A stretch of 64,000 nt of DNA, taken from contig JAHHHN010000003.1 of the NCBI GenBank assembly GCA_019359325.1, positions 124,001-188,000 of the forward strand, read 5' to 3'. Positions within the stretch are counted from its first letter, which is position 1. The number at the start of each line of letters is the position of its first letter. A program made the translations under genes and the position numbers. Positions 1-64,000 of the stretch are shown one piece after another. The notes beneath the pieces were generated by a model. That model saw only the letters and a list, made by a program, of their open reading frames with translations, did no database searches and was not told where the DNA came from. The DNA comes from Mojavia pulchra JT2-VF2 (GTDB taxonomy: Bacteria > Cyanobacteriota > Cyanobacteriia > Cyanobacteriales > Nostocaceae).

Positions 1-1
1 T

Positions 2-340
2 TGGACTTCTTATAGTTTTGAAGCAGAGTATCAAGATGTAGTGGTTTACCGATGGTTAAGTGATTCTAAATTTTGGGGAACTGATATTTCCCAACAATTG
101 CGTCAGGGTAGATTAAACGAAGTTTTGCGCCGACTATCTCCCACTTGGACAAGCTTAGGATATGGGATAGAGACTAATTCTATTAGTCGCTTTTTGCCTA
201 AGATTTACCAAAAAATATTGCAAGAAGAATTAAAAGCAACTAATCCACCACCATCACCAAACTCAACTCTAAACCCAATCCCTACACCTCTCCCATCCAC
301 CCCGGTAAAAAGAGTTTCATCTGATATTTCCCTTTCATAG
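2..340 (+). CDS. Lysozyme-like glycoside hydrolase, C-terminal part (5' end outside window)
   Basis: The reading frame is open from base 2 and runs to a TAG at 338-340, so the gene begins upstream of the window. The visible 112 residues include a WTSYSF-like start, then SDSKFWGTDISQQLRQGRLNEVLRRLSPTW split around a conserved tryptophan, and TSLGYGIETNSISRFLPKIYQ. This pattern resembles the C-terminal half of the phage-lysozyme/muramidase-like (GH24/GH104-type) proteins common in Nostocales, in which WTSLGYGIE-type stretches recur. The last 30 or so residues are a proline/serine/threonine-rich tail that looks unstructured. The catalytic glutamate region would lie upstream and cannot be seen. 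The family call is from memory of similar cyanobacterial proteins; the reading frame itself is secure. Confidence 0.5.
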   Translation, partial: WTSYSFEAEYQDVVVYRWLSDSKFWGTDISQQLRQGRLNEVLRRLSPTWTSLGYGIETNSISRFLPKIYQKILQEELKATNPPPSPNSTLNPIPTPLPSTPVKRVSSDISLS

Positions 341-555
341 GAGAAGTGTTTTGGTGTTTGGTTAATTAACCTAAATAACTTTCATATTGAGGACTTAATT
401 CCTCAAAAAAATCCTTGGCTATAGATTTGTTATTATGCCAATTTCAACTGACATGATGTGAGTTTAATTAATACAAAAAATTAAAAAACAAAATTTTATT
501 TAAAATTATTTAATAGCATTTTTTCTTAATCTTGATAATTCATAGATTGCACTGT

Positions 556-1383
556 CTATGATTTATTGAAAAACTCTTTAACATTTTGCACAAAATCATT
601 GGTATTTTCAAAGTGAACGTTATGGCCAGCATTGCTAACTATTTTTAGCTGTATAGCATCACACAAATTTGCCATTTCTGTATTAATATTTACAAACTTT
701 TTATCATCTTCTCCAGCTATTAACAGTAAAGGATTTTTGTTTTCTTTAAGTTTTTCCCATAAAGAAGGCTGACATCCAGTACCTAATAGTTTCAGTGATT
801 TACTCAATTCTACGGGATGATTTTGTAACCTATTTTCTACCATATAGTTATATTTTGGATGATTTTTGATATTACCAAAAATCGCTTGATTGTACCAATT
901 CGATAAAAATGCTGCAAAATCTTTTCTTTCAATGCTTCTAGCTAATTTTCTAGCTATTTGTGAATCGCGGTGAATTCTTTCTAACCGTTCTGTTTCTGTT
1001 GCCAAACCAGGAGAAGCTGATTCCAGAACAACTTTAATAAAACGTTCTGGAAAATGCAGGGTCAGATATAAAGCTAATCTTCCACCCATTGAATAGCCAA
1101 CTAAAAAGCATTTGGGAATTTTTAAATCATCCAATAAATGAATTAAGGCATCAGCAGTTTTTGGCATTGTATAGTAATCATCGCCACCCAAAACTTGAGT
1201 TTTACCGTGTCCGGGAAGGTCAAGAATTAAATAAGAGAATTCATCAGATAATATTTGTATGGCTTCATCAAACTCATCGATATTACCCATGAATCCATGC
1301 AAAAAAAGAATTATTGGCTTATCTAGGTTATTAATCAAAGAATAGTGAAATTGATAATTTTCGAGAGTCATATTACAGGACAT
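556..1383 (-). CDS. menH: Alpha/beta hydrolase, MenH-type SHCHC synthase
   Basis: This 275-residue protein has the single-domain alpha/beta hydrolase fold. It shows the oxyanion motif LHGFMG (about residue 29), the nucleophile elbow GYSMGG (Ser98), an acid in GEDDKKF (about 226-227) and the catalytic histidine in NAGHNVHFE (His254). The segment after the elbow (ESASPGLATETER, with ERIHRD) is typical of MenH, which releases pyruvate to give 2-succinyl-6-hydroxy-cyclohexadiene carboxylate in menaquinone/phylloquinone synthesis. Cyanobacteria need this route for phylloquinone of photosystem I. No other men gene is in the window. The first ATG (1383) lies directly against a terminator-like hairpin; a second in-frame ATG at 1371 (residue 5) is also possible. 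A general hydrolase role cannot be excluded. Confidence 0.72.
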   Translation of the reverse strand: MSCNMTLENYQFHYSLINNLDKPIILFLHGFMGNIDEFDEAIQILSDEFSYLILDLPGHGKTQVLGGDDYYTMPKTADALIHLLDDLKIPKCFLVGYSMGGRLALYLTLHFPERFIKVVLESASPGLATETERLERIHRDSQIARKLARSIERKDFAAFLSNWYNQAIFGNIKNHPKYNYMVENRLQNHPVELSKSLKLLGTGCQPSLWEKLKENKNPLLLIAGEDDKKFVNINTEMANLCDAIQLKIVSNAGHNVHFENTNDFVQNVKEFFNKS

Positions 1384-1385
1384 AT

Positions 1386-1420
1386 TGAAAAACCCTGGCA
1401 GTTTTGCTTCGCCTGGGTTT
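1386..1420 (-). terminator. Intrinsic terminator of the metal-repressor gene
   Basis: Bases 1390-1399 (AAACCCTGGC) pair with 1411-1420 (GCCTGGGTTT) with one mismatch. Read on the minus strand the stem is followed by a short T run ending at 1386, as in a rho-independent terminator. It lies just after the CsoR/InrS-type gene (stop at 1443) and touches the menH start codon, so it separates the two transcription units or attenuates read-through. Confidence 0.55.
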
Positions 1421-1442
1421 ATTACTGATATTTTTCTGCTCT

Positions 1443-1844
1443 TTAAGGCAAAAATCGATCTAAAGCCGCTTTAAGTTGTTCAAGTTCAACTTCCATATTG
1501 CCCTCTTTGGCAGCTCTAGCAATACATTCAGTTAAATGTTCATCTAGAACAATTCGTGCTACCCGATCTAATGCACCCCGCACGGCAGCAATTTGTAATA
1601 AAACATCAGGACAAGGGCTATTTTGCTGCACCATTGTCTTAATACCACGGATGTGTCCTTCTATACGCGCTAATCGATTAACAATTCGCCGTAAGGACTC
1701 TTCACTATGAACGTGAGGATGAACCGATTCTCCATGTGCAGGAGTATGATCTAAATGTTCCTGGTCTGTGCTGTGATGATGGGAGTGTTCTGCCTGCTGG
1801 GGTGTAGGCAAGGATTCTTTAGGTAATCGGTTTAATCCATTCAT
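1443..1844 (-). CDS. InrS/CsoR-family metal-sensing repressor
   Basis: The 133-residue protein is a DUF156 (CsoR/RcnR/InrS) transcriptional repressor. The core three-helix region starts near residue 48 (SLRRIVNRLARIEGHIRGI) and carries the diagnostic metal ligands Cys78 (SPCPD), His103 and Cys107 (DEHLTEC), the Cys-His-Cys set used by CsoR and by the nickel sensor InrS of Synechocystis. Family members are tetramers that release DNA when metal binds. A histidine-rich N-terminal extension (HSHHH, HVHSEE, residues 19-47) suggests nickel or another metal rather than copper, but the metal cannot be fixed from sequence. No efflux gene is adjacent; the upstream neighbour is a divergent Deg protease. 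The ATG at 1842-1844 is the natural start. Confidence 0.83.
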   Translation of the reverse strand: MNGLNRLPKESLPTPQQAEHSHHHSTDQEHLDHTPAHGESVHPHVHSEESLRRIVNRLARIEGHIRGIKTMVQQNSPCPDVLLQIAAVRGALDRVARIVLDEHLTECIARAAKEGNMEVELEQLKAALDRFLP

Positions 1845-2322
1845 GGGTTATCAAAGTTCTGGTCGTACTAAGATACTAGCCTAGGGAGCGATCGCTCATT
1901 GGTAATCGGTAAGGGTGTAAGAGGATAATTACCAATTCCCAATATTCGATATGGGGTGAAATCCGAACCTTTTAAGGGATAATCTCCATAATAGCTTTTG
2001 GGCTGAATATACAATTAATTTGATTACAGGTAGCGCATCCTCTGCCCCAACTAATACTGATTTGTAATCAAAGATAGAAATTGCAGAAAAAGGGATATGA
2101 GGTGGATGAGGAAGAATTGTAATAGTTCGCTAACTCTCTCACCTCCATCAAATTCCAGCAATCATATATGAATACAACTTAGGATACAACGTTGGGGAGT
2201 AGACTATACCTGAAGTAAAGCGTAAACGTCACGTAAGGATTTTTATCCTTGCTGTAAAAATAACTTTAGATAGATTTTTCACGACTAAGCAAAAATTAAG
2301 CTTTTAGATTTAGGTTGTGATT
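1845..2322. other. Divergent intergenic region (repressor / Deg protease)
   Basis: This 478-base spacer holds the promoters of both flanking genes. It contains one HIP1 octamer (GCGATCGC near 1889) and is otherwise AT-rich. I saw no convincing G-tract operator of the CsoR/InrS kind, no RNA gene and no open frame that looks coding. Confidence 0.4.
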
Positions 2323-3540
2323 ATGAGATTTCCCAAACTACCCTGGTCTATACGCCAACTCAGTTCCCATGTCTTAGCTATATTTCTAGGAGTTGTGCTA
2401 ACTGTTAGCAGTCTGCGAGTGTTACCCTCTCAAGCAGAACCAGCACCAAAGTCTAAAATCGCGGATACGCCAGAAGTGATCGCTCAACGACAATCGCCCG
2501 CTTCGGGTGCGATAGGCGCTAGTAGCTTTGTCACCGCAGCAGTTAATCGTGTTGGGCCAGCAGTGGTACGGATTGATACAGAGCGTACAATTACTCGGCG
2601 TGTCGATCCATTTCTTGAAGACCCTTTTTTCCGGCGATTTTTTGGTGACGGTTTCCCCCAACAAATGCCTACAGAGCAATTGCGCGGTCTTGGCTCTGGT
2701 TTCATTCTTGACAAGAGTGGGTTAGTTCTGACTAATGCTCACGTAGTTGATAAAGCTGATAGAGTAACAGTCCGGCTTAAGGATGGTCGCACCTTTGACG
2801 GCAAAGTTCAAGGCATTGATGAAGTTACAGATTTGGCAGTAGTGAAAATTAATGCTGGTAACGATTTACCAGTAGCTCCTTTGGGTTCTTCTAGTAATGT
2901 ACAGGTAGGAGACTGGGCGATCGCAGTTGGTAATCCTTTAGGATTTGATAATACCGTTACCTTGGGAATTGTCAGCACCCTCAAACGTTCTAGCGCCCAA
3001 GTTGGCATTACAGACAAACGCTTAGAGTTTATTCAAACTGACGCCGCGATTAACCCTGGTAACTCTGGAGGGCCTCTCTTGAATGGTCAAGGTGAAGTGA
3101 TTGGGATCAATACAGCTATTCGCCCCGATGCGATGGGGATCGGATTTGCTATTCCCATTGATAAAGCGAAAGCGATCGCAGCTCAACTGCAACGTGAAGG
3201 TAAAGTGGTTCACCCTTATTTAGGCGTGCAAATGCTAACTTTAACTCCTGAGCTAGCCAAGCAAAACAACACCGATCCCAACTCTCCGATTCAAATCCCT
3301 GAAGTTAACGGTGTTTTAGTGATGCGAGTTGTACCGAACTCTCCAGCCGCATCTGCGGGTATCCGGCGTGGAGATGTAATTGTGCAAATTGATGGGCAAA
3401 CAATTACTACAGCTGAACAGTTGCAAAATCTTGTAGAAAGTAGTCGCCTCGGTCAAGCGTTGCAAGTGAAAGTGCAACGAGGTAACCAGACACAGCAGCT
3501 TTCTGTACGCACGGCTGAGTTACAAAACGCGTCCTTATAA
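2323..3540 (+). CDS. Deg/HtrA-family serine endoprotease (HhoA/HhoB/HtrA group)
   Basis: A 405-residue trypsin-like serine protease with an N-terminal export segment (hydrophobic about residues 15-35), a protease domain and one PDZ domain. The catalytic triad is visible as His140 (LTNAHVV), Asp170 (VTDLAVVKI) and Ser248 ([10 protein letters not shown]). The PDZ domain spans roughly 300-395 ([24 protein letters not shown]). Cyanobacterial Deg proteases act in the periplasm or on the thylakoid surface and remove misfolded proteins under light or heat stress. The three paralogues HhoA, HhoB and HtrA cannot be told apart here. The start is taken as ATG 2323; a GTG two codons earlier (2317) is possible. 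Confidence 0.92.
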
Positions 3541-3547
3541 CACAATG

Positions 3548-3569
3548 GGGCACAACGGCCGTTGTGCCC
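3548..3569. repeat. GGGCACAAC palindrome, probable terminator after the Deg gene
   Basis: A perfect 22-base palindrome (GGGCACAAC-GGCC-GTTGTGCCC) begins eight bases after the Deg stop codon. Related palindromes occur at 33955-33975 and 57619-57639, so it belongs to a dispersed family. No T run follows; it may still stop transcription or protect the 3' end. Confidence 0.6.
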
Positions 3570-3794
3570 TGACGATAATCTGTACTCCATGGTTTTACTG
3601 AAGCCTCGTTCTCTCTAGTTGTAAGATCAGCGCTCGTGTGGCTTTAGCGTTCAGCTTGCCCACTTCGTAGCTTTACCGCAGGTTAGATAAGATCACATAG
3701 CCGGCTTAGGGTGTGAACTTTGCTTTTTGTCAGAAGTAGCTTCAAGTATTTCCAAATCAAAGATTTCAAGGATTCCAAGCGGTGGAGTTTCTTT

Positions 3795-3908
3795 ATGAGT
3801 GAAACGCTAAACTCCGATGAGGTTAATGCATCTTTAGCTTTTGGCAGATCGAATGATGTTGATGAAATTTTGGAGAGTGAGGAGACAACAGCGACATTAA
3901 TTTGTTAA
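3795..3908 (+). CDS. Possible small ORF or gene remnant, unknown
   Basis: A 37-codon frame starting MSETLNSDEVN and rich in acidic residues (DVDEILESEE) ends inside an array of short repeats. The frame extends upstream to 3720 without an ATG in a better context. I do not recognise it. It could be the decayed 5' end of a larger gene, perhaps a transposase (see the neighbouring repeat array), or not a gene at all. Confidence 0.2.
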   Translation: MSETLNSDEVNASLAFGRSNDVDEILESEETTATLIC

Positions 3909-3952
3909 TGATGACATTAATCAGTTAACGACGACAAATAAAGTGTTAATCG
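3892..3952. repeat. Three tandem ~20-base repeats of GACAWTAA...GTTAA type
   Basis: Three imperfect units lie end to end: CGACATTAATTTGTTAATG, ATGACATTAATCAGTTAACG and ACGACAAATAAAGTGTTAATCG. From memory this layout resembles transposase-binding repeats at the ends of cyanobacterial Tn7-like elements. No transposase, cas12k or CRISPR array is nearby, so at most this is a remnant of one end. Confidence 0.4.
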
Positions 3953-4036
3953 ACATCTGCTTGTTTCCCAAGTCAACCCGTCAGCATTACAGGCGAGGTA
4001 AACTGTTGAAACTCGCTGTTTTACACATAATGTCTT

Positions 4037-6187
4037 ATGCCTGCATTTTTATTAGAAGTTGGAACAGAAGAACTACCTGCAAGCTTTCTCCGTGATGCTA
4101 TCGTACAGTGGCGATCGCTCATTCCCCAAAGTCTTTTAGCAAACAGCCTAACTAGCGATGCTGTGGAAGTTTATGGTACTCCTCGCCGTCTAGCGGTACT
4201 CATCACAGGTCTACCATCTCAGCAACCAGACCGCGAAGAGGAAATTAAAGGGCCTCCCGCACAAGCAGCTTTTAAAGATGGCAAACCAACACCAGCCGCA
4301 GCAGGCTTTGCTAAAAAGCAAGGTGTAGAAGTCGATGCGCTGCAAGTTCGTCCAACTGATAAAGGGGAATTTGTTTTTGTCAAGAAAAGCATTCCCGGTC
4401 GTCCGGTAGCGGAAATTTTAACCGAACTAGTACCCCAGTGGATTTCGGGTTTAGAAGGAAAGCGGTTGATGCGCTGGGGTGATGGAGATGTGAGGTTTTC
4501 TCGACCAATTCGTTGGTTGGTCGCTTTGTTAGATGAGGCGTTGTTGCCAATTGAATTAGTCAATGCTTCTAAGGTAGTGAAAAGCGATCGCATCTCCCGT
4601 GGGCATCGTGTTTTACATCCAGAAACGGTCACAATTTCCCAAGCTACTGATTATGTTACCACGCTGCGCTCTGCCTACGTCATAGTTGATGCTGATGAAC
4701 GCGCAAACATCATTCAAGAGCAAGTTCACGCATCTGTGCAAAAGTTAAATGGTTATGCCGAAATCTACCCTGATTTATTAGAGGAAGTGACAAACTTAGT
4801 AGAATATCCTTCTACTGTTATGGGTAAATTTGAAGCACAATTTTTGACTTTACCTACTGAGGTGATTACCACCGTTATGGTAAGTCACCAACGTTATTTT
4901 CCTGTCTTCAAAGCTGCCAATAGCAAAGAATTACTTCCTTATTTCATCACCATTTCTAACGGTAACCCCAGCAAAGCAGATATCATTGCTGTCGGTAATG
5001 AAAGAGTCATCCGTGCCAGATTAGCAGATGGACAATTTTTTTACAAAACTGATTTAGCTAAACCTTTAGAAAGCTATTTACCACAATTAGAAAAAGTCAC
5101 TTTTCAAGAAGATTTAGGTTCGCTGCGCCTCAAGGTAGATAGAATCGTCAAGATTGCTGAACAGATCACCAATCAACTGCAATTAGCAGAAAATCAGCGT
5201 CAAAATATTCTGAGGGCAGCTTTGCTCTGTAAAGCAGATTTAGTTACTCAAATGGTGTACGAATTTCCTGAATTACAAGGAGTAATGGGAGAGAAGTATG
5301 CTTTAGCTAGTGGCGAAACCGCAGAAGTTGCTAGGGCAATTTTTGAGCATTATTTGCCTAGAGGAGCCGATGATATCTTACCTGAAACTTTGACAGGTCA
5401 AGTTGTTGGTTTAGCAGACCGATTGGACACTTTGGTAAGTATATTCGGGTTGGGTTTAATACCCTCCGGTTCTTCCGATCCTTTTGCTTTACGACGGGCA
5501 GCGAATGCTGTAATTAACATTACATGGTCAGCTAATTTACCAATTAATTTAGCAAGTTTATTGGAGCAAATAGCAACAGATTTTGTAACAGTACATAATA
5601 AAGATTTAGCGCAATTAATTACAGCTTTGCGAGAATTTTTCTTGCAACGTATCCGTACTCTACTGCAAGAAGAAAAACAAATTGATTATGACCTCGTAAA
5701 TGCAGTGTTAGGAGAGAATGACCCCGAATATACAGAACGGGCGTTAAAGGATTTATTAGATGTGCGCGATCGCGCTTTATACCTCCAGCAAATTCGTCAA
5801 GATGGTACTTTAGACCGCATCTACGAAACTGTTAACCGTTCCACACGCTTGGCAGCCCAAGGAGATTTGGATACACAACAATTAGAACCAACAGCATTAG
5901 TTCAAAAAGAACTATTTCAAAAGTCGTCTGAAGAAGCTTTTTACAATGCCATAGTCGAGTTAGTGCCGCAAACTCAAACAGCGCAGCAATCACGAAATTA
6001 CCAACTGTTAGTAGCATCTCTAGGAAAAATTACTCCTACTGTTAGTAAATTTTTTGATGGGCCAGAGAGCGTATTAGTGATGGACTCCAATCCAGAAATT
6101 AAGCGTAATCGGTTAAATTTACTTGGTTTGCTTCGCAACCATGCCCGTGTTTTAGCTGACTTTGGTGCGATCGTCAAAAATTTGTAG
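4037..6187 (+). CDS. glyS: Glycyl-tRNA synthetase beta subunit
   Basis: The 716-residue product starts [21 protein letters not shown], the hallmark of GlyS, and has the expected length (about 690-720). Landmarks include RMRWGDG-like ([19 protein letters not shown], around 148-166), [11 protein letters not shown], the HD-type segment around [13 protein letters not shown] and the C-terminal anticodon-binding region ([21 protein letters not shown]). With the alpha subunit GlyQ it charges tRNA-Gly; glyQ is not in this window, as is usual in cyanobacteria. murD follows 88 bases downstream in the same direction, so co-transcription is possible. Confidence 0.97.
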
Positions 6188-6275
6188 TCTAAATCAACAA
6201 AATATAGGTGTAATTTTTACCAAGAAACGCTACTATGATTAGTGCTTAACCAGGGATCTCTGCTACATACAATCT

Positions 6276-7646
6276 ATGCCTAGAGCTTCTGTCATTGGAT
6301 TAGGAAAGTCCGGCATTGCTGCGGCCAGATTGTTGAAAAGGGAAGGTTGGGAGGTGGAACTAAGCGATCGCAACACCTCCGAAGCCCTCCTTCAACAACA
6401 ACAAGAACTAGCTACCGAGCAAATTACCGTGAAACTGGGGTATTCCCTGGAATTCAATGAGTCTGATTTACCACAATTAATTATCGTTAGTCCTGGTGTA
6501 CCTTGGGATATTCCTTTATTACTCAAAGCCAGAGAATTAGGCATTGAAACTATTGGGGAAATGGAACTCGCTTGGCGACATCTGCGATCGCAACCTTGGG
6601 TAGGAATTACAGGTACTAACGGCAAAACTACTACCACTGCTTTAATTGCCGCTATTTTTCAAGCAGCGGGTTTAGATGCCCCCGCCTGCGGTAACATTGG
6701 CTACGCTGCTTGCGAAGTTGCCTTAGCCGAAAAACATCCTGATTGGGTAATTGCCGAACTCAGCAGTTATCAAATAGAGTCATCTGTCACCCTCACTCCT
6801 CGCATCGGTGTGTGGACAACTTTCACACCAGATCACCTCAGCCGCCACAAGACATTAGAGAACTATTACGACATTAAAGCTAAGTTATTACGTCAGTCTC
6901 AATTGCAAGTTTTCAATGGTGATGATGCGTACTTAAGCAAATTGGGTGCAAGTCATTGGCCTGACGCTTACTGGACAAGTGTTAAAGGTAAAGATTACCT
7001 AATTGGAGAACGCGGCTTTTACATCGAAGATGGTTGGGTTGTCGAAAAGTTGGCTCCCACAGCTACACCAGAACCCATTGTGGAAGTTTCTGCTTTACGG
7101 ATGGTGGGAGAACATAACCAGCAAAATCTATTGATGTCTGTAGCTGCGGCGCGGTTGGGGGGTATTAATCGTGATGCGATTTCCCATGCAATTCGAGAAT
7201 TTCCCGGTGTATCCCATCGTTTAGAACATATCTGCACTTGGGAAGGTATAGATTTTATCAACGACAGCAAAGCCACTAACTACGATGCTGCTGAAGTTGG
7301 TTTAGCATCGGTTAAAAATCCAGCAATATTGATTGCTGGTGGCGAAGCTAAAGCAGGTGATGACACTGCTTGGTTAGCAAAAATTCAAGCCAAAGCAGCC
7401 GCTGTCTTATTAATTGGTAATGCTGCACCTGCATTTGCCCAACGCCTGCAAGAGGTAGGGTATTCTAGTTATGAAATTGTTGAAACAATGGAGAAGGCTG
7501 TTCCTAGAGGAGCCGAGTTAGCCAAACAGCATCAAGCTGCTGTAGTTTTGTTATCTCCTGCTTGTGCGAGTTTCGATCAGTATCCTAATTTTGAAGTCCG
7601 GGGCGATCATTTTCGCGAGTTGTGTCTTGCTTGGGCAGGTAGTTGA
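6276..7646 (+). CDS. murD: UDP-N-acetylmuramoyl-L-alanine--D-glutamate ligase
   Basis: A 456-residue Mur ligase. An N-terminal Rossmann-like UMAG-binding domain ([15 protein letters not shown]) is followed by the ATP-binding P-loop [12 protein letters not shown] (from about residue 110), the central-domain motifs [20 protein letters not shown] and TPDHLSRH, and the C-terminal ligase domain ([19 protein letters not shown]). It adds D-glutamate to UDP-MurNAc-L-alanine in the cytoplasm during peptidoglycan synthesis. The length is normal and all motifs are intact. It is not in a dcw cluster, which agrees with the scattered cell-wall genes of cyanobacteria. Confidence 0.97.
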
Positions 7647-7664
7647 GATAGAACTATTATTTGA

Positions 7665-7769
7665 GGCGTTGCTGATTGATGGAATGAATTTTTTTTCGCG
7701 CAAAGGCGCAAAGAATAAATCTTTAGCCTTGATATAAAATTTTAATTCATCCCGCATTGATGCAACGCC
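7665..7769. repeat. MITE-like element with GGCGTTGC terminal inverted repeats (short form)
   Basis: About 105 bases bounded by GGCGTTGC (7665-7672) and GCAACGCC (7762-7769). Its reverse complement matches the two ends of the larger element at 30267-30559: AAGGCTAAAGATTT, TTCTTTGCGCC, GCGCGAAA and AAATTCAT occur in the same order. No protein is encoded. This copy lacks the roughly 190-base insert found in the larger one. Confidence 0.65.
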
Positions 7770-7999
7770 GGATCAATTTTGTTTCGCATATACCGCCCAT
7801 GAACTCGCATGGTATGCACAAAATCGCGATCGCTAACTATTTCAGTCTACTTGAGTGGACTAAATCGGTTAAAGCGTTTTCATCTTGCTCAAATATTAGG
7901 CCAAATCACTTTTTAAGGCGTATATAAACTTCCCAAAGGTAGATGAACTACTAAAGGTAAGGATGATTTAATTGATGTGAGTCTTTCACTTCTATTGAC

Positions 8000-8026
8000 A
8001 AGGTTTGGTAATTGCCAAGCCTTTTT
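8000..8026 (+). terminator. Hairpin with T run upstream of the amino-acid transporter
   Basis: AAGGTTTGG (8000-8008) pairs with CCAAGCCTT (8015-8023) with one G-U pair, six-base loop, followed by a T run to 8026. It sits 354 bases after murD and 150 before the transporter gene, so it ends an upstream transcript or lies in the transporter leader. The rest of 7770-8175 holds a fragment of another repeat (AGTCTACTTGAGTGGACT near 7843) and nothing coding. Confidence 0.55.
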
Positions 8027-8175
8027 CATTCTTATAGCCAACTTAAATAATATCAGATTGCCAGATACGTTTCTAAAGTCTAAGGTTAGATCTACTGCAA
8101 TATGATGAATAAAATTTGGGCATTGCAGAATCGAAGTCCAAGGTGTAGATCAACTTAGAGTGTTAGTGTTTAGAA

Positions 8176-9675
8176 ATGAAAAAACGCAAAGTATTGCTAT
8201 TTATGCTGCTATTTGTAGCAATGATAGCAATCACTACCATTACCCAGCATAGCTTTCCTCTACAAGCAGCTTCGTCAGTTGGTAAAGATACACTGACGCT
8301 GATTACCTCACCGGATTATCCTCCTTATGAGTATTACGACACTAAGGGTGGTGAAAGGAAAATAGTTGGCTTTGATATTGATATTGCTAATACCATTGCT
8401 AAGGAACTGGGGTTTAAACTCAAGGTGATGGAGTCGGATTTTAACGGCTTAATTCCTGCACTGCAAGCAAATCGTGCTGATTTCGTAATGGCTGGGATGA
8501 CGCCTACAGATGAACGACGCAAAAATGTTGATTTCTCGATCATCTATTACCAAGCGCAAGATACAATTGTTGCTCCTAAGAGTAGTAATTTAAAAAAACC
8601 AGAAGATTTATCAGGTAAAAAAGTTGGCGTACAATTGGGGACAATTCAAGAGCAAAATGCTAAAAAATTAGCTCAAAAAATTACAGGTATTCAATTAAAG
8701 CAACTTAACAAAGTTCCTGAAGTCATTCAAGAAATTAAATCTGGGCGAATTGATGCTGCTATTGTCGAAGATACTGTGGCTAAGGGATTTGCTCAAGCTA
8801 ACCCAGATTTAGAATTTAATGTAATTCCCTCAGCGCAAGAGGCTACAGGTTCGGCGATCGCTTTTCCTAAAGGTTCCCCTTTAGTACAATCTTTTAACAA
8901 AGTCCTTCAGCAAATGCAGGACAGAGGCGAACTAGAAAAATTAGCAACGAAGTGGTTTTCCCTCAACACCGCAGCCAACGCCGCATCTTCAACAGCACCC
9001 GCACCTCAAGGTGGATTGAATTTAGACTTTAGAAGAATCATTCCCGATCTGCCATTTATTCTTCAGGGAATACCCTTAACTTTATTATTTACACTGTTAT
9101 CAGTATTACTTGGTTTAATTTGGGGAACAATACTATCTCTATTAAAAATTTCTAATATAGAGCCACTAGGCTGGTTAGCCAACGCTTACACTTCTGTATT
9201 TCGAGGCACACCATTGTTGTTGCAGTTGGCATTGGTTTACTACGCAACACCCCAGCTGACTGGTTATGATATCCCAGCATTACAGGCGGGAGTATTAACA
9301 TTTACTCTCAACTCTGGGGCTTATATGTCAGAAACTATCCGGGGTGGAATTCAAGCAGTAGATAAAGGACAAAGTGAAGCAGCAATGTCTATGGGTGTTC
9401 CCTATTCGTTGATGATGTGGGACATTATTTTGCCTCAAGGATTGAAGAACATTCTCCCGGCTTTGGTGAATGAAACGATTGGACTTTTGAAAGATTCTGC
9501 TTTAGTTTCAACTATTGGCGTGGTAGAAATTTTACGCAGTGCCCAAATCGTGGGAGCTAATAAATATATATATTTTGAACCTCTGCTGTTTGCTGGGTTA
9601 ATTTACTATGTTTTGGTAATGGGTCTAACTTTTGGTGCATCTACACTCGAAAGGAGGTTGAGACGAAGTGAGTAA
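8176..9675 (+). CDS. Polar/basic amino-acid ABC transporter, fused binding protein and permease (BgtB/GlnHP type)
   Basis: This 499-residue protein joins two transporter parts. Residues 1-31 are a signal segment; about 40-262 form a SBP_bac_3 solute-binding domain (TSPDYPPYEYYDTKGG, GFDIDIANTIAKELG, DFVMAGMTPTDERR); about 285-490 form a HisM/GlnP-type permease with several membrane helices (GIPLTLLFTLLSVLLG, AVYTSVFRGTPLLLQLALVYY, and the EAA-like loop EAAMSMGVPYSLMMWDIILPQ split across the coupling helix). Such fusions are typical of cyanobacterial Bgt systems for basic amino acids and glutamine. The ATPase gene overlaps its 3' end by 8 bases, which implies translational coupling. Substrate range is inferred. 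Confidence 0.88.
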   Translation: MKKRKVLLFMLLFVAMIAITTITQHSFPLQAASSVGKDTLTLITSPDYPPYEYYDTKGGERKIVGFDIDIANTIAKELGFKLKVMESDFNGLIPALQANRADFVMAGMTPTDERRKNVDFSIIYYQAQDTIVAPKSSNLKKPEDLSGKKVGVQLGTIQEQNAKKLAQKITGIQLKQLNKVPEVIQEIKSGRIDAAIVEDTVAKGFAQANPDLEFNVIPSAQEATGSAIAFPKGSPLVQSFNKVLQQMQDRGELEKLATKWFSLNTAANAASSTAPAPQGGLNLDFRRIIPDLPFILQGIPLTLLFTLLSVLLGLIWGTILSLLKISNIEPLGWLANAYTSVFRGTPLLLQLALVYYATPQLTGYDIPALQAGVLTFTLNSGAYMSETIRGGIQAVDKGQSEAAMSMGVPYSLMMWDIILPQGLKNILPALVNETIGLLKDSALVSTIGVVEILRSAQIVGANKYIYFEPLLFAGLIYYVLVMGLTFGASTLERRLRRSE

Positions 9676-10402
9676 GGCTGTAATTCGTACAGAGTTTTTG
9701 TGTAAATCTTTTGGTAAACTCGATGTTTTAAAAGATATTTCGACTGAGATTTACCAAGGTGAAGTAGTAGCTATTCTAGGGCCAAGTGGCTCAGGTAAAT
9801 CAACTTTCCTGCGATGCATGAACTTGTTAGAACGCCCCACCAGAGGACGAGTTTACTTTCAAGAATATGAAATTACTGCTCCCAAGGTAAACATTGCCAA
9901 AGTTCGGCAGCGCTTGGTTATGGTGTTTCAACACTTCAATTTGTTTCCCCACATGACGGTGTTGCAAAATGTCACCTACGCCCCGATTAAAGTTAGGGGA
10001 ATAAATCAGAAACAGGCTTCGCAAAAGGGGTTAGAGTTACTTGGCCAGGTAGGATTGGTGGAGAAAGCGGATGTTTACCCCGCAAAACTATCCGGCGGAC
10101 AAAAACAACGAGTTGCGATCGCCCGCGCCCTAGCAATGGAACCAGAGATGATATTGTTTGATGAACCAACCTCTGCCTTAGATCCAGAAATGGTTAAAGA
10201 TGTGCTAGAAGTAATCAAAGCTTTGGCACAAACTGGGATAACAATGGCAATTGTGACTCATGAAATGGGATTTGCCAGAGTCGCCGCCAGCCGAATAATG
10301 TTCCTCGATCAAGGATGTTTGGCAGAAGACACCACACCAAGCGAATTTTTCCACAATCCTCAGTGCGATCGCGCCAAGCAGTTTCTAGAAAAAATGCTGT
10401 AA
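9668..10402 (+). CDS. Amino-acid ABC transporter ATP-binding protein (GlnQ/BgtA type)
   Basis: A 244-residue ABC ATPase with Walker A (GPSGSGKST), Q-loop ([16 protein letters not shown], the amino-acid-transporter form), signature LSGGQKQR, Walker B with catalytic Glu ([12 protein letters not shown]) and switch His (VTHEMGFA). The GTG start at 9668 overlaps the preceding permease stop by 8 bases, so the pair is one operon and one complex at the plasma membrane. In Anabaena 7120 I recall the equivalent ATPase as being encoded apart from the permease; adjacency here would make this a self-contained system. Confidence 0.92.
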
Positions 10403-10574
10403 CTCAGCACTCAGCACTCAACATTACGACTATTCAAGCTAAGAGACTGCGATCGCAGCCCATATTGTTAAAAATTATCAAAATAATGCCTCGCACTTAC
10501 ATCATTTAAGGAAGGCTGAGAAATGTGTCTGTAGAAAACAGCAGACACTCATCAAATTTTCGACAGCCTTACCT

Positions 10575-13500
10575 ATGAATCGACCTCTAAAAGTTTGTAC
10601 AAACAGTACAGTTCGCTTCTCTACAATTATTGCAACCCTGATATTTTTAATACTTGCTACTGTGTATGGACAGCCAAAAATTTACAGCGCTGTAGCACAA
10701 ACACCAAATACAGATAAAGTCACCCCACCACAACAAAACCGTAAGGCAGAAGCAGATAGACTAGTAGAGACTGGGACTAAGCAGGTTGATGAGAATCAAT
10801 ATGAAGCAGCTTTGCTGTCTTTCCAACAAGCACTAACTATTTATAGAGAAATAAAAGACCGTCAAGGAGAAGGTAAGGCTTTACAAGGTTTAGGTAGTGG
10901 CTATGTTTTCTCAGATAAGAATGAGAAAGGGATAGAGTATTCTCAGCAAAGTTTAGCAGTTGCACGGGAAATCAAAGACCGTCTATTAGAGGGAAAATCT
11001 TTAAGTATTTTGGGTGTAGCGTACAAATCCTTAAAGGAGTACACCAAATCTCTAGATTACCAACAGCAAACACTGGTAATTGCAAGAGAAATTAAAAACG
11101 GTGAACTTGAATCAGATGCATTGCGGCGTTTTGGTCATATTTATTATGCTCAAGAGAATTACCAAAAGGCAACTGATTACTATCAACAAAGCTTGGCAGT
11201 TGCCCAGCAAATTAACAACCGTAAGTTAGCTATTAACGCAATAAAAAGTTTGGCGGATAGTTATAACTCGCTGAAAGATTACCAGAAAGCGATTAATTAC
11301 TCTCAGCAAAGCTTGGCGATCGCGCGGCAGATTAATAACGGTTATTTAGTAGCTTCTGCTCTATTCAGATTGGCGGATTTTTATAATTCACTAAAAGATT
11401 ATCAAAAAGCAATTAATTATTATCAGCAAACTATAGCGATTTCACGAGAAATAAAACGGCGCGATGGTGAGTTAGACAGCCTGTATCGCATAGGAAATAT
11501 TTACTCCAATTCCTTAGATGATTCCCAAAAAGCGATTGATTACTATCAGCAAAGTCTGGCGATCGCAAGAGAAATAAAAAATATCGAATATCAATCTGTA
11601 ACACTGCAAGCCTTGGGGCAGGTTTACAACTATAAACTTAAAGATTATCCACAAGCCATCAAGTTTTATCAGCAAGCATTATTACCAACACGCGAGAGCA
11701 AAAATAAAAACCGTGAATCTGACATTTTATATAACATTGGCAAAGCTTACCAATCTCTGCAAGATAAGCCAAAAGCTATAGATTACTTTCAGCAAAATAT
11801 TAAGGTTAACTTAGAAATTAACAAACTCAATTGTGAATCACGCGATATTTATGCTCTTGGTGGAGCTTACCAAAACTTGGAAGAATATAGTAAAGCAATT
11901 GAGTATTATAATCAAGCACTAGCAATTGAGCGAAAAACTAACAAGCCTGATTGTGAATTAAATACTTTGACTACTATAGGTGACGCTTATAATTATCTTA
12001 AAGAATACCATAAGGCAGTCAATACTTCTCAACAAGCTTTAATAGTCGCAAGAAAAATTAAAGACCGTGAAAGTGAATTTAAAATCCTAGCTTACGGCTT
12101 CGGTAAGGCTTATAATTCATTGCAAGAATATGCAAAAGCTATTGATTATTATCAGCAAAGTGTCGCAGTTGTGCGGGATTTAAAGAAGCGCGATAAAGAA
12201 TCTGATTTATTGAATGATATAGGTAGCATTTACCACGATTCACTTAAAGATTACCCCAAAGCAATTGAATATTTTCAGCAAGCATTAGTTATTGCTCAAG
12301 AAATCAAAAATAGACCATATCAACTCACCTCTATGAGAGGTCTTGGTCTGGCTAATTATAATTTACAGAAATACCAAAAAGCGATTGAATACTATCAGCA
12401 AGCACTAGCTATTGCTGAAGAAATTAAAGACTGGGAAAGACAAACAAAATTGCTAACAAATTTAGGTAATGCTTTTAGTGATATGAAAAACGAACCTCAA
12501 GCAATTACCTATTATCAACAAGCCCTAAAAGTGGCGAGGGAGAGCAAAGACCGAGATTTAGAACAAAATACACTAACGCAAGTCGGCGGGGCTTATTCAT
12601 TCCAATTAGGAAACTTACCCCAAGGCATTAACTACTTTCAGCAAGCCCTAGTAATAGCAAGGGAAACGAAAAATCGTGCTGACGAGGGCAAGATTTTAAT
12701 GCTTTTGGGAAGTGCTTATAACTACATGGGTAACTTGCCAAAAGGATTTGAGCTACTTCAACAAGCGTTATCCATTACTAAAGGAACTGAATTTGAAAGT
12801 GCTGTTTCGGTAAATATTGCTGCTATTTATTTAGCACAGGGAGATTATCTTAAAGCCATTGAATTGAGTCAACAATCCTTAGCAATTGCCAGAGGAGAAA
12901 ATCCCTCAAAAAATGGACAGCAGATTAAAAACCGTGATTTGGAAGGACTAGCATTAGTTATTTTAGGCGCTGCTTACTCTGCTGGACAAAATGATGATCA
13001 AAAAGCCATCGAGTTACTACAACAAGGCTTGACTATTGCGCGGGAAAATAAAAACCGTTTTTTTGAATCGATGGCTTTGAGTTACTTAAGTCTTACTTAT
13101 ATGGGTCTCCAAGAGTACCCCAAAGCTATTGAGTTTGCCAAACAGAGTTTAGCTATTGCCCAAGAAATCAAAAATCCAATGGCAGAATTACTAGCCCTAC
13201 CTTCATTAGGTGGTATTTACACTAATTTAGGAGACTATCAACAAGCAATTTCTTTTTATCAACAAACTCTGACAATTACTCGCAAAACGCAAAATCATTT
13301 AATGGAAGGTATTGCACTGCTATCCTTAGGCGGTATTTATTATCACCAAGGAAATGCCCAAAAAACAATAGAACTGGCACAACAAGCAACAGCCGCATTT
13401 GAGCAAAGTAAAAGTCCTGTAATGAAATCTTTTGCACTATTGAGTTTGAGCGGTGGTTATCAAGGGTTACAAGACTATCCAAAAGCTGTTGCTACAGCCC

Positions 13501-15365
13501 AAGAAGCATTGACTATTGTGAGGAAGCTAAAATTCCGATCGCTAGAGTCTAGTGCTTTAGGCCACTTAGGTTATGTTTACCGCAAATCGGGACAACTTCA
13601 AAAGGCGATATCTTTTTATGAAGAAGCATTAAAAACAAATCCCACTCCCAATATCCCAGGTAGTGGTGCTGGTGCTTTTACAGGTTTAGCACGCGCTTAT
13701 CGCAGTTTGAATCAGCCACAGAAGGCTATTGAATACTATCAAAAAGCTGTTCGTGGGCTAGAGCAAGTGCGGCAAAAAATTCAAGGTTTACCTCCACAGT
13801 TGCAAACATCCTTTCTACAAGCTGGTCGCAAAGGCGAAACTAAGGCAGATACTTACCGAGAATTAGCAGATTTGTTACTTTCTCAAGGTCAGATAGCCCA
13901 AGCACGGCAGGTGTTGGATTTGCTCAAACTACAAGAGTTAAAAGATTATCTGAATATTAGCCAGAGAACTAGCTCGCCGCAACCATCAACTGACCCCAGT
14001 ACCAACGCCATCCTTGATAAAGCAGTAGCATTGGGTAAGGAATTAGACACACTAGAAAAGATTCAACCCTCAAGTAAAAGAACGAGTACCCAACAACAGC
14101 GAATTATTGAATTGAGGAAATTTCAAACAGATATTCGTAAACAGTTTGGTGAATTTATCAAAAATCCAGAAGTGGAAAAACTAGTGGCAGAGTTACAACA
14201 AAGTACTGGTGGAGAAAATATCAACTTAGAAACTCAAGTAAAAACCATTCAGAACAATCTTCAGCGGCTCCAGCAAGATGCAGTAATTCTTTATCCGTTA
14301 GTTCTTAAAGACCGTCTGGAACTAGTGTTAGCAACTCCTTATGGGCCTCCAATTCATCGTACAGTTGCTGTTACTCAAGAACAACTGAACAGCGTTATTG
14401 AGAAATACCGTCGTGATTTGCAAAATCCCACTAGTAAGCCGAAAGTTTCTGCTGGTCAACTTTATGAATGGCTAATTAAACCTATCGAAAAAGACCTAGC
14501 TGAAGCGAAAACAAAAACCATCATTTACGCTCCCGATGGCAAACTGCGTTACATTCCTTTAGCTGCTTTATACGATGGTAAGCAATGGCTGGTGCAACGC
14601 TTCCGCGTCAATAATGTTACTGCTCTGAGCCTGACCAATTTCACCACTAAACCACAGCCACAATTGCAAGTTTTAGCTGCTGCATTTGCTAATTCTCAAC
14701 GTAGCGTCAATATCAAAATTGGCAAACAAGATTTTACTTTTCAAGGGCTACAGTTCGCAGGTCAGGAAGTGGAAGGAATAGCAGCCACAATTCGTGATAC
14801 CAAGAAATTAGTAGATGACCAATTCAACCCAGATATTGTTTATTCAATGAATGACTACAACATTGTGCATTTGGCAACTCACGCCGCTTTTGTAGTTGGT
14901 CAGCCAGAAGATTCTTTTATCGTGTTTGGTAATGGCAAGTATGTTACCCTGCGTGATGTGCAAAACTGGAACCTACCTCACGTAGATTTGGTAGTGCTAA
15001 GTGCTTGCGAAACCGGCTTGGGGGACAAATTAGGCGATGGTAAAGAAATTTTGGGCTTTGGCTACCAAATACAACGAACCGGAGCCAGAGCCGCGATCGC
15101 CAGCTTATGGTCTGTTGACGATGGGGGGACGCAAAATTTAATGGATGCTTTCTATACTGCGCTCCAAAAGCCTAACACCACCAAAGCCGAAGCTTTACAA
15201 GCAGCCCAAATAGCATTAATTACTGGAAATTACGAAGCTTTGAGCCAAAAGCGGGGCATAGTATTAGACCCAATCCCTGACAATAGTCAATTAAAACCAG
15301 CTAGCAATAACCTTAGCCACCCCTACTATTGGGCCCCTTTCATTCTCATCGGTAATGGGTTGTAA
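10575..15365 (+). CDS. Giant TPR-repeat protein with C-terminal CHAT peptidase domain
   Basis: The 1596-residue protein has an N-terminal hydrophobic segment (about 17-35) consistent with export or membrane anchoring. More than twenty tetratricopeptide repeats follow (about 55-1060), with the recurrent YQKAIDYYQQSLAIAREIK theme. A helical linker (about 1070-1230) leads into a CHAT domain (caspase HetF associated with TPRs). The predicted catalytic dyad is intact: His1436 in HLATH and Cys1478 in LSACETGLGD. The fold belongs to the caspase-like clan CD peptidases, which cleave substrates after binding through the repeats. Nostocales carry many such proteins, few with known targets; HetF, needed for heterocyst differentiation, is a relative. 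The gene is monocistronic. Confidence 0.93.
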   Translation: MNRPLKVCTNSTVRFSTIIATLIFLILATVYGQPKIYSAVAQTPNTDKVTPPQQNRKAEADRLVETGTKQVDENQYEAALLSFQQALTIYREIKDRQGEGKALQGLGSGYVFSDKNEKGIEYSQQSLAVAREIKDRLLEGKSLSILGVAYKSLKEYTKSLDYQQQTLVIAREIKNGELESDALRRFGHIYYAQENYQKATDYYQQSLAVAQQINNRKLAINAIKSLADSYNSLKDYQKAINYSQQSLAIARQINNGYLVASALFRLADFYNSLKDYQKAINYYQQTIAISREIKRRDGELDSLYRIGNIYSNSLDDSQKAIDYYQQSLAIAREIKNIEYQSVTLQALGQVYNYKLKDYPQAIKFYQQALLPTRESKNKNRESDILYNIGKAYQSLQDKPKAIDYFQQNIKVNLEINKLNCESRDIYALGGAYQNLEEYSKAIEYYNQALAIERKTNKPDCELNTLTTIGDAYNYLKEYHKAVNTSQQALIVARKIKDRESEFKILAYGFGKAYNSLQEYAKAIDYYQQSVAVVRDLKKRDKESDLLNDIGSIYHDSLKDYPKAIEYFQQALVIAQEIKNRPYQLTSMRGLGLANYNLQKYQKAIEYYQQALAIAEEIKDWERQTKLLTNLGNAFSDMKNEPQAITYYQQALKVARESKDRDLEQNTLTQVGGAYSFQLGNLPQGINYFQQALVIARETKNRADEGKILMLLGSAYNYMGNLPKGFELLQQALSITKGTEFESAVSVNIAAIYLAQGDYLKAIELSQQSLAIARGENPSKNGQQIKNRDLEGLALVILGAAYSAGQNDDQKAIELLQQGLTIARENKNRFFESMALSYLSLTYMGLQEYPKAIEFAKQSLAIAQEIKNPMAELLALPSLGGIYTNLGDYQQAISFYQQTLTITRKTQNHLMEGIALLSLGGIYYHQGNAQKTIELAQQATAAFEQSKSPVMKSFALLSLSGGYQGLQDYPKAVATAQEALTIVRKLKFRSLESSALGHLGYVYRKSGQLQKAISFYEEALKTNPTPNIPGSGAGAFTGLARAYRSLNQPQKAIEYYQKAVRGLEQVRQKIQGLPPQLQTSFLQAGRKGETKADTYRELADLLLSQGQIAQARQVLDLLKLQELKDYLNISQRTSSPQPSTDPSTNAILDKAVALGKELDTLEKIQPSSKRTSTQQQRIIELRKFQTDIRKQFGEFIKNPEVEKLVAELQQSTGGENINLETQVKTIQNNLQRLQQDAVILYPLVLKDRLELVLATPYGPPIHRTVAVTQEQLNSVIEKYRRDLQNPTSKPKVSAGQLYEWLIKPIEKDLAEAKTKTIIYAPDGKLRYIPLAALYDGKQWLVQRFRVNNVTALSLTNFTTKPQPQLQVLAAAFANSQRSVNIKIGKQDFTFQGLQFAGQEVEGIAATIRDTKKLVDDQFNPDIVYSMNDYNIVHLATHAAFVVGQPEDSFIVFGNGKYVTLRDVQNWNLPHVDLVVLSACETGLGDKLGDGKEILGFGYQIQRTGARAAIASLWSVDDGGTQNLMDAFYTALQKPNTTKAEALQAAQIALITGNYEALSQKRGIVLDPIPDNSQLKPASNNLSHPYYWAPFILIGNGL

Positions 15366-15522
15366 CCCAGATTCCGCAGGTGCGATCGTAAATGCTGCAT
15401 TTTAGAAGCATGACAGCATCGCCATTAGATATCAGGGTACAGGATATTGACCAAGTAAGGCATAGTTGCAGGCATCTGTGATGAGATGAATCTAGTATTG
15501 GACTTTCCAAACACTTATCCGT

Positions 15523-16803
15523 TCAAGTTAACCGCACAGCCACACTACCTGCATGAGCTGGTAAACCTTCTGCTTCTGCTAGGGTGATAGCTGCTTTGCC
15601 TATTGTTTCCAATGCCTGTTGATTACATTCCAAATAAGTAATCCGCTTGAGAAAATCGTAGACACTCAAGCCAGAGGCAAAGCGGGCAGAACGTGCTGTA
15701 GGCAACACATGGTTTGGCCCACCTAAATAATCGCCAATTGCTTCTGGTGTATAGCGTCCCAAAAACAGGCTACCAGCACACTTAATTTGGTTAGCAAGCA
15801 ATTGTGGGTTATCTACGCACAATTCCACATGCTCTGGAGCTAGCTGATTTATTAGGGGAATACTTTCTATCAAATCACTTACAAGAATTATGGCTGCGTG
15901 TTGTTGCCAACTGGCAGTAGCCACCTCCCTGGTAGCTAAATTTGTCAAAATCTGCTCAACCGCCTTGATCACTTCCTGAGCAAATGTTTCAGAATCCGTA
16001 ATCAAAATTGACTGCGCACTGGGATCATGTTCTGCTTGTGAGAGCAAATCCCAAGCAATCCAGTTTGGATCATTTTTGCTATCTGCGACAACTAAAATTT
16101 CTGATGGGCCTGCAATACTGTCAATTCCCACCCTGCCAAATACTTGTCGTTTTGCTTCAGCAACATAAGCATTACCAGGGCCGACAATTTTATCGACAGG
16201 AGCAATACTTTCTGTTCCATAAGCTAGTGCTGCTACTGCTTGTGCCCCACCAATACCGTAGATTTCTGTCACGCCAGCAATTTGCGCTGCTGCGAGTACT
16301 GCGGGATTGATTTCACCGCGAGGCATCGGTACTGTCATGACAATTCTATCCACCCCGGCAATTTTGGCAGGTAAGGCATTCATCAATACAGAACTAGGAT
16401 AGCTGGCTCGCCCTCCGGGAACATAAATCCCCACGGTAGCCAGTGCTACCCAATTTAATCCGAGCTTGACCCCTACGGCATCGGTATAGCCAATATCTAG
16501 CGGCAATTGTTTGTGATGAAAAACCGCAATCCGTTCAGCAGCCACCTCTAATGCTGCTTTCACATCAGGGGAACATTGGGCTGCGTGTTCGGCAATAAAG
16601 CTATTACTCAGACGCAAAGACTGTAAGTTGAAGTGGTCAAAGCGGCTTGTATAATCCTTGACTGCGGCATCACCACGCACTTTGACATCAGATAGAATAT
16701 CTCTTACTGTCCCGCTAACATCAACAGTTGCTTCCCGGCGATCGTTCACAAGGGCTTTGAATCTAGCAGAAAAATCTTTGTCGATTGTTTGAAGTAGCTG
16801 CAT
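15523..16803 (-). CDS. hisD: Histidinol dehydrogenase
   Basis: The protein (426 residues from ATG 16803) has the HisD landmarks: GTVRDILSDVKVRGDAAVKDYT, YVPGGRASYPSSVLM, GIGGAQAVAALAYGTESI, DKIVGPGNAYVAEAKR, GIDSIAGPSEILVVAD, LSQAEHDPSAQSIL and AGSLFLGRYTPEAIGDYLGGPNHVLPT (several motifs joined). It carries out the last two steps of histidine synthesis, oxidising histidinol to histidine with NAD and zinc. An in-frame ATG at 16866 would add 21 residues (SLFVPRFQIL...) that do not look like other HisD proteins, so 16803 is preferred. It stands alone, as his genes usually do in cyanobacteria. Confidence 0.95.
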   Translation of the reverse strand: MQLLQTIDKDFSARFKALVNDRREATVDVSGTVRDILSDVKVRGDAAVKDYTSRFDHFNLQSLRLSNSFIAEHAAQCSPDVKAALEVAAERIAVFHHKQLPLDIGYTDAVGVKLGLNWVALATVGIYVPGGRASYPSSVLMNALPAKIAGVDRIVMTVPMPRGEINPAVLAAAQIAGVTEIYGIGGAQAVAALAYGTESIAPVDKIVGPGNAYVAEAKRQVFGRVGIDSIAGPSEILVVADSKNDPNWIAWDLLSQAEHDPSAQSILITDSETFAQEVIKAVEQILTNLATREVATASWQQHAAIILVSDLIESIPLINQLAPEHVELCVDNPQLLANQIKCAGSLFLGRYTPEAIGDYLGGPNHVLPTARSARFASGLSVYDFLKRITYLECNQQALETIGKAAITLAEAEGLPAHAGSVAVRLT

Positions 16804-16965
16804 GGACAGTATTTTAGAAGCGCTAAGGTCAATAAGTATTTGAAATCGGGGTACAAACAATGACATTTTACCCCAAATTTATCCCTAAAAAAGCTTAATT
16901 TTTCAGCATAAATGATATACCATTCTTCAGTTGCTATAGATGTGAATTTTTCTTCGAGACCTTCT

Positions 16966-17625
16966 TCAGTAAATAGCTTTCCAAGCTTCTACAGTTTTTT
17001 TACCTATTTCGCTATCTACCGATTCTCCAGTTTCTGATAAAAGTCTAATACTCACATTTTGAGCAGGTGAATTTTTGAGAGCCGTTGCTAACTCGTTGCT
17101 GACTTTAAATCTACTGTTGTTTCCTTCTAAACGAAAGACGCGATCGCCTAGTTTAATATAGAGATTAGTAATCTTTAGTGTGTTATTAGATACTAAACAC
17201 TCCGGTATTGCTCTAAAGGCGTGGTAGTATGAACCATACGAGCAATTGCGATCGCGGTAAGCTAACAAAAGGCGAACAGAATTCCGGCTCCAAAGGCTAA
17301 TCACGTCAACCCTAGCATTATTATCAATAACGTTTCGCCAGAAATAATTTCGGTCAAAAATCCCCAGATAATTTCCTTCAAAAGGATCGTCAATCCTTAC
17401 AGGCTTTGACCAAGGTACATTCATATCCGTACCCAAAGCCGCCGATTTTACTACTGGTAGTTCCGTAGATGCTGTGGCCATTCTTTGGTTTTCATTAGCT
17501 ACCACTGGCTTGGAGGAAATTATGCTTGCTGTAGCCAAACTCAAAGATGCTAGACTCAATCCTACTCTTGCAAGTCTAGTCAAACTCCCAATTCTTTGAT
17601 TTTTACCCTTAGACTGCATTAACAT
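16966..17625 (-). CDS. Secreted protein of unknown function
   Basis: A 219-residue protein with a signal peptide: basic start (MLMQSKGKNQR), hydrophobic stretch about residues 18-38 (VGLSLASLSLATASII) and a likely cleavage near VVANEN. The mature part has an aromatic-rich centre (DRNYFWRNVIDNNARVD), two cysteines about 14 residues apart (DRNCSYG, PECLV) that could form a disulphide, and a beta-rich end (IYIKLGDRVFRLEGNNSRF type). I do not recognise a family. Location is probably periplasm or outer surface. Two ATG codons (17625 and 17619) are equally plausible starts. Confidence 0.7.
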   Translation of the reverse strand: MLMQSKGKNQRIGSLTRLARVGLSLASLSLATASIISSKPVVANENQRMATASTELPVVKSAALGTDMNVPWSKPVRIDDPFEGNYLGIFDRNYFWRNVIDNNARVDVISLWSRNSVRLLLAYRDRNCSYGSYYHAFRAIPECLVSNNTLKITNLYIKLGDRVFRLEGNNSRFKVSNELATALKNSPAQNVSIRLLSETGESVDSEIGKKTVEAWKAIY

Positions 17626-17954
17626 AACTGAATCAAAAATTTAGCTATTTAACTTATCCGAAAATTAATTATGAGTGCTTATCCTTTATGGGTATTACCT
17701 TAATTCGCAGATGAGCATACTACAAATATAGCTTCAATTTTGATCGTTGCTTATGCAATAAGCTACTCTAAACCAAACTTTACCGAGTGAAGAAATCAAA
17801 CAGACGATTTCACTATTTTCTGACAAAAAGCAGGATAAATGATGAAAATATTATACTTCGTTTTCATGCAGGAAGGCATACAAACCTCCAGCTTTAACCG
17901 TAAGGGATACATCAACCTTGCAGATAATAATATTCACTTACGTAAGTATAAGTT
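17626..17954. other. Intergenic spacer, nothing recognised
   Basis: A 329-base AT-rich spacer between two minus-strand genes. It must hold the promoter of the secreted protein gene. No hairpin, repeat, RNA gene or coding frame stands out. Confidence 0.4.
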
Positions 17955-18257
17955 TTAGTCTAACCGTTTAACTTCAAATCTCTGTAAACCTTCTGGTTGT
18001 TCGTATTCAACCTCAACATTTTTCACCACAGCAGCTGGAGGGCCAGCATGACACCAGCGAATCATCTCTTCCACAACTTCTCGTGACCCTTCAAAGACTG
18101 CTTCCACTCGACTATCAGGGAGATTTCGCACCCAACCTGTTAATCCCAACTGGCTAGCTGTATCTACTGTGGCGTAGCGATAGCCAACTCCTTGAACTCG
18201 GCCAGAAATGATTAAATGGGCACGGATAAGCTTTGGGTGTGGTGTGAAATTCTGCAT
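17955..18257 (-). CDS. acyP: Acylphosphatase
   Basis: A 100-residue acylphosphatase, the normal size. The signature GRVQGVGYRY (substrate phosphate loop with the catalytic Arg, about residues 18-27) and the second motif GWVRNLPDSRVEAVFEGS (catalytic Asn, about 41-58) are both present. It hydrolyses acyl phosphates such as acetyl phosphate and 1,3-bisphosphoglycerate in the cytoplasm. It is a single-gene unit on the minus strand. Confidence 0.92.
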   Translation of the reverse strand: MQNFTPHPKLIRAHLIISGRVQGVGYRYATVDTASQLGLTGWVRNLPDSRVEAVFEGSREVVEEMIRWCHAGPPAAVVKNVEVEYEQPEGLQRFEVKRLD

Positions 18258-18516
18258 TGATTGGTCTATTATTTACGATTTTTAGTCTACTTGGTTTGTC
18301 AATGCACAACTGAGTCTTGGCTGATGGTTCTTACCGCAGATGTGGCTAGGGATAAAATTATCCCTATATTTAGTAGTCTAGCTGGTTAATAGTGATAAAT
18401 TGTTGTTCACTACCTGGATTGCGATCGCTATTAGGATGCATAGAGAACTGTTAACCATCAACTACATCCCCAATTCTCAATTTATTAATGCGTCAATTTG
18501 AAACTTCAACTTGCTT

Positions 18517-18894
18517 ATGTCTAACTTGCCACCACTCAATACAGAAACTATTTGGGCAATTCTCAATGAGACAATTGATGATGCCACAGTCAACCATTTA
18601 GTATGGCACTATTTAGGTTATCGCTACAACAGTGCAAATGAACAATGGGACACTAGCGAAGTAGCGTCAGAATGGCGCGATGAGTACCCACAACCACCAG
18701 ATTTTATTGATAGTCGTCCTGCAACAGTCAAATTGACTCGTTCTATCCCTCAACACAACAAACAAATACTCAAAGAAAAGTTGGGTTTTAAAGGTTACAA
18801 AATTGGCGAATTCGGCCCTCGGCAGACTCGCAGGGCAACAGCTGCGAATTGGTTGTTAAGTTATCTCCAACAAACTAGCGAAGACTTGGGCTAA
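18517..18894 (+). CDS. Cyanobacterial conserved protein, DUF1823-like
   Basis: A soluble 125-residue protein with ETIWAILNETIDDATVNHLVWHYLGYRY near the N-terminus (split here), a tryptophan-rich region around EWRDEYPQPPDFI and a conserved-looking EKLGFKGYKIGEFGPRQTRRA near the C-terminus. I recall this pattern as a small cyanobacterial and plastid family annotated DUF1823, without assigned function; that link is from memory. There is no signal peptide or membrane helix. ATG 18517 is preferred over the TTG two codons earlier. Confidence 0.65.
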   Translation: MSNLPPLNTETIWAILNETIDDATVNHLVWHYLGYRYNSANEQWDTSEVASEWRDEYPQPPDFIDSRPATVKLTRSIPQHNKQILKEKLGFKGYKIGEFGPRQTRRATAANWLLSYLQQTSEDLG

Positions 18895-18902
18895 TTTTAA
18901 GT

Positions 18903-18950
18903 AGCAGATATTTAGGCATATCATGATAATTTTGCCTTCAAATATCTGCT
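18903..18950 (+). terminator. Long hairpin downstream of the DUF1823-like gene
   Basis: AGCAGATATTT (18903-18913) pairs exactly with AAATATCTGCT (18940-18950), and an inner AGGCA/TGCCT pair extends the stem. It starts nine bases after the stop codon and is followed by AT-rich DNA, so it most likely ends the transcript. The remaining 270 bases to the next gene are AT-rich with nothing recognised. Confidence 0.55.
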
Positions 18951-19219
18951 AATTATTTGCTTTTTAAACTTTATTTATGAGTAAAAACCACTCGGCACTG
19001 ATGCTCAAAAGTTTTTACTATAAAATATATTGGTATTCAAAATCAGCAAGTATTTAACTGATTAAATAATTTTCTTTTAGCAAAAATCACCAAATCAAAA
19101 AATTATTACTTTAGATAGACGTATTGCTTAATTAAATATTTCTAGGGAACGATTGGCTAATTTAATAGGAAATCAGAGAATACTTTTACCAAGTATTTCT
19201 ACTTCCAAAAATCACATAT

Positions 19220-20878
19220 ATGGCAAAGCCAATTGAATTTAATTTATTTGCACCCTACAACAAAGGAGCAGTATTAATTGGTTCTTTTTCCGACTGGAAA
19301 GAAATTCCTATGGAAAAAGGTGATGATGGTTATTTTCGTACTTCTGTTGAATTAGAAGATGGGGAATATCAATATAAATTCCGTGTGCAATCAAACTCAT
19401 GGTTTTTAGAACCAGAACAGTGGGTTGATGTCACAGATCCTTATGCAACTGATATTGACGAATTTGGCGGTAAAGATAATGGTATTGTTCGGATTAAAGA
19501 TGGCGAAAGGATTATCGATACATACGTTTGGCAACATGATGATAAACCTCTACCTGCTGACCACGAGTTAATCATTTATGAATTGCATGTTGGAGACTTC
19601 TCTGGTGGCGAAGATGATCCTTATGCACGAGGCAAATATAAACACGTTATTGAAAAACTAGATTATTTATGTGAACTGGGAATCAACGCTATTGAGTTGA
19701 TGCCAGTTAAAGAATATCCAGGTGATTATAGCTGGGGTTACAATCCCCGCCATTTTTTTGCACCTGAATCCAGTTATGGTTCGACAGCTGGGTTAAAAAA
19801 CCTCATTGATGAGTGTCATGCTAGAGGCATTCGCGTCATTATGGACGGTATTTATAATCACTCAGAAGCTTCTAGCCCATTAACACAAATCGACCACGAT
19901 TATTGGTATCATCACGAGCCTCGTGACCCTGATAATAGTTGGGGGCCTGAGTTCAATTATGAACACTATGACGAAAATTTAGACACATATCCGGCACGAA
20001 AATTTGTCGGTGATACCGTAAGATTTTGGGTTGAAGAATATCACTTAGATGGTATTCGCTATGATGCAGCACGGCAGATTGCCAATTACGATTTCATGCA
20101 CTGGATTGTTCAAGAAGCGAAAAAAGCTGCTGGTTCTAAACCTTTTTACAATATTGCAGAACACATACCTGAAACTACCAGCATTACCAATATCGATGGC
20201 CCAATGGATGGTTGCTGGCATGACAGTTTCCGTTATATAATTACAGAACACATTTGTGGTGATACTTTTGATTTAGAAAACCTCAAAGATGTAATTGACT
20301 GTAAACGTCAAGGCTTCATGGGTGCAACCAACGTCGTAAATTACCTCACCAACCACGACCATGATCGTCTTATGGTGGAACTAGGTAATCGTAATATTTT
20401 TGATGAAGAAGCCTTTAAACGCGTTAAGTTAGGAACAGCGATTCTAGTAACATCTGTTGGCGTACCTTTGATTTGGATGGGTGAAGAATTTGGTGAATAC
20501 AAACCCAAACAACCCGAATCAGCCAAAATTGATTGGACATTACTAGGTAATGGCTTAAATTCTAGTTTGTTTGAATACTATAAAGGCTTGGTTAATTTGC
20601 GTAAAACTAGTCATGCACTCTACACAGAGAATATCGATTTTATCCACGAAAATCCAGAAGCAAAAGTCCTAGCCTACAGCCGTTGGAATGATGGTGGTTC
20701 TCGTGTAGTTGTTGTAGCAAATTTCTCAGAAAACTTCTTAGCTGAGTATCATGTTCCTAATTTTCCCTGTAGTGGCACATGGCACGAGTGGACAGGTAAT
20801 TATGATGTCGAAGCTGGTGATGATGGCATCATAACTGATATAGGGCCCTACGAAGCCAAAGTGTTTGTTTGGCAATAA
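19220..20878 (+). CDS. GH13 alpha-amylase-family glycosidase with N-terminal CBM48-like domain (copy 1)
   Basis: A 552-residue cytoplasmic enzyme with no signal peptide. Residues 5-100 form an isoamylase-N/CBM48-like starch-binding domain (FNLFAPYNKGAVLIGSFSDW). The (beta/alpha)8 GH13 domain follows with all four regions: MDGIYNH (about 208-214), DGIRYDAARQ (nucleophile Asp282), NIAEH (acid/base Glu314) and TNHDHDR (His379-Asp380). The order resembles branching enzyme or trehalohydrolase relatives, but the protein is shorter than GlgB, so it probably trims or transfers alpha-glucan such as glycogen. A close paralogue lies at 26372-28042. A strong terminator follows the stop codon. Confidence 0.88.
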   Translation: MAKPIEFNLFAPYNKGAVLIGSFSDWKEIPMEKGDDGYFRTSVELEDGEYQYKFRVQSNSWFLEPEQWVDVTDPYATDIDEFGGKDNGIVRIKDGERIIDTYVWQHDDKPLPADHELIIYELHVGDFSGGEDDPYARGKYKHVIEKLDYLCELGINAIELMPVKEYPGDYSWGYNPRHFFAPESSYGSTAGLKNLIDECHARGIRVIMDGIYNHSEASSPLTQIDHDYWYHHEPRDPDNSWGPEFNYEHYDENLDTYPARKFVGDTVRFWVEEYHLDGIRYDAARQIANYDFMHWIVQEAKKAAGSKPFYNIAEHIPETTSITNIDGPMDGCWHDSFRYIITEHICGDTFDLENLKDVIDCKRQGFMGATNVVNYLTNHDHDRLMVELGNRNIFDEEAFKRVKLGTAILVTSVGVPLIWMGEEFGEYKPKQPESAKIDWTLLGNGLNSSLFEYYKGLVNLRKTSHALYTENIDFIHENPEAKVLAYSRWNDGGSRVVVVANFSENFLAEYHVPNFPCSGTWHEWTGNYDVEAGDDGIITDIGPYEAKVFVWQ

Positions 20879-20918
20879 ATAGATACGCCTTTACAGGTTT
20901 ATCTATTTAGTAACCAAT

Positions 20919-20946
20919 AAAAGGGGGGAGTACTGCCCCCTTTTTA
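20919..20946 (+). terminator. Intrinsic terminator after GH13 copy 1
   Basis: AAAAGGGGG (20919-20927) pairs perfectly with CCCCCTTTT (20936-20944) around an eight-base loop, followed by T/A-rich DNA. It lies 41 bases after the stop codon: a textbook rho-independent terminator. Confidence 0.85.
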
Positions 20947-21139
20947 TTTACAATATTAATATGGCTAACTGAATTATCCGCACTTGTTTGGTCTAATTAA
21001 ACACGTTTAATTATTATTTTATATAGTAATACAGTAGCAATTTAGAAAAAGTCTTTAATTTTATAATACACTTTGTCTTTAAAATGTGTATATAATTTTT
21101 ACGCTAGAACACAGCAGCGTAAATCACAAGTTCTGCTCC

Positions 21140-22183
21140 ATGCACAACCAATTATTCGACGCCAACATTGAGAATTCTCACGTCTTATTAACTCCCAACG
21201 AAGTAAAAACAAAATTACCTTTAACTCCACTAGCTGAACACACAGTTTTGAAATCTAGACAAGAATTAGAGCAAATTCTAGATTTCCAGGATAGAAGAAA
21301 ATTTATAGTAGTTGGGCCCTGTTCAATCCACGATCCAAAAGCAGCACTAGAATATTCAGAAAAACTAAATATTCTGGCTGAGAAAGTCCAAGACAAACTA
21401 CTGTTGATTATGCGGGTTTACTTTGAAAAACCCAGAACAACAGTAGGATGGAAAGGTTTAATTAACGATCCTGAGATGGATGATTCTTTCCATGTAGAAA
21501 ACGGTTTATTAATTGCCCGTAGCTTGCTTTTACAAATTGCTGAATTAGGATTACCTGCTGCTACAGAAGCTCTAGACCCGATTATACCTCAGTACATTAG
21601 TGAACTAATTGCCTGGTCTGCAATTGGAGCGCGCACAACCGAATCACAAACTCACCGTGAAATGGCAAGTGGACTTTCGATGCCTGTGGGTTTTAAAAAC
21701 GGGACTGATGGTAACATTCAAGTGGCTTTAAATGCCCTGCACTCAGCTAGAAACCCCCACAATTTTCTAGGAATTAATCAAGACGGACAAGTCAGCGTAT
21801 TTCAAACTAGAGGCAATCCTTACGGTCACGTTATTTTAAGGGGTGGTAATCAGCCAAATTTCGATGCAGAAAATGTGAAACTAGTGGAACAAAAGTTAAA
21901 AGAGGCAAGTTTACCACCGCGAATCGTGATTGACTGTAGTCATGGTAATACAAATAAAGACTACAGACGGCAAGCTTCTGTATTTGAAGACGTTACTCAA
22001 CAAATTGTTGATGGCAATACCTCAATAGTTGGCATGATGCTGGAATCGAATTTGTATGAAGGTAGCCAACCGCTTACTTGTAAAAAAGAGGAATTACAAT
22101 ACGGTGTTTCAGTCACTGATAAATGTATTGGCTGGGAGGAAACAGAAAAAATTATTTTAGCAGCCTACGAAAAACTTAAGTAG
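21140..22183 (+). CDS. 3-deoxy-7-phosphoheptulonate (DAHP) synthase, type I alpha (AroF/G/H class)
   Basis: From ATG 21140 the protein has 347 residues, matching the E. coli AroF/G/H class. It shows the N-terminal regulatory extension (LLTPNEVKTKLPL), then FIVVGPCSIHDPKAALEYS, MRVYFEKPRTTVGWKGLINDP (motif split), GARTTESQTHREMASG, PVGFKNGTDG and IVIDCSHGNTNKD. It condenses phosphoenolpyruvate with erythrose 4-phosphate, the first step of the shikimate pathway, and in this class is feedback-inhibited by an aromatic amino acid. A second enzyme of the beta class is at 29097. An upstream GTG (21086) would add 18 unlikely residues. Confidence 0.93.
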   Translation: MHNQLFDANIENSHVLLTPNEVKTKLPLTPLAEHTVLKSRQELEQILDFQDRRKFIVVGPCSIHDPKAALEYSEKLNILAEKVQDKLLLIMRVYFEKPRTTVGWKGLINDPEMDDSFHVENGLLIARSLLLQIAELGLPAATEALDPIIPQYISELIAWSAIGARTTESQTHREMASGLSMPVGFKNGTDGNIQVALNALHSARNPHNFLGINQDGQVSVFQTRGNPYGHVILRGGNQPNFDAENVKLVEQKLKEASLPPRIVIDCSHGNTNKDYRRQASVFEDVTQQIVDGNTSIVGMMLESNLYEGSQPLTCKKEELQYGVSVTDKCIGWEETEKIILAAYEKLK

Positions 22184-22204
22184 TTTTAGTGATACGCAGA
22201 TTAC

Positions 22205-22234
22205 AGCCGCTAGTAAGCATCTAGCGGCTTTTTA
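22205..22234 (+). terminator. Intrinsic terminator after DAHP synthase
   Basis: AGCCGCTAG (22205-22213) pairs with CTAGCGGCT (22221-22229) across a seven-base loop and runs into a T tract. It lies 22 bases after the stop codon. Confidence 0.85.
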
Positions 22235-22399
22235 AGATTGTTTTGAGGTAGGGTATCGTATTACAAATAAAGATAAAAATCGATATGGTATAACAAAAAA
22301 TTTCTGCCATTTAAATTTAAAAAGCTTTTCTTAGATACTGAAAGCATTGCAAAGCACAAAATCAAATTGGTGTACGCAAAACCAATACAAACTAATAAT

Positions 22400-22429
22400 T
22401 TACCTCCTCAATTAAATTTGAGGAGGTAA
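22400..22429 (-). terminator. Perfect 12-bp hairpin between convergent genes
   Basis: TTACCTCCTCAA (22400-22411) and TTGAGGAGGTAA (22418-22429) form a perfect stem with a six-base loop, 66 bases beyond the 3' end of cphA2. The position between convergent genes suggests it ends the cphA2 transcript; the tract after it on the minus strand is AATTATTAG, not a clean T run. Confidence 0.55.
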
Positions 22430-22494
22430 TGTATTGCTATGTAATAATGACATTCACCTCCTTATGCAGATATCTAGAACGCCTAATTTTCTAC

Positions 22495-24405
22495 TTACAA
22501 AACCGTGCCAACTTCTTTCAAATAAACTCGTGTAAATGGTTCCTCTTCTCCCAAGGTGTAATCTTCAATTAAACCCTTGCGGCTAATAGAAATATCGTTT
22601 CCTTTTCTAATCACCACAGTAGAACCATCAAAAACATCCCGCACTAACATCATTTCAGGCTCAGTGGGATTATCTAGAACGACCATGTTACTACCCTGGT
22701 AAAACATACCATCCTTTTCCAGGATATCTCCCCCATACTCGGCAATCAGTAAATCCAGTTTTGGATTACGTAACAAACTTTGGATGTTGCTGTTGTAATC
22801 TTTACTGATTACTTTTTTCGAGCGATTTACGAAAACTGCATCACGGCAAACAGCACCAATTATCCAGTCAGGATGTTGCAAAAGAATATGGTCAATCGTT
22901 TCTTGCAGTTCCTGAACTGCAATTTTATTAAAGGTGATAATTGGTATTCTGGCATCTGTACCTGACTCAAAGAAAGTTCCCAGAATATGGGAAGGTACAT
23001 CAACGCTTTCTCCAATAGCAGGGTTAAGATGCATCAAAATGCCAGGTGCGGCGTTGATTTCTAAGATGGCAAAGTTGCCAGATTTCCACGATTCTGAAAG
23101 ACTTGGAGCAATGACATCAATACCAAGGCAAGTCAGGCGGAAGTGTTGGGCAATGTCTTGCGCCAAAATAATATTGTCATGGTGAACTGTATGCGTTGCA
23201 TTAATACTCATACCGCCAGCTGAGAGATTAGCTACTTTACGCAGATACACAGTGCGGTCTTTCTCAACGACGCTATCCAACGACAAGCCTTGTTCTTCTA
23301 GGTACAATTCCATCGCGTCATCACGCTGGATTTTGCTCATTGGCGAAGTGGGTGTATCCAAACGAGCAGGTTTGCGATTTTCTTGTCTAATTAACTCATC
23401 AATCGTTGAATATCCATTGCCTACAATCGATGCTGGGCGGCGTTCGGTTGCGGCGATGAATTTACCATCAACACATAGCAAGCGAAAATCTGATCCAGAT
23501 ATGCTTTTCTCCACAATTATTCGTGTGGGTTGTTCTTCTGGAATCGCAGCAAGTGCCCGATCATAAGCAGATTGTAATTCTAGGGAGTCCTGCACATCAG
23601 CCGTCACACCAATTCCTTTGTGACCGACTACAGGTTTGACTGCAACGGGATAGCCAATTTCTCTTGCTACTGCTAGGGCTTCCTTTTCGGATACAACAAT
23701 ATCGCCCTTTGGTACTGGGAAACCTAACGTGTGTAGAAAAGCTTTGCAGTCATCTTTACGAGTTGTAAAGTCAGAATCAATGTGACTATCACAGTCAAAA
23801 GTTGTTGCTACACCACGAATATGGTTTTTTCCATAACCATATTGCATTAGTCCTTCTTCCCACAGGTAAAAAACTGGAATACCTTTAGCGTGGGCTGTCC
23901 GCAATAAGGCGTATACTGTAGGGCCACCGTAGACAGATTGTCGAAATCTATTTTGTAGCCGCACTAACTCCTCATCAAATAGAAAGTCTGCATCTCGGTC
24001 TATGGCTTCAAACCAGTCCCATACAAAGTAGACTACTCCTTTAGTAGTGCGTTCATGAAGCGACTCTAGAGCAATACGCACATCATTTGAAGATGATTTT
24101 ACACTCCAGCGGCTTAAGTGTAAACCCATGTCCAGCTTACCTACTTCTGATGCAGTTTGGGCAAACAAATGGGCATAGGATTCGTATTCTTGATTGCCTA
24201 AATGTGGGTAGCGATCGCTAATAATTGAAACATACTCCTCAATAGGCAGAGGTTTTCTATACTCACTCACAACAAAATCGAATACTAAAGCCCCTACATT
24301 CAAATAAGGGTTTGCGCCAATGTAATGGTTGAAGTGGAAAATATCGAATACATCAGTTTTTCTGGCATTGATGCGGACTGCATCGGTGCTTTTTTCTTGC
24401 AGCAT
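22495..24405 (-). CDS. cphA2: CphA2-type cyanophycin synthetase (ATP-grasp, degenerate Mur-ligase end)
   Basis: A 636-residue protein related to cyanophycin synthetase but about 240 residues shorter than CphA1 (roughly 870-900). It has the N-terminal domain (about 1-210), a complete-looking ATP-grasp region (about 215-480: DCKAFLHTLGFPVPKG, YPVAVKPVVGHKGIGVTADV, IVEKSISGSDFRLL, CLGIDVIAP, AILEINAAPGILMH) and a short C-terminal remnant. At the place where CphA1 has the Mur-ligase P-loop (GTNGKTTT) this protein reads RIPIITFNKIAVQ, so the arginine-adding module cannot work in the usual way. CphA2 enzymes are known to re-polymerise beta-Asp-Arg dipeptides. It is divergent from cphB, as in the cph2 locus of Anabaena 7120. 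Confidence 0.88.
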   Translation of the reverse strand: MLQEKSTDAVRINARKTDVFDIFHFNHYIGANPYLNVGALVFDFVVSEYRKPLPIEEYVSIISDRYPHLGNQEYESYAHLFAQTASEVGKLDMGLHLSRWSVKSSSNDVRIALESLHERTTKGVVYFVWDWFEAIDRDADFLFDEELVRLQNRFRQSVYGGPTVYALLRTAHAKGIPVFYLWEEGLMQYGYGKNHIRGVATTFDCDSHIDSDFTTRKDDCKAFLHTLGFPVPKGDIVVSEKEALAVAREIGYPVAVKPVVGHKGIGVTADVQDSLELQSAYDRALAAIPEEQPTRIIVEKSISGSDFRLLCVDGKFIAATERRPASIVGNGYSTIDELIRQENRKPARLDTPTSPMSKIQRDDAMELYLEEQGLSLDSVVEKDRTVYLRKVANLSAGGMSINATHTVHHDNIILAQDIAQHFRLTCLGIDVIAPSLSESWKSGNFAILEINAAPGILMHLNPAIGESVDVPSHILGTFFESGTDARIPIITFNKIAVQELQETIDHILLQHPDWIIGAVCRDAVFVNRSKKVISKDYNSNIQSLLRNPKLDLLIAEYGGDILEKDGMFYQGSNMVVLDNPTEPEMMLVRDVFDGSTVVIRKGNDISISRKGLIEDYTLGEEEPFTRVYLKEVGTVL

Positions 24406-24753
24406 TGATAATAAACCTTTAGCTAAACACCCTGAAGTCCGGACGCTGATTGCGTTTATCCAGACTCATCGATTGTCAATTAATTCTCCTTAGTTTTTGG
24501 GGAGCGATCGCTTTGCTGCTGATCCGAGTATAAAACTCAACCTTTCTTGGCACAGCCTAACCCTACTGCCAGACTTTTTCAGCTATCTAAGGGTATAATC
24601 AAGCCCTATAAGTTTTCATTACTCAGTCAGAACTAGGCAAAGAATAGTTTTCATAGCAATATCACCCATAAAAAATATAACCTTTGAAAGGTGCGAGCTA
24701 CTCTAAAATTTTATATACGTATAATAAGGATCTTAGGAGACAGCAAAGAAAGT
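24406..24753. promoter_or_regulatory. Divergent control region between cphA2 and the cphB side
   Basis: A 348-base region that must carry the promoters for cphA2 (minus) and the small gene plus possibly cphB (plus). I searched by eye for the NtcA consensus GTA-N8-TAC and found no exact match. One HIP1 octamer (GCGATCGC near 24503) is present. A purine-rich AGGAGA about 13 bases before ATG 24754 may serve as its ribosome site. Confidence 0.4.
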
Positions 24754-24957
24754 ATGAACAGCACACAAGTTGCTCTGAGAAATGAAGTTCGGCAACTTGC
24801 TGATGAAGCTTTTCACAACAAGCTTATTTCTGGTCATGGAGATGGCCCAGACAGCAACGAGTACCAAATAGTATATCAGGGCAAACCCAGGCATCTTCCA
24901 TTAGAGCAAGCACGTTTTTTCTTAATTAACTTGCTTTATAGAAGTCGGCTTCATTAA
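24754..24957 (+). CDS. Small conserved-position protein in the cyanophycin cluster, unknown
   Basis: From ATG 24754 this encodes 67 residues (MNSTQVALRNEVRQLADEA at the start). It is soluble, with predicted helix at both ends and a charged turn (GHGDGPDSNEYQ). It sits between divergent cphA2 and cphB. I recall a short gene (asr0572) at the same place in the cph2 locus of Anabaena 7120, which supports it being real, but no function is known to me. The frame is open upstream to 24691; ATG 24754 has the better ribosome site. Confidence 0.65.
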   Translation: MNSTQVALRNEVRQLADEAFHNKLISGHGDGPDSNEYQIVYQGKPRHLPLEQARFFLINLLYRSRLH

Positions 24958-25065
24958 ATAATAACCATCTGGCTGTAGATGTTTAAATCATGGCAATAAA
25001 GCCAAAATTTTAAAAGAAGATGTTTTGCTGCTGATGGCTGGAGTAAAGAGCAAAAATAATTAAAC

Positions 25066-25094
25066 AAGCCTCTAGAGTAATTTTCTAGAGGCTT
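25066..25094 (+). terminator. Hairpin between the small gene and cphB
   Basis: AAGCCTCTAGA (25066-25076) pairs perfectly with TCTAGAGGCTT (25084-25094). AT-rich DNA with a T run about 10 bases on follows. It would separate the small gene from cphB, whose own promoter would then lie in 25095-25290, an AT-rich stretch where no specific site was recognised. Confidence 0.65.
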
Positions 25095-25293
25095 ATTAAA
25101 CTGATTTTTTAATATTATTTATAAAAATTAATGTTTTACTGAAAAATAATATTTATTATTTTAAATTTGAAGATTGGAAATATCTACATAACCAACAATT
25201 TTAAAGTTAATTTTTGAATCTACCAAATGGACGATTTTATAGTTCTAATTGTCATGTTTTATTGAAATGGATTAACTAATCTCAGGTGACATC

Positions 25294-26148
25294 ATGGTGG
25301 CGAGCGAAATGAAACGGCAACTAGTGATTATTGGTGGTGCTGAAGATAAAGAGGGAGATTGCCAAATTCTACGGGAGTTTCTGCGACGGGCAGGGGGAAC
25401 GAAGGCTAGTATCGTCATTATGACAGCGGCAACAGAACTCCCAAGAGAAGTTGGAGAAAATTATATTAGAGTGTTTGAGCGCTTGGGAGCGGAAAGTGTT
25501 CGTATAGTTGATACAGAAAGCCGTGAAGATGCATCTTCATCTACTGCTTTAGAAGCGATTGAGAAAGCAACTGGAGTCTTTTTTACCGGGGGAGATCAAG
25601 CTCGTATTACCAGCATTCTCAAGGGTACTGTACTCGATGAAGCTATTCACCGACGGTTTGCTGAAGGCATAGTTGTGGCTGGTACAAGTGCGGGTGCTGC
25701 CGTAATGCCTGACAAAATGATTGTAGAAGGCGATTCGGAGACAAATCCGCGGATTGAAATTGTTGACATGGGCCCTGGTATGGGCTTTTTGCCAGGAGTG
25801 GTAATTGATCAGCATTTTTCACAGCGTGGTCGCCTGGGACGCTTAATTTCGGCTTTGTTACAAGAACCTGCTGACTTAGGATTTGGCATTGACGAAAATA
25901 CCGCTATGGTAGTGACCGATAACCAAATTGAAGTGATTGGTGAAGGTGCAGTCACAATTGTTGATGAGTCAGAAGCTACACATAACAATATTGACGAAAT
26001 CTTGAAAGATGAGCCTTTAGCTATTTTCGGCGCTAAACTTCATATCTTGCCACATGGCTACAAGTTTGATCTAAAAAGTCGCAGGCCTATCCTACAGAAC
26101 GCTTCTATAGCTGATGCTTCTATACCTGTTGGTTCAGCAAATAGCTAA
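25294..26148 (+). CDS. cphB: Cyanophycinase
   Basis: A 284-residue serine exopeptidase of family S51, similar in length to Synechocystis CphB (about 271). The nucleophile is Ser132 in AGTSAGAAV and the histidine is His174 in IDQHFSQRGRLGRL, the same residue numbers as in the Synechocystis enzyme; the substrate-contact set Asp172, Gln173 and the arginines after it are also present, as is TGGDQARI (about 98-105). It degrades cyanophycin in the cytoplasm to beta-Asp-Arg dipeptides. The divergent CphA2 could use those dipeptides again. The C-terminal tail (about 265-284) is extra and variable. Confidence 0.95.
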   Translation: MVASEMKRQLVIIGGAEDKEGDCQILREFLRRAGGTKASIVIMTAATELPREVGENYIRVFERLGAESVRIVDTESREDASSSTALEAIEKATGVFFTGGDQARITSILKGTVLDEAIHRRFAEGIVVAGTSAGAAVMPDKMIVEGDSETNPRIEIVDMGPGMGFLPGVVIDQHFSQRGRLGRLISALLQEPADLGFGIDENTAMVVTDNQIEVIGEGAVTIVDESEATHNNIDEILKDEPLAIFGAKLHILPHGYKFDLKSRRPILQNASIADASIPVGSANS

Positions 26149-26371
26149 CTTTAATTAGATGCATTTGAATTAAGTGGGGAGTCAATATTTATCGATTAGT
26201 AATGTCTATTTTTATCAGAATCCCCCAACTAACGCCCGGAAAATAGGGTTGAAATAGTCCCATTTTTCAGGAAATGGGGGGGATTCATGATTTTATTCTT
26301 AATCAAAAACAGTCGTTTCCTACAAGCAAATTTTCTTCAATGGAACTCTAGACATTTTCTAACAGGTTGAG

Positions 26372-28042
26372 ATGGCAAAGTTAATTGAATTTAAATTGTT
26401 TGCTCCTCGTAACAAAGGAGCTGCCTTAATCGGGTCATTTTCCGAATGGCAAGAAATCCCAATGGAAAAAGGAGAAGACGGTTATTTTCGCACCCAAACA
26501 GAACTAGAGGACGGTATTTATCAATATAAATTTCGTGTTCAGAGTAAAAGTCCTAATTTTGCACCTGATGAATGGGTAGAAGTCATCGACCCTTATGCAA
26601 CAGACGTTGATGAACAAAAAAAAGTCGGTGTATTGCAGATTAAAAATGGTAAGCGAATCGTTGATAGTTATATTTGGCAGCATGACGATACGCCATTACC
26701 AGAAAATAAAGAATTAATAATATATGAAATGCACGTTGCTGATTTTACTGGCGGCGAGGTTGATAGTGAGAAACGAGGAAAATATTTAGATGCTATTGAA
26801 AAGTTAGATTACCTACGAGAATTAGGCATTAATGCAATTGAATTAATGCCAGTGAATGAGTATCCTGGAGATTATAGCTGGGGCTACAAAATACGTCACT
26901 TCTTCGCTACAGAATCTAGCTATGGTTCAACAGCAGATTTAAAGCGATTTATTGATGAGTGCCATAGTAGAGGCATTCGGGTTTTCATTGATGGAATTTA
27001 TAACCATACTGATGAAGAGTGCCCGTTAATGCTAATTGATAGAAATTACTGGTACTACGAACACATGCATTATCCCGAAGACCCAGAAAATTACTGGGGG
27101 CCAGAGTTGAACTACGATAACTATGACGAAGAATTAGACGTTAAACCTGCTTGGAAATATATCGGGGATGTAGTGCGCTTTTGGGTGCAAGAGTATCACA
27201 TTGACGGAATCCGCTATGATGCAGTGCGCCAATTAGCTAACTTTGAATTTATGGACTGGCTTGCCCAACAAGCAAAAAACAATAGTGTCCGCAAGCCGTT
27301 TTACAATATTGCCGAACACATTCCTGACACCAGCAAAGTCACAGCACCAGAAGGGCCAATGGATGCTTGCTGGCATGAAAGTTTTCACTACTTTATAGTT
27401 CCACATATTTGCGGTGAAAAATTTGACTTAGAAAATCTCAAGCAGGTCTTAGAACCCAGACGGCAGGGTTATAAAACTGCTACAAATGCGATAAATTATT
27501 TGGCAACACACGATCGCGAACGTTTATTTAGAGAATTAGGCGAATCGGGTATCTTTGATGAAGCAGCATTTACACGAGCCAAATTAGCCGCTGTGCTATT
27601 GATGACAGCGATGGGTGTACCAATGCTGTGGATGGGAGAAGAATTTGGTGAACATAAGCGCAAAAGCCAAAGCGTTACTCAACCAAAGAAAATTGCTTGG
27701 CCGTTGTTAGAAAAAACCGAAAACCACGATTTATTTGAGTATTACAAAAAACTCATTGCCCTCCGTACAAAGAACCTAGCTTTGCAAAGTGATTATATAG
27801 ACTTTTTCCACGAAGATGTAGAGGCAAGAATTTTAGCATATGCCCGTTGGGATGGGCAAGATTCTCAAGTCGTAGTTGTAGTAAATTTTTCTGATGAAAA
27901 TTTAACTCAATATCATCTTCCCAACTTCCCCATTGCTGAACATTGGCAAGATTGGTTCGCCAACTATCAAGTAGAAACTGGGGATGATGGTATGGTTACT
28001 GACCTACAACCCTACACAGCCAAAATATTTGTTTCCCAATAG
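26372..28042 (+). CDS. GH13 alpha-amylase-family glycosidase with N-terminal CBM48-like domain (copy 2)
   Basis: A 556-residue paralogue of the enzyme at 19220, alignable nearly end to end. The CBM48-like part (FKLFAPRNKGAALIGSFSEW) and the four GH13 regions are intact: FIDGIYNH, DGIRYDAVRQ (Asp283), NIAEH (Glu315) and ATHDRER (His380-Asp381). The differences are clustered: region IV reads ATHDRER instead of TNHDHDR, the last third has an insert (HKRKSQSVTQPKK) after the EEFGE motif, and the region after the CBM is shorter. This points to divergence in substrate or product size. Expected role: cytoplasmic alpha-glucan metabolism. rpsO follows 93 bases downstream in the same direction. Confidence 0.88.
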   Translation: MAKLIEFKLFAPRNKGAALIGSFSEWQEIPMEKGEDGYFRTQTELEDGIYQYKFRVQSKSPNFAPDEWVEVIDPYATDVDEQKKVGVLQIKNGKRIVDSYIWQHDDTPLPENKELIIYEMHVADFTGGEVDSEKRGKYLDAIEKLDYLRELGINAIELMPVNEYPGDYSWGYKIRHFFATESSYGSTADLKRFIDECHSRGIRVFIDGIYNHTDEECPLMLIDRNYWYYEHMHYPEDPENYWGPELNYDNYDEELDVKPAWKYIGDVVRFWVQEYHIDGIRYDAVRQLANFEFMDWLAQQAKNNSVRKPFYNIAEHIPDTSKVTAPEGPMDACWHESFHYFIVPHICGEKFDLENLKQVLEPRRQGYKTATNAINYLATHDRERLFRELGESGIFDEAAFTRAKLAAVLLMTAMGVPMLWMGEEFGEHKRKSQSVTQPKKIAWPLLEKTENHDLFEYYKKLIALRTKNLALQSDYIDFFHEDVEARILAYARWDGQDSQVVVVVNFSDENLTQYHLPNFPIAEHWQDWFANYQVETGDDGMVTDLQPYTAKIFVSQ

Positions 28043-28135
28043 TAGCAGTCAAGTGGATTCACCCTACAGCTTGAGGGCTGTGATATTATGAGAGACTGCT
28101 GCATAAATTTAGAAAAATCGGAAATTGAATCGATC

Positions 28136-28405
28136 ATGGCCCTGACGCAACAGCACAAACAAGAAATCATTTCTAACTACCAAGTTCACGAAACTGATAC
28201 CGGCTCTGCCGATGTTCAAATCGCCATGTTAACTGAGCGCATCAACCGCCTCAGCCAACATCTCCAAGCGAATAAAAAAGACCATTCTTCTCGCAGAGGG
28301 TTGTTAAAGCTGATTGGTCAGCGCAAACGCCTTCTATCTTATGTTCAACAAGAAAGCCGGGAAAAATATCAAGCTTTGATTGGCCGCTTGGGAATTCGTG
28401 GTTAA
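28136..28405 (+). CDS. rpsO: 30S ribosomal protein S15
   Basis: From ATG 28136 the protein is 89 residues ([19 protein letters not shown]), the standard S15 length, with the conserved [34 protein letters not shown] (split here) and [12 protein letters not shown] at the end. It binds 16S rRNA early in 30S assembly. An ATG at 28088 would add 16 residues that do not belong to S15. The PAM68-type gene starts 11 bases after the stop, so both are probably one operon. Confidence 0.97.
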
Positions 28406-28416
28406 GGACATCGCTT

Positions 28417-28887
28417 ATGTCTGCTGAAGAATCTGAACGCAGTCGCTTGCCTTTTGAACCAAACAAAAAGCGCCAAAAACCAGCAAAAGCTAAGAATCAG
28501 CCACCAGCACAGCCAAAGGAATCTGGTAAACAGGTTGGCAAGCAGCCACCTTTCACCAAAGAAGAGATGGCAATTCCGCAAGTTGTTAGCCAGCGGATGA
28601 TTCGGCGAGTAGCTGGATTTTGTGGTATACCGACAGCTTTGGGCATTACCACCCTGGTTGTTAGCTATCTGCTGCCCACCTATACCGGCATCAAACTAGC
28701 TCCTATTGCCGTGTTATTGGTAAACATGGGTTTTTTCGGTTTGGGAGTGTTGGGGATCACTTATGGTGTTCTCTCTGCCTCTTGGGATGAAGAAAGAATC
28801 GGTAGTTGGCACGGTTTGGGTGAGTTCGGCACAAACTGGGGAAGAATGGTCGCTGTTTGGCGCGAAACTCGGCAAAAGAACGTATGA
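28417..28887 (+). CDS. PAM68-family photosystem II assembly protein
   Basis: A 156-residue protein with a charged, lysine/proline-rich cytoplasmic N-terminus (about 1-60) and two membrane helices (about 66-87 and 93-120) followed by the conserved SASWDEERIGSWHGLGEF, the PAM68 (DUF3464, Synechocystis Sll0933) signature. PAM68 helps insert the CP43/CP47 antenna proteins during photosystem II assembly in the thylakoid. Spacing of 11 bases from rpsO indicates co-transcription; I recall the same rpsO-PAM68 order in other cyanobacteria. Confidence 0.85.
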   Translation: MSAEESERSRLPFEPNKKRQKPAKAKNQPPAQPKESGKQVGKQPPFTKEEMAIPQVVSQRMIRRVAGFCGIPTALGITTLVVSYLLPTYTGIKLAPIAVLLVNMGFFGLGVLGITYGVLSASWDEERIGSWHGLGEFGTNWGRMVAVWRETRQKNV

Positions 28888-28940
28888 TACTCAGCGCTCA
28901 GGTAATAGAAGACTGCAATGTTGGGTAAATTTTAGCCTGA

Positions 28941-28969
28941 ATGTTGAAGTGTTTTGATAACTTCAACAT
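28941..28969 (+). terminator. Hairpin after the PAM68 gene
   Basis: ATGTTGAAGT (28941-28950) pairs with ACTTCAACAT (28960-28969) around a nine-base loop. It lies 54 bases beyond the stop codon and is followed by AT-rich DNA but no long T run. Likely 3' boundary of the rpsO-PAM68 unit. Confidence 0.5.
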
Positions 28970-29096
28970 TGCTAATTTAAAATTTATGATTTTCTTTTAC
29001 ACCCAACATTCAGCAATAAATCCACTGAGCGCTATAGTTACAAAATCAGAAGGTTAAGCCCCTTAGAAAGCAACTCAACTAAAAAGGGAATTTCAC

Positions 29097-30152
29097 ATGA
29101 TTGTCGTAATGAAAATCGGTTCCCCAGAGGCGGAAATAAATCGCGTCAGCGAAGAATTAACTAGCTGGGGGCTGACACCAGAAAAAATTGTGGGTAAGCA
29201 TAAAGTGGTTATTGGCTTAGTAGGTGAGACCGCCGACTTAGACCCGCTACAAATTCAGGAAGTTAGCCCTTGGATTGAGCAAGTGTTGCGAGTAGAGCTA
29301 CCTTACAAACGTGCTAGTCGTCAATTCCGTCATGGGGAAGCGTCTGAGGTGGTGGTTGACACTCCCGATGGGCCAGTTGTATTTGGTGAACACCATCCCT
29401 TGGTAGTGGTTGCGGGCCCTTGCTCTGTAGAAAACGAAGAAATGATTGTAGAAACGGCCCAGCGCGTTAAGGCATCGGGAGCAAAGTTTTTGCGCGGTGG
29501 TGCATACAAACCCCGAACTTCACCCTACGCCTTCCAAGGACACGGCGAGAGTGCTTTGGAATTGTTAGCCAAGGCTAGGGAAGTAAGCGGAATGGGGATC
29601 ATTACAGAAGTCATGGACGCAGCTGATCTGGATAAAATCGTGGAAGTTGCCGATATGATCCAAGTAGGGGCAAGGAATATGCAGAATTTCTCCTTGCTCA
29701 AAAAAGTAGGCGCACAACCGAAGCCAGTTCTCTTAAAGCGGGGAATGGCGGCTACTATTGAAGACTGGTTGATGGCTGCCGAGTATGTTTTAGCGGCGGG
29801 AAATCCGAATGTAATTTTATGTGAGCGAGGAATTCGCACCTTTGACCGCCAGTTCACTCGCAATACCCTGGATTTATCGGTAGTGCCAGTTTTGCGAAAG
29901 CTGACTCACCTACCAATTATGATTGATCCCAGTCACGGTACAGGTTGGTCTGAGTTTGTACCTTCAATGGCAATGGCTGCGATCGCAGCTGGATCTGATT
30001 CTCTCATGATTGAGGTTCACCCCAACCCGAAGAAAGCTTTGTCAGATGGCCCTCAATCTCTGACACCAGAAGCTTTTGACCACTTAATGCAAGAATTATC
30101 AGTGATTGGTAAGGCTGTAGGACGCTGGCAACCAGCAGTTGCCCTAGCTTGA
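29097..30152 (+). CDS. aroF: DAHP synthase, type I beta (with N-terminal ferredoxin-like regulatory domain)
   Basis: A 351-residue enzyme of the class found in Thermotoga and Bacillus. Residues 1-70 form an ACT/ferredoxin-like domain (MIVVMKIGSPEAEINRVSEE) and the catalytic barrel follows with VVVAGPCSVENEEMI, RGGAYKPRTSPYAFQG, IQVGARNMQNF, VLLKRGMAATIEDWLMAAEY (split), LCERGIRTF and MIDPSHGTG. It makes DAHP for the shikimate pathway like the alpha-class enzyme at 21140, but the N-terminal domain suggests a different feedback control. A typical terminator was not seen; the first hairpin downstream is the palindromic repeat at 30223. Confidence 0.95.
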   Translation: MIVVMKIGSPEAEINRVSEELTSWGLTPEKIVGKHKVVIGLVGETADLDPLQIQEVSPWIEQVLRVELPYKRASRQFRHGEASEVVVDTPDGPVVFGEHHPLVVVAGPCSVENEEMIVETAQRVKASGAKFLRGGAYKPRTSPYAFQGHGESALELLAKAREVSGMGIITEVMDAADLDKIVEVADMIQVGARNMQNFSLLKKVGAQPKPVLLKRGMAATIEDWLMAAEYVLAAGNPNVILCERGIRTFDRQFTRNTLDLSVVPVLRKLTHLPIMIDPSHGTGWSEFVPSMAMAAIAAGSDSLMIEVHPNPKKALSDGPQSLTPEAFDHLMQELSVIGKAVGRWQPAVALA

Positions 30153-30222
30153 AAATTAACAATGTCCTCACTCTAGAAGACTTGTCGTTACCTACTGGTC
30201 TGTTTCATCAATTTTGATAGAT

Positions 30223-30252
30223 TGTAGAGAAGTTGTATGCAACTTCTCTACA
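30223..30252. repeat. GTAGAGAAGTTG palindrome
   Basis: TGTAGAGAAGTTG (30223-30235) and CAACTTCTCTACA (30240-30252) form a perfect 13-bp stem with a four-base loop. This resembles the GTAGAGACGTTGCATGCAACG family dispersed in Nostoc genomes. It is 70 bases downstream of the type I beta DAHP synthase and may also act as its terminator. Confidence 0.6.
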
Positions 30253-30266
30253 GGGTTGCGATGGTA

Positions 30267-30559
30267 GATTAATCGGCGTTGCATAAATGCAAAGACCAAG
30301 GCTAAAGATTTCTTCTTTGCGCCTACCCTTCGGGTGAATCCTACGGATACGCTACGCGAGCGGCAGTTGCTTCAAGTCGCTTAACCCTTTCGGCAGTCGC
30401 TCATGGGGAGCCACTGCGTTGCGCGGGTTTCCCGCGTTGTAGCAAGTGGCGTGGAAACCCCCTGCGTACCCGTCGCTGTCTCACCAACGCACTGCCTCAC
30501 CACTCCGTGTCTATGCGCGAAACAAAATTCATCCCATAAATCAGCAACGCCGATTAATC
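30267..30559. repeat. MITE-like element with 16-bp perfect terminal inverted repeats, long form
   Basis: GATTAATCGGCGTTGC (30267-30282) is exactly complementary to 30544-30559. The outer 50 or so bases on each side match the short element at 7665-7769 in reverse orientation. The middle (30324-30513) is a different, GC-rich repeat also found elsewhere in the window. No transposase is encoded. Confidence 0.7.
30324..30513. repeat. GC-rich palindromic repeat (CCCTTCGGGTGAATCC family), inserted copy
   Basis: About 190 bases made of small palindromes (CCCTTCGGG, GGATTC/GAATCC, GCGGGTTTCCCGC, GGGGTTTCC). Near-identical copy at 57051-57260 (opposite strand), shorter copies at 37379-37510 and 48663-48790. 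Here it interrupts the GGCGTTGC element. Confidence 0.7.
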
Positions 30560-31468
30560 CATCAGAACTAATGAGATGAACCGCTACATTGTTTAAATTT
30601 CTCGCTTCGTTGCTAACCCGCCTGGGAATGAATTCCCAGGCTAATAGCTAAAGTTCTCTCAAGAGGACTAAGCAGAGATTTCAGTCCACTTGAGTGGACT
30701 TAAGTTATTAGCCCGAACTTTAGTTCAGGGCGGGATATCGGTCAGTGCAATACTTTAACTGTTACAAAAATCTGGGTAATGACAAATTAATATTGCCGCC
30801 TCAGTAAAAATTATGTAGTGTTACCGTAAATGCCTGAATTTATAATTTATAGTGCTGTGATTCGTTTAATTTATGCCGAAGCGACTCACCCGAATCTGCT
30901 TCATAAGAATTTACAAATAGCGTTTTCGGGTTGGTTTTTATCAAACTTTTTCCAACCTTACTCTCAATGATTTGGAGCTTTCATTAGGCAGTTAAAGTAT
31001 ACACCATTCGTTGTATTTTTGGAAGTTTATACGAATGAGTAGCCATAACTATAGATAAAATAAAACTTTTGGTATATGCAAATATAGCCCTCATTCCTTT
31101 AGGCATTGCGTGTTTACGCGCATAAAAAGCTATAACTGTACACAAAATTAAAACTTTTGATATATACAAATATATCTTCAAGTAGAAGTGGACATAATAA
31201 TAAGCATATATTCTTAACTTAATGATTGAAGTGATTGGTAATTGCTTTATAGGTTTGTTATTCCTGGGATTTGGTAATTAGATATAACAATTTTCTCCGG
31301 AATAATTACAAGTTCATAGCAAGCATCCCAGAAATAAATATTCTGGATAGATTGTGCTAAATGGCAAATCGCTAAACGCAATCAAAAGAGTAGCTATAGC
31401 CTTATTTTGGAAATTTTGGTTCTGTAACTGGCTAGTTGATAACGCAAAACTTTTCGTGAAAAGAAAAT
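30560..31468. other. Repeat-bearing intergenic region upstream of the sugar operon
   Basis: About 910 bases without a convincing gene. Bases 30617-30734 form another palindromic repeat: ends CCCGCC and GGCGGG, an inner CCTGGGAAT/ATTCCCAGG pair and a central AGTCCACT-TG-AGTGGACT palindrome (30683-30700). A fragment of the same family is near 7843. Bases 31010-31180 contain an imperfect internal duplication (two AAAACTTTT...GTATATGCAAATATA-like stretches). The last 270 bases are AT-rich and should hold the promoter of the gene at 31469. Confidence 0.5.
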
Positions 31469-33913
31469 ATGTCAAGCAAAAAAGTTCACGTAGAAAATAA
31501 TACTAACGGTCATGTTGTGTCGCCGAAGCCAAGTGAAGCCAAGCTATCGGATATGGCTAAATCACAGCCTTCAGGCACATCACCGCTGAATTTATCACCT
31601 TTCAAGAAAAATGTACAAACGACAGAAGTTTTTAAAGATGCGCCTGATATAGTTTGCCTATCTCATTTGCGTTGGAATTTTGTCTATCAAAGACCGCAAC
31701 ATATTCTCAGCCGTTGTGCCCAAGGAAGACGGGTTTTCTTTATCGAAGAGCCAATTTTTAGCCAAGAACCGTTGGGGCGGTTGGATGTTAGCGAAGATAA
31801 CAGTGGGGTTGTGGTTGTTGTGCCACACCTACCCCAAGGTCTGAGTGAGGAAGCCGTAAACGCCGATTTACAAGTACTGATTGATGGTTTGTTTGCAGAG
31901 TATAACCTCCGCAACTACATTTTTTGGTACTACACACCAATGGCGATCGCCTTTACACGCCACTTGCAACCCCAAGCGGTAATATACGATTGCATGGATG
32001 AGTTGTCTGCATTCAAAGGAGCTTCACCGACTTTAAAAAACTACGAAGCTGAACTATTCCGCCGTGCAGACTTAGTATTTACTGGGGGACAAAGCCTTTA
32101 CGAAAGTAAAGTCAATCAACATCCTAATGTCTATGCTTTTCCTAGCAGTGTAGATGTACCTCATTTTGCACAGGCAAGAACTACTACAGAAGAACCAGCA
32201 GATCAGGCAAATATTCCCCATCCGCGCCTTGGCTTCTTTGGCGTGATTGATGAGCGGATGGATATCGAACTGCTACGCGGTATCGCCGATGCGCGTCCCG
32301 ATTGGCATCTGGTAATCATTGGGCCAGTTGTGAAAATTGATCCCGCAACACTGCCACAGCGTGAGAATATTCATTATCTCGGTAGTAAAGATTATAAAGA
32401 GTTACCTACATACTTGGCTGGCTGGGACTTAGCAATGCTGCCGTTTGCGCGCAATGAGTCAACCCGCTTTATTAGCCCAACAAAGACTCCAGAGTATCTG
32501 GCCGCAGGTAAGCCTGTGGTGTCTACCACAATTCGGGATGTAGTACGTCCCTACGGAGACTCGAAGCTGGTACGAATTGCAGACACAGTCTCTGATTTCG
32601 TTACCGCTATAGAACAGGCAATGCAAGAAGATACTCCTGCATCGGGATGGTTAAGCCGAGTAGATAGCTTTTTAGAGCAGATATCTTGGGATCGTACCTG
32701 GGCATCAATGATGAAGCTCATCGACTCTGCTATTGCTGCCCGCGACAATGAAGAAAAAAATAACTCTAAGGGCGTAGTCTCTGGAAAACAAGCTCCAAAC
32801 GTTATTACCAGAGACTTTGTTTTTGATTACTTAATTGTAGGTGCGGGATTCTCTGGCAGCGTCATCGCTGAACGCTTGGCCAGCCAGTCAGGGAAGAAAG
32901 TGCTGGTAGTAGACAAGCGCAATCACATCGGCGGCAACGCTTACGATCATTATGACGATCATGGCGTCTTGGTACACAAGTACGGCCCTCACATCTTTCA
33001 CACCAACTCCCGCGAAGTCTTTGAATACCTCTCGCGCTTTACGCAATGGCGGTCTTACGAGCATCGCGTCCTTGCTAGCGTAGATGGACAGCTTGTGCCT
33101 ATTCCAATCAACCTCGATACGATCAACAAGCTGTATGGGATGAATCTCAATTCATTTGAGGTAGAGGAATTTTACAAGTCACTTGCTGAACCAGTAGAAA
33201 ACATCCGCACCTCAGAAGATGTGGTAGTCAGCAAAGTCGGTCGAGTATTGTACGAAAAGTTTTTCCGAAATTATACCCGCAAGCAATGGGGACTCGACCC
33301 ATCAGAACTTGATAAATCAGTGATTGCCCGGATTCCTACCCGTACCAACCGCGACGATCGCTATTTCACAGACACATACCAAGCAATGCCACTGCATGGT
33401 TTTACCAGGATGTTCGAGAATATGTTAAATCATCCGAATATCAAGGTAATGCTCAACACTGATTACCGGGAAATTCAAAAAGCGATACCTTGCCGCGAGA
33501 TGGTTTACAGCGGGCCCGTTGATGAGTACTTTGATTATCGTTATGGCAAACTGCCGTATCGCTCGCTTGATTTCAAACATGAAACACACAACACCCAAGT
33601 ATTTCAATCTGCACCAGTAATCAACTATCCCAACGAGCAATTGTATACTCGTGTGACAGAGTTTAAATACCTGACTGGTCAGGAACACGCCAAAACTAGC
33701 ATCGTATACGAGTTTCCCAAGGGAGAGGGAGACCCCTATTATCCTGTACCACGCCCTGAGAATAACGAAATGTACAAGAAATACAAGGCGTTGGCTGATA
33801 CCGCAACAGGAATATACTTTGTTGGGCGACTGGCAACCTACAAGTATTACAACATGGATCAATGTGTCGCTCAGGCTCTTTCTGTGTATAAACAAATCGG
33901 AGTTAAGGCTTGA
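31469..33913 (+). CDS. Fusion: GT4-like glycosyltransferase + UDP-galactopyranose mutase
   Basis: An 814-residue two-enzyme protein. After a polar leader (1-55), residues about 58-430 form a glycosyltransferase of the GT-B type (CLSHLRWNFVYQRPQHILSR, YDCMDELSAFKGA, IGPVVKIDPATLP, ISPTKTPEYLAAGKPVVST). From about residue 453 a complete UDP-galactopyranose mutase follows: FAD-binding DYLIVGAGFSGSVIAERL, VVDKRNHIGGNAYD, GPHIFHTNSREVFEYL, KQWGLDPSEL and the C-terminal YFVGRLATYKYYNMDQ. The mutase would turn UDP-galactopyranose into UDP-galactofuranose and the attached transferase could use it. There is no signal peptide. It heads a set with the GH1-RmlD fusion and galE. Confidence 0.9.
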   Translation: MSSKKVHVENNTNGHVVSPKPSEAKLSDMAKSQPSGTSPLNLSPFKKNVQTTEVFKDAPDIVCLSHLRWNFVYQRPQHILSRCAQGRRVFFIEEPIFSQEPLGRLDVSEDNSGVVVVVPHLPQGLSEEAVNADLQVLIDGLFAEYNLRNYIFWYYTPMAIAFTRHLQPQAVIYDCMDELSAFKGASPTLKNYEAELFRRADLVFTGGQSLYESKVNQHPNVYAFPSSVDVPHFAQARTTTEEPADQANIPHPRLGFFGVIDERMDIELLRGIADARPDWHLVIIGPVVKIDPATLPQRENIHYLGSKDYKELPTYLAGWDLAMLPFARNESTRFISPTKTPEYLAAGKPVVSTTIRDVVRPYGDSKLVRIADTVSDFVTAIEQAMQEDTPASGWLSRVDSFLEQISWDRTWASMMKLIDSAIAARDNEEKNNSKGVVSGKQAPNVITRDFVFDYLIVGAGFSGSVIAERLASQSGKKVLVVDKRNHIGGNAYDHYDDHGVLVHKYGPHIFHTNSREVFEYLSRFTQWRSYEHRVLASVDGQLVPIPINLDTINKLYGMNLNSFEVEEFYKSLAEPVENIRTSEDVVVSKVGRVLYEKFFRNYTRKQWGLDPSELDKSVIARIPTRTNRDDRYFTDTYQAMPLHGFTRMFENMLNHPNIKVMLNTDYREIQKAIPCREMVYSGPVDEYFDYRYGKLPYRSLDFKHETHNTQVFQSAPVINYPNEQLYTRVTEFKYLTGQEHAKTSIVYEFPKGEGDPYYPVPRPENNEMYKKYKALADTATGIYFVGRLATYKYYNMDQCVAQALSVYKQIGVKA

Positions 33914-33954
33914 GGATACTTGGTGTCTTACCTTGAAACAATCAAGTGGGGTAA

Positions 33955-33975
33955 GGGCACAACATTGTTGTGCCC
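33955..33975. repeat. GGGCACAACA palindrome
   Basis: GGGCACAACA (33955-33964) and TGTTGTGCCC (33966-33975) around one base, 41 bases after the mutase fusion stop. Same family as 3548-3569 and 57619-57639. It lies inside the sugar gene set and may attenuate transcription into the next gene. An AACCGCAAAGAACGC-type dispersed sequence follows at about 34040. Confidence 0.6.
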
Positions 33976-34104
33976 CTACGAAAGACCTATATTCTCAACA
34001 ATTGCAAACGGCTATAAGTGCCTTTGTGGTTAAGAAAACGAACCGCAAAGAACGCAAAGAGCGCGAAGGAAGAATAACAGAATATAAGCTTGAGCTATAA
34101 CGTT

Positions 34105-36327
34105 ATGACTGTTGATTTCAACTCAACGCTTGACACTCAGCAATCACAGCTTCCCCTGGAAGTGTGGGCTGGTCTGGAGTGTACGGTTAATCGTGTGGGT
34201 GACAAGTATTTTGACCAGTTGGAACGTAACGGTCATGCAACGCGCTTGGATGACCTGGAATTATTCGCACAACTGGGGATACAGGCAATTCGCTACCCTG
34301 TGCTTTGGGAGAGAATTGCACCCAATGGGTTGGAGAATGCTGACTGGTCGTGGCCGGATGAGCGGCTAGGACGATTACGCGAACTTGGTATCCGTCCAAT
34401 TCTGGGATTAGTGCATCATGGTAGCGGCCCAGATCACACCAGTTTGGTAGATCCGGATTTTCCAGAGAAACTAGCTGAGTTTGCCCGCGCAGTGGCAGAA
34501 CGCTATCCTTGGGTAACATATTACACACCTGTAAACGAACCACTAACAACGGCCCGATTCAGCGGGTTGTACGGTCACTGGTATCCTCACGGTCGGGATG
34601 ATTTAACTTTTGGCCGTGCTTTGTTAGGGGAGTGTCGCGCGATCGCCCTTTCGATGAAGGCAATTAGGCAGGTTAATCCCAATGCCCAACTTGTGCAAAC
34701 TGATGATTTGGGTAAGGTTTACAGTACACCCAAGCTGGCTTATCAAGCAGAGTTGGAAAATGAGCGTCGCTGGTTGACCTTTGATTTGCTCTGCGGTCGC
34801 ATAGATTCAAATCATCCCATGTGGGAGTACCTGCAAATATGCGGGTTTAGCGAGGCAGAACTTGGCTGGTTTAGGGAAAATCCCTGCCCCCCAAACATTA
34901 TGGGTATTAACCACTACATCACAAGCGATCGCTTTTTAGATGAGAATCTAGAAAATTACCCAGCTTGGACGCATGGTGGCAACGGCAAGGATAAATATGC
35001 AGATGTAGAGGCGGTGCGAGTTTGTCTTGAGGGTGCAGCAGGGCCACGCACATTACTTAAAGAAGCATGGGAACGTTACAAACTGCCACTAGCGATCACC
35101 GAAGTTCACCTCCACTGCACCCGTGAGGAGCAGTTACGCTGGCTTTATGAGGTGTGGAATGCAGCACAGTCAGTGCGATCGCAGGGTGTAGATGTTCGTG
35201 CTGTGACCGTTTGGGCGCTTCTAGGTACTTATGATTGGAATAGCTTAGTAACTCGCTGGGTTGGCAACTACGAATCAGGCGTGTTTGATTTGCGATCGCC
35301 AACTCCACGACCAACAGCAATTGCCAAAATGGTGCGCGACTTAGCAACTGGGAACCAACCAGACCATCCTTTACTGGAAATACCAGGGTGGTGGCATCGG
35401 CAAGAGCGTCTATTGTACCCAGCTGTGAGTTGTGGTGAGATAGTCAGTGGTGGAAACGCTAAAATTTCCAATATTTCTGTATCCTCCGCGCCTTTAGCGA
35501 TCGTTGGAGCCAGAGGAACTCTAGGCAGAGCTTTTGCGCGTTTGTGCGAGGTGCGTGGTATTAAATACCGCTTATTGTCTCGTCAGGAAATGGACATTAC
35601 CAATCAGGACTCGGTGGATGCGGTTCTGGCTGAGTTGAAGCCCTGGGCAGTTGTAAATGCTGCTGGCTACGTGCGAGTAGATGATGCAGAGCATGAACCT
35701 GATGTTTGCCTGCTTAATAATACAGAGGGAGCAGCAAATTTAGCAACTGCTTGTGCGCGGTATAACGTGCCACTGCTGACTTTTTCATCAGACTTGGTAT
35801 TTGATGGTACTGTAACTAACCCCTATAGAGAAACTGATACTGTTGCCCCCCTGAATGTGTATGGATGCAGCAAAGCTTTAGCAGAAAAGCTGGTATTGAA
35901 GGTTAATCCGGCATCGCTAGTGATTCGCACTAGTGCATTTTTCGGCCCGTGGGATGATTACAACTTCGTAACTATAGCTCTACGTCAGCTAAGTGCTGGA
36001 AATACCTTTACCGCTGCTGATGATTCTATTGTTTCACCTACCTATGTACCCGATCTTGTCCATGCCAGCCTTGATTTGTTAATTGACGGCGAGTCTGGGT
36101 TATGGCATTTGGCAAATCAAGGTGCGATCGCCTGGGCTGATTTAGCACGGTTAGCAGCGAAAACCGCAGGCGTGAGCGTTAGCAATTTAATTGCCCGCCC
36201 CACACGAGAACTTGGTTTTATTGCCCCCCGCCCAGCTTATAGCGTTTTGGGTAGCGATCGCGGTGAATTGATGCCGTCCCTTGACAATGCAATGTCCCGC
36301 TATTTCGATGAGCTAGAAAAATTGTAA
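34105..36327 (+). CDS. Fusion: GH1-type glycosidase + RmlD-like dTDP-4-dehydrorhamnose reductase
   Basis: A 740-residue protein from ATG 34105. Residues about 10-425 resemble family 1 glycosidases (beta-glucosidase barrel): acid/base Glu145 in TPVNEPLTT and likely nucleophile Glu333 in LAITEVHL. Residues about 463-740 are an SDR of the RmlD/sugar-nucleotide reductase class (IVGARGTLGRAF, DITNQDSV, VVNAAGYVRVDDAEHEP, FSSDLVFDG, YGCSKALAEK with the YxxxK pair). RmlD makes dTDP-L-rhamnose; the partner glycosidase is unexpected. The next gene, galE, starts 20 bases on. The acid/base and nucleophile are present, but the nucleophile context ITEVH differs from the common ITENG, so specificity is unclear. 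Confidence 0.85.
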   Translation: MTVDFNSTLDTQQSQLPLEVWAGLECTVNRVGDKYFDQLERNGHATRLDDLELFAQLGIQAIRYPVLWERIAPNGLENADWSWPDERLGRLRELGIRPILGLVHHGSGPDHTSLVDPDFPEKLAEFARAVAERYPWVTYYTPVNEPLTTARFSGLYGHWYPHGRDDLTFGRALLGECRAIALSMKAIRQVNPNAQLVQTDDLGKVYSTPKLAYQAELENERRWLTFDLLCGRIDSNHPMWEYLQICGFSEAELGWFRENPCPPNIMGINHYITSDRFLDENLENYPAWTHGGNGKDKYADVEAVRVCLEGAAGPRTLLKEAWERYKLPLAITEVHLHCTREEQLRWLYEVWNAAQSVRSQGVDVRAVTVWALLGTYDWNSLVTRWVGNYESGVFDLRSPTPRPTAIAKMVRDLATGNQPDHPLLEIPGWWHRQERLLYPAVSCGEIVSGGNAKISNISVSSAPLAIVGARGTLGRAFARLCEVRGIKYRLLSRQEMDITNQDSVDAVLAELKPWAVVNAAGYVRVDDAEHEPDVCLLNNTEGAANLATACARYNVPLLTFSSDLVFDGTVTNPYRETDTVAPLNVYGCSKALAEKLVLKVNPASLVIRTSAFFGPWDDYNFVTIALRQLSAGNTFTAADDSIVSPTYVPDLVHASLDLLIDGESGLWHLANQGAIAWADLARLAAKTAGVSVSNLIARPTRELGFIAPRPAYSVLGSDRGELMPSLDNAMSRYFDELEKL

Positions 36328-36347
36328 GTTGGGAGTTTTCGCAAATT

Positions 36348-37334
36348 ATGACGACTATTTTAGTCACAGGTGGAGCCGGATATATTGGCTCTCATGCAGT
36401 ATTAGCCCTGAAGCAAGCAGGTTATGAGGTCGTTGTTCTCGATAATCTTTCAAATGGGCATCGAGAAATTGTAGAAGAAGTTTTGCAGGTGAAATTGATT
36501 GTTGGTGATACGAGCGATCGCCAACTTCTCGATCAAATATTTACAACCCATGATATAGCGGCAGTGATGCATTTTGCTGCCTACATTGCCGTGGGTGAAT
36601 CTGTTACTGACCCAGGCAAATATTATCGTAATAACGTCATTGGCACGCTGACATTGTTAGAAGCAATGCTGGCTGCATCTATTAACAAGTTCATTTTTTC
36701 TTCTACTTGCGCTCTTTATGGCGTACCTAAATTTGTGCCACTGACTGAAGGACATCCGCAAGATCCCATCAGCCCTTACGCAACTAGCAAATGGATGGTA
36801 GAGCGAATATTAGCGGATTTTGATCCAGCCTACAATCTCAAATCTGTGAGATTTCGCTATTTTAACGCCGCAGGTGCTGATCCCAATGGGTTATTAGGTG
36901 AAGACCACGAACCTGAAACTCATATCATCCCACTGGTGCTATTTGCAGCCTTAGGTAAGCGAGAAACTATTGCTATTTTTGGCACTGATTACCCTACCAG
37001 AGATGGTACTTGCATTCGGGATTATATTCACGTTGCTGATTTAGCACAAGCTCATATTTTGGGTTTGGAATATTTATTAAAAGGGGGAGAAAGCGAAGTA
37101 TTTAATTTAGGCAATGGTAGCGGTTTTTCAGTCAGAGAAGTCATAGAAACAGCCCAAAAAGTAACAGGAAAAGAACTCAAAATTGTAGAGCGCGATCGCC
37201 GTCCTGGTGACCCCCCAATCTTAGTTGGTAGCAGCGACAAAGCACAGCAAATTTTGGGATGGAATCCACAGTATCCAAATCTGAACGAAATCATTTCCCA
37301 CGCTTGGCAATGGCATCAAAAACGGCATAAGTAA
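36348..37334 (+). CDS. galE: UDP-glucose 4-epimerase
   Basis: A 328-residue SDR of the GalE family: NAD-binding TGGAGYIGSHAV at the N-terminus, the serine in FSSTCALYG, catalytic Tyr/Lys in YATSKWMVE, and the substrate-binding RYFNAAGADP and GTDYPTRDGTCIRDYIHV (split). It interconverts UDP-glucose and UDP-galactose in the cytoplasm. It follows the GH1-RmlD fusion by 20 bases, so the three genes probably form one operon in which GalE supplies UDP-galactose for the mutase. Confidence 0.95.
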   Translation: MTTILVTGGAGYIGSHAVLALKQAGYEVVVLDNLSNGHREIVEEVLQVKLIVGDTSDRQLLDQIFTTHDIAAVMHFAAYIAVGESVTDPGKYYRNNVIGTLTLLEAMLAASINKFIFSSTCALYGVPKFVPLTEGHPQDPISPYATSKWMVERILADFDPAYNLKSVRFRYFNAAGADPNGLLGEDHEPETHIIPLVLFAALGKRETIAIFGTDYPTRDGTCIRDYIHVADLAQAHILGLEYLLKGGESEVFNLGNGSGFSVREVIETAQKVTGKELKIVERDRRPGDPPILVGSSDKAQQILGWNPQYPNLNEIISHAWQWHQKRHK

Positions 37335-38286
37335 TAAACAGTGCTGAGTTTTGAGTTCTGAGTGCTATCTCCCCTGCACCCCTTCGGGTGAATCCTACGG
37401 ATACGCTACGCGAACAGCAGTTGCTCATGGGGAACCACTGCGCCCTTGCGGGTTTCCCGCGTTGTAGCAAGTGGCGTGGAAACCCCCTGCGTACCCGTCA
37501 CTGCTTCACCTGCTTCACCTGCTTCCCAATCCCTAGCCCCTGTTTCATGCATGGTGATGAAATTTTTTTCATTGAGGTGGAACAAAAATTTTTGGCATCC
37601 TCTTAACGATGGATGCTAAACAAGGTCTAGAAGCAATACAAATTATTGCACCGCGTACCGCTATCTCAATTTATTACAACGATTACACTATTTTTTAAGT
37701 CACTACTAGAAGATTTTATGCGTGGAATTGAGGCAGCAGGTTAAATACCTCAGCCACTGTGACAGTTAGAGATTCCAAATTTCATAATCTACCATTTTGA
37801 TAATTGCACCAAAAAGCAGGCAGATAGCCAATCTATAGCCCCAATCGCTGAATGGGCATCGCTAGCTAATTGGTTTTATCTTATCTTTAGGAATACTTAC
37901 AAGTAGAACCAAAGATAGAAAACAGACAATAATTATATCGATACAATAAAGATACTAAATCAGTAATTAGTAAAATTAATTTAAATTGAAAAAAATAAGT
38001 TAGTCATTATTTTCTATTTAGTTTTTGTATTTTTTGTCTGATAAAGAAGCTGAAAAAGAGTAGATTCATTCCCATCATGCCCAAATAATTGCATTAGTAA
38101 CTTTTTGGTCATTCATCCCTTGTTACCGCTTTGGTTACAAGAACATCATGATTATATGTATATACTTTGGTGACAGCTTCCAACCGTTGATAAACAGAGA
38201 GTATTACAATATTGCGATCGCTAAATAATTTTGCTTGATATTGAGTCAGGGAAAATCAAAATTTCAAATCCAAAATCTCAAAACCA
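37335..38286. other. Long intergenic region after galE
   Basis: About 950 bases. The first part carries the GC-rich repeat at 37379-37510 and short direct repeats (CTGCTTCACCTGCTTCACC near 37501). The remainder is AT-rich with no RNA gene or convincing reading frame; a run of GATAATTGC-type sequence and the final 100 bases should include the promoter of the glycosyltransferase gene. Confidence 0.45.
37379..37510. repeat. GC-rich palindromic repeat (CCCTTCGGGTGAATCC family), short copy
   Basis: About 130 bases sharing CCCTTCGGGTGAATCCTACG, GGGTTTCCCGCGTTGTAGC and GGAAACCCCCTGCGTACCCG in order with the copies at 30324, 48663 and 57051. It lacks the AGTCGCTTAACC segment found in the long copies. 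Confidence 0.7.
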
Positions 38287-39564
38287 ATGGCTCACTTTGG
38301 CGTTATTTGCCCACCCTATCCTGGACATCTGAATCCCCAAGCTGCATTGGGGCGAGAACTCCAATCACGTGGTCATCGTGTCACCTTCCTACAAATTCCC
38401 GATTTGGAATCAAAGGTGCAATCGGAGGGGATAAATTTTTATCCTATTGGCGAAGCGATTTATCAACCTGGCTCAATGGCTGAAGCCTTTGCACAATTAG
38501 GAAAGTTAAGTCATTTGGAGGCGTTGCGTTACTCCCTCGATTTTTGCCAGCAAATGGTGGAAATTATTTGTCAAGATGCACCCCAAGCGATCGCAGCGAT
38601 AGGAATTGATATTTTGTTGGTAGATCAACTCGAACCCGTTGGCGAAACGGTGGCGGAATATCTCAATCTACCTTTTATCTGCATTTCTTGCGCTCAGGTA
38701 ATTCACCGTCGAACTGATGTTCCTCCTTTTTTCACACCCTGGAGTTATCAGAATACGCAGTGGGCAAAAATCCGTAATCAGACAGCGTATTACCTTTTAG
38801 ATCGCAGTTGCCAACCAATTTTAGGAGCGATTAATAACTACCGCAAACAGTGGAAGTTGTCCAAATACCGCCACATCTATGCTTCCAACGCACGACTCGC
38901 CCATATTAGTCAACAACCTGCGGCGTTTGAGTTTCCCATTCCTAACCTGCCATCGCACCTCCATTATGTAGGGCCGTTGCGAAATGCTTCACCACAATTG
39001 GTTGATTTCCCCTACGAGAAATTAACCGGACAGCCTATGGTTTATGCGTCATTAGGAAGCGTCCAGAACACTAAACACGACGTATTTCGTTGCATTGCTG
39101 CTGCTTGCGAAGATTTGGATGTACAACTGGTAATTGCTCATGGAGGTGGGATGAATGCAGAAACAGTGCGATCGCTACCTGGAAGTCCCTTAGTAGTCGA
39201 GTATGCTCCCCAACCGGAGATACTAGCAAAAGCTAGTCTCACAATTACCCATGGGGGAATGAATACAACATTGGATTCCCTGAGCTACGGCGTACCTGTG
39301 ATAGCAATTCCTATCACCTTTGAACAACCTGGAACTGGCGCACGCATTCGCTCAACCGGAGTAGGAGAAGTGTTGTCTTTGCCCAAACTCAGCATTTCCA
39401 CATTGCGATCGGCAATTGAGCGGGTAATAACAGAAAATTTCTACACAAAGAATGCCCAGAAAATTCAGCAGTCAATTCAACAAGCCGGCGGCGTCAAACA
39501 AGCAGCAGATATTATTGAGCAGGTTACTCAATCCCAACGTTATCAAGTTGTAGAGGCATTATAA
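38287..39564 (+). CDS. GT1-family (UGT/MGT-type) glycosyltransferase
   Basis: A 425-residue GT-B enzyme. The N-terminal acceptor domain starts MAHFGVICPPYPGHLNPQAA with the catalytic-type histidine in PGHLNP; the C-terminal donor domain has VYASLGSVQN, VEYAPQPEILAKASLTITHG and GGMNTTLDSLSYGVPVIAIP, the nucleotide-sugar signature of UGT/MGT glycosyltransferases. Acceptors in this class include lipids, carotenoids and macrolides; a carotenoid glycoside (CrtX-like) role is possible but nothing in the sequence proves it. No signal peptide. hflX begins 90 bases downstream, same strand. Confidence 0.85.
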   Translation: MAHFGVICPPYPGHLNPQAALGRELQSRGHRVTFLQIPDLESKVQSEGINFYPIGEAIYQPGSMAEAFAQLGKLSHLEALRYSLDFCQQMVEIICQDAPQAIAAIGIDILLVDQLEPVGETVAEYLNLPFICISCAQVIHRRTDVPPFFTPWSYQNTQWAKIRNQTAYYLLDRSCQPILGAINNYRKQWKLSKYRHIYASNARLAHISQQPAAFEFPIPNLPSHLHYVGPLRNASPQLVDFPYEKLTGQPMVYASLGSVQNTKHDVFRCIAAACEDLDVQLVIAHGGGMNAETVRSLPGSPLVVEYAPQPEILAKASLTITHGGMNTTLDSLSYGVPVIAIPITFEQPGTGARIRSTGVGEVLSLPKLSISTLRSAIERVITENFYTKNAQKIQQSIQQAGGVKQAADIIEQVTQSQRYQVVEAL

Positions 39565-39654
39565 ATTTTCTTATTTCTCTTGGTAGATTAACTCAAGATT
39601 TTAAAAAGCTAAATATAAAACAACAAGAGCAAAAAATTTTTCAGCTATTAGTAT

Positions 39655-41340
39655 ATGCAAAATATTTATGGCAATGTTCAAGGCATAAAATCGAGTCAAA
39701 TCAAATTATTACAACGACTGTATGAGCAACGGCAACCAGGGGATAGATTAACCACACCTGAATTTGCCCAAACATTAGCTACAATTACCACAGAAATTCA
39801 TCACCCGATTTGTTGTTATATCAATCGGCGTGGGCAAGTAATCCGAATTGCTGTTGGAACTCCTTTTCAAACACAAATTCCACCGGAAGAATTACCCCGC
39901 CACAGTGCGGAACGATTGAGTGGAATTCACTGCATTGCTACTCAATTCAAATCAGAACAACCTGATGAAGGTGCGTTGATTGCAATGCTACGTCAACGCT
40001 TAGATGCTCTTGTAGTGTTAAGCGTGGCTGATGGCAAAATTAAAGCAGCAACATTAGCGCATCTTGTCCCTGATTTAGAAACTCCTTGGGAAATTTCACC
40101 TCCCCTTAATTTGGATGACTTAACCGAACAAGAATTTGATGAATTAGTTGCGGAATGGGAGCGAGAAATTTCTGAAGCTGGAGAAGGTATATTCCTCAAC
40201 CAAGATATTGTATCTGACCAAGACAAAGTATTACTGGTGGGAGTGCAGACAGATGATATCTCTCCTCAACGGTTTGAAGATGGATTGCAAGAGCTGGTGC
40301 GTTTGGTAGAAAGTGCTGGAGGAATTGTATTAGATACAGTACGACAAAAACGTAGTCGCCCCCATCCACAAACAGTTATAGGTCAAGGAAAAGCGGAAGA
40401 AATTACTCTTTTGGCACAAAAGTTAGGAGCTAATTTAATTGTTTTTGACCGAGATATTTCGCCATCCCAAGCCCGCAATTTAGAAGCTGAAATTGGAATG
40501 CGGGTTGTAGACAGAACAGAAGTAATTTTAGATATTTTTGCTCAACGCGCTCGTTCTGGTGCAGGTAAATTACAAGTAGAACTGGCACAACTCGAATATA
40601 TGCTACCTCGATTGCGCGGGCGTGGTCGGGAAATGTCCAGATTAGGGGCTGGGATTGGTACGCGTGGGCCGGGTGAAACTAGACTGGAGACAGAACGGCG
40701 AGTAATTCAGCGGCGAATTGCCCAGCTACAGCAAGAAGTGGACGAATTACAAGCCCACCGTGCCCGAATTAGGCAACAACGACAACAACAAGAAATTCCT
40801 GTTGTGGCATTAGTTGGTTATACAAATGCTGGTAAATCAACTTTGCTAAATGTGTTAACTAATGCTGAGGTTTACACAGCAAATCAACTATTTGCTACCC
40901 TCGATCCAACAACGCGCAAGTTGGTAATTACAGAATCTGAAACTCAAGAACGAAGGTCGATTTTACTAACAGATACTGTAGGGTTTATTCACGAACTCCC
41001 GCCACCACTAATGGATGCTTTCCGCGCCACATTAGAGGAAGTAATTGAGGCCGATGTTTTGCTTCATATCGTGGATTTGTCCCACCCAGCATGGGAAAGT
41101 CATATTGCCAGCGTTCAGCAAATCCTCGAAGAAATGCCTGAGATTCCAGAAACAAGTTTGATTGCTTTTAATAAAATTGACCGCGTAGATAGTGAGGTTT
41201 TGGCGAAAGCACAGCAAAATTATTCTGAGGCTCTATTTATTTCAGCTACTGAACGTTTAGGTTTAGAAACTTTAAAACAGCGATTGTTGCAACTGATTTT
41301 TGAACCTGTGAATGCCATTGCAGCCACACAAAACTCATAA
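39655..41340 (+). CDS. hflX: Ribosome-associated GTPase HflX
   Basis: A 561-residue TRAFAC GTPase. An extra N-terminal region of about 175 residues precedes the HflX core, a feature I associate with the longer cyanobacterial forms. The core has the HflX domain (VRQKRSRPHPQTVIGQGKAEEI split, LDIFAQRARSGAGKLQVELAQL split, GTRGPGETRLETERR) and a GTPase domain with G1 GYTNAGKSTLL (about 387), G3 DTVGF, and G4 NKID. HflX splits stalled or hibernating ribosomes under stress. All nucleotide motifs are intact. Confidence 0.95.
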   Translation: MQNIYGNVQGIKSSQIKLLQRLYEQRQPGDRLTTPEFAQTLATITTEIHHPICCYINRRGQVIRIAVGTPFQTQIPPEELPRHSAERLSGIHCIATQFKSEQPDEGALIAMLRQRLDALVVLSVADGKIKAATLAHLVPDLETPWEISPPLNLDDLTEQEFDELVAEWEREISEAGEGIFLNQDIVSDQDKVLLVGVQTDDISPQRFEDGLQELVRLVESAGGIVLDTVRQKRSRPHPQTVIGQGKAEEITLLAQKLGANLIVFDRDISPSQARNLEAEIGMRVVDRTEVILDIFAQRARSGAGKLQVELAQLEYMLPRLRGRGREMSRLGAGIGTRGPGETRLETERRVIQRRIAQLQQEVDELQAHRARIRQQRQQQEIPVVALVGYTNAGKSTLLNVLTNAEVYTANQLFATLDPTTRKLVITESETQERRSILLTDTVGFIHELPPPLMDAFRATLEEVIEADVLLHIVDLSHPAWESHIASVQQILEEMPEIPETSLIAFNKIDRVDSEVLAKAQQNYSEALFISATERLGLETLKQRLLQLIFEPVNAIAATQNS

Positions 41341-41415
41341 GCACAAAAAGGGGATGGAAATTAATTCTCTAATAACCAATACCCAATCCCCTCGAAACTA
41401 AACTTGAATTTTTCT

Positions 41416-42699
41416 ATGAACTCAAAATACGATTTTGATTACTTTCAAGGAAATTCTTTATCTGATCTGTTTGCTCAAGACGCTACAGATGGGCGTTATG
41501 CATTGTTACCAAATTATCCTGCTACTGGCAGTTGGGCAGCTTACCCTAATGTAAAAAAATACTATATTCAAGATGGTAGTAGTGAAGCCACCAAAACCTC
41601 GTTTGATAAGATTTGCCAGAAGGAACCTTGGAAAAATCTAGCTGTGCTAGGTGACGCTATTGTGGGAATTGCGATTATTTCACCCCAAAAGCCATTAATT
41701 GATTACTGGCAGGAGCATTTTGGCTTTAGCTACACCAATATGGAGAAGATGGACTGCTCAGTTTATCTTGATGAGTTAAGCCAAGGCGATCGCTTTGACA
41801 AAATTATCACTCTATTTCCCTTCGATCATCTGCGTTATGAAAAACACGCAGTAGCCCCCGATACCCACTACCGCTTACTCAGCAAAGTGACGCTAGCTGA
41901 ACTTGGGGCGCAATGTCCGAAATACGATAGTTACAATCTTCACGCCGTCAGTCTTGAAGATATCCAGTTACCAGAGCAATTTCCCTACTTAATCAAAACG
42001 TCCCACGGACTCTCAGGTGAAGGTACTTATATTATCAAAAGCACCAGCGATTTAAACTATTGCTTGAAAGAGGTGAGGAAATATCTCGATATTAAATTGC
42101 TCGATCACATTATTGTCTCTGACTTTGTCAACAATGTCGTGCAGAATTACTGCGTACAGTTCTATGTCAACAAAGTAGGAGATATAACGCTCATCGGCGC
42201 TACAAGTCAACTCGTCACCTCAGAAGGCAACTATTTAGGGGGAGTAATTAACTACCGCCAAACCGACATGAGCCGATTCGGTGAGATGATTGCCGCCATT
42301 GGTGAGTATGCTCATAAGCATGGTTATTTTGGCTTTGTTGGCTTTGACGTACTAGAAGACAAAGACGGACAGCTTTATGTAATTGATGTTAATTTCCGAA
42401 TAAATGGCTCGACTCCACTCTGCTTGCAGCGCCATACCCTACTAGGCATGGGAAAAGAGGTAGCTAAGTATTCCAGTGACTATCGTATGGCTGGGGCATT
42501 GGACTCTGTTTTAATGACCTTGAAACCAGAACTGGAGAGCAAAGATTTTATCATTCTGTCGGCTCTAGAGAAGGTCAAATACGGAAAAATCTACACAGAA
42601 ATTTACGGGATTGTAGCTGGAGAGACGATCGCGCAAATGCAGGACAATGAGCAGAACCTAAAAAATAAGGGATTACATTGGCTTGGTGAGTCAGTGTAA
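41416..42699 (+). CDS. ATP-grasp carboxylate-amine ligase-like protein, unknown product
   Basis: A 427-residue protein from ATG 41416 (a TTG at 41404 is upstream). The N-terminal third (about 1-180) is not recognised; residues about 185-345 carry ATP-grasp features: PYLIKTSHGLSGEGTYIIKS (flexible loop), the metal/ATP-binding VGFDVLEDKDGQLYVIDVN followed by FRINGST. The C-terminal end (EIYGIVAGETIAQMQ) is conserved in a family of bacterial and fungal ATP-grasp proteins, as far as I recall. Such enzymes join a carboxylate to an amine through an acyl phosphate. An isoaspartyl-peptidase gene follows 165 bases downstream on the same strand, so a peptide or isopeptide product is a reasonable guess. 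Confidence 0.7.
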   Translation: MNSKYDFDYFQGNSLSDLFAQDATDGRYALLPNYPATGSWAAYPNVKKYYIQDGSSEATKTSFDKICQKEPWKNLAVLGDAIVGIAIISPQKPLIDYWQEHFGFSYTNMEKMDCSVYLDELSQGDRFDKIITLFPFDHLRYEKHAVAPDTHYRLLSKVTLAELGAQCPKYDSYNLHAVSLEDIQLPEQFPYLIKTSHGLSGEGTYIIKSTSDLNYCLKEVRKYLDIKLLDHIIVSDFVNNVVQNYCVQFYVNKVGDITLIGATSQLVTSEGNYLGGVINYRQTDMSRFGEMIAAIGEYAHKHGYFGFVGFDVLEDKDGQLYVIDVNFRINGSTPLCLQRHTLLGMGKEVAKYSSDYRMAGALDSVLMTLKPELESKDFIILSALEKVKYGKIYTEIYGIVAGETIAQMQDNEQNLKNKGLHWLGESV

Positions 42700-42787
42700 T
42701 CATCCCCTAAATTTCCTGCTTTCAAGAAATTGCACCCATATAACAATCTTGTATGGAATGCGAGTGATGCAATCAATAGATTGCAAA

Positions 42788-42811
42788 AGGCCTGTTGACT
42801 TCAACAAGCCT
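42788..42811 (+). terminator. Hairpin between ATP-grasp and peptidase genes
   Basis: AGGCCTGTTGA (42788-42798) pairs with TCAACAAGCCT (42801-42811) with one mismatch and a two-base loop. AT-rich DNA follows. It would end most ATP-grasp transcripts before the peptidase gene, or act as a partial attenuator. Confidence 0.45.
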
Positions 42812-42864
42812 AATAATTCCAATTTTGACGAATACACCTATCTATAAAAGATAAAAGGAAAGTT

Positions 42865-43761
42865 ATGACACTAGCTATTGTTGTTCACGGTGGGGCAAAA
42901 ACCATCACAGACAATAAGGTTGAAGCCAATAATGCAGGTTGCAAAGCAGCTGTAGAGGCTGGTTGGGCAGTCCTAACAAGCGGGGGTACTGCCGCAGAAG
43001 CTGTTGAGGCAGCCATTCGGGTTCTAGAAGCTGACCGAACATTTAATGCTAGTCTGGGTGCGGTTCTTAATGACGATGGGGAGGTAGAGCTAGATGCAGC
43101 AATTATGGAGGGCGATTCCTTTGGTTGGGGATCGGTAGCAGCAGTTCAGGGCGTCCGTCATCCCATCTCGGTAGCAAGAAAGATTATGGATACAAAACCC
43201 ATGCTACTAGTGGCGCGGAGTGCAGAACGCTTTGCAGCTGACAATGGAGTTGAGATGTGTGCAAAAGAAGACTTAATTACTGGGGAACAACGAAAAGAGT
43301 GGGAGGAAGAACAAGAAGTAATCGATCGCCCCAATACCGTTGGTTGTGTAGCTTTAGATGCTAACGGCACTCTAGCAGCTGGCACTTCTACTGGGGGGAC
43401 TACAAATCAGTTAGCTGGTCGCGTCGGCGATACCGCGCTCGTTGGCTCTGGCTTGTATGCTGATAATAAACTTGGTGCTTGCTCAACAACAGGTGATGGC
43501 GAGTCGATTATCCCGGTGGTTCTGGCTAAAACTGCGATTGATTTGCTAGATGGAGATAGACATCCAGACGAAGCAGCGCAAATGGCAATTGAGATTTTGA
43601 AATCTAAAGTTGAGGGAGAAGCTGGGTGCATCCTTTTGGATGGTCAGGGAAGAGTTGGCTGGGCGCATAACTCGTCGGATATGGCTTGTGGTTATATGAC
43701 CACATCCCAAGACAAGCCAGCTGTGTTTACTAAGAAAAAGACTCTTGCTGAAAAAATTTAA
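42865..43761 (+). CDS. Isoaspartyl peptidase / plant-type L-asparaginase (Ntn hydrolase)
   Basis: A 298-residue precursor of the family that self-cleaves before a threonine. The nucleophile is Thr158 in RPNTVGCVALD, with the supporting TSTGGTTNQLAGRVGD (about 178-193) and GDTALVGSGLYAD, and the N-terminal VVHGGA. Enzymes of this type hydrolyse beta-aspartyl dipeptides, including beta-Asp-Arg from cyanophycin, and often asparagine. It is slightly shorter than typical members (about 310-330). With CphA2 and CphB in the same window it may complete cyanophycin breakdown; an alternative is processing of a product of the ATP-grasp gene upstream. A good ribosome site (AAAGGAAAG) precedes the ATG. 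Confidence 0.9.
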   Translation: MTLAIVVHGGAKTITDNKVEANNAGCKAAVEAGWAVLTSGGTAAEAVEAAIRVLEADRTFNASLGAVLNDDGEVELDAAIMEGDSFGWGSVAAVQGVRHPISVARKIMDTKPMLLVARSAERFAADNGVEMCAKEDLITGEQRKEWEEEQEVIDRPNTVGCVALDANGTLAAGTSTGGTTNQLAGRVGDTALVGSGLYADNKLGACSTTGDGESIIPVVLAKTAIDLLDGDRHPDEAAQMAIEILKSKVEGEAGCILLDGQGRVGWAHNSSDMACGYMTTSQDKPAVFTKKKTLAEKI

Positions 43762-43859
43762 AGGCGCAGCGCAATCATGCGATCGCAACATTCCAACTAT
43801 GATTTAGTTTGATGTGCAACGGCTCCATAAGTCTGAGTTCTAATTTTTGCTCACCGAAG

Positions 43860-43969
43860 TAGTGGTCTGTCAAGTTGAAATTGCTAGGCTAAGGTTGGCG
43901 CGGCGGCACGGACAATTTCCCCACGTCACCGCGTCGATCTACACCCGTCAATTCAAAGTTGACGCACTA
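43860..43969. repeat. Possible short inverted-repeat element (TAGTG...GTCAA ends)
   Basis: TAGTGGTCTGTCAAGTT at the left end and the complement of TTTGACGCACTA-like sequence at the right share TAGTG and GTCAA with small gaps. The centre is GC-rich (GGCGCGGCGGCACGG) unlike its surroundings. It could be a small non-autonomous element; only one copy is visible here. The rest of 43762-44122 holds nothing recognised. Confidence 0.3.
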
Positions 43970-44122
43970 TTAGAGCAATAAGCCAATCAATGTTGGTTTT
44001 GGGGTAAATATAGCAAACGTTAATTTCTGTCTTCTAAGTCACAATTTCAGGTTTTTTTTCAAAAATCTCGTCAAATCAACGTTTAGAATGATTTAGTTAT
44101 AAATGTAACAAAATATATTATT

Positions 44123-44332
44123 TATGGACTTATTGATCGCGAAAAAGGGCCGCTTTTACTAGAAATCAATGCCCGTCCTGGACTTTCGATTCAAATTGCC
44201 AATCGAGAGGGACTAATACCGCGATTAGAAGCGATCGATGGCACTTTGCCAAAACTTTCGGGACTTCAAAACAAAATAGCTTTTGCTCAGGAAAAATTTG
44301 CCGTGTTTTCTAGCCACTTACTCCCGCTCTAA
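44123..44332 (+). pseudogene. 3' remnant of an alpha-L-glutamate-ligase-like (RimK-related ATP-grasp) gene
   Basis: The frame from 44123 to TAA 44330-44332 reads YGLIDREKGPLLLEINARPG then LSIQIANREGLIPRLEAI, ending FSSHLLPL. LLLEINARPGLSIQIAN is the C-terminal ATP-grasp signature of RimK-related alpha-L-glutamate-ligase-like proteins. Upstream the frame is closed by a TAG at 44084-44086 and no start or earlier domain remains, so only about 70 of more than 300 codons survive. A GGACTTACGCA element begins eight bases after the stop. Confidence 0.7.
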
Positions 44333-44436
44333 TATTTGCAGGACTTACGCAACTGGAACAGTGAAGTGCGATTAATAGTACAAAAGTATTAAATAAAGCC
44401 AAAAGTAATACTAAAAAATAAAAGTCAGACTTAATC

Positions 44437-44522
44437 AGGACTTACGCAAAATTCTGAAAAAACGTAGACGCGTAGCGGTGAACCAGCGCGGTGAGGCAGT
44501 AGAGATTTCTTGCGTAAGTCCT
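44437..44522. repeat. GGACTTACGCA-ended MITE, copy A
   Basis: AGGACTTACGCAA (44437-44449) and TTGCGTAAGTCCT (44510-44522) are a perfect 13-bp inverted pair around a GC-rich core (ACGCGTAGCGGTG). A further direct copy of AGGACTTACGCAA stands at 44340-44352. Related elements are at 51923 and 57397. Confidence 0.7.
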
Positions 44523-44536
44523 ATAGTATCTATTCT

Positions 44537-44983
44537 CTACTTAGTAAAAGCATCCTTGATGTTCTCAATAGTGCGTTGAACAGCATTGATGTTGTTGTCT
44601 ACTGCTTTCTCTGTCCGAGCCGCATCTTCCTCTGCTCTTTTCTCAATTGTATTGCGATCGCTCTTGGCTTTGCGCTCAACAAAACTGCCATTATCATCTG
44701 CTTGATCAACTTTATTAGCGTTTTTATTTGCAGTTTGCTCAACTTTATCTGCCGCATCTCGGATGAAATTCTTGGATGCTTTAGCAGTGTCATCGAGTTT
44801 GTCTTGAACTTTATCGCCTGCGTCTGCCGATGCGATCAAGCTTGCAGCAGGATTAGCCATTGCTGAAGTATTCGAGAAAAACGCACCCTGCCAAACGAAG
44901 GTCATTGCTAAGGCACAAAACAGAGTTGTCGCTATCCAGCGTCCTACAATCGAAAGGCGTTTCGTAAAATACTTTAGTTTCAT
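44537..44983 (-). CDS. Small exported amphipathic protein, unknown (apolipoprotein/LEA-like composition)
   Basis: From ATG 44983 a 148-residue protein with a signal peptide (MKLKYFTKRL, then hydrophobic IATTLFCALAMTFVW, likely cleavage after TSAMA). The mature part is almost all predicted amphipathic helix, rich in Lys, Asp, Ala, Asn and lacking aromatic residues: repeated themes KVQDKLDDTAKASKNF, KVEQTANKNANKVDQ and AARTEKAV. Such composition is typical of periplasmic stress proteins or LEA-like proteins; I do not recognise a named family. A TTG at 44992 is a less likely start. Confidence 0.65.
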   Translation of the reverse strand: MKLKYFTKRLSIVGRWIATTLFCALAMTFVWQGAFFSNTSAMANPAASLIASADAGDKVQDKLDDTAKASKNFIRDAADKVEQTANKNANKVDQADDNGSFVERKAKSDRNTIEKRAEEDAARTEKAVDNNINAVQRTIENIKDAFTK

Positions 44984-45344
44984 AGAATACAATCTTCATG
45001 AGATTTAGCATTCTATTTTTACTTCATTTGGTTGATCAGCTATATCGCTCTCTAGGCAGAGGTTTTACAGTCATAAGTTGTTAGACAAATTCGCTCTTTT
45101 AATAGATTCTTAGACTGTCATCCACTCAGGTGATGACACTTAAGCATTCTTCAACATATCTTAAAGCTATGCGAACTAAATGAACTCTTGAGGCTCCAAA
45201 AATGAAAAAAATTATTTCGTAGTAAAGCTAATATAACGAGTTAATTTTAATATTAATTAAATTTATAAAGGTTTGAGAGTATCTGTGCAATCCTTCTGAG
45301 GACGAAGGCGCATTACAATTTGTAACAATTTTCGAGAATAATGT
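44984..45344. other. Divergent spacer, nothing recognised
   Basis: A 361-base AT-rich region between two divergent exported-protein genes. It must carry both promoters. No repeat, hairpin of note or RNA gene was seen. Confidence 0.4.
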
Positions 45345-45797
45345 ATGTTGAATTATTCATTAATAGTTAAATCAAGGCTACCGCTCATTATCCTGGCAAT
45401 AGCCTCGCTGACACATTCTCCAGCATGGGCAGGAACTGTTGAGACAATTGCTCAAAACCAAGAACAGCAACAAGAACAGTTAAGACAGCAGCAGCAAGAG
45501 CAGTTAAGACAACTGCAACAACAACAACGATGGGAAGAATTGAGAAGACCGCAACAGGGATGGAGTCAACAGCAGAATCAGTCGAGGCAACAATCTCAAC
45601 AGCTGTGGGAACAATTTAGGCAGCAGCAAGATGAATTCAGACTCCGACAACAACAGCAGCGAGAACAATTTAGACAGCAAGATAATTTCAGACTAAGACA
45701 GCAACAACCGGGAGAACAATTTAGATTACAACAGCAATGGGAACAGTTGAGGCAACAACAACAGCAGCAGCAATTTAGACAACAACAAGGATTTTAA
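45345..45797 (+). CDS. Exported glutamine-rich low-complexity protein
   Basis: A 150-residue protein with a clear signal peptide (LPLIILAIASLTHSPAWA, cleavage before GTVET). The mature region is about half glutamine with regularly spaced Arg, Leu, Glu and Phe (REQFRQQ, WEQLRQQQ), giving imperfect repeats of roughly 11-14 residues. The pattern predicts a coiled coil or disordered cell-surface protein. The ATG at 45345 gives the signal peptide; another ATG at 45341 is in a frame that stops at once. Function unknown. Confidence 0.6.
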   Translation: MLNYSLIVKSRLPLIILAIASLTHSPAWAGTVETIAQNQEQQQEQLRQQQQEQLRQLQQQQRWEELRRPQQGWSQQQNQSRQQSQQLWEQFRQQQDEFRLRQQQQREQFRQQDNFRLRQQQPGEQFRLQQQWEQLRQQQQQQQFRQQQGF

Positions 45798-45872
45798 GTG
45801 CTTAAGGGGAAGCCAGAAGGGGAAGGGGAAGATTAAAGCCTTGGCATCCGTTTGTTCTCTATGCCCTGTTCC

Positions 45873-46583
45873 CTATTCCCTGTTCCCTACCCCGAAGGGG
45901 TTTGTTGAACGTGGTTTAATGAGCAAACTGACTCCTGTTGCCCAAGCGATCGAGGCTGTCCAGCCTGCAAGAATGTCGCTAGGATAGTGAACTCCGAGGT
46001 ACAGCCGAGTCCAACCAATCGCCAAGACAAACAAAATCCCTAAAATCAAAACCAGCTTGCCCCAGCGAGTGCCCCATGTCAGAATTACCAAGGCGGCTAC
46101 TAGGGTCATACTCGACATAGCATGACCGCTAGGAAATCCATAGTCAAATTCTGGTGCTGGTGAGATCCACAGATGAGGACGCACTCGATGCAGCAGTTCT
46201 TTTGCCGTGCGGTTAATAATGATGCTTCCTAGCAAGGTGATAACCAAGTAAGCAAGTTTACGCCATTGTCGGCGGATGAATAGACTTAATGCGATCGCAG
46301 TGGCAAGAGGAAAGACTCCCCAGAATACCCCCAATTTGGTTAGTACAGAGGCAAAAACATCTAGTTGCGGTTGAGATGTTGAGTGAATTGCTAACAGAAT
46401 AGGTACATCCCACGGAAAGCCACCTTCATTTTCCCAAACCTCTTCCGCCAACTCCCCAAATACCTGTAAGGGTAAAAAGACTCCTATCAACAACAGTATT
46501 AGAGAGACACGTTGAGTTTTTGCTAGGTGCTTAAGAAAGTTGAACAAGGACTGGAGATGTCCCCAGAGATTAAAGTTAAACAT
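45873..46583 (-). CDS. PAP2-family membrane phosphatase
   Basis: From ATG 46583 the product is 236 residues with about five or six membrane helices. The three PAP2 phosphatase motifs are intact: KELLHRVRP (KxxxxxxRP), the PSGHAMS motif and TRLYLGVHYPSD (SRxxxxxHxxxD with Thr in the first place). Family members remove phosphate from undecaprenyl pyrophosphate or phosphatidic acid at the membrane outer face. The long extracytoplasmic loop WENEGGFPWDVPILLAIHS is typical. The 3' end runs into CCCTGTTCCCTATTCCC low-complexity DNA, so the last residues (NPFGVGNRE) may be variable. A TTG five codons upstream is a weaker start. Confidence 0.85.
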   Translation of the reverse strand: MFNFNLWGHLQSLFNFLKHLAKTQRVSLILLLIGVFLPLQVFGELAEEVWENEGGFPWDVPILLAIHSTSQPQLDVFASVLTKLGVFWGVFPLATAIALSLFIRRQWRKLAYLVITLLGSIIINRTAKELLHRVRPHLWISPAPEFDYGFPSGHAMSSMTLVAALVILTWGTRWGKLVLILGILFVLAIGWTRLYLGVHYPSDILAGWTASIAWATGVSLLIKPRSTNPFGVGNRE

Positions 46584-47250
46584 TAGACTTATTGCCAAAA
46601 ACCAATACTAAAAGGAACCACAGATGTACACATTCCCCCTCAACTTAGCTGCCTTATCTTAGTGCGCTTATGTTGAGGTTTTTGATGCTGTGTATTTATA
46701 TCCATCTATTGATTCTATCTAGTGGATAACTTATAGCATTGAAAAAATCTCTCATAACCATAGATTATATGCAGCTAATATCAACTTTTTTTAATTGTCT
46801 TATTTGTTTAACTTCAAAAAATCCAGGTTTCAAGCCAAAATCATATTTTGGCATCAATATATTGCATAGATGCTGATCTATCTATCAAGGTTTTTGCTTC
46901 ATTTCCGTGAAGAAATATAAGGTTTTACTTATATAAGCAATCTAATATTTATTTAATATTTCCTGGGGTCGAGTTAACCATTTTAGTTTTAAACCCTGTA
47001 AACTAATTTCAACAAGGTTAGGTAATGTTTCTGCGGCACACTAACTAAGTTACAGCCGAAGTTACAGCCAAAATCAAGCCAACAAAGTTTTTATCAAGAC
47101 AGTAAAAGTTGCCTTCTCTTAATAGAAATGGCTGAGTTTTGCTGTTGAGATATAGATTTAATGACCGATTAATAGTGCAAGAAACATAAAGTTTCTTTTG
47201 CCTGATTTGCCATGTTTACAAAAACTTAAATTTACATAAAAGGAGATATT
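46584..47250. promoter_or_regulatory. Upstream region of cmpABCD
   Basis: A 667-base AT-rich stretch with no gene. It should contain the cmpA promoter and, by analogy with other cyanobacteria, binding sites for the LysR regulator CmpR (TTA-N7/8-TAA type); several TTA...TAA pairs occur but AT richness makes them uninformative. The ribosome site AAAGGAGAT lies seven bases before the cmpA ATG. Confidence 0.45.
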
Positions 47251-48633
47251 ATGACAGAATTATTTAATCAAATTTCTCGCCGCAAATTTATTGTCACAGC
47301 CGGAGCCTCGGCAGGTGCTGTATTACTGAAAGGCTGTTTAGGAAATCCTCCTGAGAATCTAAGCAATGGTGGTGGGGCAACACAAGCAGCAGTTCAGCAA
47401 GTGGTTAATATTAGTCCTGAACAAAAACCAGAAACTACTACAGTAAAGCTGGGATATATTCCCATTGTAGAAGCGGCTCCGTTAATTATTGCTAAAGAAA
47501 AAGGCTTTTTTGCCAAGTATGGCATGAGCAATGTTGACCTTTCTAAACAAGCTTCTTGGGGTTCAGCAAGAGATAATGTAGAAATTGGCGCTGCTGGTGG
47601 TGGTATTGATGGTGGTCAATGGCAAATGCCAATGCCACATTTAATTACAGAAGGCTTAATTACCAAAGGCAATCAAAAAATTCCTATGTATGTATTGTGT
47701 CAATTAATTACACATGGGAATGGAATTGCGATCGCCAGCAAGCACCAAGGCAAAGGTATTAGTTTGCAATTGGCTAGCGCAAAGTCTGTGCTAACGCAAC
47801 TCAAATCCTCAACACCCTTCACCGCAGCATTCACCTTCCCTCACGTGAACCAAGATTTATGGATTCGCTACTGGTTAGCAGCAGGCGGTATAGATCCTGA
47901 TGCAGATGTCAAACTGCTCACCGTACCTGCGGCTCAAACTGTTGCCAACATGAAGACAGGAACGATGGATGCTTTTAGTACAGGCGACCCTTGGCCTTAT
48001 CGCCTTGTGCAAGACAAAACCGGCTACGTAGCAGCATTAACCGCAGAGATATGGAAGAATCATCCAGAAGAATACCTGGCTATGAGAGCCGATTGGGTAG
48101 ACAAACATCCCAAAGCAACGAAAGCACTACTCAAAGGCATTATGGAAGCACAGCAGTGGCTGGATAATTTCGAGAACCGCAAAGAAGCAGCGCAAATTCT
48201 GGCTGGGAGAAATTATTTCAACCTTCCTTCACCGGAAATTCTTGCAGAACCATACCAAGGCAAGTATGACATGGGAGATGGTCGCAAGATTGATGATAAA
48301 TCAATGGCAGCTTACTACTGGAAAGATGAGAAAGGTAATGTATCTTACCCCTATAAAAGTCATGATTTATGGTTCATAGTTGAAAACGTTCGTTGGGGAT
48401 TTTTACCCAAAGACTACATTGCTAATAATGCGGCTAAGGCAAAAGAACTTATTAATAAAGTCAACCGCGAAGATATTTGGAAAGAAGCAGCGAAAGAGGC
48501 AGGAATTGCTGCTGCTGACATCCCTAAAAATACATCCCGTGGTGTAGAAGAATTTTTTGATGGCACTAAGTTTGACCCCGAAAATCCAGAAGCATATTTG
48601 AAGAGTCTCAAAATCAAGAAAGTTAATGTTTAG
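47251..48633 (+). CDS. cmpA: Bicarbonate-binding lipoprotein of the BCT1 transporter
   Basis: A 460-residue substrate-binding protein of the NrtA/CmpA family. The start has a twin-arginine motif (SRRKF, residues 9-13) and a lipobox ending at Cys29 (LLKGC), so it is a lipoprotein at the outer face of the plasma membrane. [51 protein letters not shown] and STGDPWPYR follow. [10 protein letters not shown] with [11 protein letters not shown] matches what I recall of CmpA; NrtA has AHI..PMPYLM there, so I call bicarbonate rather than nitrate. It heads cmpABCD. A GC-rich dispersed repeat lies between it and cmpB. Confidence 0.85.
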
Positions 48634-48662
48634 TTATTAGCCAGAACCCCAATCCCCAGTCC

Positions 48663-48790
48663 CCCTTCGGGTACTCTTCGAGAACCCCTTCGGGGAACGC
48701 AGTCGCTCATGGGGAGCCACTGCGTTGCGCGGGTTTCCCGCGTTGTAGCAAGTGGCGTGGAAACCCCCTGCGTACCCGTCGCTGTCTCAC
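48663..48790. repeat. GC-rich palindromic repeat in the cmpA-cmpB spacer
   Basis: About 130 bases of the CCCTTCGGG / GGGTTTCCCGC family (copies at 30324, 37379, 57051). The left part differs (CTTCGAGAACCCCTTCGGGG). Flanking CCCCAGTCCC runs are low-complexity. An open frame through it joins cmpB but is not coding. Confidence 0.65.
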
Positions 48791-48838
48791 CAGTCCCCAG
48801 TCCCTAATCCCCAATTTCAATACAGGAAAACACAGTTT

Positions 48839-49678
48839 ATGACACTCGCCCAAAAACGCCCTGCAACCCCTAGATTTGATAATAGCTTTATATCTCGTCT
48901 GCAAAAGCAATTTCCTGACCTAATACCTCCAACGATCGCGATCGCTATTTTCCTGATTCTCTGGCAACTGTTTGCTTTAACTCCCGGAGCAACATTACCA
49001 GGCCCCATACAAGTTATTCAAGACACATGGATACTAATTTTCTGGCCATTTTATGACCGAGGTGGTATAGATAAAGGTTTGTTTTGGCAAATTTTGGCCA
49101 GTCTGCAACGGGTTGCAATTAGTTATAGCCTAGCGGCAGTTGCCGGTATTGGCTTGGGCATTTTAATTGGTGTCAATCAAACAATGTCCAAAGCTTTAGA
49201 CCCCATCTTTCAGCTATTGCGGACTGTACCACCTTTGGCTTGGGTTCCGATTTCTTTAGCAGCACTAAGACAAAACGAACCAGCAGCTTTATTCGTTATT
49301 TTCATCACAGCAATTTGGCCCATATTAATTAACACTGCTGTCGGCGTTACCCAAATTCCCCAAGATTACAACAACGTTGCGAAAGTTCTGCAACTTAGCC
49401 GCAAAGAATATTTCACCAACATTCTGATTCCTGCTGCTTTACCTTATATTTTCACTGGTTTGAGAATTGCAATTGGTTTGGCTTGGTTAGCGATTATCGC
49501 AGCAGAAATTGTAATGTCTGGTATTGTCGGCATCGGCTTCTTTATTTGGGATGCTTATCAAAATAACAACGTCAGCGAAGTGATTTTGGCTCTAGTTTAC
49601 ATCGGCATTGTTGGGTTGCTCCTAGATAAAGCGATGGCTTGGCTGCAAAACAAAATTTTACCAGCAGAGCAGAAGTAG
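48839..49678 (+). CDS. cmpB: Bicarbonate ABC transporter permease
   Basis: A 279-residue permease of the NrtB/CmpB family with about six membrane helices and the conserved coupling loop (YNNVAKVLQLSRKEYFTNILIPAALPYIF split across the EAA region). The start is ATG 48839 (MTLAQKRPATPRF); the open frame extends upstream to 48752 only through repeat DNA. It forms the channel of the BCT1 complex in the plasma membrane. The spacer to cmpC (49679-49910) is filled with CCCCAAT heptamers. Confidence 0.9.
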   Translation: MTLAQKRPATPRFDNSFISRLQKQFPDLIPPTIAIAIFLILWQLFALTPGATLPGPIQVIQDTWILIFWPFYDRGGIDKGLFWQILASLQRVAISYSLAAVAGIGLGILIGVNQTMSKALDPIFQLLRTVPPLAWVPISLAALRQNEPAALFVIFITAIWPILINTAVGVTQIPQDYNNVAKVLQLSRKEYFTNILIPAALPYIFTGLRIAIGLAWLAIIAAEIVMSGIVGIGFFIWDAYQNNNVSEVILALVYIGIVGLLLDKAMAWLQNKILPAEQK

Positions 49679-49737
49679 GGACTAGGGACTGGGGACTAGG
49701 GACAGGGAAAAAGCAGGGGAGAAAAACTTCCCCGATA

Positions 49738-49906
49738 CCCGATACCCAATGTCCAATGCCCCAATCCCCATTCCCCAATCCCCAATCCCCAATCCCCAAT
49801 CCCCATTCCCCAATCCCCATTCCCCATTCCCTAATCCCCAATCCCCATTCCCCATTCCCCATTCCCCATTCCCCATTCCCCAATCCCCAATCCCCATTCC
49901 CCAATA
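49738..49906. repeat. Heptamer tandem repeat (CCCCAAT/CCCCATT, STRR type)
   Basis: About 24 head-to-tail copies of the heptamers CCCCAAT and CCCCATT between cmpB and cmpC. This is the short tandemly repeated repetitive sequence known from heterocystous cyanobacteria. A purine-rich complement (GGGGATTGGGGA) precedes it near 49680. Confidence 0.9.
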
Positions 49907-49910
49907 ACTT

Positions 49911-51908
49911 ATGTTTGTAGCTGTTGATCAAATTGATAAGGTTTTTGAATTAACCGGCGGTGGTAAATATATCGCCCTCAAAGGAATTGACCTCCAGATT
50001 AAAAAAGGTGAGTTTGTTTCCTTGATTGGTCACTCCGGTTGCGGAAAATCCACTCTGTTAAATATGATTGCAGGTTTGGATTTACCATCTGAAGGTGTAG
50101 TTACTTTGGAAGGGCAAAGAATCACCAAACCAGGCCCAGACCGGATGGTAGTATTCCAAAATTATTCGCTACTACCTTGGCGGACGGTAAGAGAAAATAT
50201 TGCCCTGGCTGTAGACTCAGTAATGAAGGGGATGCCTGCTGCTGAACGCAAATCCATTGTCGAAAAACATATAGATATGGTGGGGTTGCGTCCCCATGCT
50301 GATAAACAGCCGGGAATGTTATCTGGAGGACAAAAGCAGCGAGTTGCGATCGCCCGTGCTTTAGCGATTCGTCCCAAGTTACTATTGCTAGATGAACCTT
50401 TCGGTGCATTGGATGCACTCACACGGGGGAATTTGCAAGAACAACTGATGCAAATCTGCGAAGAAAATGAAGTCACTGCTGTGATGGTGACCCATGACGT
50501 AGATGAAGCAGTGCTGTTGTCTGACAGAATCGTCATGCTGACCAATGGCCCCGAATCCAAAATTGGTGACATTCTTGAAGTAGATATCCCCAGACCCCGT
50601 AAGCGCATGGAAGTAGTCGAACACCCCAGCTACTACAGTCTGCGGAGTGAGATGATTTACTTCCTCAACCAGCAGAAACGTATTAAGAAAATCCGCGCCA
50701 GAAAAACTGCTAATATTGCCCGTCATGGCTTAGAAAAAGTTAATTTAGAAATCGGCTTTTTACCCCTTACTGCTTGCGCCCCCTTAGCAGTTGCTAAAGA
50801 AAAAGGTTTCTTTACCAAGCATGGTTTAGATGAAGTTAACCTAGTGCGAGAAAGCAGCTGGCGAGGTATCGAGGATGGTATCAGCGGCGGTTATTTAGAT
50901 GCTGCTCAAATGCCTTCCGGGATGCCGATGTGGTTAACTTTGGGGGGACATAAAAACCAACCCCTCCCCGTTGTCACCGCCTTGACCATGACTCGTAACG
51001 GTAACGCCATTACCTTGGCAAAACGTTTTTACGATGAAGGTATACAAACATTATCAGACTTTAAAAAGTATTTGCTACGCACCCGTGAGCAAAGGCACAC
51101 AATGGGGGTAGTGCATCCCGCATCAATGCACAACTTGCTACTGCGTTACTGGCTGGCGGCTGGGGGAATTGACCCCGATGGTGATGTGGATATCAAGACC
51201 ATTCCACCTGCACAGATGGTAGCCGACTTGCAAGCTAAAAGTATTGATGGTTACTGCGTGGGCGAACCTTGGAACTACCGTGCTGCTGTAGAAGGCGTTG
51301 GCTTTACAATTGCTACAGACTTAGAAGTTTGGCTAGGACACCCTGGTAAAGTTCTTGGTGTACGGGAAGATTGGGCACAGGCTTATCCTAATTCCCACAT
51401 TGCGTTAACCAAAGCTTTGCTAGAAGCTTGTCAATACTGTGCAAATCCCAACAATGCCGAAGAAATTAGACAGATTTTGGCAGGGCGAGATTATGTCAGC
51501 ACTGATGTAGAGTATATCCAACTCGAAGATCCTAATAACCTTGTCTGTGATTTAGACCATCCACTGCGGGATTATGCTCATCACCAATTTTATTCTGAGT
51601 CTGCGATTAACCGCCCCAGTCGCACCGAACAAATTTGGATTATGAGTCAATTGGCGCGTTGGGGTGACACTCCTTTTCCCAGAAATTGGGTAGAAGTTGT
51701 AGAAAGAGTTTGTCGGGTGAGTGTTTTCAGCACCGCAGCTAGAGAATTAGGTTTGGATATTAGCTACACTCGCCAACCCATTCAGTTATTTGATGGCAAA
51801 CCTTTTAACGCTGATGATCCAATTGCCTATCTTAACAGCCTGCAAATTAAACGCGATTTTTCAGTTGCCGAAGTCATCCTTGATGCACCAAGAAGGACAG
51901 CAGCTTAG
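49911..51908 (+). CDS. cmpC: Bicarbonate ABC transporter ATPase with fused binding-protein-like domain
   Basis: A 665-residue protein. Residues 1-250 are an ABC ATPase: Walker [11 protein letters not shown]-loop [16 protein letters not shown], signature LSGGQKQR, Walker [13 protein letters not shown] and VTHDVDEA. After a linker, residues about 275-655 resemble the CmpA/NrtA binding protein ([46 protein letters not shown]). In the family this C-terminal domain senses substrate and regulates transport. It lies at the cytoplasmic face of the plasma membrane. CmpC and NrtC are close relatives; the call follows cmpA. Confidence 0.9.
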
Positions 51909-51922
51909 GGAGAATTCAAAAC

Positions 51923-52013
51923 AGGACTTACGCACCAATAACGTAATTTCGTCATTGCGACCGTAGGGAAGCAATCCCAAAGTCTTGATTCTCGTTGCGA
52001 GTGCGTAAGCCCT
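51923..52013. repeat. GGACTTACGCA-ended MITE, copy B (cmpC-cmpD spacer)
   Basis: AGGACTTACGCA (51923-51934) and TGCGTAAGCCCT (52002-52013) form inverted ends with one mismatch. The core (CGTCATTGCGACCGTAGGG) differs from those of copies at 44437 and 57397. AAAATTCAAAATTCAAAATTC low-complexity DNA follows it. Confidence 0.65.
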
Positions 52014-52089
52014 ACAAAATTCAAAATTCAAAATTCAAAATTATTCTCACAGGTTTTAAACCTTGAGGACACTCCCAGCCCTTATTTTT

Positions 52090-52345
52090 CCAGACGCGAG
52101 AGCCTTTTATCTCCGTTAATGAGGCTTTTATCTTCGTTGACGAGGCTTTTATCTCCGTTAACGAGGCTTTTATCTCCGTTAACGAGTCTTTTATCTCCGT
52201 TGACGAGGCTTTTATCTCCGTTAACGAGGCTTTTAGCTCCGTTAATGAGGCTTTTATCTCCGTTAACGAGGCTTTTAGCTCCGTTAATCACTCTTTGAAC
52301 CTCACTAATGAGCCTTTTATCCTCATTAATCAGTCTTAGTACCTT
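52090..52345. repeat. 21-base tandem repeat in the cmpC-cmpD spacer
   Basis: About twelve copies of GAGGCTTTTATCTCCGTTAAC with few changes, decaying at both ends. The period of 21 keeps a reading frame: on the minus strand it is open from 52351 to 52082 and encodes the heptapeptide VNGDKSL over and over (89 residues). No spacers separate the units, so this is not a CRISPR array. Confidence 0.85.
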
Positions 52346-52501
52346 AACCATAACAAGACATAGGCAAAAATCTCTCTCAAACCCTCTTCCTTAGCGTCCT
52401 TTGCGCCCTTCGTGGTTTGTTTTCCCTTCTCCTTAATCGCTGCGTAACTCCTAAATCAGCTTTTGAACTTTAACCCTCAGCTTTTTAACTCCATAATCCC
52501 C

Positions 52502-53371
52502 ATGCAAAACCGCAATTTAAAATTAAACGAAATCCCTAGAGATACACAAAGAAGAACATCAGTAACTGGATTTGGTAACCGTCAGCCTTTTCTAGAGATT
52601 AGAGACGTTTCTAAAGTTTACCCCACAAAAAAAGGCCCTTTCACTGTACTTGATGGTGTTAACCTCAACGTAGAACAAGGCGAGTTCCTTTGTGTGATTG
52701 GTCACTCTGGTTGTGGCAAATCGACGCTGCTAAATATGGTATCGGGTTTTAACTTTCCTACCTCTGGGCAAGTATTGCTAGAAGGACAGCCAATCACCAA
52801 ACCAGGCCCAGATAGGATGGTTGTCTTCCAAAATTATGCGCTTTTACCTTGGCGGACTGCTTTTGAAAATATTTACCTAGCTGTTAACGCCGTTTATCCC
52901 GAAAAGCCAGAAGCGCAGAAAAGAGCGATCGTTAAAGAACATCTGGCAATGGTAGGCTTGGCTGATGCTATGGAAAAGAAGCCAATGCAAATGTCCGGCG
53001 GTATGAGACAACGTGTTTCCATCGCCCGTGCTTTGGCAATTCGTCCTAAAGTTCTAATTTTAGATGAACCTTTTGGCGCATTGGATGCAATTACCAAAGA
53101 AGAGTTACAAGAAGAACTGCTGAAAATCTGGGGTGATAATCGCTGTACAGTGCTGATGATTACCCATGATATTGATGAGGCGCTATTTTTAGCAGACAAA
53201 TTGGTAATGATGACCAATGGCCCTCATGCCAAGATTGGTGAAGTGTTGGAAATTCCCTTTGCGCGTCCACGCGATCGCGCCCGGATCATGGAAGATCCAC
53301 AATATTACCAACTACGTAACTATGCCTTAGATTTCCTCTTTAACCGTTTTGCCCACGATGATGTCGGCTAG
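52502..53371 (+). CDS. cmpD: Bicarbonate ABC transporter ATPase
   Basis: A 289-residue ABC ATPase from ATG 52502 (MQNRNLKLNEIPRD). It has VSKVYPTKKGPFTVLDGV, Walker [26 protein letters not shown], signature MSGGMRQR (a variant of LSGGQ), Walker [13 protein letters not shown] and ITHDIDEA. It pairs with CmpC as the second nucleotide-binding subunit of BCT1. The TTG-initiated extension to 52463 is unlikely. The spacer before it holds a MITE and a 21-base tandem repeat. Confidence 0.92.
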   Translation: MQNRNLKLNEIPRDTQRRTSVTGFGNRQPFLEIRDVSKVYPTKKGPFTVLDGVNLNVEQGEFLCVIGHSGCGKSTLLNMVSGFNFPTSGQVLLEGQPITKPGPDRMVVFQNYALLPWRTAFENIYLAVNAVYPEKPEAQKRAIVKEHLAMVGLADAMEKKPMQMSGGMRQRVSIARALAIRPKVLILDEPFGALDAITKEELQEELLKIWGDNRCTVLMITHDIDEALFLADKLVMMTNGPHAKIGEVLEIPFARPRDRARIMEDPQYYQLRNYALDFLFNRFAHDDVG

Positions 53372-53599
53372 AACGTTCCCTGAGTAGCACACAGGCCAAA
53401 AGTCAAAGGGTAGAAGTCAAAAGTTTTACCTATTTCTTTTGGCTTTTTTTGTAATTTGTAGCAAAAACTTTGTTGTCTGGGGATCATAAACCTATAGCAA
53501 TATATCAAAATCGCAAAATTTCTATAACCCACGGAAGATTTAGACACTTGCAGCAGTTTCTAACATCGGGGAATATGCTTTACCCTTAAAATTGCAATT

Positions 53600-53696
53600 A
53601 TGGAATCGTATGACGTTGTAATTATTGGTGCTAGTCACAATGGCTTAATGTGCTGACTACCTCTTGAAAGCTGGATACAGTGTCTTTTTACTAGCC
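53600..53696 (+). pseudogene. 5' remnant of a CrtO/phytoene-dehydrogenase-like gene
   Basis: From ATG 53600 the frame reads MESYDVVIIGASHNGL, the FAD/NAD-binding start of CrtO-type carotene ketolases and phytoene dehydrogenases (VVIIGAGHNGL). A one-base shift at about 53648 is needed to continue as CADYLLKAGYSVFLLA, after which similarity stops. A TGA interrupts the original frame. Some 30 codons of a gene that would have more than 500 remain. Confidence 0.65.
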
Positions 53697-53766
53697 TTGT
53701 GCATTCCTAAAATCTTTTCTCACTATTGGGATAGATTTTTTCAGCTAGAGCGTGTCTGTAAAGTAG

Positions 53767-53894
53767 TATAGCAATCCGATTTGATTTCTGAATCACTCGT
53801 AGAGGTAAGGGACTGGGGATTGGGGACTGGGGACTGGGAAGAAGGAATAAAGGTGTACTGAATTTTGTTCAAAAATCAAATATGAGTCCTATAT
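53767..53894. repeat. 128-base direct repeat, first copy
   Basis: Differs from 54006-54133 at about one base (GAATCACTCG here, GAACCACTCG there). The ends TATAGCAATCCGATTTGATTTCTGAA and the complement of TTCAAAAATCAAATATGAGTCCTATA are imperfect inverted repeats (both shown in part), so it is probably a non-autonomous element. A diverged copy is at 62596. Confidence 0.8.
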
Positions 53895-54005
53895 CAATCA
53901 GCTTTTGGTACATAAACCGAATCAATTGCAAACTTTAACAATTTCATAGACAGGCTCAATTAAAAATAGCTATAGCTAAACTGAAGCGTATTAATTTAAA
54001 AAGCA

Positions 54006-54133
54006 TATAGCAATCCGATTTGATTTCTGAACCACTCGTAGAGGTAAGGGACTGGGGATTGGGGACTGGGGACTGGGAAGAAGGAATAAAGGTGTACTGA
54101 ATTTTGTTCAAAAATCAAATATGAGTCCTATAT
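54006..54133. repeat. 128-base direct repeat, second copy
   Basis: Second copy, 111 bases after the first and in the same orientation. The core contains GGGACTGGGGATTGGGGACTG low-complexity sequence. It ends 60 bases before the HMA_2-like gene and may hold part of its promoter region. The DNA between and before the copies (53372-53599, 53895-54005) is AT-rich with nothing else recognised. Confidence 0.8.
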
Positions 54134-54193
54134 TAAAAAAAATTTCTAAACCTCGGCTCTATTTTTACTTTTTTGTAACTAATATATAACATT

Positions 54194-54817
54194 ATGACTT
54201 CTAGAAAACGGTCTAATTCTAACAAAACTCCTATTCTCAATCAGCATCGACAACAATCTCAGAAGACAAATAAGAGCGCAGCTAATCAAACAGTGTCGCC
54301 GCCAAATATATCTTATAGTGTTGCCCATGCAATTCCTGGACGTATTCGTTTTCGTATTCCTCGAATAGCCAAAGATTCTGAGTATGCCAATAAACTCAAG
54401 CGAGTAATAGAATCCGACTCTCGGACTACGAATGTTCGTGTTAACTCGACGGCTGCATCTATTGTTATTCATTATCAACTAGGCGGAATTTCAGATGACC
54501 AAATGCGATCGCATCTGGTAAATCTGATTCAAACCGCCCCAAATGTAACTTTGCCTGCCCAAGTAACGGCAAAATCAATAGCAACAGCGGTTTTTGATGC
54601 TCTAATTAACTTGATTGACAGTACACGTAACATCAACCAAGCACGTAACGCTATTACACATCACCAGTTTAGAAAAGACAGATGGGAACGGTTACTCACA
54701 AGCGCGAAAGCTTTTGTTAAAGGGCTGAAATCTACTGCCAATTTCATCTTGCCCGGTAAGCGATCGCAAACGCAAACCAGCCCTAAACAAGTAAGCTTAC
54801 AGCCAGCGCCGCTGTAA
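54194..54817 (+). CDS. HMA_2-like (heavy-metal-associated-type ferredoxin fold) protein
   Basis: A 207-residue soluble protein. After a polar, basic leader (1-40), residues about 41-95 (YSVAHAIPGRIRFRIPRIA, then DSRTTNVRVNSTAASIVIHY) match the pattern of the HMA_2 domain seen at the N-terminus of some P-type ATPases and as stand-alone proteins. The GMTC-type CxxC metal site is absent, as usual for HMA_2. The rest is helical (IATAVFDALINLIDSTR) with a basic tail. No transporter gene is adjacent. Convergent with purN, 11 bases between stop codons. Confidence 0.6.
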   Translation: MTSRKRSNSNKTPILNQHRQQSQKTNKSAANQTVSPPNISYSVAHAIPGRIRFRIPRIAKDSEYANKLKRVIESDSRTTNVRVNSTAASIVIHYQLGGISDDQMRSHLVNLIQTAPNVTLPAQVTAKSIATAVFDALINLIDSTRNINQARNAITHHQFRKDRWERLLTSAKAFVKGLKSTANFILPGKRSQTQTSPKQVSLQPAPL

Positions 54818-54828
54818 TAGAGTGCCTT

Positions 54829-55494
54829 TCATCCTTTTGATGTCAGCTGCAATTGCCTTTGTGCTGCTAGTGCGATCGCCTGTGGTAAAATTCGATGTTC
54901 CTGAATTTGAATTCTGGCATGAAGAGTTTCTGCTGTATCATCCGGGAGAACTGGCACAGCTGCTTGCATTAATATTGGGCCGCTGTCCACTTCTAAACAA
55001 ACTAAATGCACTGTACAGCCAGTAATTTTTACACCAGCAGCCAAAGCTTGTTCCACAGCATGAATTCCCTTAAAACTGGGCAACAAGCTAGGATGAATAT
55101 TAATAATTTTGTCGGCAAAGGCATCAATTAATACTGGCGTTAACAGTCGCATCCAGCCTGCCAAAATCACCCATTCGACATCATACTGCTGCAATGTCTG
55201 CACAACTTGCCCGTCAAACTTAGCGCGGCTTTTGTAGTCACGGTGATTTAATAAAACCGCTTCTACACCCCAATTTGTAGCCCGTACAGCAGCCTTAGCC
55301 TCCGGGTTATTATAAATTAAAACTTGAATTTGGGCGTTTAGCTGTCCTGCTTGGATAGCTTGAGCAACTGCCTCAAAATTGCTACCATTCCCAGAAGCCA
55401 TAATTCCCAGTTTTAGGGGAGTGCTGGGTGTATGGTTGCTAGAAATGTCTGGTGAAATGAGGCTAGCAGTATCTAGAGTGAAATTTTTACTCAT
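54829..55494 (-). CDS. purN: Phosphoribosylglycinamide formyltransferase
   Basis: A 221-residue GAR transformylase with a short N-terminal extension (about 25 residues). Motifs: KLGIMASGNGSNFEAV (substrate phosphate loop), ILAGWMRLLTP, the catalytic Asn/His in INIHPSLLPSFKG, ITGCTVHLV and the catalytic Asp in EVDSGPIL. It transfers a formyl group from 10-formyl-tetrahydrofolate to GAR, step three of purine synthesis. The ATG overlaps the upstream stop codon (ATGA at 55491-55494), so translation is coupled to the secreted-protein gene before it. Confidence 0.95.
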   Translation of the reverse strand: MSKNFTLDTASLISPDISSNHTPSTPLKLGIMASGNGSNFEAVAQAIQAGQLNAQIQVLIYNNPEAKAAVRATNWGVEAVLLNHRDYKSRAKFDGQVVQTLQQYDVEWVILAGWMRLLTPVLIDAFADKIINIHPSLLPSFKGIHAVEQALAAGVKITGCTVHLVCLEVDSGPILMQAAVPVLPDDTAETLHARIQIQEHRILPQAIALAAQRQLQLTSKG

Positions 55495-56033
55495 AAACGA
55501 GGGTCAATAATTTTAACATTTTCCGGCAATTTGGCTGTGTCGGAAACTTTGGTGAATAGCGTCGCTGTTGGAGAAAAAGTTTTAGGCCGGGATTTGCCAG
55601 AATCAGTATTATCTAATTGCAACCGTAGTTGATTATCAGCGGTAAATTCAAAGATTGTCAGCACTGGTTCTGGATTCTTGGAGATGGTGATATTTAGATG
55701 CATAGGTTGTGGTGTCGGGTTAATGCTGTATTTCACTTCGACAGCCACAGGATTCTGAGAATTGGGCGAAAAAATATATAATTTACCTTCAGGCGAGAAT
55801 ATGAAGTTTAAGGCGATCGCAGATGAAGGGTCTTTAGCTTGCCATTGTCCTAATATTTTCTGGGCAATAGGCTGCAAAGGCTGATTTGGTTGAGATGGCT
55901 TTGGGGTCGGTGCTGTTGTTGGTTGACCTAGCACAGTATTATTGAGTGTCATCAATAATGCTATAAATACGCTAGAGGTCAGAACTTTACCAGCAATGGT
56001 GAATTTGCCAAACTGGGGAAAAATTTTCAGCAT
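55491..56033 (-). CDS. Secreted protein of unknown function, upstream of purN
   Basis: A 180-residue protein with a signal peptide (FTIAGKVLTSSVFIALLMTL, cleavage near VLGQP), a proline-rich linker (TTAPTPKPSQPNQPLQP, about 38-55) and a beta-rich domain (ILGQWQAKDPSSAIALNFIF, PEGKLYIFSP, FEFTADNQLRLQL). The layout resembles lipocalin-like or stress-response domains of cyanobacteria, but I cannot name a family. Its stop overlaps the purN start by the ATGA arrangement; co-expression with purN may simply reflect promoter sharing. Confidence 0.65.
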   Translation of the reverse strand: MLKIFPQFGKFTIAGKVLTSSVFIALLMTLNNTVLGQPTTAPTPKPSQPNQPLQPIAQKILGQWQAKDPSSAIALNFIFSPEGKLYIFSPNSQNPVAVEVKYSINPTPQPMHLNITISKNPEPVLTIFEFTADNQLRLQLDNTDSGKSRPKTFSPTATLFTKVSDTAKLPENVKIIDPRL

Positions 56034-56118
56034 TTGTGTGAGCCACTAAATTGAAAGGATCTTAACAGTACCTCTGCGTAGAATCACACTCTGCCGATAT
56101 TCAATAGCTAACATTGCC

Positions 56119-57006
56119 ATGAAAGCATCACGTTTGTTTCGTATGCAGCTGCTTGATAATGATACAGTTGCCGCTTGGATTTTTCTCACACCAGCGCTGA
56201 TTTTATTGAGTGTGTTTATAATTTGGCCGATCGCCTATTTGTTTTACCTCAGTTTTACCGCTGGTAGTTTCACATCCACAGGCACTTATCTAGTAGGCTT
56301 CAAAAATTATTGGCGGTTACTATTCAATAGCGATTTCTGGCAAGTTCTGGGTAACACTATTTATTTTACCGTTGCCACCGTCATTCCCAGTTTAGTTATT
56401 CCCTTAGGGTTGGCAGTACTATTAAATCGTTCCGTTCCCTGGCGAGGAATTATGCGGAGTGCTTACTTCTTACCTTCAATTATTTCCCTTGTAGCGGCAG
56501 GTTTAGGATTTCGCTGGCTGTTTCAAACCTCCGGGCCAGTAAATGCATTTTTAGGTTTTTTTGCTATTCCATCGATCCCCTGGTTAGGAGATACTTTTTG
56601 GGCTATGCCTGTACTCATTTTATTGAGTATTTGGAAACAACTCGGTTTTAATATGGTGGTATTTTTAGCAGGTTTGCAAGCAATTCCTCCCAGTCGCTAC
56701 GAAGCTGCGGAATTGGATGGCGCAAATGGCTGGCAACAATTTTGGCACATTACCTTACCTGGATTGCGACCTACTTTAATATTTGCGATCGTCACCACTG
56801 CTATTTTTACTTTGCGGGGTTTTGAGCAAGTTTATGTGATGACTGGTGGCGGCCCACTAAATTCTACAAATTTATTAGTTTACTACATTTATCAAGAAGC
56901 CTTTGGTCAATTTGATTTTGGTTACGCAGCCGCAGCAGCAACCGTATTGTTAGCAGTGACGTTAGTGTTTGTGTATTTACAGTTGCGAACTTGGGGCGAA
57001 GAGTAA
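56119..57006 (+). CDS. Sugar ABC transporter permease (MalF/UgpA family)
   Basis: A 295-residue inner-membrane permease with six predicted helices: FLTPALILLSVFIIWPIAYL, VLGNTIYFTVATVIPSLVIP, a third near YFLPSIISLVAAGL, then WAMPVLILLSIWKQLG and two more. The coupling loop is EAAELDGANGWQQFWHITLPGLRPT (split here), the standard EAA-G motif of MalF/UgpA-type permeases for sugars or glycerol phosphate. The partner permease, binding protein and ATPase are not adjacent; downstream there is only repeat DNA. The start ATG 56119 is the only good one. Confidence 0.88.
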   Translation: MKASRLFRMQLLDNDTVAAWIFLTPALILLSVFIIWPIAYLFYLSFTAGSFTSTGTYLVGFKNYWRLLFNSDFWQVLGNTIYFTVATVIPSLVIPLGLAVLLNRSVPWRGIMRSAYFLPSIISLVAAGLGFRWLFQTSGPVNAFLGFFAIPSIPWLGDTFWAMPVLILLSIWKQLGFNMVVFLAGLQAIPPSRYEAAELDGANGWQQFWHITLPGLRPTLIFAIVTTAIFTLRGFEQVYVMTGGGPLNSTNLLVYYIYQEAFGQFDFGYAAAAATVLLAVTLVFVYLQLRTWGEE

Positions 57007-57050
57007 TATTACAGATGTTTTCACGTCAATGAAAAGTCTTTTTTGTTTCG

Positions 57051-57260
57051 CGCATAGACACGGGGTGGTGAGGCAGTGCGTTGGTGAGGCAGCGACGGGT
57101 ACGCAGGGGGTTTCCACGCCACTTGCTACAACGCGGGAAACCCGCGCAACGCAGTGGCTCCCCATGAGCGACTGCCGAAAGGGTTAAGCGACTTGAAGCA
57201 ACTGCCGCTCGCGTAGCGTATCCGTAGGATTCACCCGAAGGGCTTCCCGCAGGGTAGGCG
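57051..57260. repeat. GC-rich palindromic repeat, long copy (inverted relative to 30324)
   Basis: About 210 bases matching the insert at 30324-30513 on the opposite strand, including the junction sequences CGCGCATAGACACGG and GGCGCAAAGAAG. It has one extra short segment (GGGCTTCCCGCAGGG). Starts about 45 bases after the sugar permease stop. Confidence 0.75.
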
Positions 57261-57396
57261 CAAAGGCGCAAAGAAGTAGGTTGCTCTTTTATCAAGGAGT
57301 GTTTGATACTCGTGAATGAGGAAATAGAAACCGCAAAGCAAAACAAGAGTCACACCAGATTCTAATTTTTCTTCACCTGCCAATTTTAACAATTAT

Positions 57397-57554
57397 AGGA
57401 CTTACGCACTGAAGTCTGAAACCCTGATCCCCCCTAACCCCCCTTAAAAAAGGGGGAACGTCTAAAGCCACGCCACTGAGGGAGTCGCTTAACCCGCAAG
57501 GGCGCAGTGGCTCGCCTTTTGAAGGGGGTTGGGGGATCTGAGTGCGTAAGTTCT
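57397..57554. repeat. GGACTTACGCA-ended MITE, copy C
   Basis: AGGACTTACGCA (57397-57408) and TGCGTAAGTTCT (57543-57554) are inverted ends. The core has a nested inverted pair GATCCCCCCTAACCCCCC / GGGGGTTGGGGGATC and a fragment of the AGTCGCTTAACC repeat. Its core differs from copies A and B. Confidence 0.7.
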
Positions 57555-57618
57555 GGACTGTTTTTTCCTGGTAAGCTTTAGCTCAGGCACATCATCAATT
57601 AACCAACAACATTGCAAA

Positions 57619-57639
57619 GGGCACAGCAGTGCTGTGCCC
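57619..57639. repeat. GGGCACAGCA palindrome
   Basis: GGGCACAGCA and TGCTGTGCCC around one base, followed by CCTAC. Third member of the family at 3548 and 33955. It lies 35 bases past the 3' end of the radical SAM gene (minus strand) and may act as its terminator. Confidence 0.6.
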
Positions 57640-57673
57640 CTACATTCTGGGAAATTTATTTTTTACTATTCCC

Positions 57674-59263
57674 TTAACTAACTACGGCTTCTGCCTTTTC
57701 CTTCACGGGTGGTACATAAGGTCTTTCTGCACCTTGTGCGAGATATTCTGCTAGCTGACTTTCAATTTGATCGCGCACAATTTGGCGATACTCTAGAAAA
57801 TGCTCGTTGTGGGCACAAGCAGCGAGGTAATGATCGGCAACTTTGGGGTTATGCTTGATGATGCTAAATAAGTGATGCCAGAACTTCCAGCGGGTTTCGC
57901 GTTTGATGCCTTGTCGCCAGATTACAATCAACAGCGCTTTAATTACTATCAACTCTGGCATTTTGGCAGGTGCTTTCCAGCTTGGCCCACCCATCATCAA
58001 GAAGCAGCGATAAGTACGATCCAAATACTTTACTGGGTCGTATAAAGTACAGAATGCTTCAATATATTCTCTAGCAATATCTTCCAGGGGACGAGTAGCA
58101 ATAAAGTTCATCAAGGTGGTCTGGTTGATGTTGCCGTCTTTGTTTTCCCGCAACCTACCTTCTTTTTTCAGACGATGCCACAACGCTGTATTGGGTAGCG
58201 CTTGCAACATGGCGAAGGTAGTGGAAGGAATTGCAGCTTGTTCAGCAAACCGGACAATGCGATCGCCTGCACCTGCTTTTTCGCCATCAAACCCGATAAT
58301 AAACCCAGCCATTGGGCGCAATCCGGCTTTGATGATGCTTTCTACCGCCTCAGTCAGAGAACTACGGGTATTCTGAAACTTCTTCGTCATTTGCAAGCTA
58401 TCTTCATCTGGTGTTTCAATACCCAAAAATACCGCCGCAAAACCAGATTCAACCATCAACTCCATCAATTCTGGGTCTTGTGCTAAATCAATTGAAGCTT
58501 CGGTGTCAAACTTGAAGGGATATTGATGTTCTTGCATCCAAACTTTTAACTCTTTCAGCAACAATTTCACATTGCGTTTGTTGCCAATAAAGTTGTCATC
58601 CACCATGAACACACCCCGTCGCCAACCTAACTCATAGAGATAATCTAACTCTGCCAACAGTTGGGCTGGTGTTTTGGTGCGCGGTTTACGACCGTAAAGA
58701 ACAATGATGTCACAGAATTCGCACTGGAAGGGACAACCCCGCGAAAACTGCACCGACATCATGTCATAGGCATCTAATTCTAATAAATCAAAGCGGGGTA
58801 CTGGTGTGCTTGTCACATCTGGTTTTTCAGCAGTGCGGAAAGTACCAGATCTATCACCACGTTGAATTGCCTCAACGAACATGGGCAAAGTGATTTCCCC
58901 TTCATCGAGAATCAGAAAGTCTGCGCCAACGTTCTGCACGTCATGGGGTGTGGAGGTGGGATAGGGGCCACCCACGGCAACTAACTTACCACGCCGTTTT
59001 GCTTCTTTGATTTGGTCTAGTAAATCTTGTTTCTGGACAATCATTGCGGAGAAAATGACTACATCAGCCCAGTTCCACTCTTCCTCAGTCACCGGGCGGA
59101 TGTTGCGATCAACTAGCTTATATTCCCATTCTTGAGGCAAAATTGCCGCCACTGTCACTAAACCCAAAGGTGGTAATAAAACCTTGCGATTAACTAACTC
59201 CAGAATTTTTTCGTATGACCAAAAGGTTTTAGGAAATATTGGATACACTAGTAAGACTCGCAT
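57674..59263 (-). CDS. B12-binding-domain radical SAM protein (DUF4070 type)
   Basis: A 529-residue enzyme. Residues about 1-145 form a cobalamin-binding-like domain (RVLLVYPIFPKTFWSYE, VAVGGPYPTSTP); the radical SAM barrel has the cluster ligands Cys177, Cys181 and Cys184 in SRGCPFQCEFCDI, and GGRSNP-like substrate motifs such as FMVDDNFIGNKRN and FLGIETPDEDSL. The C-terminal region (about 400-529, with LDRTYRCFLMMGG) fits DUF4070. Relatives modify lipids, chlorophyll side chains or cofactors by methylation; the substrate here is not evident. No clear partner is adjacent; the next minus-strand gene upstream is an epimerase, 189 bases away. Confidence 0.85.
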   Translation of the reverse strand: MRVLLVYPIFPKTFWSYEKILELVNRKVLLPPLGLVTVAAILPQEWEYKLVDRNIRPVTEEEWNWADVVIFSAMIVQKQDLLDQIKEAKRRGKLVAVGGPYPTSTPHDVQNVGADFLILDEGEITLPMFVEAIQRGDRSGTFRTAEKPDVTSTPVPRFDLLELDAYDMMSVQFSRGCPFQCEFCDIIVLYGRKPRTKTPAQLLAELDYLYELGWRRGVFMVDDNFIGNKRNVKLLLKELKVWMQEHQYPFKFDTEASIDLAQDPELMELMVESGFAAVFLGIETPDEDSLQMTKKFQNTRSSLTEAVESIIKAGLRPMAGFIIGFDGEKAGAGDRIVRFAEQAAIPSTTFAMLQALPNTALWHRLKKEGRLRENKDGNINQTTLMNFIATRPLEDIAREYIEAFCTLYDPVKYLDRTYRCFLMMGGPSWKAPAKMPELIVIKALLIVIWRQGIKRETRWKFWHHLFSIIKHNPKVADHYLAACAHNEHFLEYRQIVRDQIESQLAEYLAQGAERPYVPPVKEKAEAVVS

Positions 59264-59452
59264 ACAGTATCAATCCTCACACTTTGATTGTTATCCCACT
59301 TTAACGAAAATAAAGACACATTGACTTTTTATCTAAGCAGCTTCAAATGTTCGCTAATATTTTTTTCTTATCCTAAATAAAAGCAATATCATAGGATTTC
59401 TATTGGATTTTTGAAATAGATATAGTTGCAGGGTGGGCATTGCCCACCTAAA

Positions 59453-60415
59453 CTAATAAGATTTAGTACTTTTAACACCACTAATTTTTAAAACATCGCT
59501 CATAGTTGCACAATAATTTGGTAACCCAAAACTGGCGGGATTAATTACCTTTTCGTAAGTAAAATGCCGATAGTTCATACAGAATCTATCCCAAGCCGCC
59601 ATTTGAATGCGGAACACGATAATAATAAAATTGGCTAATGATAGAGACAGGGGAATGCGAAAGTAAATTTTTTTACCTAAATAGGCGCAGACTTCTTCTA
59701 CAGCTTGGTTAACAGTCAATTGCTGTTGACCTAAAACAAACTTGCGAGGTTCCCGCTCGCTGGGTGGATGCTCTATTAAATATCGCACTGTGGTAGCAAT
59801 GTCTCGGCCGTGGATAAAGTGGAAACTACCATCGGCTTGCAAAAACCGAATTATGTTAATATATTTTGTGACTTCTGGGATACCCGATGTTAAATGGGAA
59901 TAGGGCTTTCTATCATCGCCGCCTAAAACTAAAGTGGGAAAAACTGTGGTAATTTTGGGTGCGATCGCTAATTTCGGTAACTGATGCAAGCACTCGTATT
60001 TAGAACTAATGTAATCTGTACCAATTTCCCCAGCTTCTTTGAGTGGTTGATTGTAACGATCCAAAACGCTAGCAGTAGAAAAATAAATTACCTGTTCGCA
60101 TCTATCTGGATCTAGCAACTTCAGCAATTCTAGAGTCTTGTTTACATTAATATTAAATGTTTCATCACCGCCCCAAGCTGTTGCTGTGAGTACCGCAATA
60201 TCAATTGTTGACAGCAATTCAGCAAACTGGCCAATTTGTTGCATATCGCCTTGCAAAACAGTGATACCTGGACGCGCCTGAGTATCAACTTGCAATTTGT
60301 TTGGGTTTCTCACCAGTAAATACAACTCGTGATCAGTTTCTTTAATTAAGGCTTCAGCTAGGTAGTGACCTATACAGCCACTTGCACCAGTCACTAAAAT
60401 CCGTTTCTGGCTCAT
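59453..60415 (-). CDS. NAD(P)-dependent epimerase/dehydratase family protein
   Basis: A 320-residue extended SDR. The cofactor loop TGASGCIGHYLAEAL is at the N-terminus; the catalytic pair is probably Tyr/Lys in YISSKYE; FSTASVLDRY supplies the serine region. The C-terminal half (CAYLGKKIYFRIPLSLSLANF) resembles plant and cyanobacterial atypical SDRs acting on sugar nucleotides or steroid-like lipids. Substrate unknown. It is followed (minus strand) by the radical SAM gene, and could belong to the same pathway, but the spacing of 189 bases does not prove an operon. Confidence 0.75.
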   Translation of the reverse strand: MSQKRILVTGASGCIGHYLAEALIKETDHELYLLVRNPNKLQVDTQARPGITVLQGDMQQIGQFAELLSTIDIAVLTATAWGGDETFNINVNKTLELLKLLDPDRCEQVIYFSTASVLDRYNQPLKEAGEIGTDYISSKYECLHQLPKLAIAPKITTVFPTLVLGGDDRKPYSHLTSGIPEVTKYINIIRFLQADGSFHFIHGRDIATTVRYLIEHPPSEREPRKFVLGQQQLTVNQAVEEVCAYLGKKIYFRIPLSLSLANFIIIVFRIQMAAWDRFCMNYRHFTYEKVINPASFGLPNYCATMSDVLKISGVKSTKSY

Positions 60416-60611
60416 AGAAAATTTTTAGTTTTAGTTATAAGTTGTTTATTATTAATTTTTAGTTCCCAATCTAGCCTTGTGAGTAAATCACTCAGTTAAC
60501 TGTTCACTTAGTTTTTGAATTTATAACAAACTCTCAATTTTTTTACAATGCTGTAAAAAATGAGTTGCTGAATTGAATTTTAAATTAGAGATTCCCAAGG
60601 ATTTATGAGTT

Positions 60612-60641
60612 GTGAGTTGTCAATGGTCACTGACAACTCAC
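60612..60641 (-). terminator. Hairpin downstream of hemE
   Basis: GTGAGTTGTCA (60612-60622) pairs perfectly with TGACAACTCAC (60631-60641), eight-base loop, six bases past the hemE stop on the minus strand. Likely terminator, though the following tract is AT-rich rather than a clean T run. Confidence 0.6.
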
Positions 60642-60647
60642 ACTTGA

Positions 60648-61700
60648 CTATACAAGTGCATTAAGTTGCTTTGCCGTTTCAAAGAAGAAAGCAACATTTT
60701 CTTCTGGAGTTTCTGGCATTACACCATGACCGAGGTTGAGAATGTGGCCCCAATTTCCAGCTTTGCGAACGGTATCGAGAATGCGATCGCGGATAAACTG
60801 TTTGGAACCAAATAGCACTCCCGGATCGAGATTTCCCTGAACTTTCACGTGCTTACCCAATCTTGCCCGTGCGTCTGCCATGTCTACTGTCCAGTCTACA
60901 GTCACAACATCTGCGCCAGATTTTGCCATTCTCTCCAACACACCTGCACTACCACTAACCAGCAAAATCAAAGGTGTATCTGGATGGGTTTGCTTGACTT
61001 GCTCAAACACCCTTTGTTGATAAGGCAGAGCAAAGACATCATAATCTTGAGGACTTAATTGACCAGCCCAAGAATCAAACATTTGCACAACTTGAGCGCC
61101 ACAGTCAATTTGGTAGCGCACGTAGACGGCGATCGCATCTGCTAATTTTCCTAACAGATCGTGCAATATCGCTGGCTCAGAGAAAGCCATATTTTTGATA
61201 ATGGAATAGGTTTTAGAACCTTTTCCTTCCACTGCATAAGCAGCTAACGTCCACGGCGCACCGACAAAGCCTAGCACTGTTGATTGATTCCCCACTTCCT
61301 GACGCAACGCCTGCAAAATTGTTTTGATAAATGGCAGAGATGCTTCTGGATCAAAGGAACGCAGGTGATCAACTTGTTCTTGAGTGCGAATGGGCGAGTA
61401 AATAATTGGCCCCTTACCTTCCGCAATATCCATGTCAATGCCCAAACCAGGCAACGGCGTTACAATATCGGAAAATAGAATAACTCCGTCTGGTTGAAAG
61501 GCTCTCCAAGGCTGTAAGGAAACCTCAATCGCTACTTCGGGAATTTCTGAGCGATCGCGGAAAGAAGGATACTTCTCTCTTAAATCTCGATATGCTTTCA
61601 TATATCGTCCCGCTTGTCGCATCATCCATACAGGGGGACGGTCTACTACTTCACCACGAGCTGCTCTAAGAAGATTAGGAGCTGTTGAGGAAACGCCCAT
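60648..61700 (-). CDS. hemE: Uroporphyrinogen decarboxylase
   Basis: A 350-residue enzyme with the two signatures [13 protein letters not shown] (about 22-34) and [16 protein letters not shown] (about 142-157), the catalytic Asp in [12 protein letters not shown], and the C-terminal [16 protein letters not shown]. It decarboxylates uroporphyrinogen III to coproporphyrinogen III, a shared step of haem and chlorophyll synthesis in the cytoplasm. Length and motifs are normal. The divergent membrane-protein gene starts 117 bases away. Confidence 0.97.
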
Positions 61701-61816
61701 TTAACACTTCATCCTAAGTCACTTTTTTATGTCACTGTTTAGCTTATCATTCTGAGATTACGCTTTTTCAGGTAGCTGGACTCAAAAATGCTAGTCTTTG
61801 CTTAACTTAACTTTAT

Positions 61817-62569
61817 ATGCAAGCTGATAACGGTTCCTCTCATGTTGCATCTACTCAGAAGGTTCCTAACCCAGGAAGGTTTTTGATCCCGCGTTCCCAA
61901 AGAAGGAGGTTTTTAATTCAATTTACTTTCATGACCTGCTTAGGATGGGTTGTGGGTGGTGTTGCCAGTATTGCCTTAGAAAAAATTTTATATAACTTCT
62001 TGCTTGTTTTGTCTCAAGATCCACAAATGTGGAATACCTTGGCCAGCTATTTCAGCAGCTTTGTGTTTGCGGCAATTTTCGCCGCCGATCAAGCGCTTGT
62101 CTTGCGTCGATATCTATCCGGTTGGCTGTGGATGCTAGCCACTAGCGTCGGTTGGCTAATTGCCAACACTGTTTCTACAGCCTGGATTTCTTACATTTCT
62201 GGCGTTGCCTCATCTTTGAATGACAGTTTAACTTCTGATGCAATGATAATTTTGGGATTTATGTCTACTGTTGCATATATTATTTCTGGAGTTTGGCTAG
62301 GGCTTTGCCAATGGTTGGTGTTGCGTCGCTACACAGTAGGTGCTTGGTGGTGGAATTTCCTGCCTACCATTTGCTTCTTCTTCATCAGTCTTTTGGTTGG
62401 CTTGCTTTCCTTACTGCAAAATTTTATTCCCGAAGCTTACCGGAGTTCGATATGGTATTTTAATGAGCAAGGATTTACGGCATTTATTTTGGGGATTATA
62501 CCAGCAATTGGGTTGTGTAATTTGAAAAGAAACTTACACCACACAACTAGAATTTCTAGTTCATCTTAA
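61817..62569 (+). CDS. Multi-pass membrane protein, unknown
   Basis: A 250-residue protein with about five or six membrane helices after a basic leader (PRSQRRRFLIQ). It contains an internal repeat: AADQALVLRRYLSGWLWMLA (about 95-114) and CQWLVLRRYTVGAWWWNF (about 160-180), so the protein may have arisen from a duplicated two-helix unit. QxxVLRRY is a pattern I have seen in uncharacterised cyanobacterial membrane proteins. No function can be assigned. It is transcribed divergently from hemE. Confidence 0.65.
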   Translation: MQADNGSSHVASTQKVPNPGRFLIPRSQRRRFLIQFTFMTCLGWVVGGVASIALEKILYNFLLVLSQDPQMWNTLASYFSSFVFAAIFAADQALVLRRYLSGWLWMLATSVGWLIANTVSTAWISYISGVASSLNDSLTSDAMIILGFMSTVAYIISGVWLGLCQWLVLRRYTVGAWWWNFLPTICFFFISLLVGLLSLLQNFIPEAYRSSIWYFNEQGFTAFILGIIPAIGLCNLKRNLHHTTRISSSS

Positions 62570-62595
62570 GTTACTAAGCAGTTAGTTTATACTCA

Positions 62596-62711
62596 TATAT
62601 GACTCCAATTTGATTTTTGCGAAGCTAGGTACATCTTTATTCCTTCTTCCATGTTAAGAGTTCCCCGTTCCTTGTCTCTATGAGTGATTCAGGAATCACT
62701 CGAATTGTTAT
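62596..62711. repeat. Diverged copy of the 128-base repeat, inverted
   Basis: Read on the minus strand it shares GAATCACTC, GAAGAAGGAATAAAG.TGTAC and AAAAATCAAAT..GAGTC with the repeats at 53767 and 54006. It also contains the palindrome GAGTGATTC-AG-GAATCACTC (62682-62701). It lies just before the oligopeptidase gene. Confidence 0.6.
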
Positions 62712-62734
62712 ATCTATACTTGACTTTGCAAAAT

Positions 62735-64000
62735 ATGAATAAGGATAATCTTTCACGTAATATTAGTAAGCCTCCTATCGCGGACAAACAACCACAAGTT
62801 TTAGAGTTACACGGCGAGCAAAGAATTGACAACTACTTTTGGATGCGCGATATTGAAAACCCAAAAGTTATCGCCTATTTAGAAGCGGAAAACACTTATA
62901 CAGCAGCGATGATGCAGCATACAGAAGCGCTGCAAACAAAACTCTACAATGAAATGCTGGCACGGATTAAAGAAACTGACCTGTCAGTGCCATATCGCAA
63001 AGATGATTACTACTACTATGTACGTACTGAAGAAGGAAAAGCTTATCCCATTTTCTGTCGCAAAAAAGGCAGCCTAGAAGCTCCTGAAGAAATCCTTTTA
63101 GATGAAAATGAGCTAGCAAAAGGATACGATTTTTTCAGTTTAGGTGTAATTGCTATTAGTCCTAATCATCAAATCTTAGCTTACTCAGTTGATACTAGTG
63201 GTTCTGAGCAATACACCCTTTATTTCCTAGATTTAACTACATTTGAGCTATCCTCTGAAAGCATCCCTGACACTTATTTCTCTTTGGCTTGGGCTAACGA
63301 TAACCAGACAGTCTTCTACACCAAAATTGATGAAGCCAATCGCCCTTACCAACTATTTCGCCATACTTTAGGCACTTCTCCTAGCGAAGATGTTTTGATT
63401 TATGAAGAACCGGATGAAAGTTACCACTTATATGTTGGCAAAACCCGCAGTCAAGAATATATCTTGATGAATTTACAAAGCAGCATCACTACAGAAATTC
63501 ACTATTTAGATGCAAATAATTCTACTGACAATTGGAAAATAATCCATCCACGCACTACAGGCATAGAATATAACGTTGACCATCATAGTGATTATTTCTA
63601 TATCGTTACTAATGAAAAAGCTACTAACTTTAAACTAGTAAAAACTCCAGTAACTTCACCAGCCAAAGAAAATTGGCAAATTGTAATTCCCCATCAAGAA
63701 GATGTGTTGTTATTAGGAATTAGTCTTTTTGCCAAGTACTTAGTAATTTATGAAAGAAAAGGTGGTCTGGAAACTGCAAGAGTACAAAATTTATTAACAA
63801 GTGATGAGAGCAATATTACTTTTCCAGAGCCTACCTATGAATTTTCTGAAGGCAATAACCCAGAATTTAATACTACCATTCTGCGGTTTAGTTACACCTC
63901 TTTGATTACTCCCCAATCTGTGTTTGATTACGACATGGAAACACATCAGCGGGAGTTGAAAAAAGAATTGGAAGTTATTGGTGGCTACGATAAAACTCAG
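62735..64000 (+). CDS. ptrB: Oligopeptidase B (prolyl oligopeptidase family), N-terminal part, cut by window end
   Basis: An uninterrupted frame of 422 codons from ATG 62735 to the last base. The start ISKPPIADKQPQVLELHGEQ, then RIDNYFWMRDIENPKVIAYL, EMLARIKETDLSVPYRKDDYYYY (split) and the beta-propeller repeats (SPNHQILAYSVDTSGSEQYT, DEANRPYQLFRHTLG) are typical of oligopeptidase B (protease II), which cleaves small peptides after Arg or Lys in the cytoplasm. The catalytic Ser/Asp/His domain lies beyond the window. Symbol by family resemblance; an S9A prolyl oligopeptidase is less likely because of the WMRD..N.V..YL start. Confidence 0.88.
   Translation, partial: MNKDNLSRNISKPPIADKQPQVLELHGEQRIDNYFWMRDIENPKVIAYLEAENTYTAAMMQHTEALQTKLYNEMLARIKETDLSVPYRKDDYYYYVRTEEGKAYPIFCRKKGSLEAPEEILLDENELAKGYDFFSLGVIAISPNHQILAYSVDTSGSEQYTLYFLDLTTFELSSESIPDTYFSLAWANDNQTVFYTKIDEANRPYQLFRHTLGTSPSEDVLIYEEPDESYHLYVGKTRSQEYILMNLQSSITTEIHYLDANNSTDNWKIIHPRTTGIEYNVDHHSDYFYIVTNEKATNFKLVKTPVTSPAKENWQIVIPHQEDVLLLGISLFAKYLVIYERKGGLETARVQNLLTSDESNITFPEPTYEFSEGNNPEFNTTILRFSYTSLITPQSVFDYDMETHQRELKKELEVIGGYDKTQ

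Follow-up and report, generated by a model that had tools for sequence, protein, structure and literature searches.

Three adjacent genes of the cyanobacterium Mojavia pulchra encode a GT-B glycosyltransferase fused to a UDP-galactopyranose mutase (Glf), a GH1-like glycosidase fused to an RmlD-like reductase, and a UDP-glucose 4-epimerase (GalE). We lean, if only slightly, towards reading these genes as the biosynthetic branch of a galactofuranose (Galf) cycle that is soluble and intracellular, and whose likeliest product would be Galf oligosaccharides of the Nostoc commune type. The genes lie within the window, by which we mean the whole stretch of 64,000 nucleotides that was analysed. The main evidence for this reading comes from the fusion of transferase to mutase, from the near-strict co-inheritance of this pair with galT, galK and a GH2 glycosidase, and from the kinship of that glycosidase with furanose-active enzymes.

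A glycosyltransferase fused to UDP-galactopyranose mutase

The first gene (31469..33913, plus strand) encodes a protein of 814 aa in which a GT-B glycosyltransferase (approximately aa 58-430) is followed by a mutase (approximately aa 451-810). TIGR00031 and an alignment with the solved Deinococcus radiodurans UGM 3hdq place the mutase part at aa 452-810, or approximately 32822..33898 on the plus strand. This half scored 406 bits against TIGR00031, above the equivalog cut-off of 303.75 and spanning positions 2-376 of the 378 in the model, and 359 residues aligned with 3hdq at 633-635 bits. On this similarity it is a UDP-galactopyranose mutase and close kin of the D. radiodurans enzyme, predicted to interconvert UDP-Galp and UDP-Galf. 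A domain search located the GT group-1 domain PF13692 at aa 270-386 of the other half, bearing out the first-pass annotation, which had described the ORF as a GT-B enzyme joined to a full mutase. The GT half falls outside the teichuronic acid transferase family TuaH (NF047676; 87.5 bits against a cut-off of 550), a sequence search of solved structures returned none related to it, and the predicted structure of the whole fusion was of low confidence (pLDDT 48). From its fusion to Glf we infer that the GT half is a Galf transferase with UDP-Galf as donor.

Of 42 named GTDB loci, 35 had GT fused to Glf, and among 32 sampled loci the count was 14; elsewhere the two genes lie adjacent, and in Deinococcus they overlap. 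In a tree of Glf, built quickly and with some long branches, five changes of the fused state are needed in all, at least three of them on branches with good support, so the fusion has been gained or lost repeatedly. The recurrence of fused, split and overlapping forms supports the earlier proposal that the supply of UDP-Galf is coupled to the transferase. Frameshifts joining separate genes had been named as a possible objection. Since this fusion and that of the following gene both recur in dozens of independent assemblies, we rejected a frameshift or assembly artefact as the source of either.

A divergent GH1-like enzyme fused to an RmlD-like reductase

The second gene (34105..36327, plus strand) follows the first after a gap of approximately 176 bases. 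Its reading frame is open from a TTG at 34090, and translation probably starts at the ATG at 34105. A hairpin repeat lies between the two genes (33953..33979, unstranded) with a second copy at 57617-57643, giving three matches, two of them on overlapping strands, against none expected by chance. A search for conserved promoters and terminators gave counts equal to those in shuffled sequence.

The encoded protein joins a GH1-like domain (approximately aa 15-430) to an RmlD-like SDR reductase (approximately aa 462-740). The GH1 domain is divergent, scoring 41.5 bits against PF00232 (cut-off 22.6), and the reductase scored 205 bits against PF04321. Both catalytic glutamates of GH1, the acid/base (in TPVNEP) and the nucleophile (in ITE), are present when the domain is aligned with GH1 structures, and neither varies in 19 homologues. 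The usual -1 subsite is altered: the HW after strand 3 is HH and the E before the last W is D, with the Q20 position unaligned. The reductase half keeps the YxxxK and nucleotide-binding motifs and scored 202-205.5 bits against TIGR01214, below the equivalog cut-off of 224.05. The Trp after RTS (W153 of 1KBZ), an active-site residue of RmlD, is Ala or Cys in 66 of 71 homologues, and it is replaced (by Ala, Cys, Ser or Leu) in every one of the 68 in which the motif is readable. An AlphaFold model of the protein, of fair confidence (pLDDT 79), matched RmlD at a TM of 0.92 by target and GH1 beta-glucosidases at approximately 0.7. The altered sugar site and the replaced Trp make it unlikely that this protein acts as an ordinary beta-glucosidase or as RmlD. 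The first-pass description of a GH1 enzyme with both catalytic glutamates fused to a reductase stands, while the assignment of the reductase to RmlD itself is not upheld by its TIGR01214 score.

This fusion was found in at least seven phyla, with representatives in Cyanobacteriota, Deinococcus, Pseudomonadota, Bacteroidota, Verrucomicrobiota, Planctomycetota and Geomonas. Certain Mesorhizobium and Ensifer carry the GH1-like part but lack the reductase. It is missing from 8 of the 33 genomes with the GT and Glf pair described below. Seven of these eight have, in the same neighbourhood or genome, a GH1-like relative of 373 aa without a reductase (23% identical, E 2e-11). Within the module, the GH1-like step thus seems to be needed and the reductase to be optional.

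The third gene, galE (36348..37334, plus strand), starts 20 bases after the stop codon of the fusion gene, as had been annotated, and its product scored 459.3 bits against TIGR01179, well above the equivalog cut-off of 262.3. A survey of gene spacing found galE as a same-strand neighbour of the GH1-RmlD gene in 30 loci.

Co-inheritance with galT, galK and a GH2 glycosidase

Co-occurrence was scored in 149 genomes of the order, sampled evenly by group rather than exhaustively, and partners were counted whether linked or unlinked. We required at least 75% identity for galT, and a score above its own cut-off for galK. The GT and Glf pair, compiled by hand, was present in 33 of the 149; one genome (G109) had GT only, at a contig end. 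All 33 genomes with the pair carried galT, compared with 1 of the 116 others. GH2 was present in 32 of the 33 and in none of the 116, and galK in 32 of the 33 and 5 of the 116 (Fisher p from 4e-26 to 3e-32, ignoring kinship). Nine families include genomes in both states, and in every one of them GH2 and galT track the pair. The sole outlier for galT (G065) has retained galT, galK and galE together with a broken RmlD-like fragment, which is what erosion of the module would leave behind. Two genomes with Glf but without GT (G128 and G136) have neither galT nor GH2, indicating that co-inheritance concerns the module rather than Glf by itself.

In the Mojavia genome these partners all lie outside the window: GH2 and galT overlap by 22 bases on contig 10, contig 32 carries galK, and contig 25 has another GH2. 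In many other loci galK, galT, GH2, GH43 and galE fall within approximately 8 kb, and GH2 and galT are also linked in Geomonas. Approximately 80 locus neighbourhoods repeatedly contained galK, galT, galE, GH2, GH43, a PhyH-type oxygenase, an M24 family protein and a small cupin. PhyH and ATP-grasp genes are both found among the module's neighbours, which raised the idea of a mycosporine link. The core module enzymes contained no detectable signal-peptide or membrane-like segments, and look soluble. ABC or MFS transporter genes are present near the module in some loci, and would suit an exported product.

Among solved structures, the Mojavia module GH2 was most similar to 7XYR (329 bits); next came 7SF2, which is uncharacterised (277 bits), and the beta-D-galactofuranosidase 9J6N from Streptomyces (252 bits). 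For the GH2 homologue at another locus (L065), the next relatives, 7SF2 aside, were glucuronidases and galactosidases at no more than 92 bits. The 2025 subdivision of GH2 assigns 9J6M to GH2_18 and 7XYR to GH2_19, both within the furanose-active group III (PMC12243196), and the Streptomyces sp. JHA19 enzyme is a Galf-specific GH2 beta-D-galactofuranosidase (PMC4560423). The closest solved relatives, together with the catalytic motifs NE and EFGG, which are kept in 29 of 29 module GH2s, place these proteins in group III (GH2_18/19), a group that includes arabinofuranosidases and in which 7XYR has no known activity. By kinship, the partner GH2 most strictly tied to the enzyme that makes UDP-Galf is a predicted furanosidase.

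A proposed galactofuranose cycle and its probable product

The combination of a furanosidase-type GH2, partners for galactose recovery and soluble proteins suggests that a cycle in which Galf is built and recycled is the simplest account of the module. In such a cycle, GalE would convert UDP-Glc to UDP-Galp, the Glf half would convert this to UDP-Galf, and the fused GT-B half would transfer Galf from UDP-Galf onto an acceptor. The co-inherited GH2, joined in some genomes by GH43, would remove Galf again, and the freed galactose would return to UDP-Gal through galactokinase and GalT, with GalE also serving this recovery arm. The first-pass annotation had the glycosidase trim or recycle a glycan; a recycling arm is indeed present, yet it lies mostly outside the window, with galK, galT and GH2. 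Gene identities, fusions, soluble character, co-occurrence and GH2 kinship were established directly from the sequences.

The likeliest product would be beta-(1->6)-galactofuranosyl oligosaccharides with a 1,4-anhydrogalactitol end, probably serving as a drying- or stress-related solute. Oligosaccharides of this kind, with beta-D-Galf-(1->6) units and ending in 1,4-anhydrogalactitol, have been described in Nostoc commune (Wieneke et al. 2007, as cited in ref. 48 of PMC3826126), and the literature that we searched held no gene assignment for them. We suggest that the window genes and their co-inherited set are the best gene candidates for this product, with the note that the named loci come from species other than N. 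commune itself. In Microcoleus vaginatus, a species that carries the module (L052), oligohexoses of an unusual kind have been reported, linked to a substance whose formula is that of a C7 sugar alcohol (PMC3826126). N. flagelliforme also has the module, as do further taxa from soil, rock and desert, with habitats taken from organism names and the terrestrial bias being an impression. The set occurs too in Deinococcus, Azospirillum and others, which may make another product.

The GH1-like/reductase fusion would act in the same Galf chemistry, possibly forming the reduced anhydro end, for which the pairing of a glycosidase fold with a reductase would be suited. A specific and quite speculative version of this role is that the protein is a bifunctional maker of the 1,4-anhydrogalactitol end, in which C1-C2 elimination of a galactofuranoside by the glycosidase-fold half would give a 1,4-anhydro-2-ulose that the NADPH reductase half would then reduce. 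If true, this would make the fusion a single-polypeptide, furanose equivalent of the anhydrofructose pathway, working within a full cycle that builds and recycles a Galf solute.

Alternative explanations

The first-pass annotation proposed an envelope or exopolysaccharide module, in which the glycosidases edit a Galf-containing surface glycan that the transferase makes. Glf with a transferase is the usual arrangement of surface polysaccharide loci, and ABC exporter genes adjoin the module in Azospirillum and in one other locus (L086). However, the window module has neither a GT2 polymerase nor a flippase or priming transferase next to it, and strict co-inheritance with galK and galT is unexpected for an envelope locus. 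The same contig also carries a second glf, approximately 170 kb away, whose neighbours include a protein carrying the N-terminal domain of GlfT2 as well as several further transferases. From its gene content, this cluster appears a much likelier source of envelope Galf than the window module, a set of soluble enzymes with galK, galT and GH2. We consider the envelope proposal unlikely for the window genes, and would move it to the second cluster.

A comparably unlikely explanation is galactoside scavenging, whereby galactose-rich polymers of plants, lichens or neighbours are imported and degraded, and Glf and the transferase merely divert some of the galactose to the surface. Glycosidases with Leloir enzymes form a classical catabolic set, MFS genes adjoin some modules, and in 2010 a cluster with a UGM gene, shared by N. 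punctiforme and Nostoc azollae, was interpreted as galactose or polysaccharide metabolism tied to plant mucilage (PMC2900214). A catabolic set would have no need for a fusion of UGM to a transferase, yet GT and Glf are the constant part of the module; moreover, the module glycosidases have no signal peptides and the nearest relatives of the GH2 are furanosidases.

Supply of dTDP-L-rhamnose by the reductase half, as first annotated, with trimming of a rhamnose-containing glycan, was rejected as scarcely credible: despite its RmlD-like fold and its conserved YxxxK and nucleotide-binding motifs, this half scores below the TIGR01214 cut-off, has lost the RTSW Trp and is dispensed with in the genomes that have only the GH1-like protein, and a canonical pair, rmlC (280 bits) and rmlD (344.7 bits, cut-off 224.05), is found together on contig 7 of this genome, where the rhamnose donor would be made.

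If the Galf cycle is right, genes would be assigned to Galf oligosaccharides so far known only chemically, and galactofuranose would be a recyclable internal compound in place of a wall sugar. The presence of the set in many soil, rock and desert cyanobacteria, with related parts in Deinococcus, Sphingomonas and Azospirillum, would make a tie to drying tolerance testable. The set also offers a glycosidase fused to a reductase, both with altered active sites, and a rule for predicting galactofuranosidases from genomes. The transferase's donor, the product, the direction of the cycle, its physiological role and the part played by the GH1-like/reductase protein are what we propose on the basis of the gene content.

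Comparison with known systems

The window module shares its mutase family with canonical GlfT2-type envelope UGM loci, but differs from them in its fused GT-B transferase, its glycosidases and its Leloir enzymes, and a separate GlfT2-like locus is present in the genome. The N. punctiforme and N. azollae cluster likewise contains a UDP-galactopyranose mutase gene, and probably belongs to the same locus family, with N. punctiforme NIES-2108 represented among our loci (L070). The cluster was then thought exclusive to the two symbionts, and the passages describing it do not mention the fusions, the furanosidase kinship or the wide distribution (PMC2900214). The module GH2s belong by best match to the same GH2 group as the JHA19 beta-D-galactofuranosidase (GH2_18; PDB 9J6M/9J6N) and keep its NE and EFGG motifs. 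That enzyme was discovered from its activity in culture and has fungal galactomannan as a substrate (PMC4560423), whereas the module GH2s lack a signal peptide and resemble it at only approximately 250 bits.

The Galf oligosaccharides of N. commune, as cited above, come from the same family, Nostocaceae, and their beta-Galf units and reduced 1,4-anhydro end could be made by GalE, Glf, a transferase and a reductase; they are known from chemistry, whereas the Mojavia module is known from genes alone. In the pathway formed by alpha-1,4-glucan lyase and 1,5-anhydrofructose reductase, which ends in an anhydroalditol, an enzyme of glycosidase fold is likewise paired with an NADPH reductase. Those enzymes are unfused, act on pyranoses and include a lyase of the GH31 type, so that their resemblance to the GH1-like/RmlD-like fusion is one of analogy.

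Repeats and neighbouring genes

A 27-base hairpin repeat (33953-33979) lies between the two fusion genes, and another copy of it is located at 57617-57643; no copies of this repeat would be expected by chance in the window. One interspersed repeat (ccttcgggtgaatcctacggatacgctacgcga...gtagcaagtggcgtggaaacccc) is found on either side of the module, at 30320-30470 and 37380-37490.

A macrolide-type glycosyltransferase (38287-39564; MGT family, below the cut-off) adjoins the module both in the window and in two Nostoc loci. Six Nostoc loci (L034, L037-L040 and L043) encode a UvdE UV-damage endonuclease downstream of the module. The region after the module at 39655-43758 encodes HflX, an ATP-grasp protein and an isoaspartyl peptidase, a group which is accompanied in other genomes by a PhyH oxygenase and is a second conserved neighbourhood. 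We also identified two mutually similar GH13-type proteins in the window (19220-20875 and 26372-28042), which are possibly glycogen- or trehalose-related.

In several genomes, a small STAS-domain protein (L099:6026-6403, with kin in loci L084, L086, L096 and L101) is positioned with glf or GH1-RmlD on one side and the furanosidase-group glycosidase GH2 on the other. This protein is a possible regulator.

Additional glf copies

Two further glf copies were detected in the genome. One is a truncated fragment containing in-frame stops (G000:C5:144923-145273; loci L003 and L122), apparently a pseudogene. The other (G000:C19:325801-326904; L117:8778-9908) is 49% identical, and is located within a multi-transferase cluster beside a gene encoding a GT2 protein that carries a GlfT2 N-terminal domain. 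Together, this glf and the cluster with the GlfT2-domain protein likely represent an envelope-galactofuranan locus.
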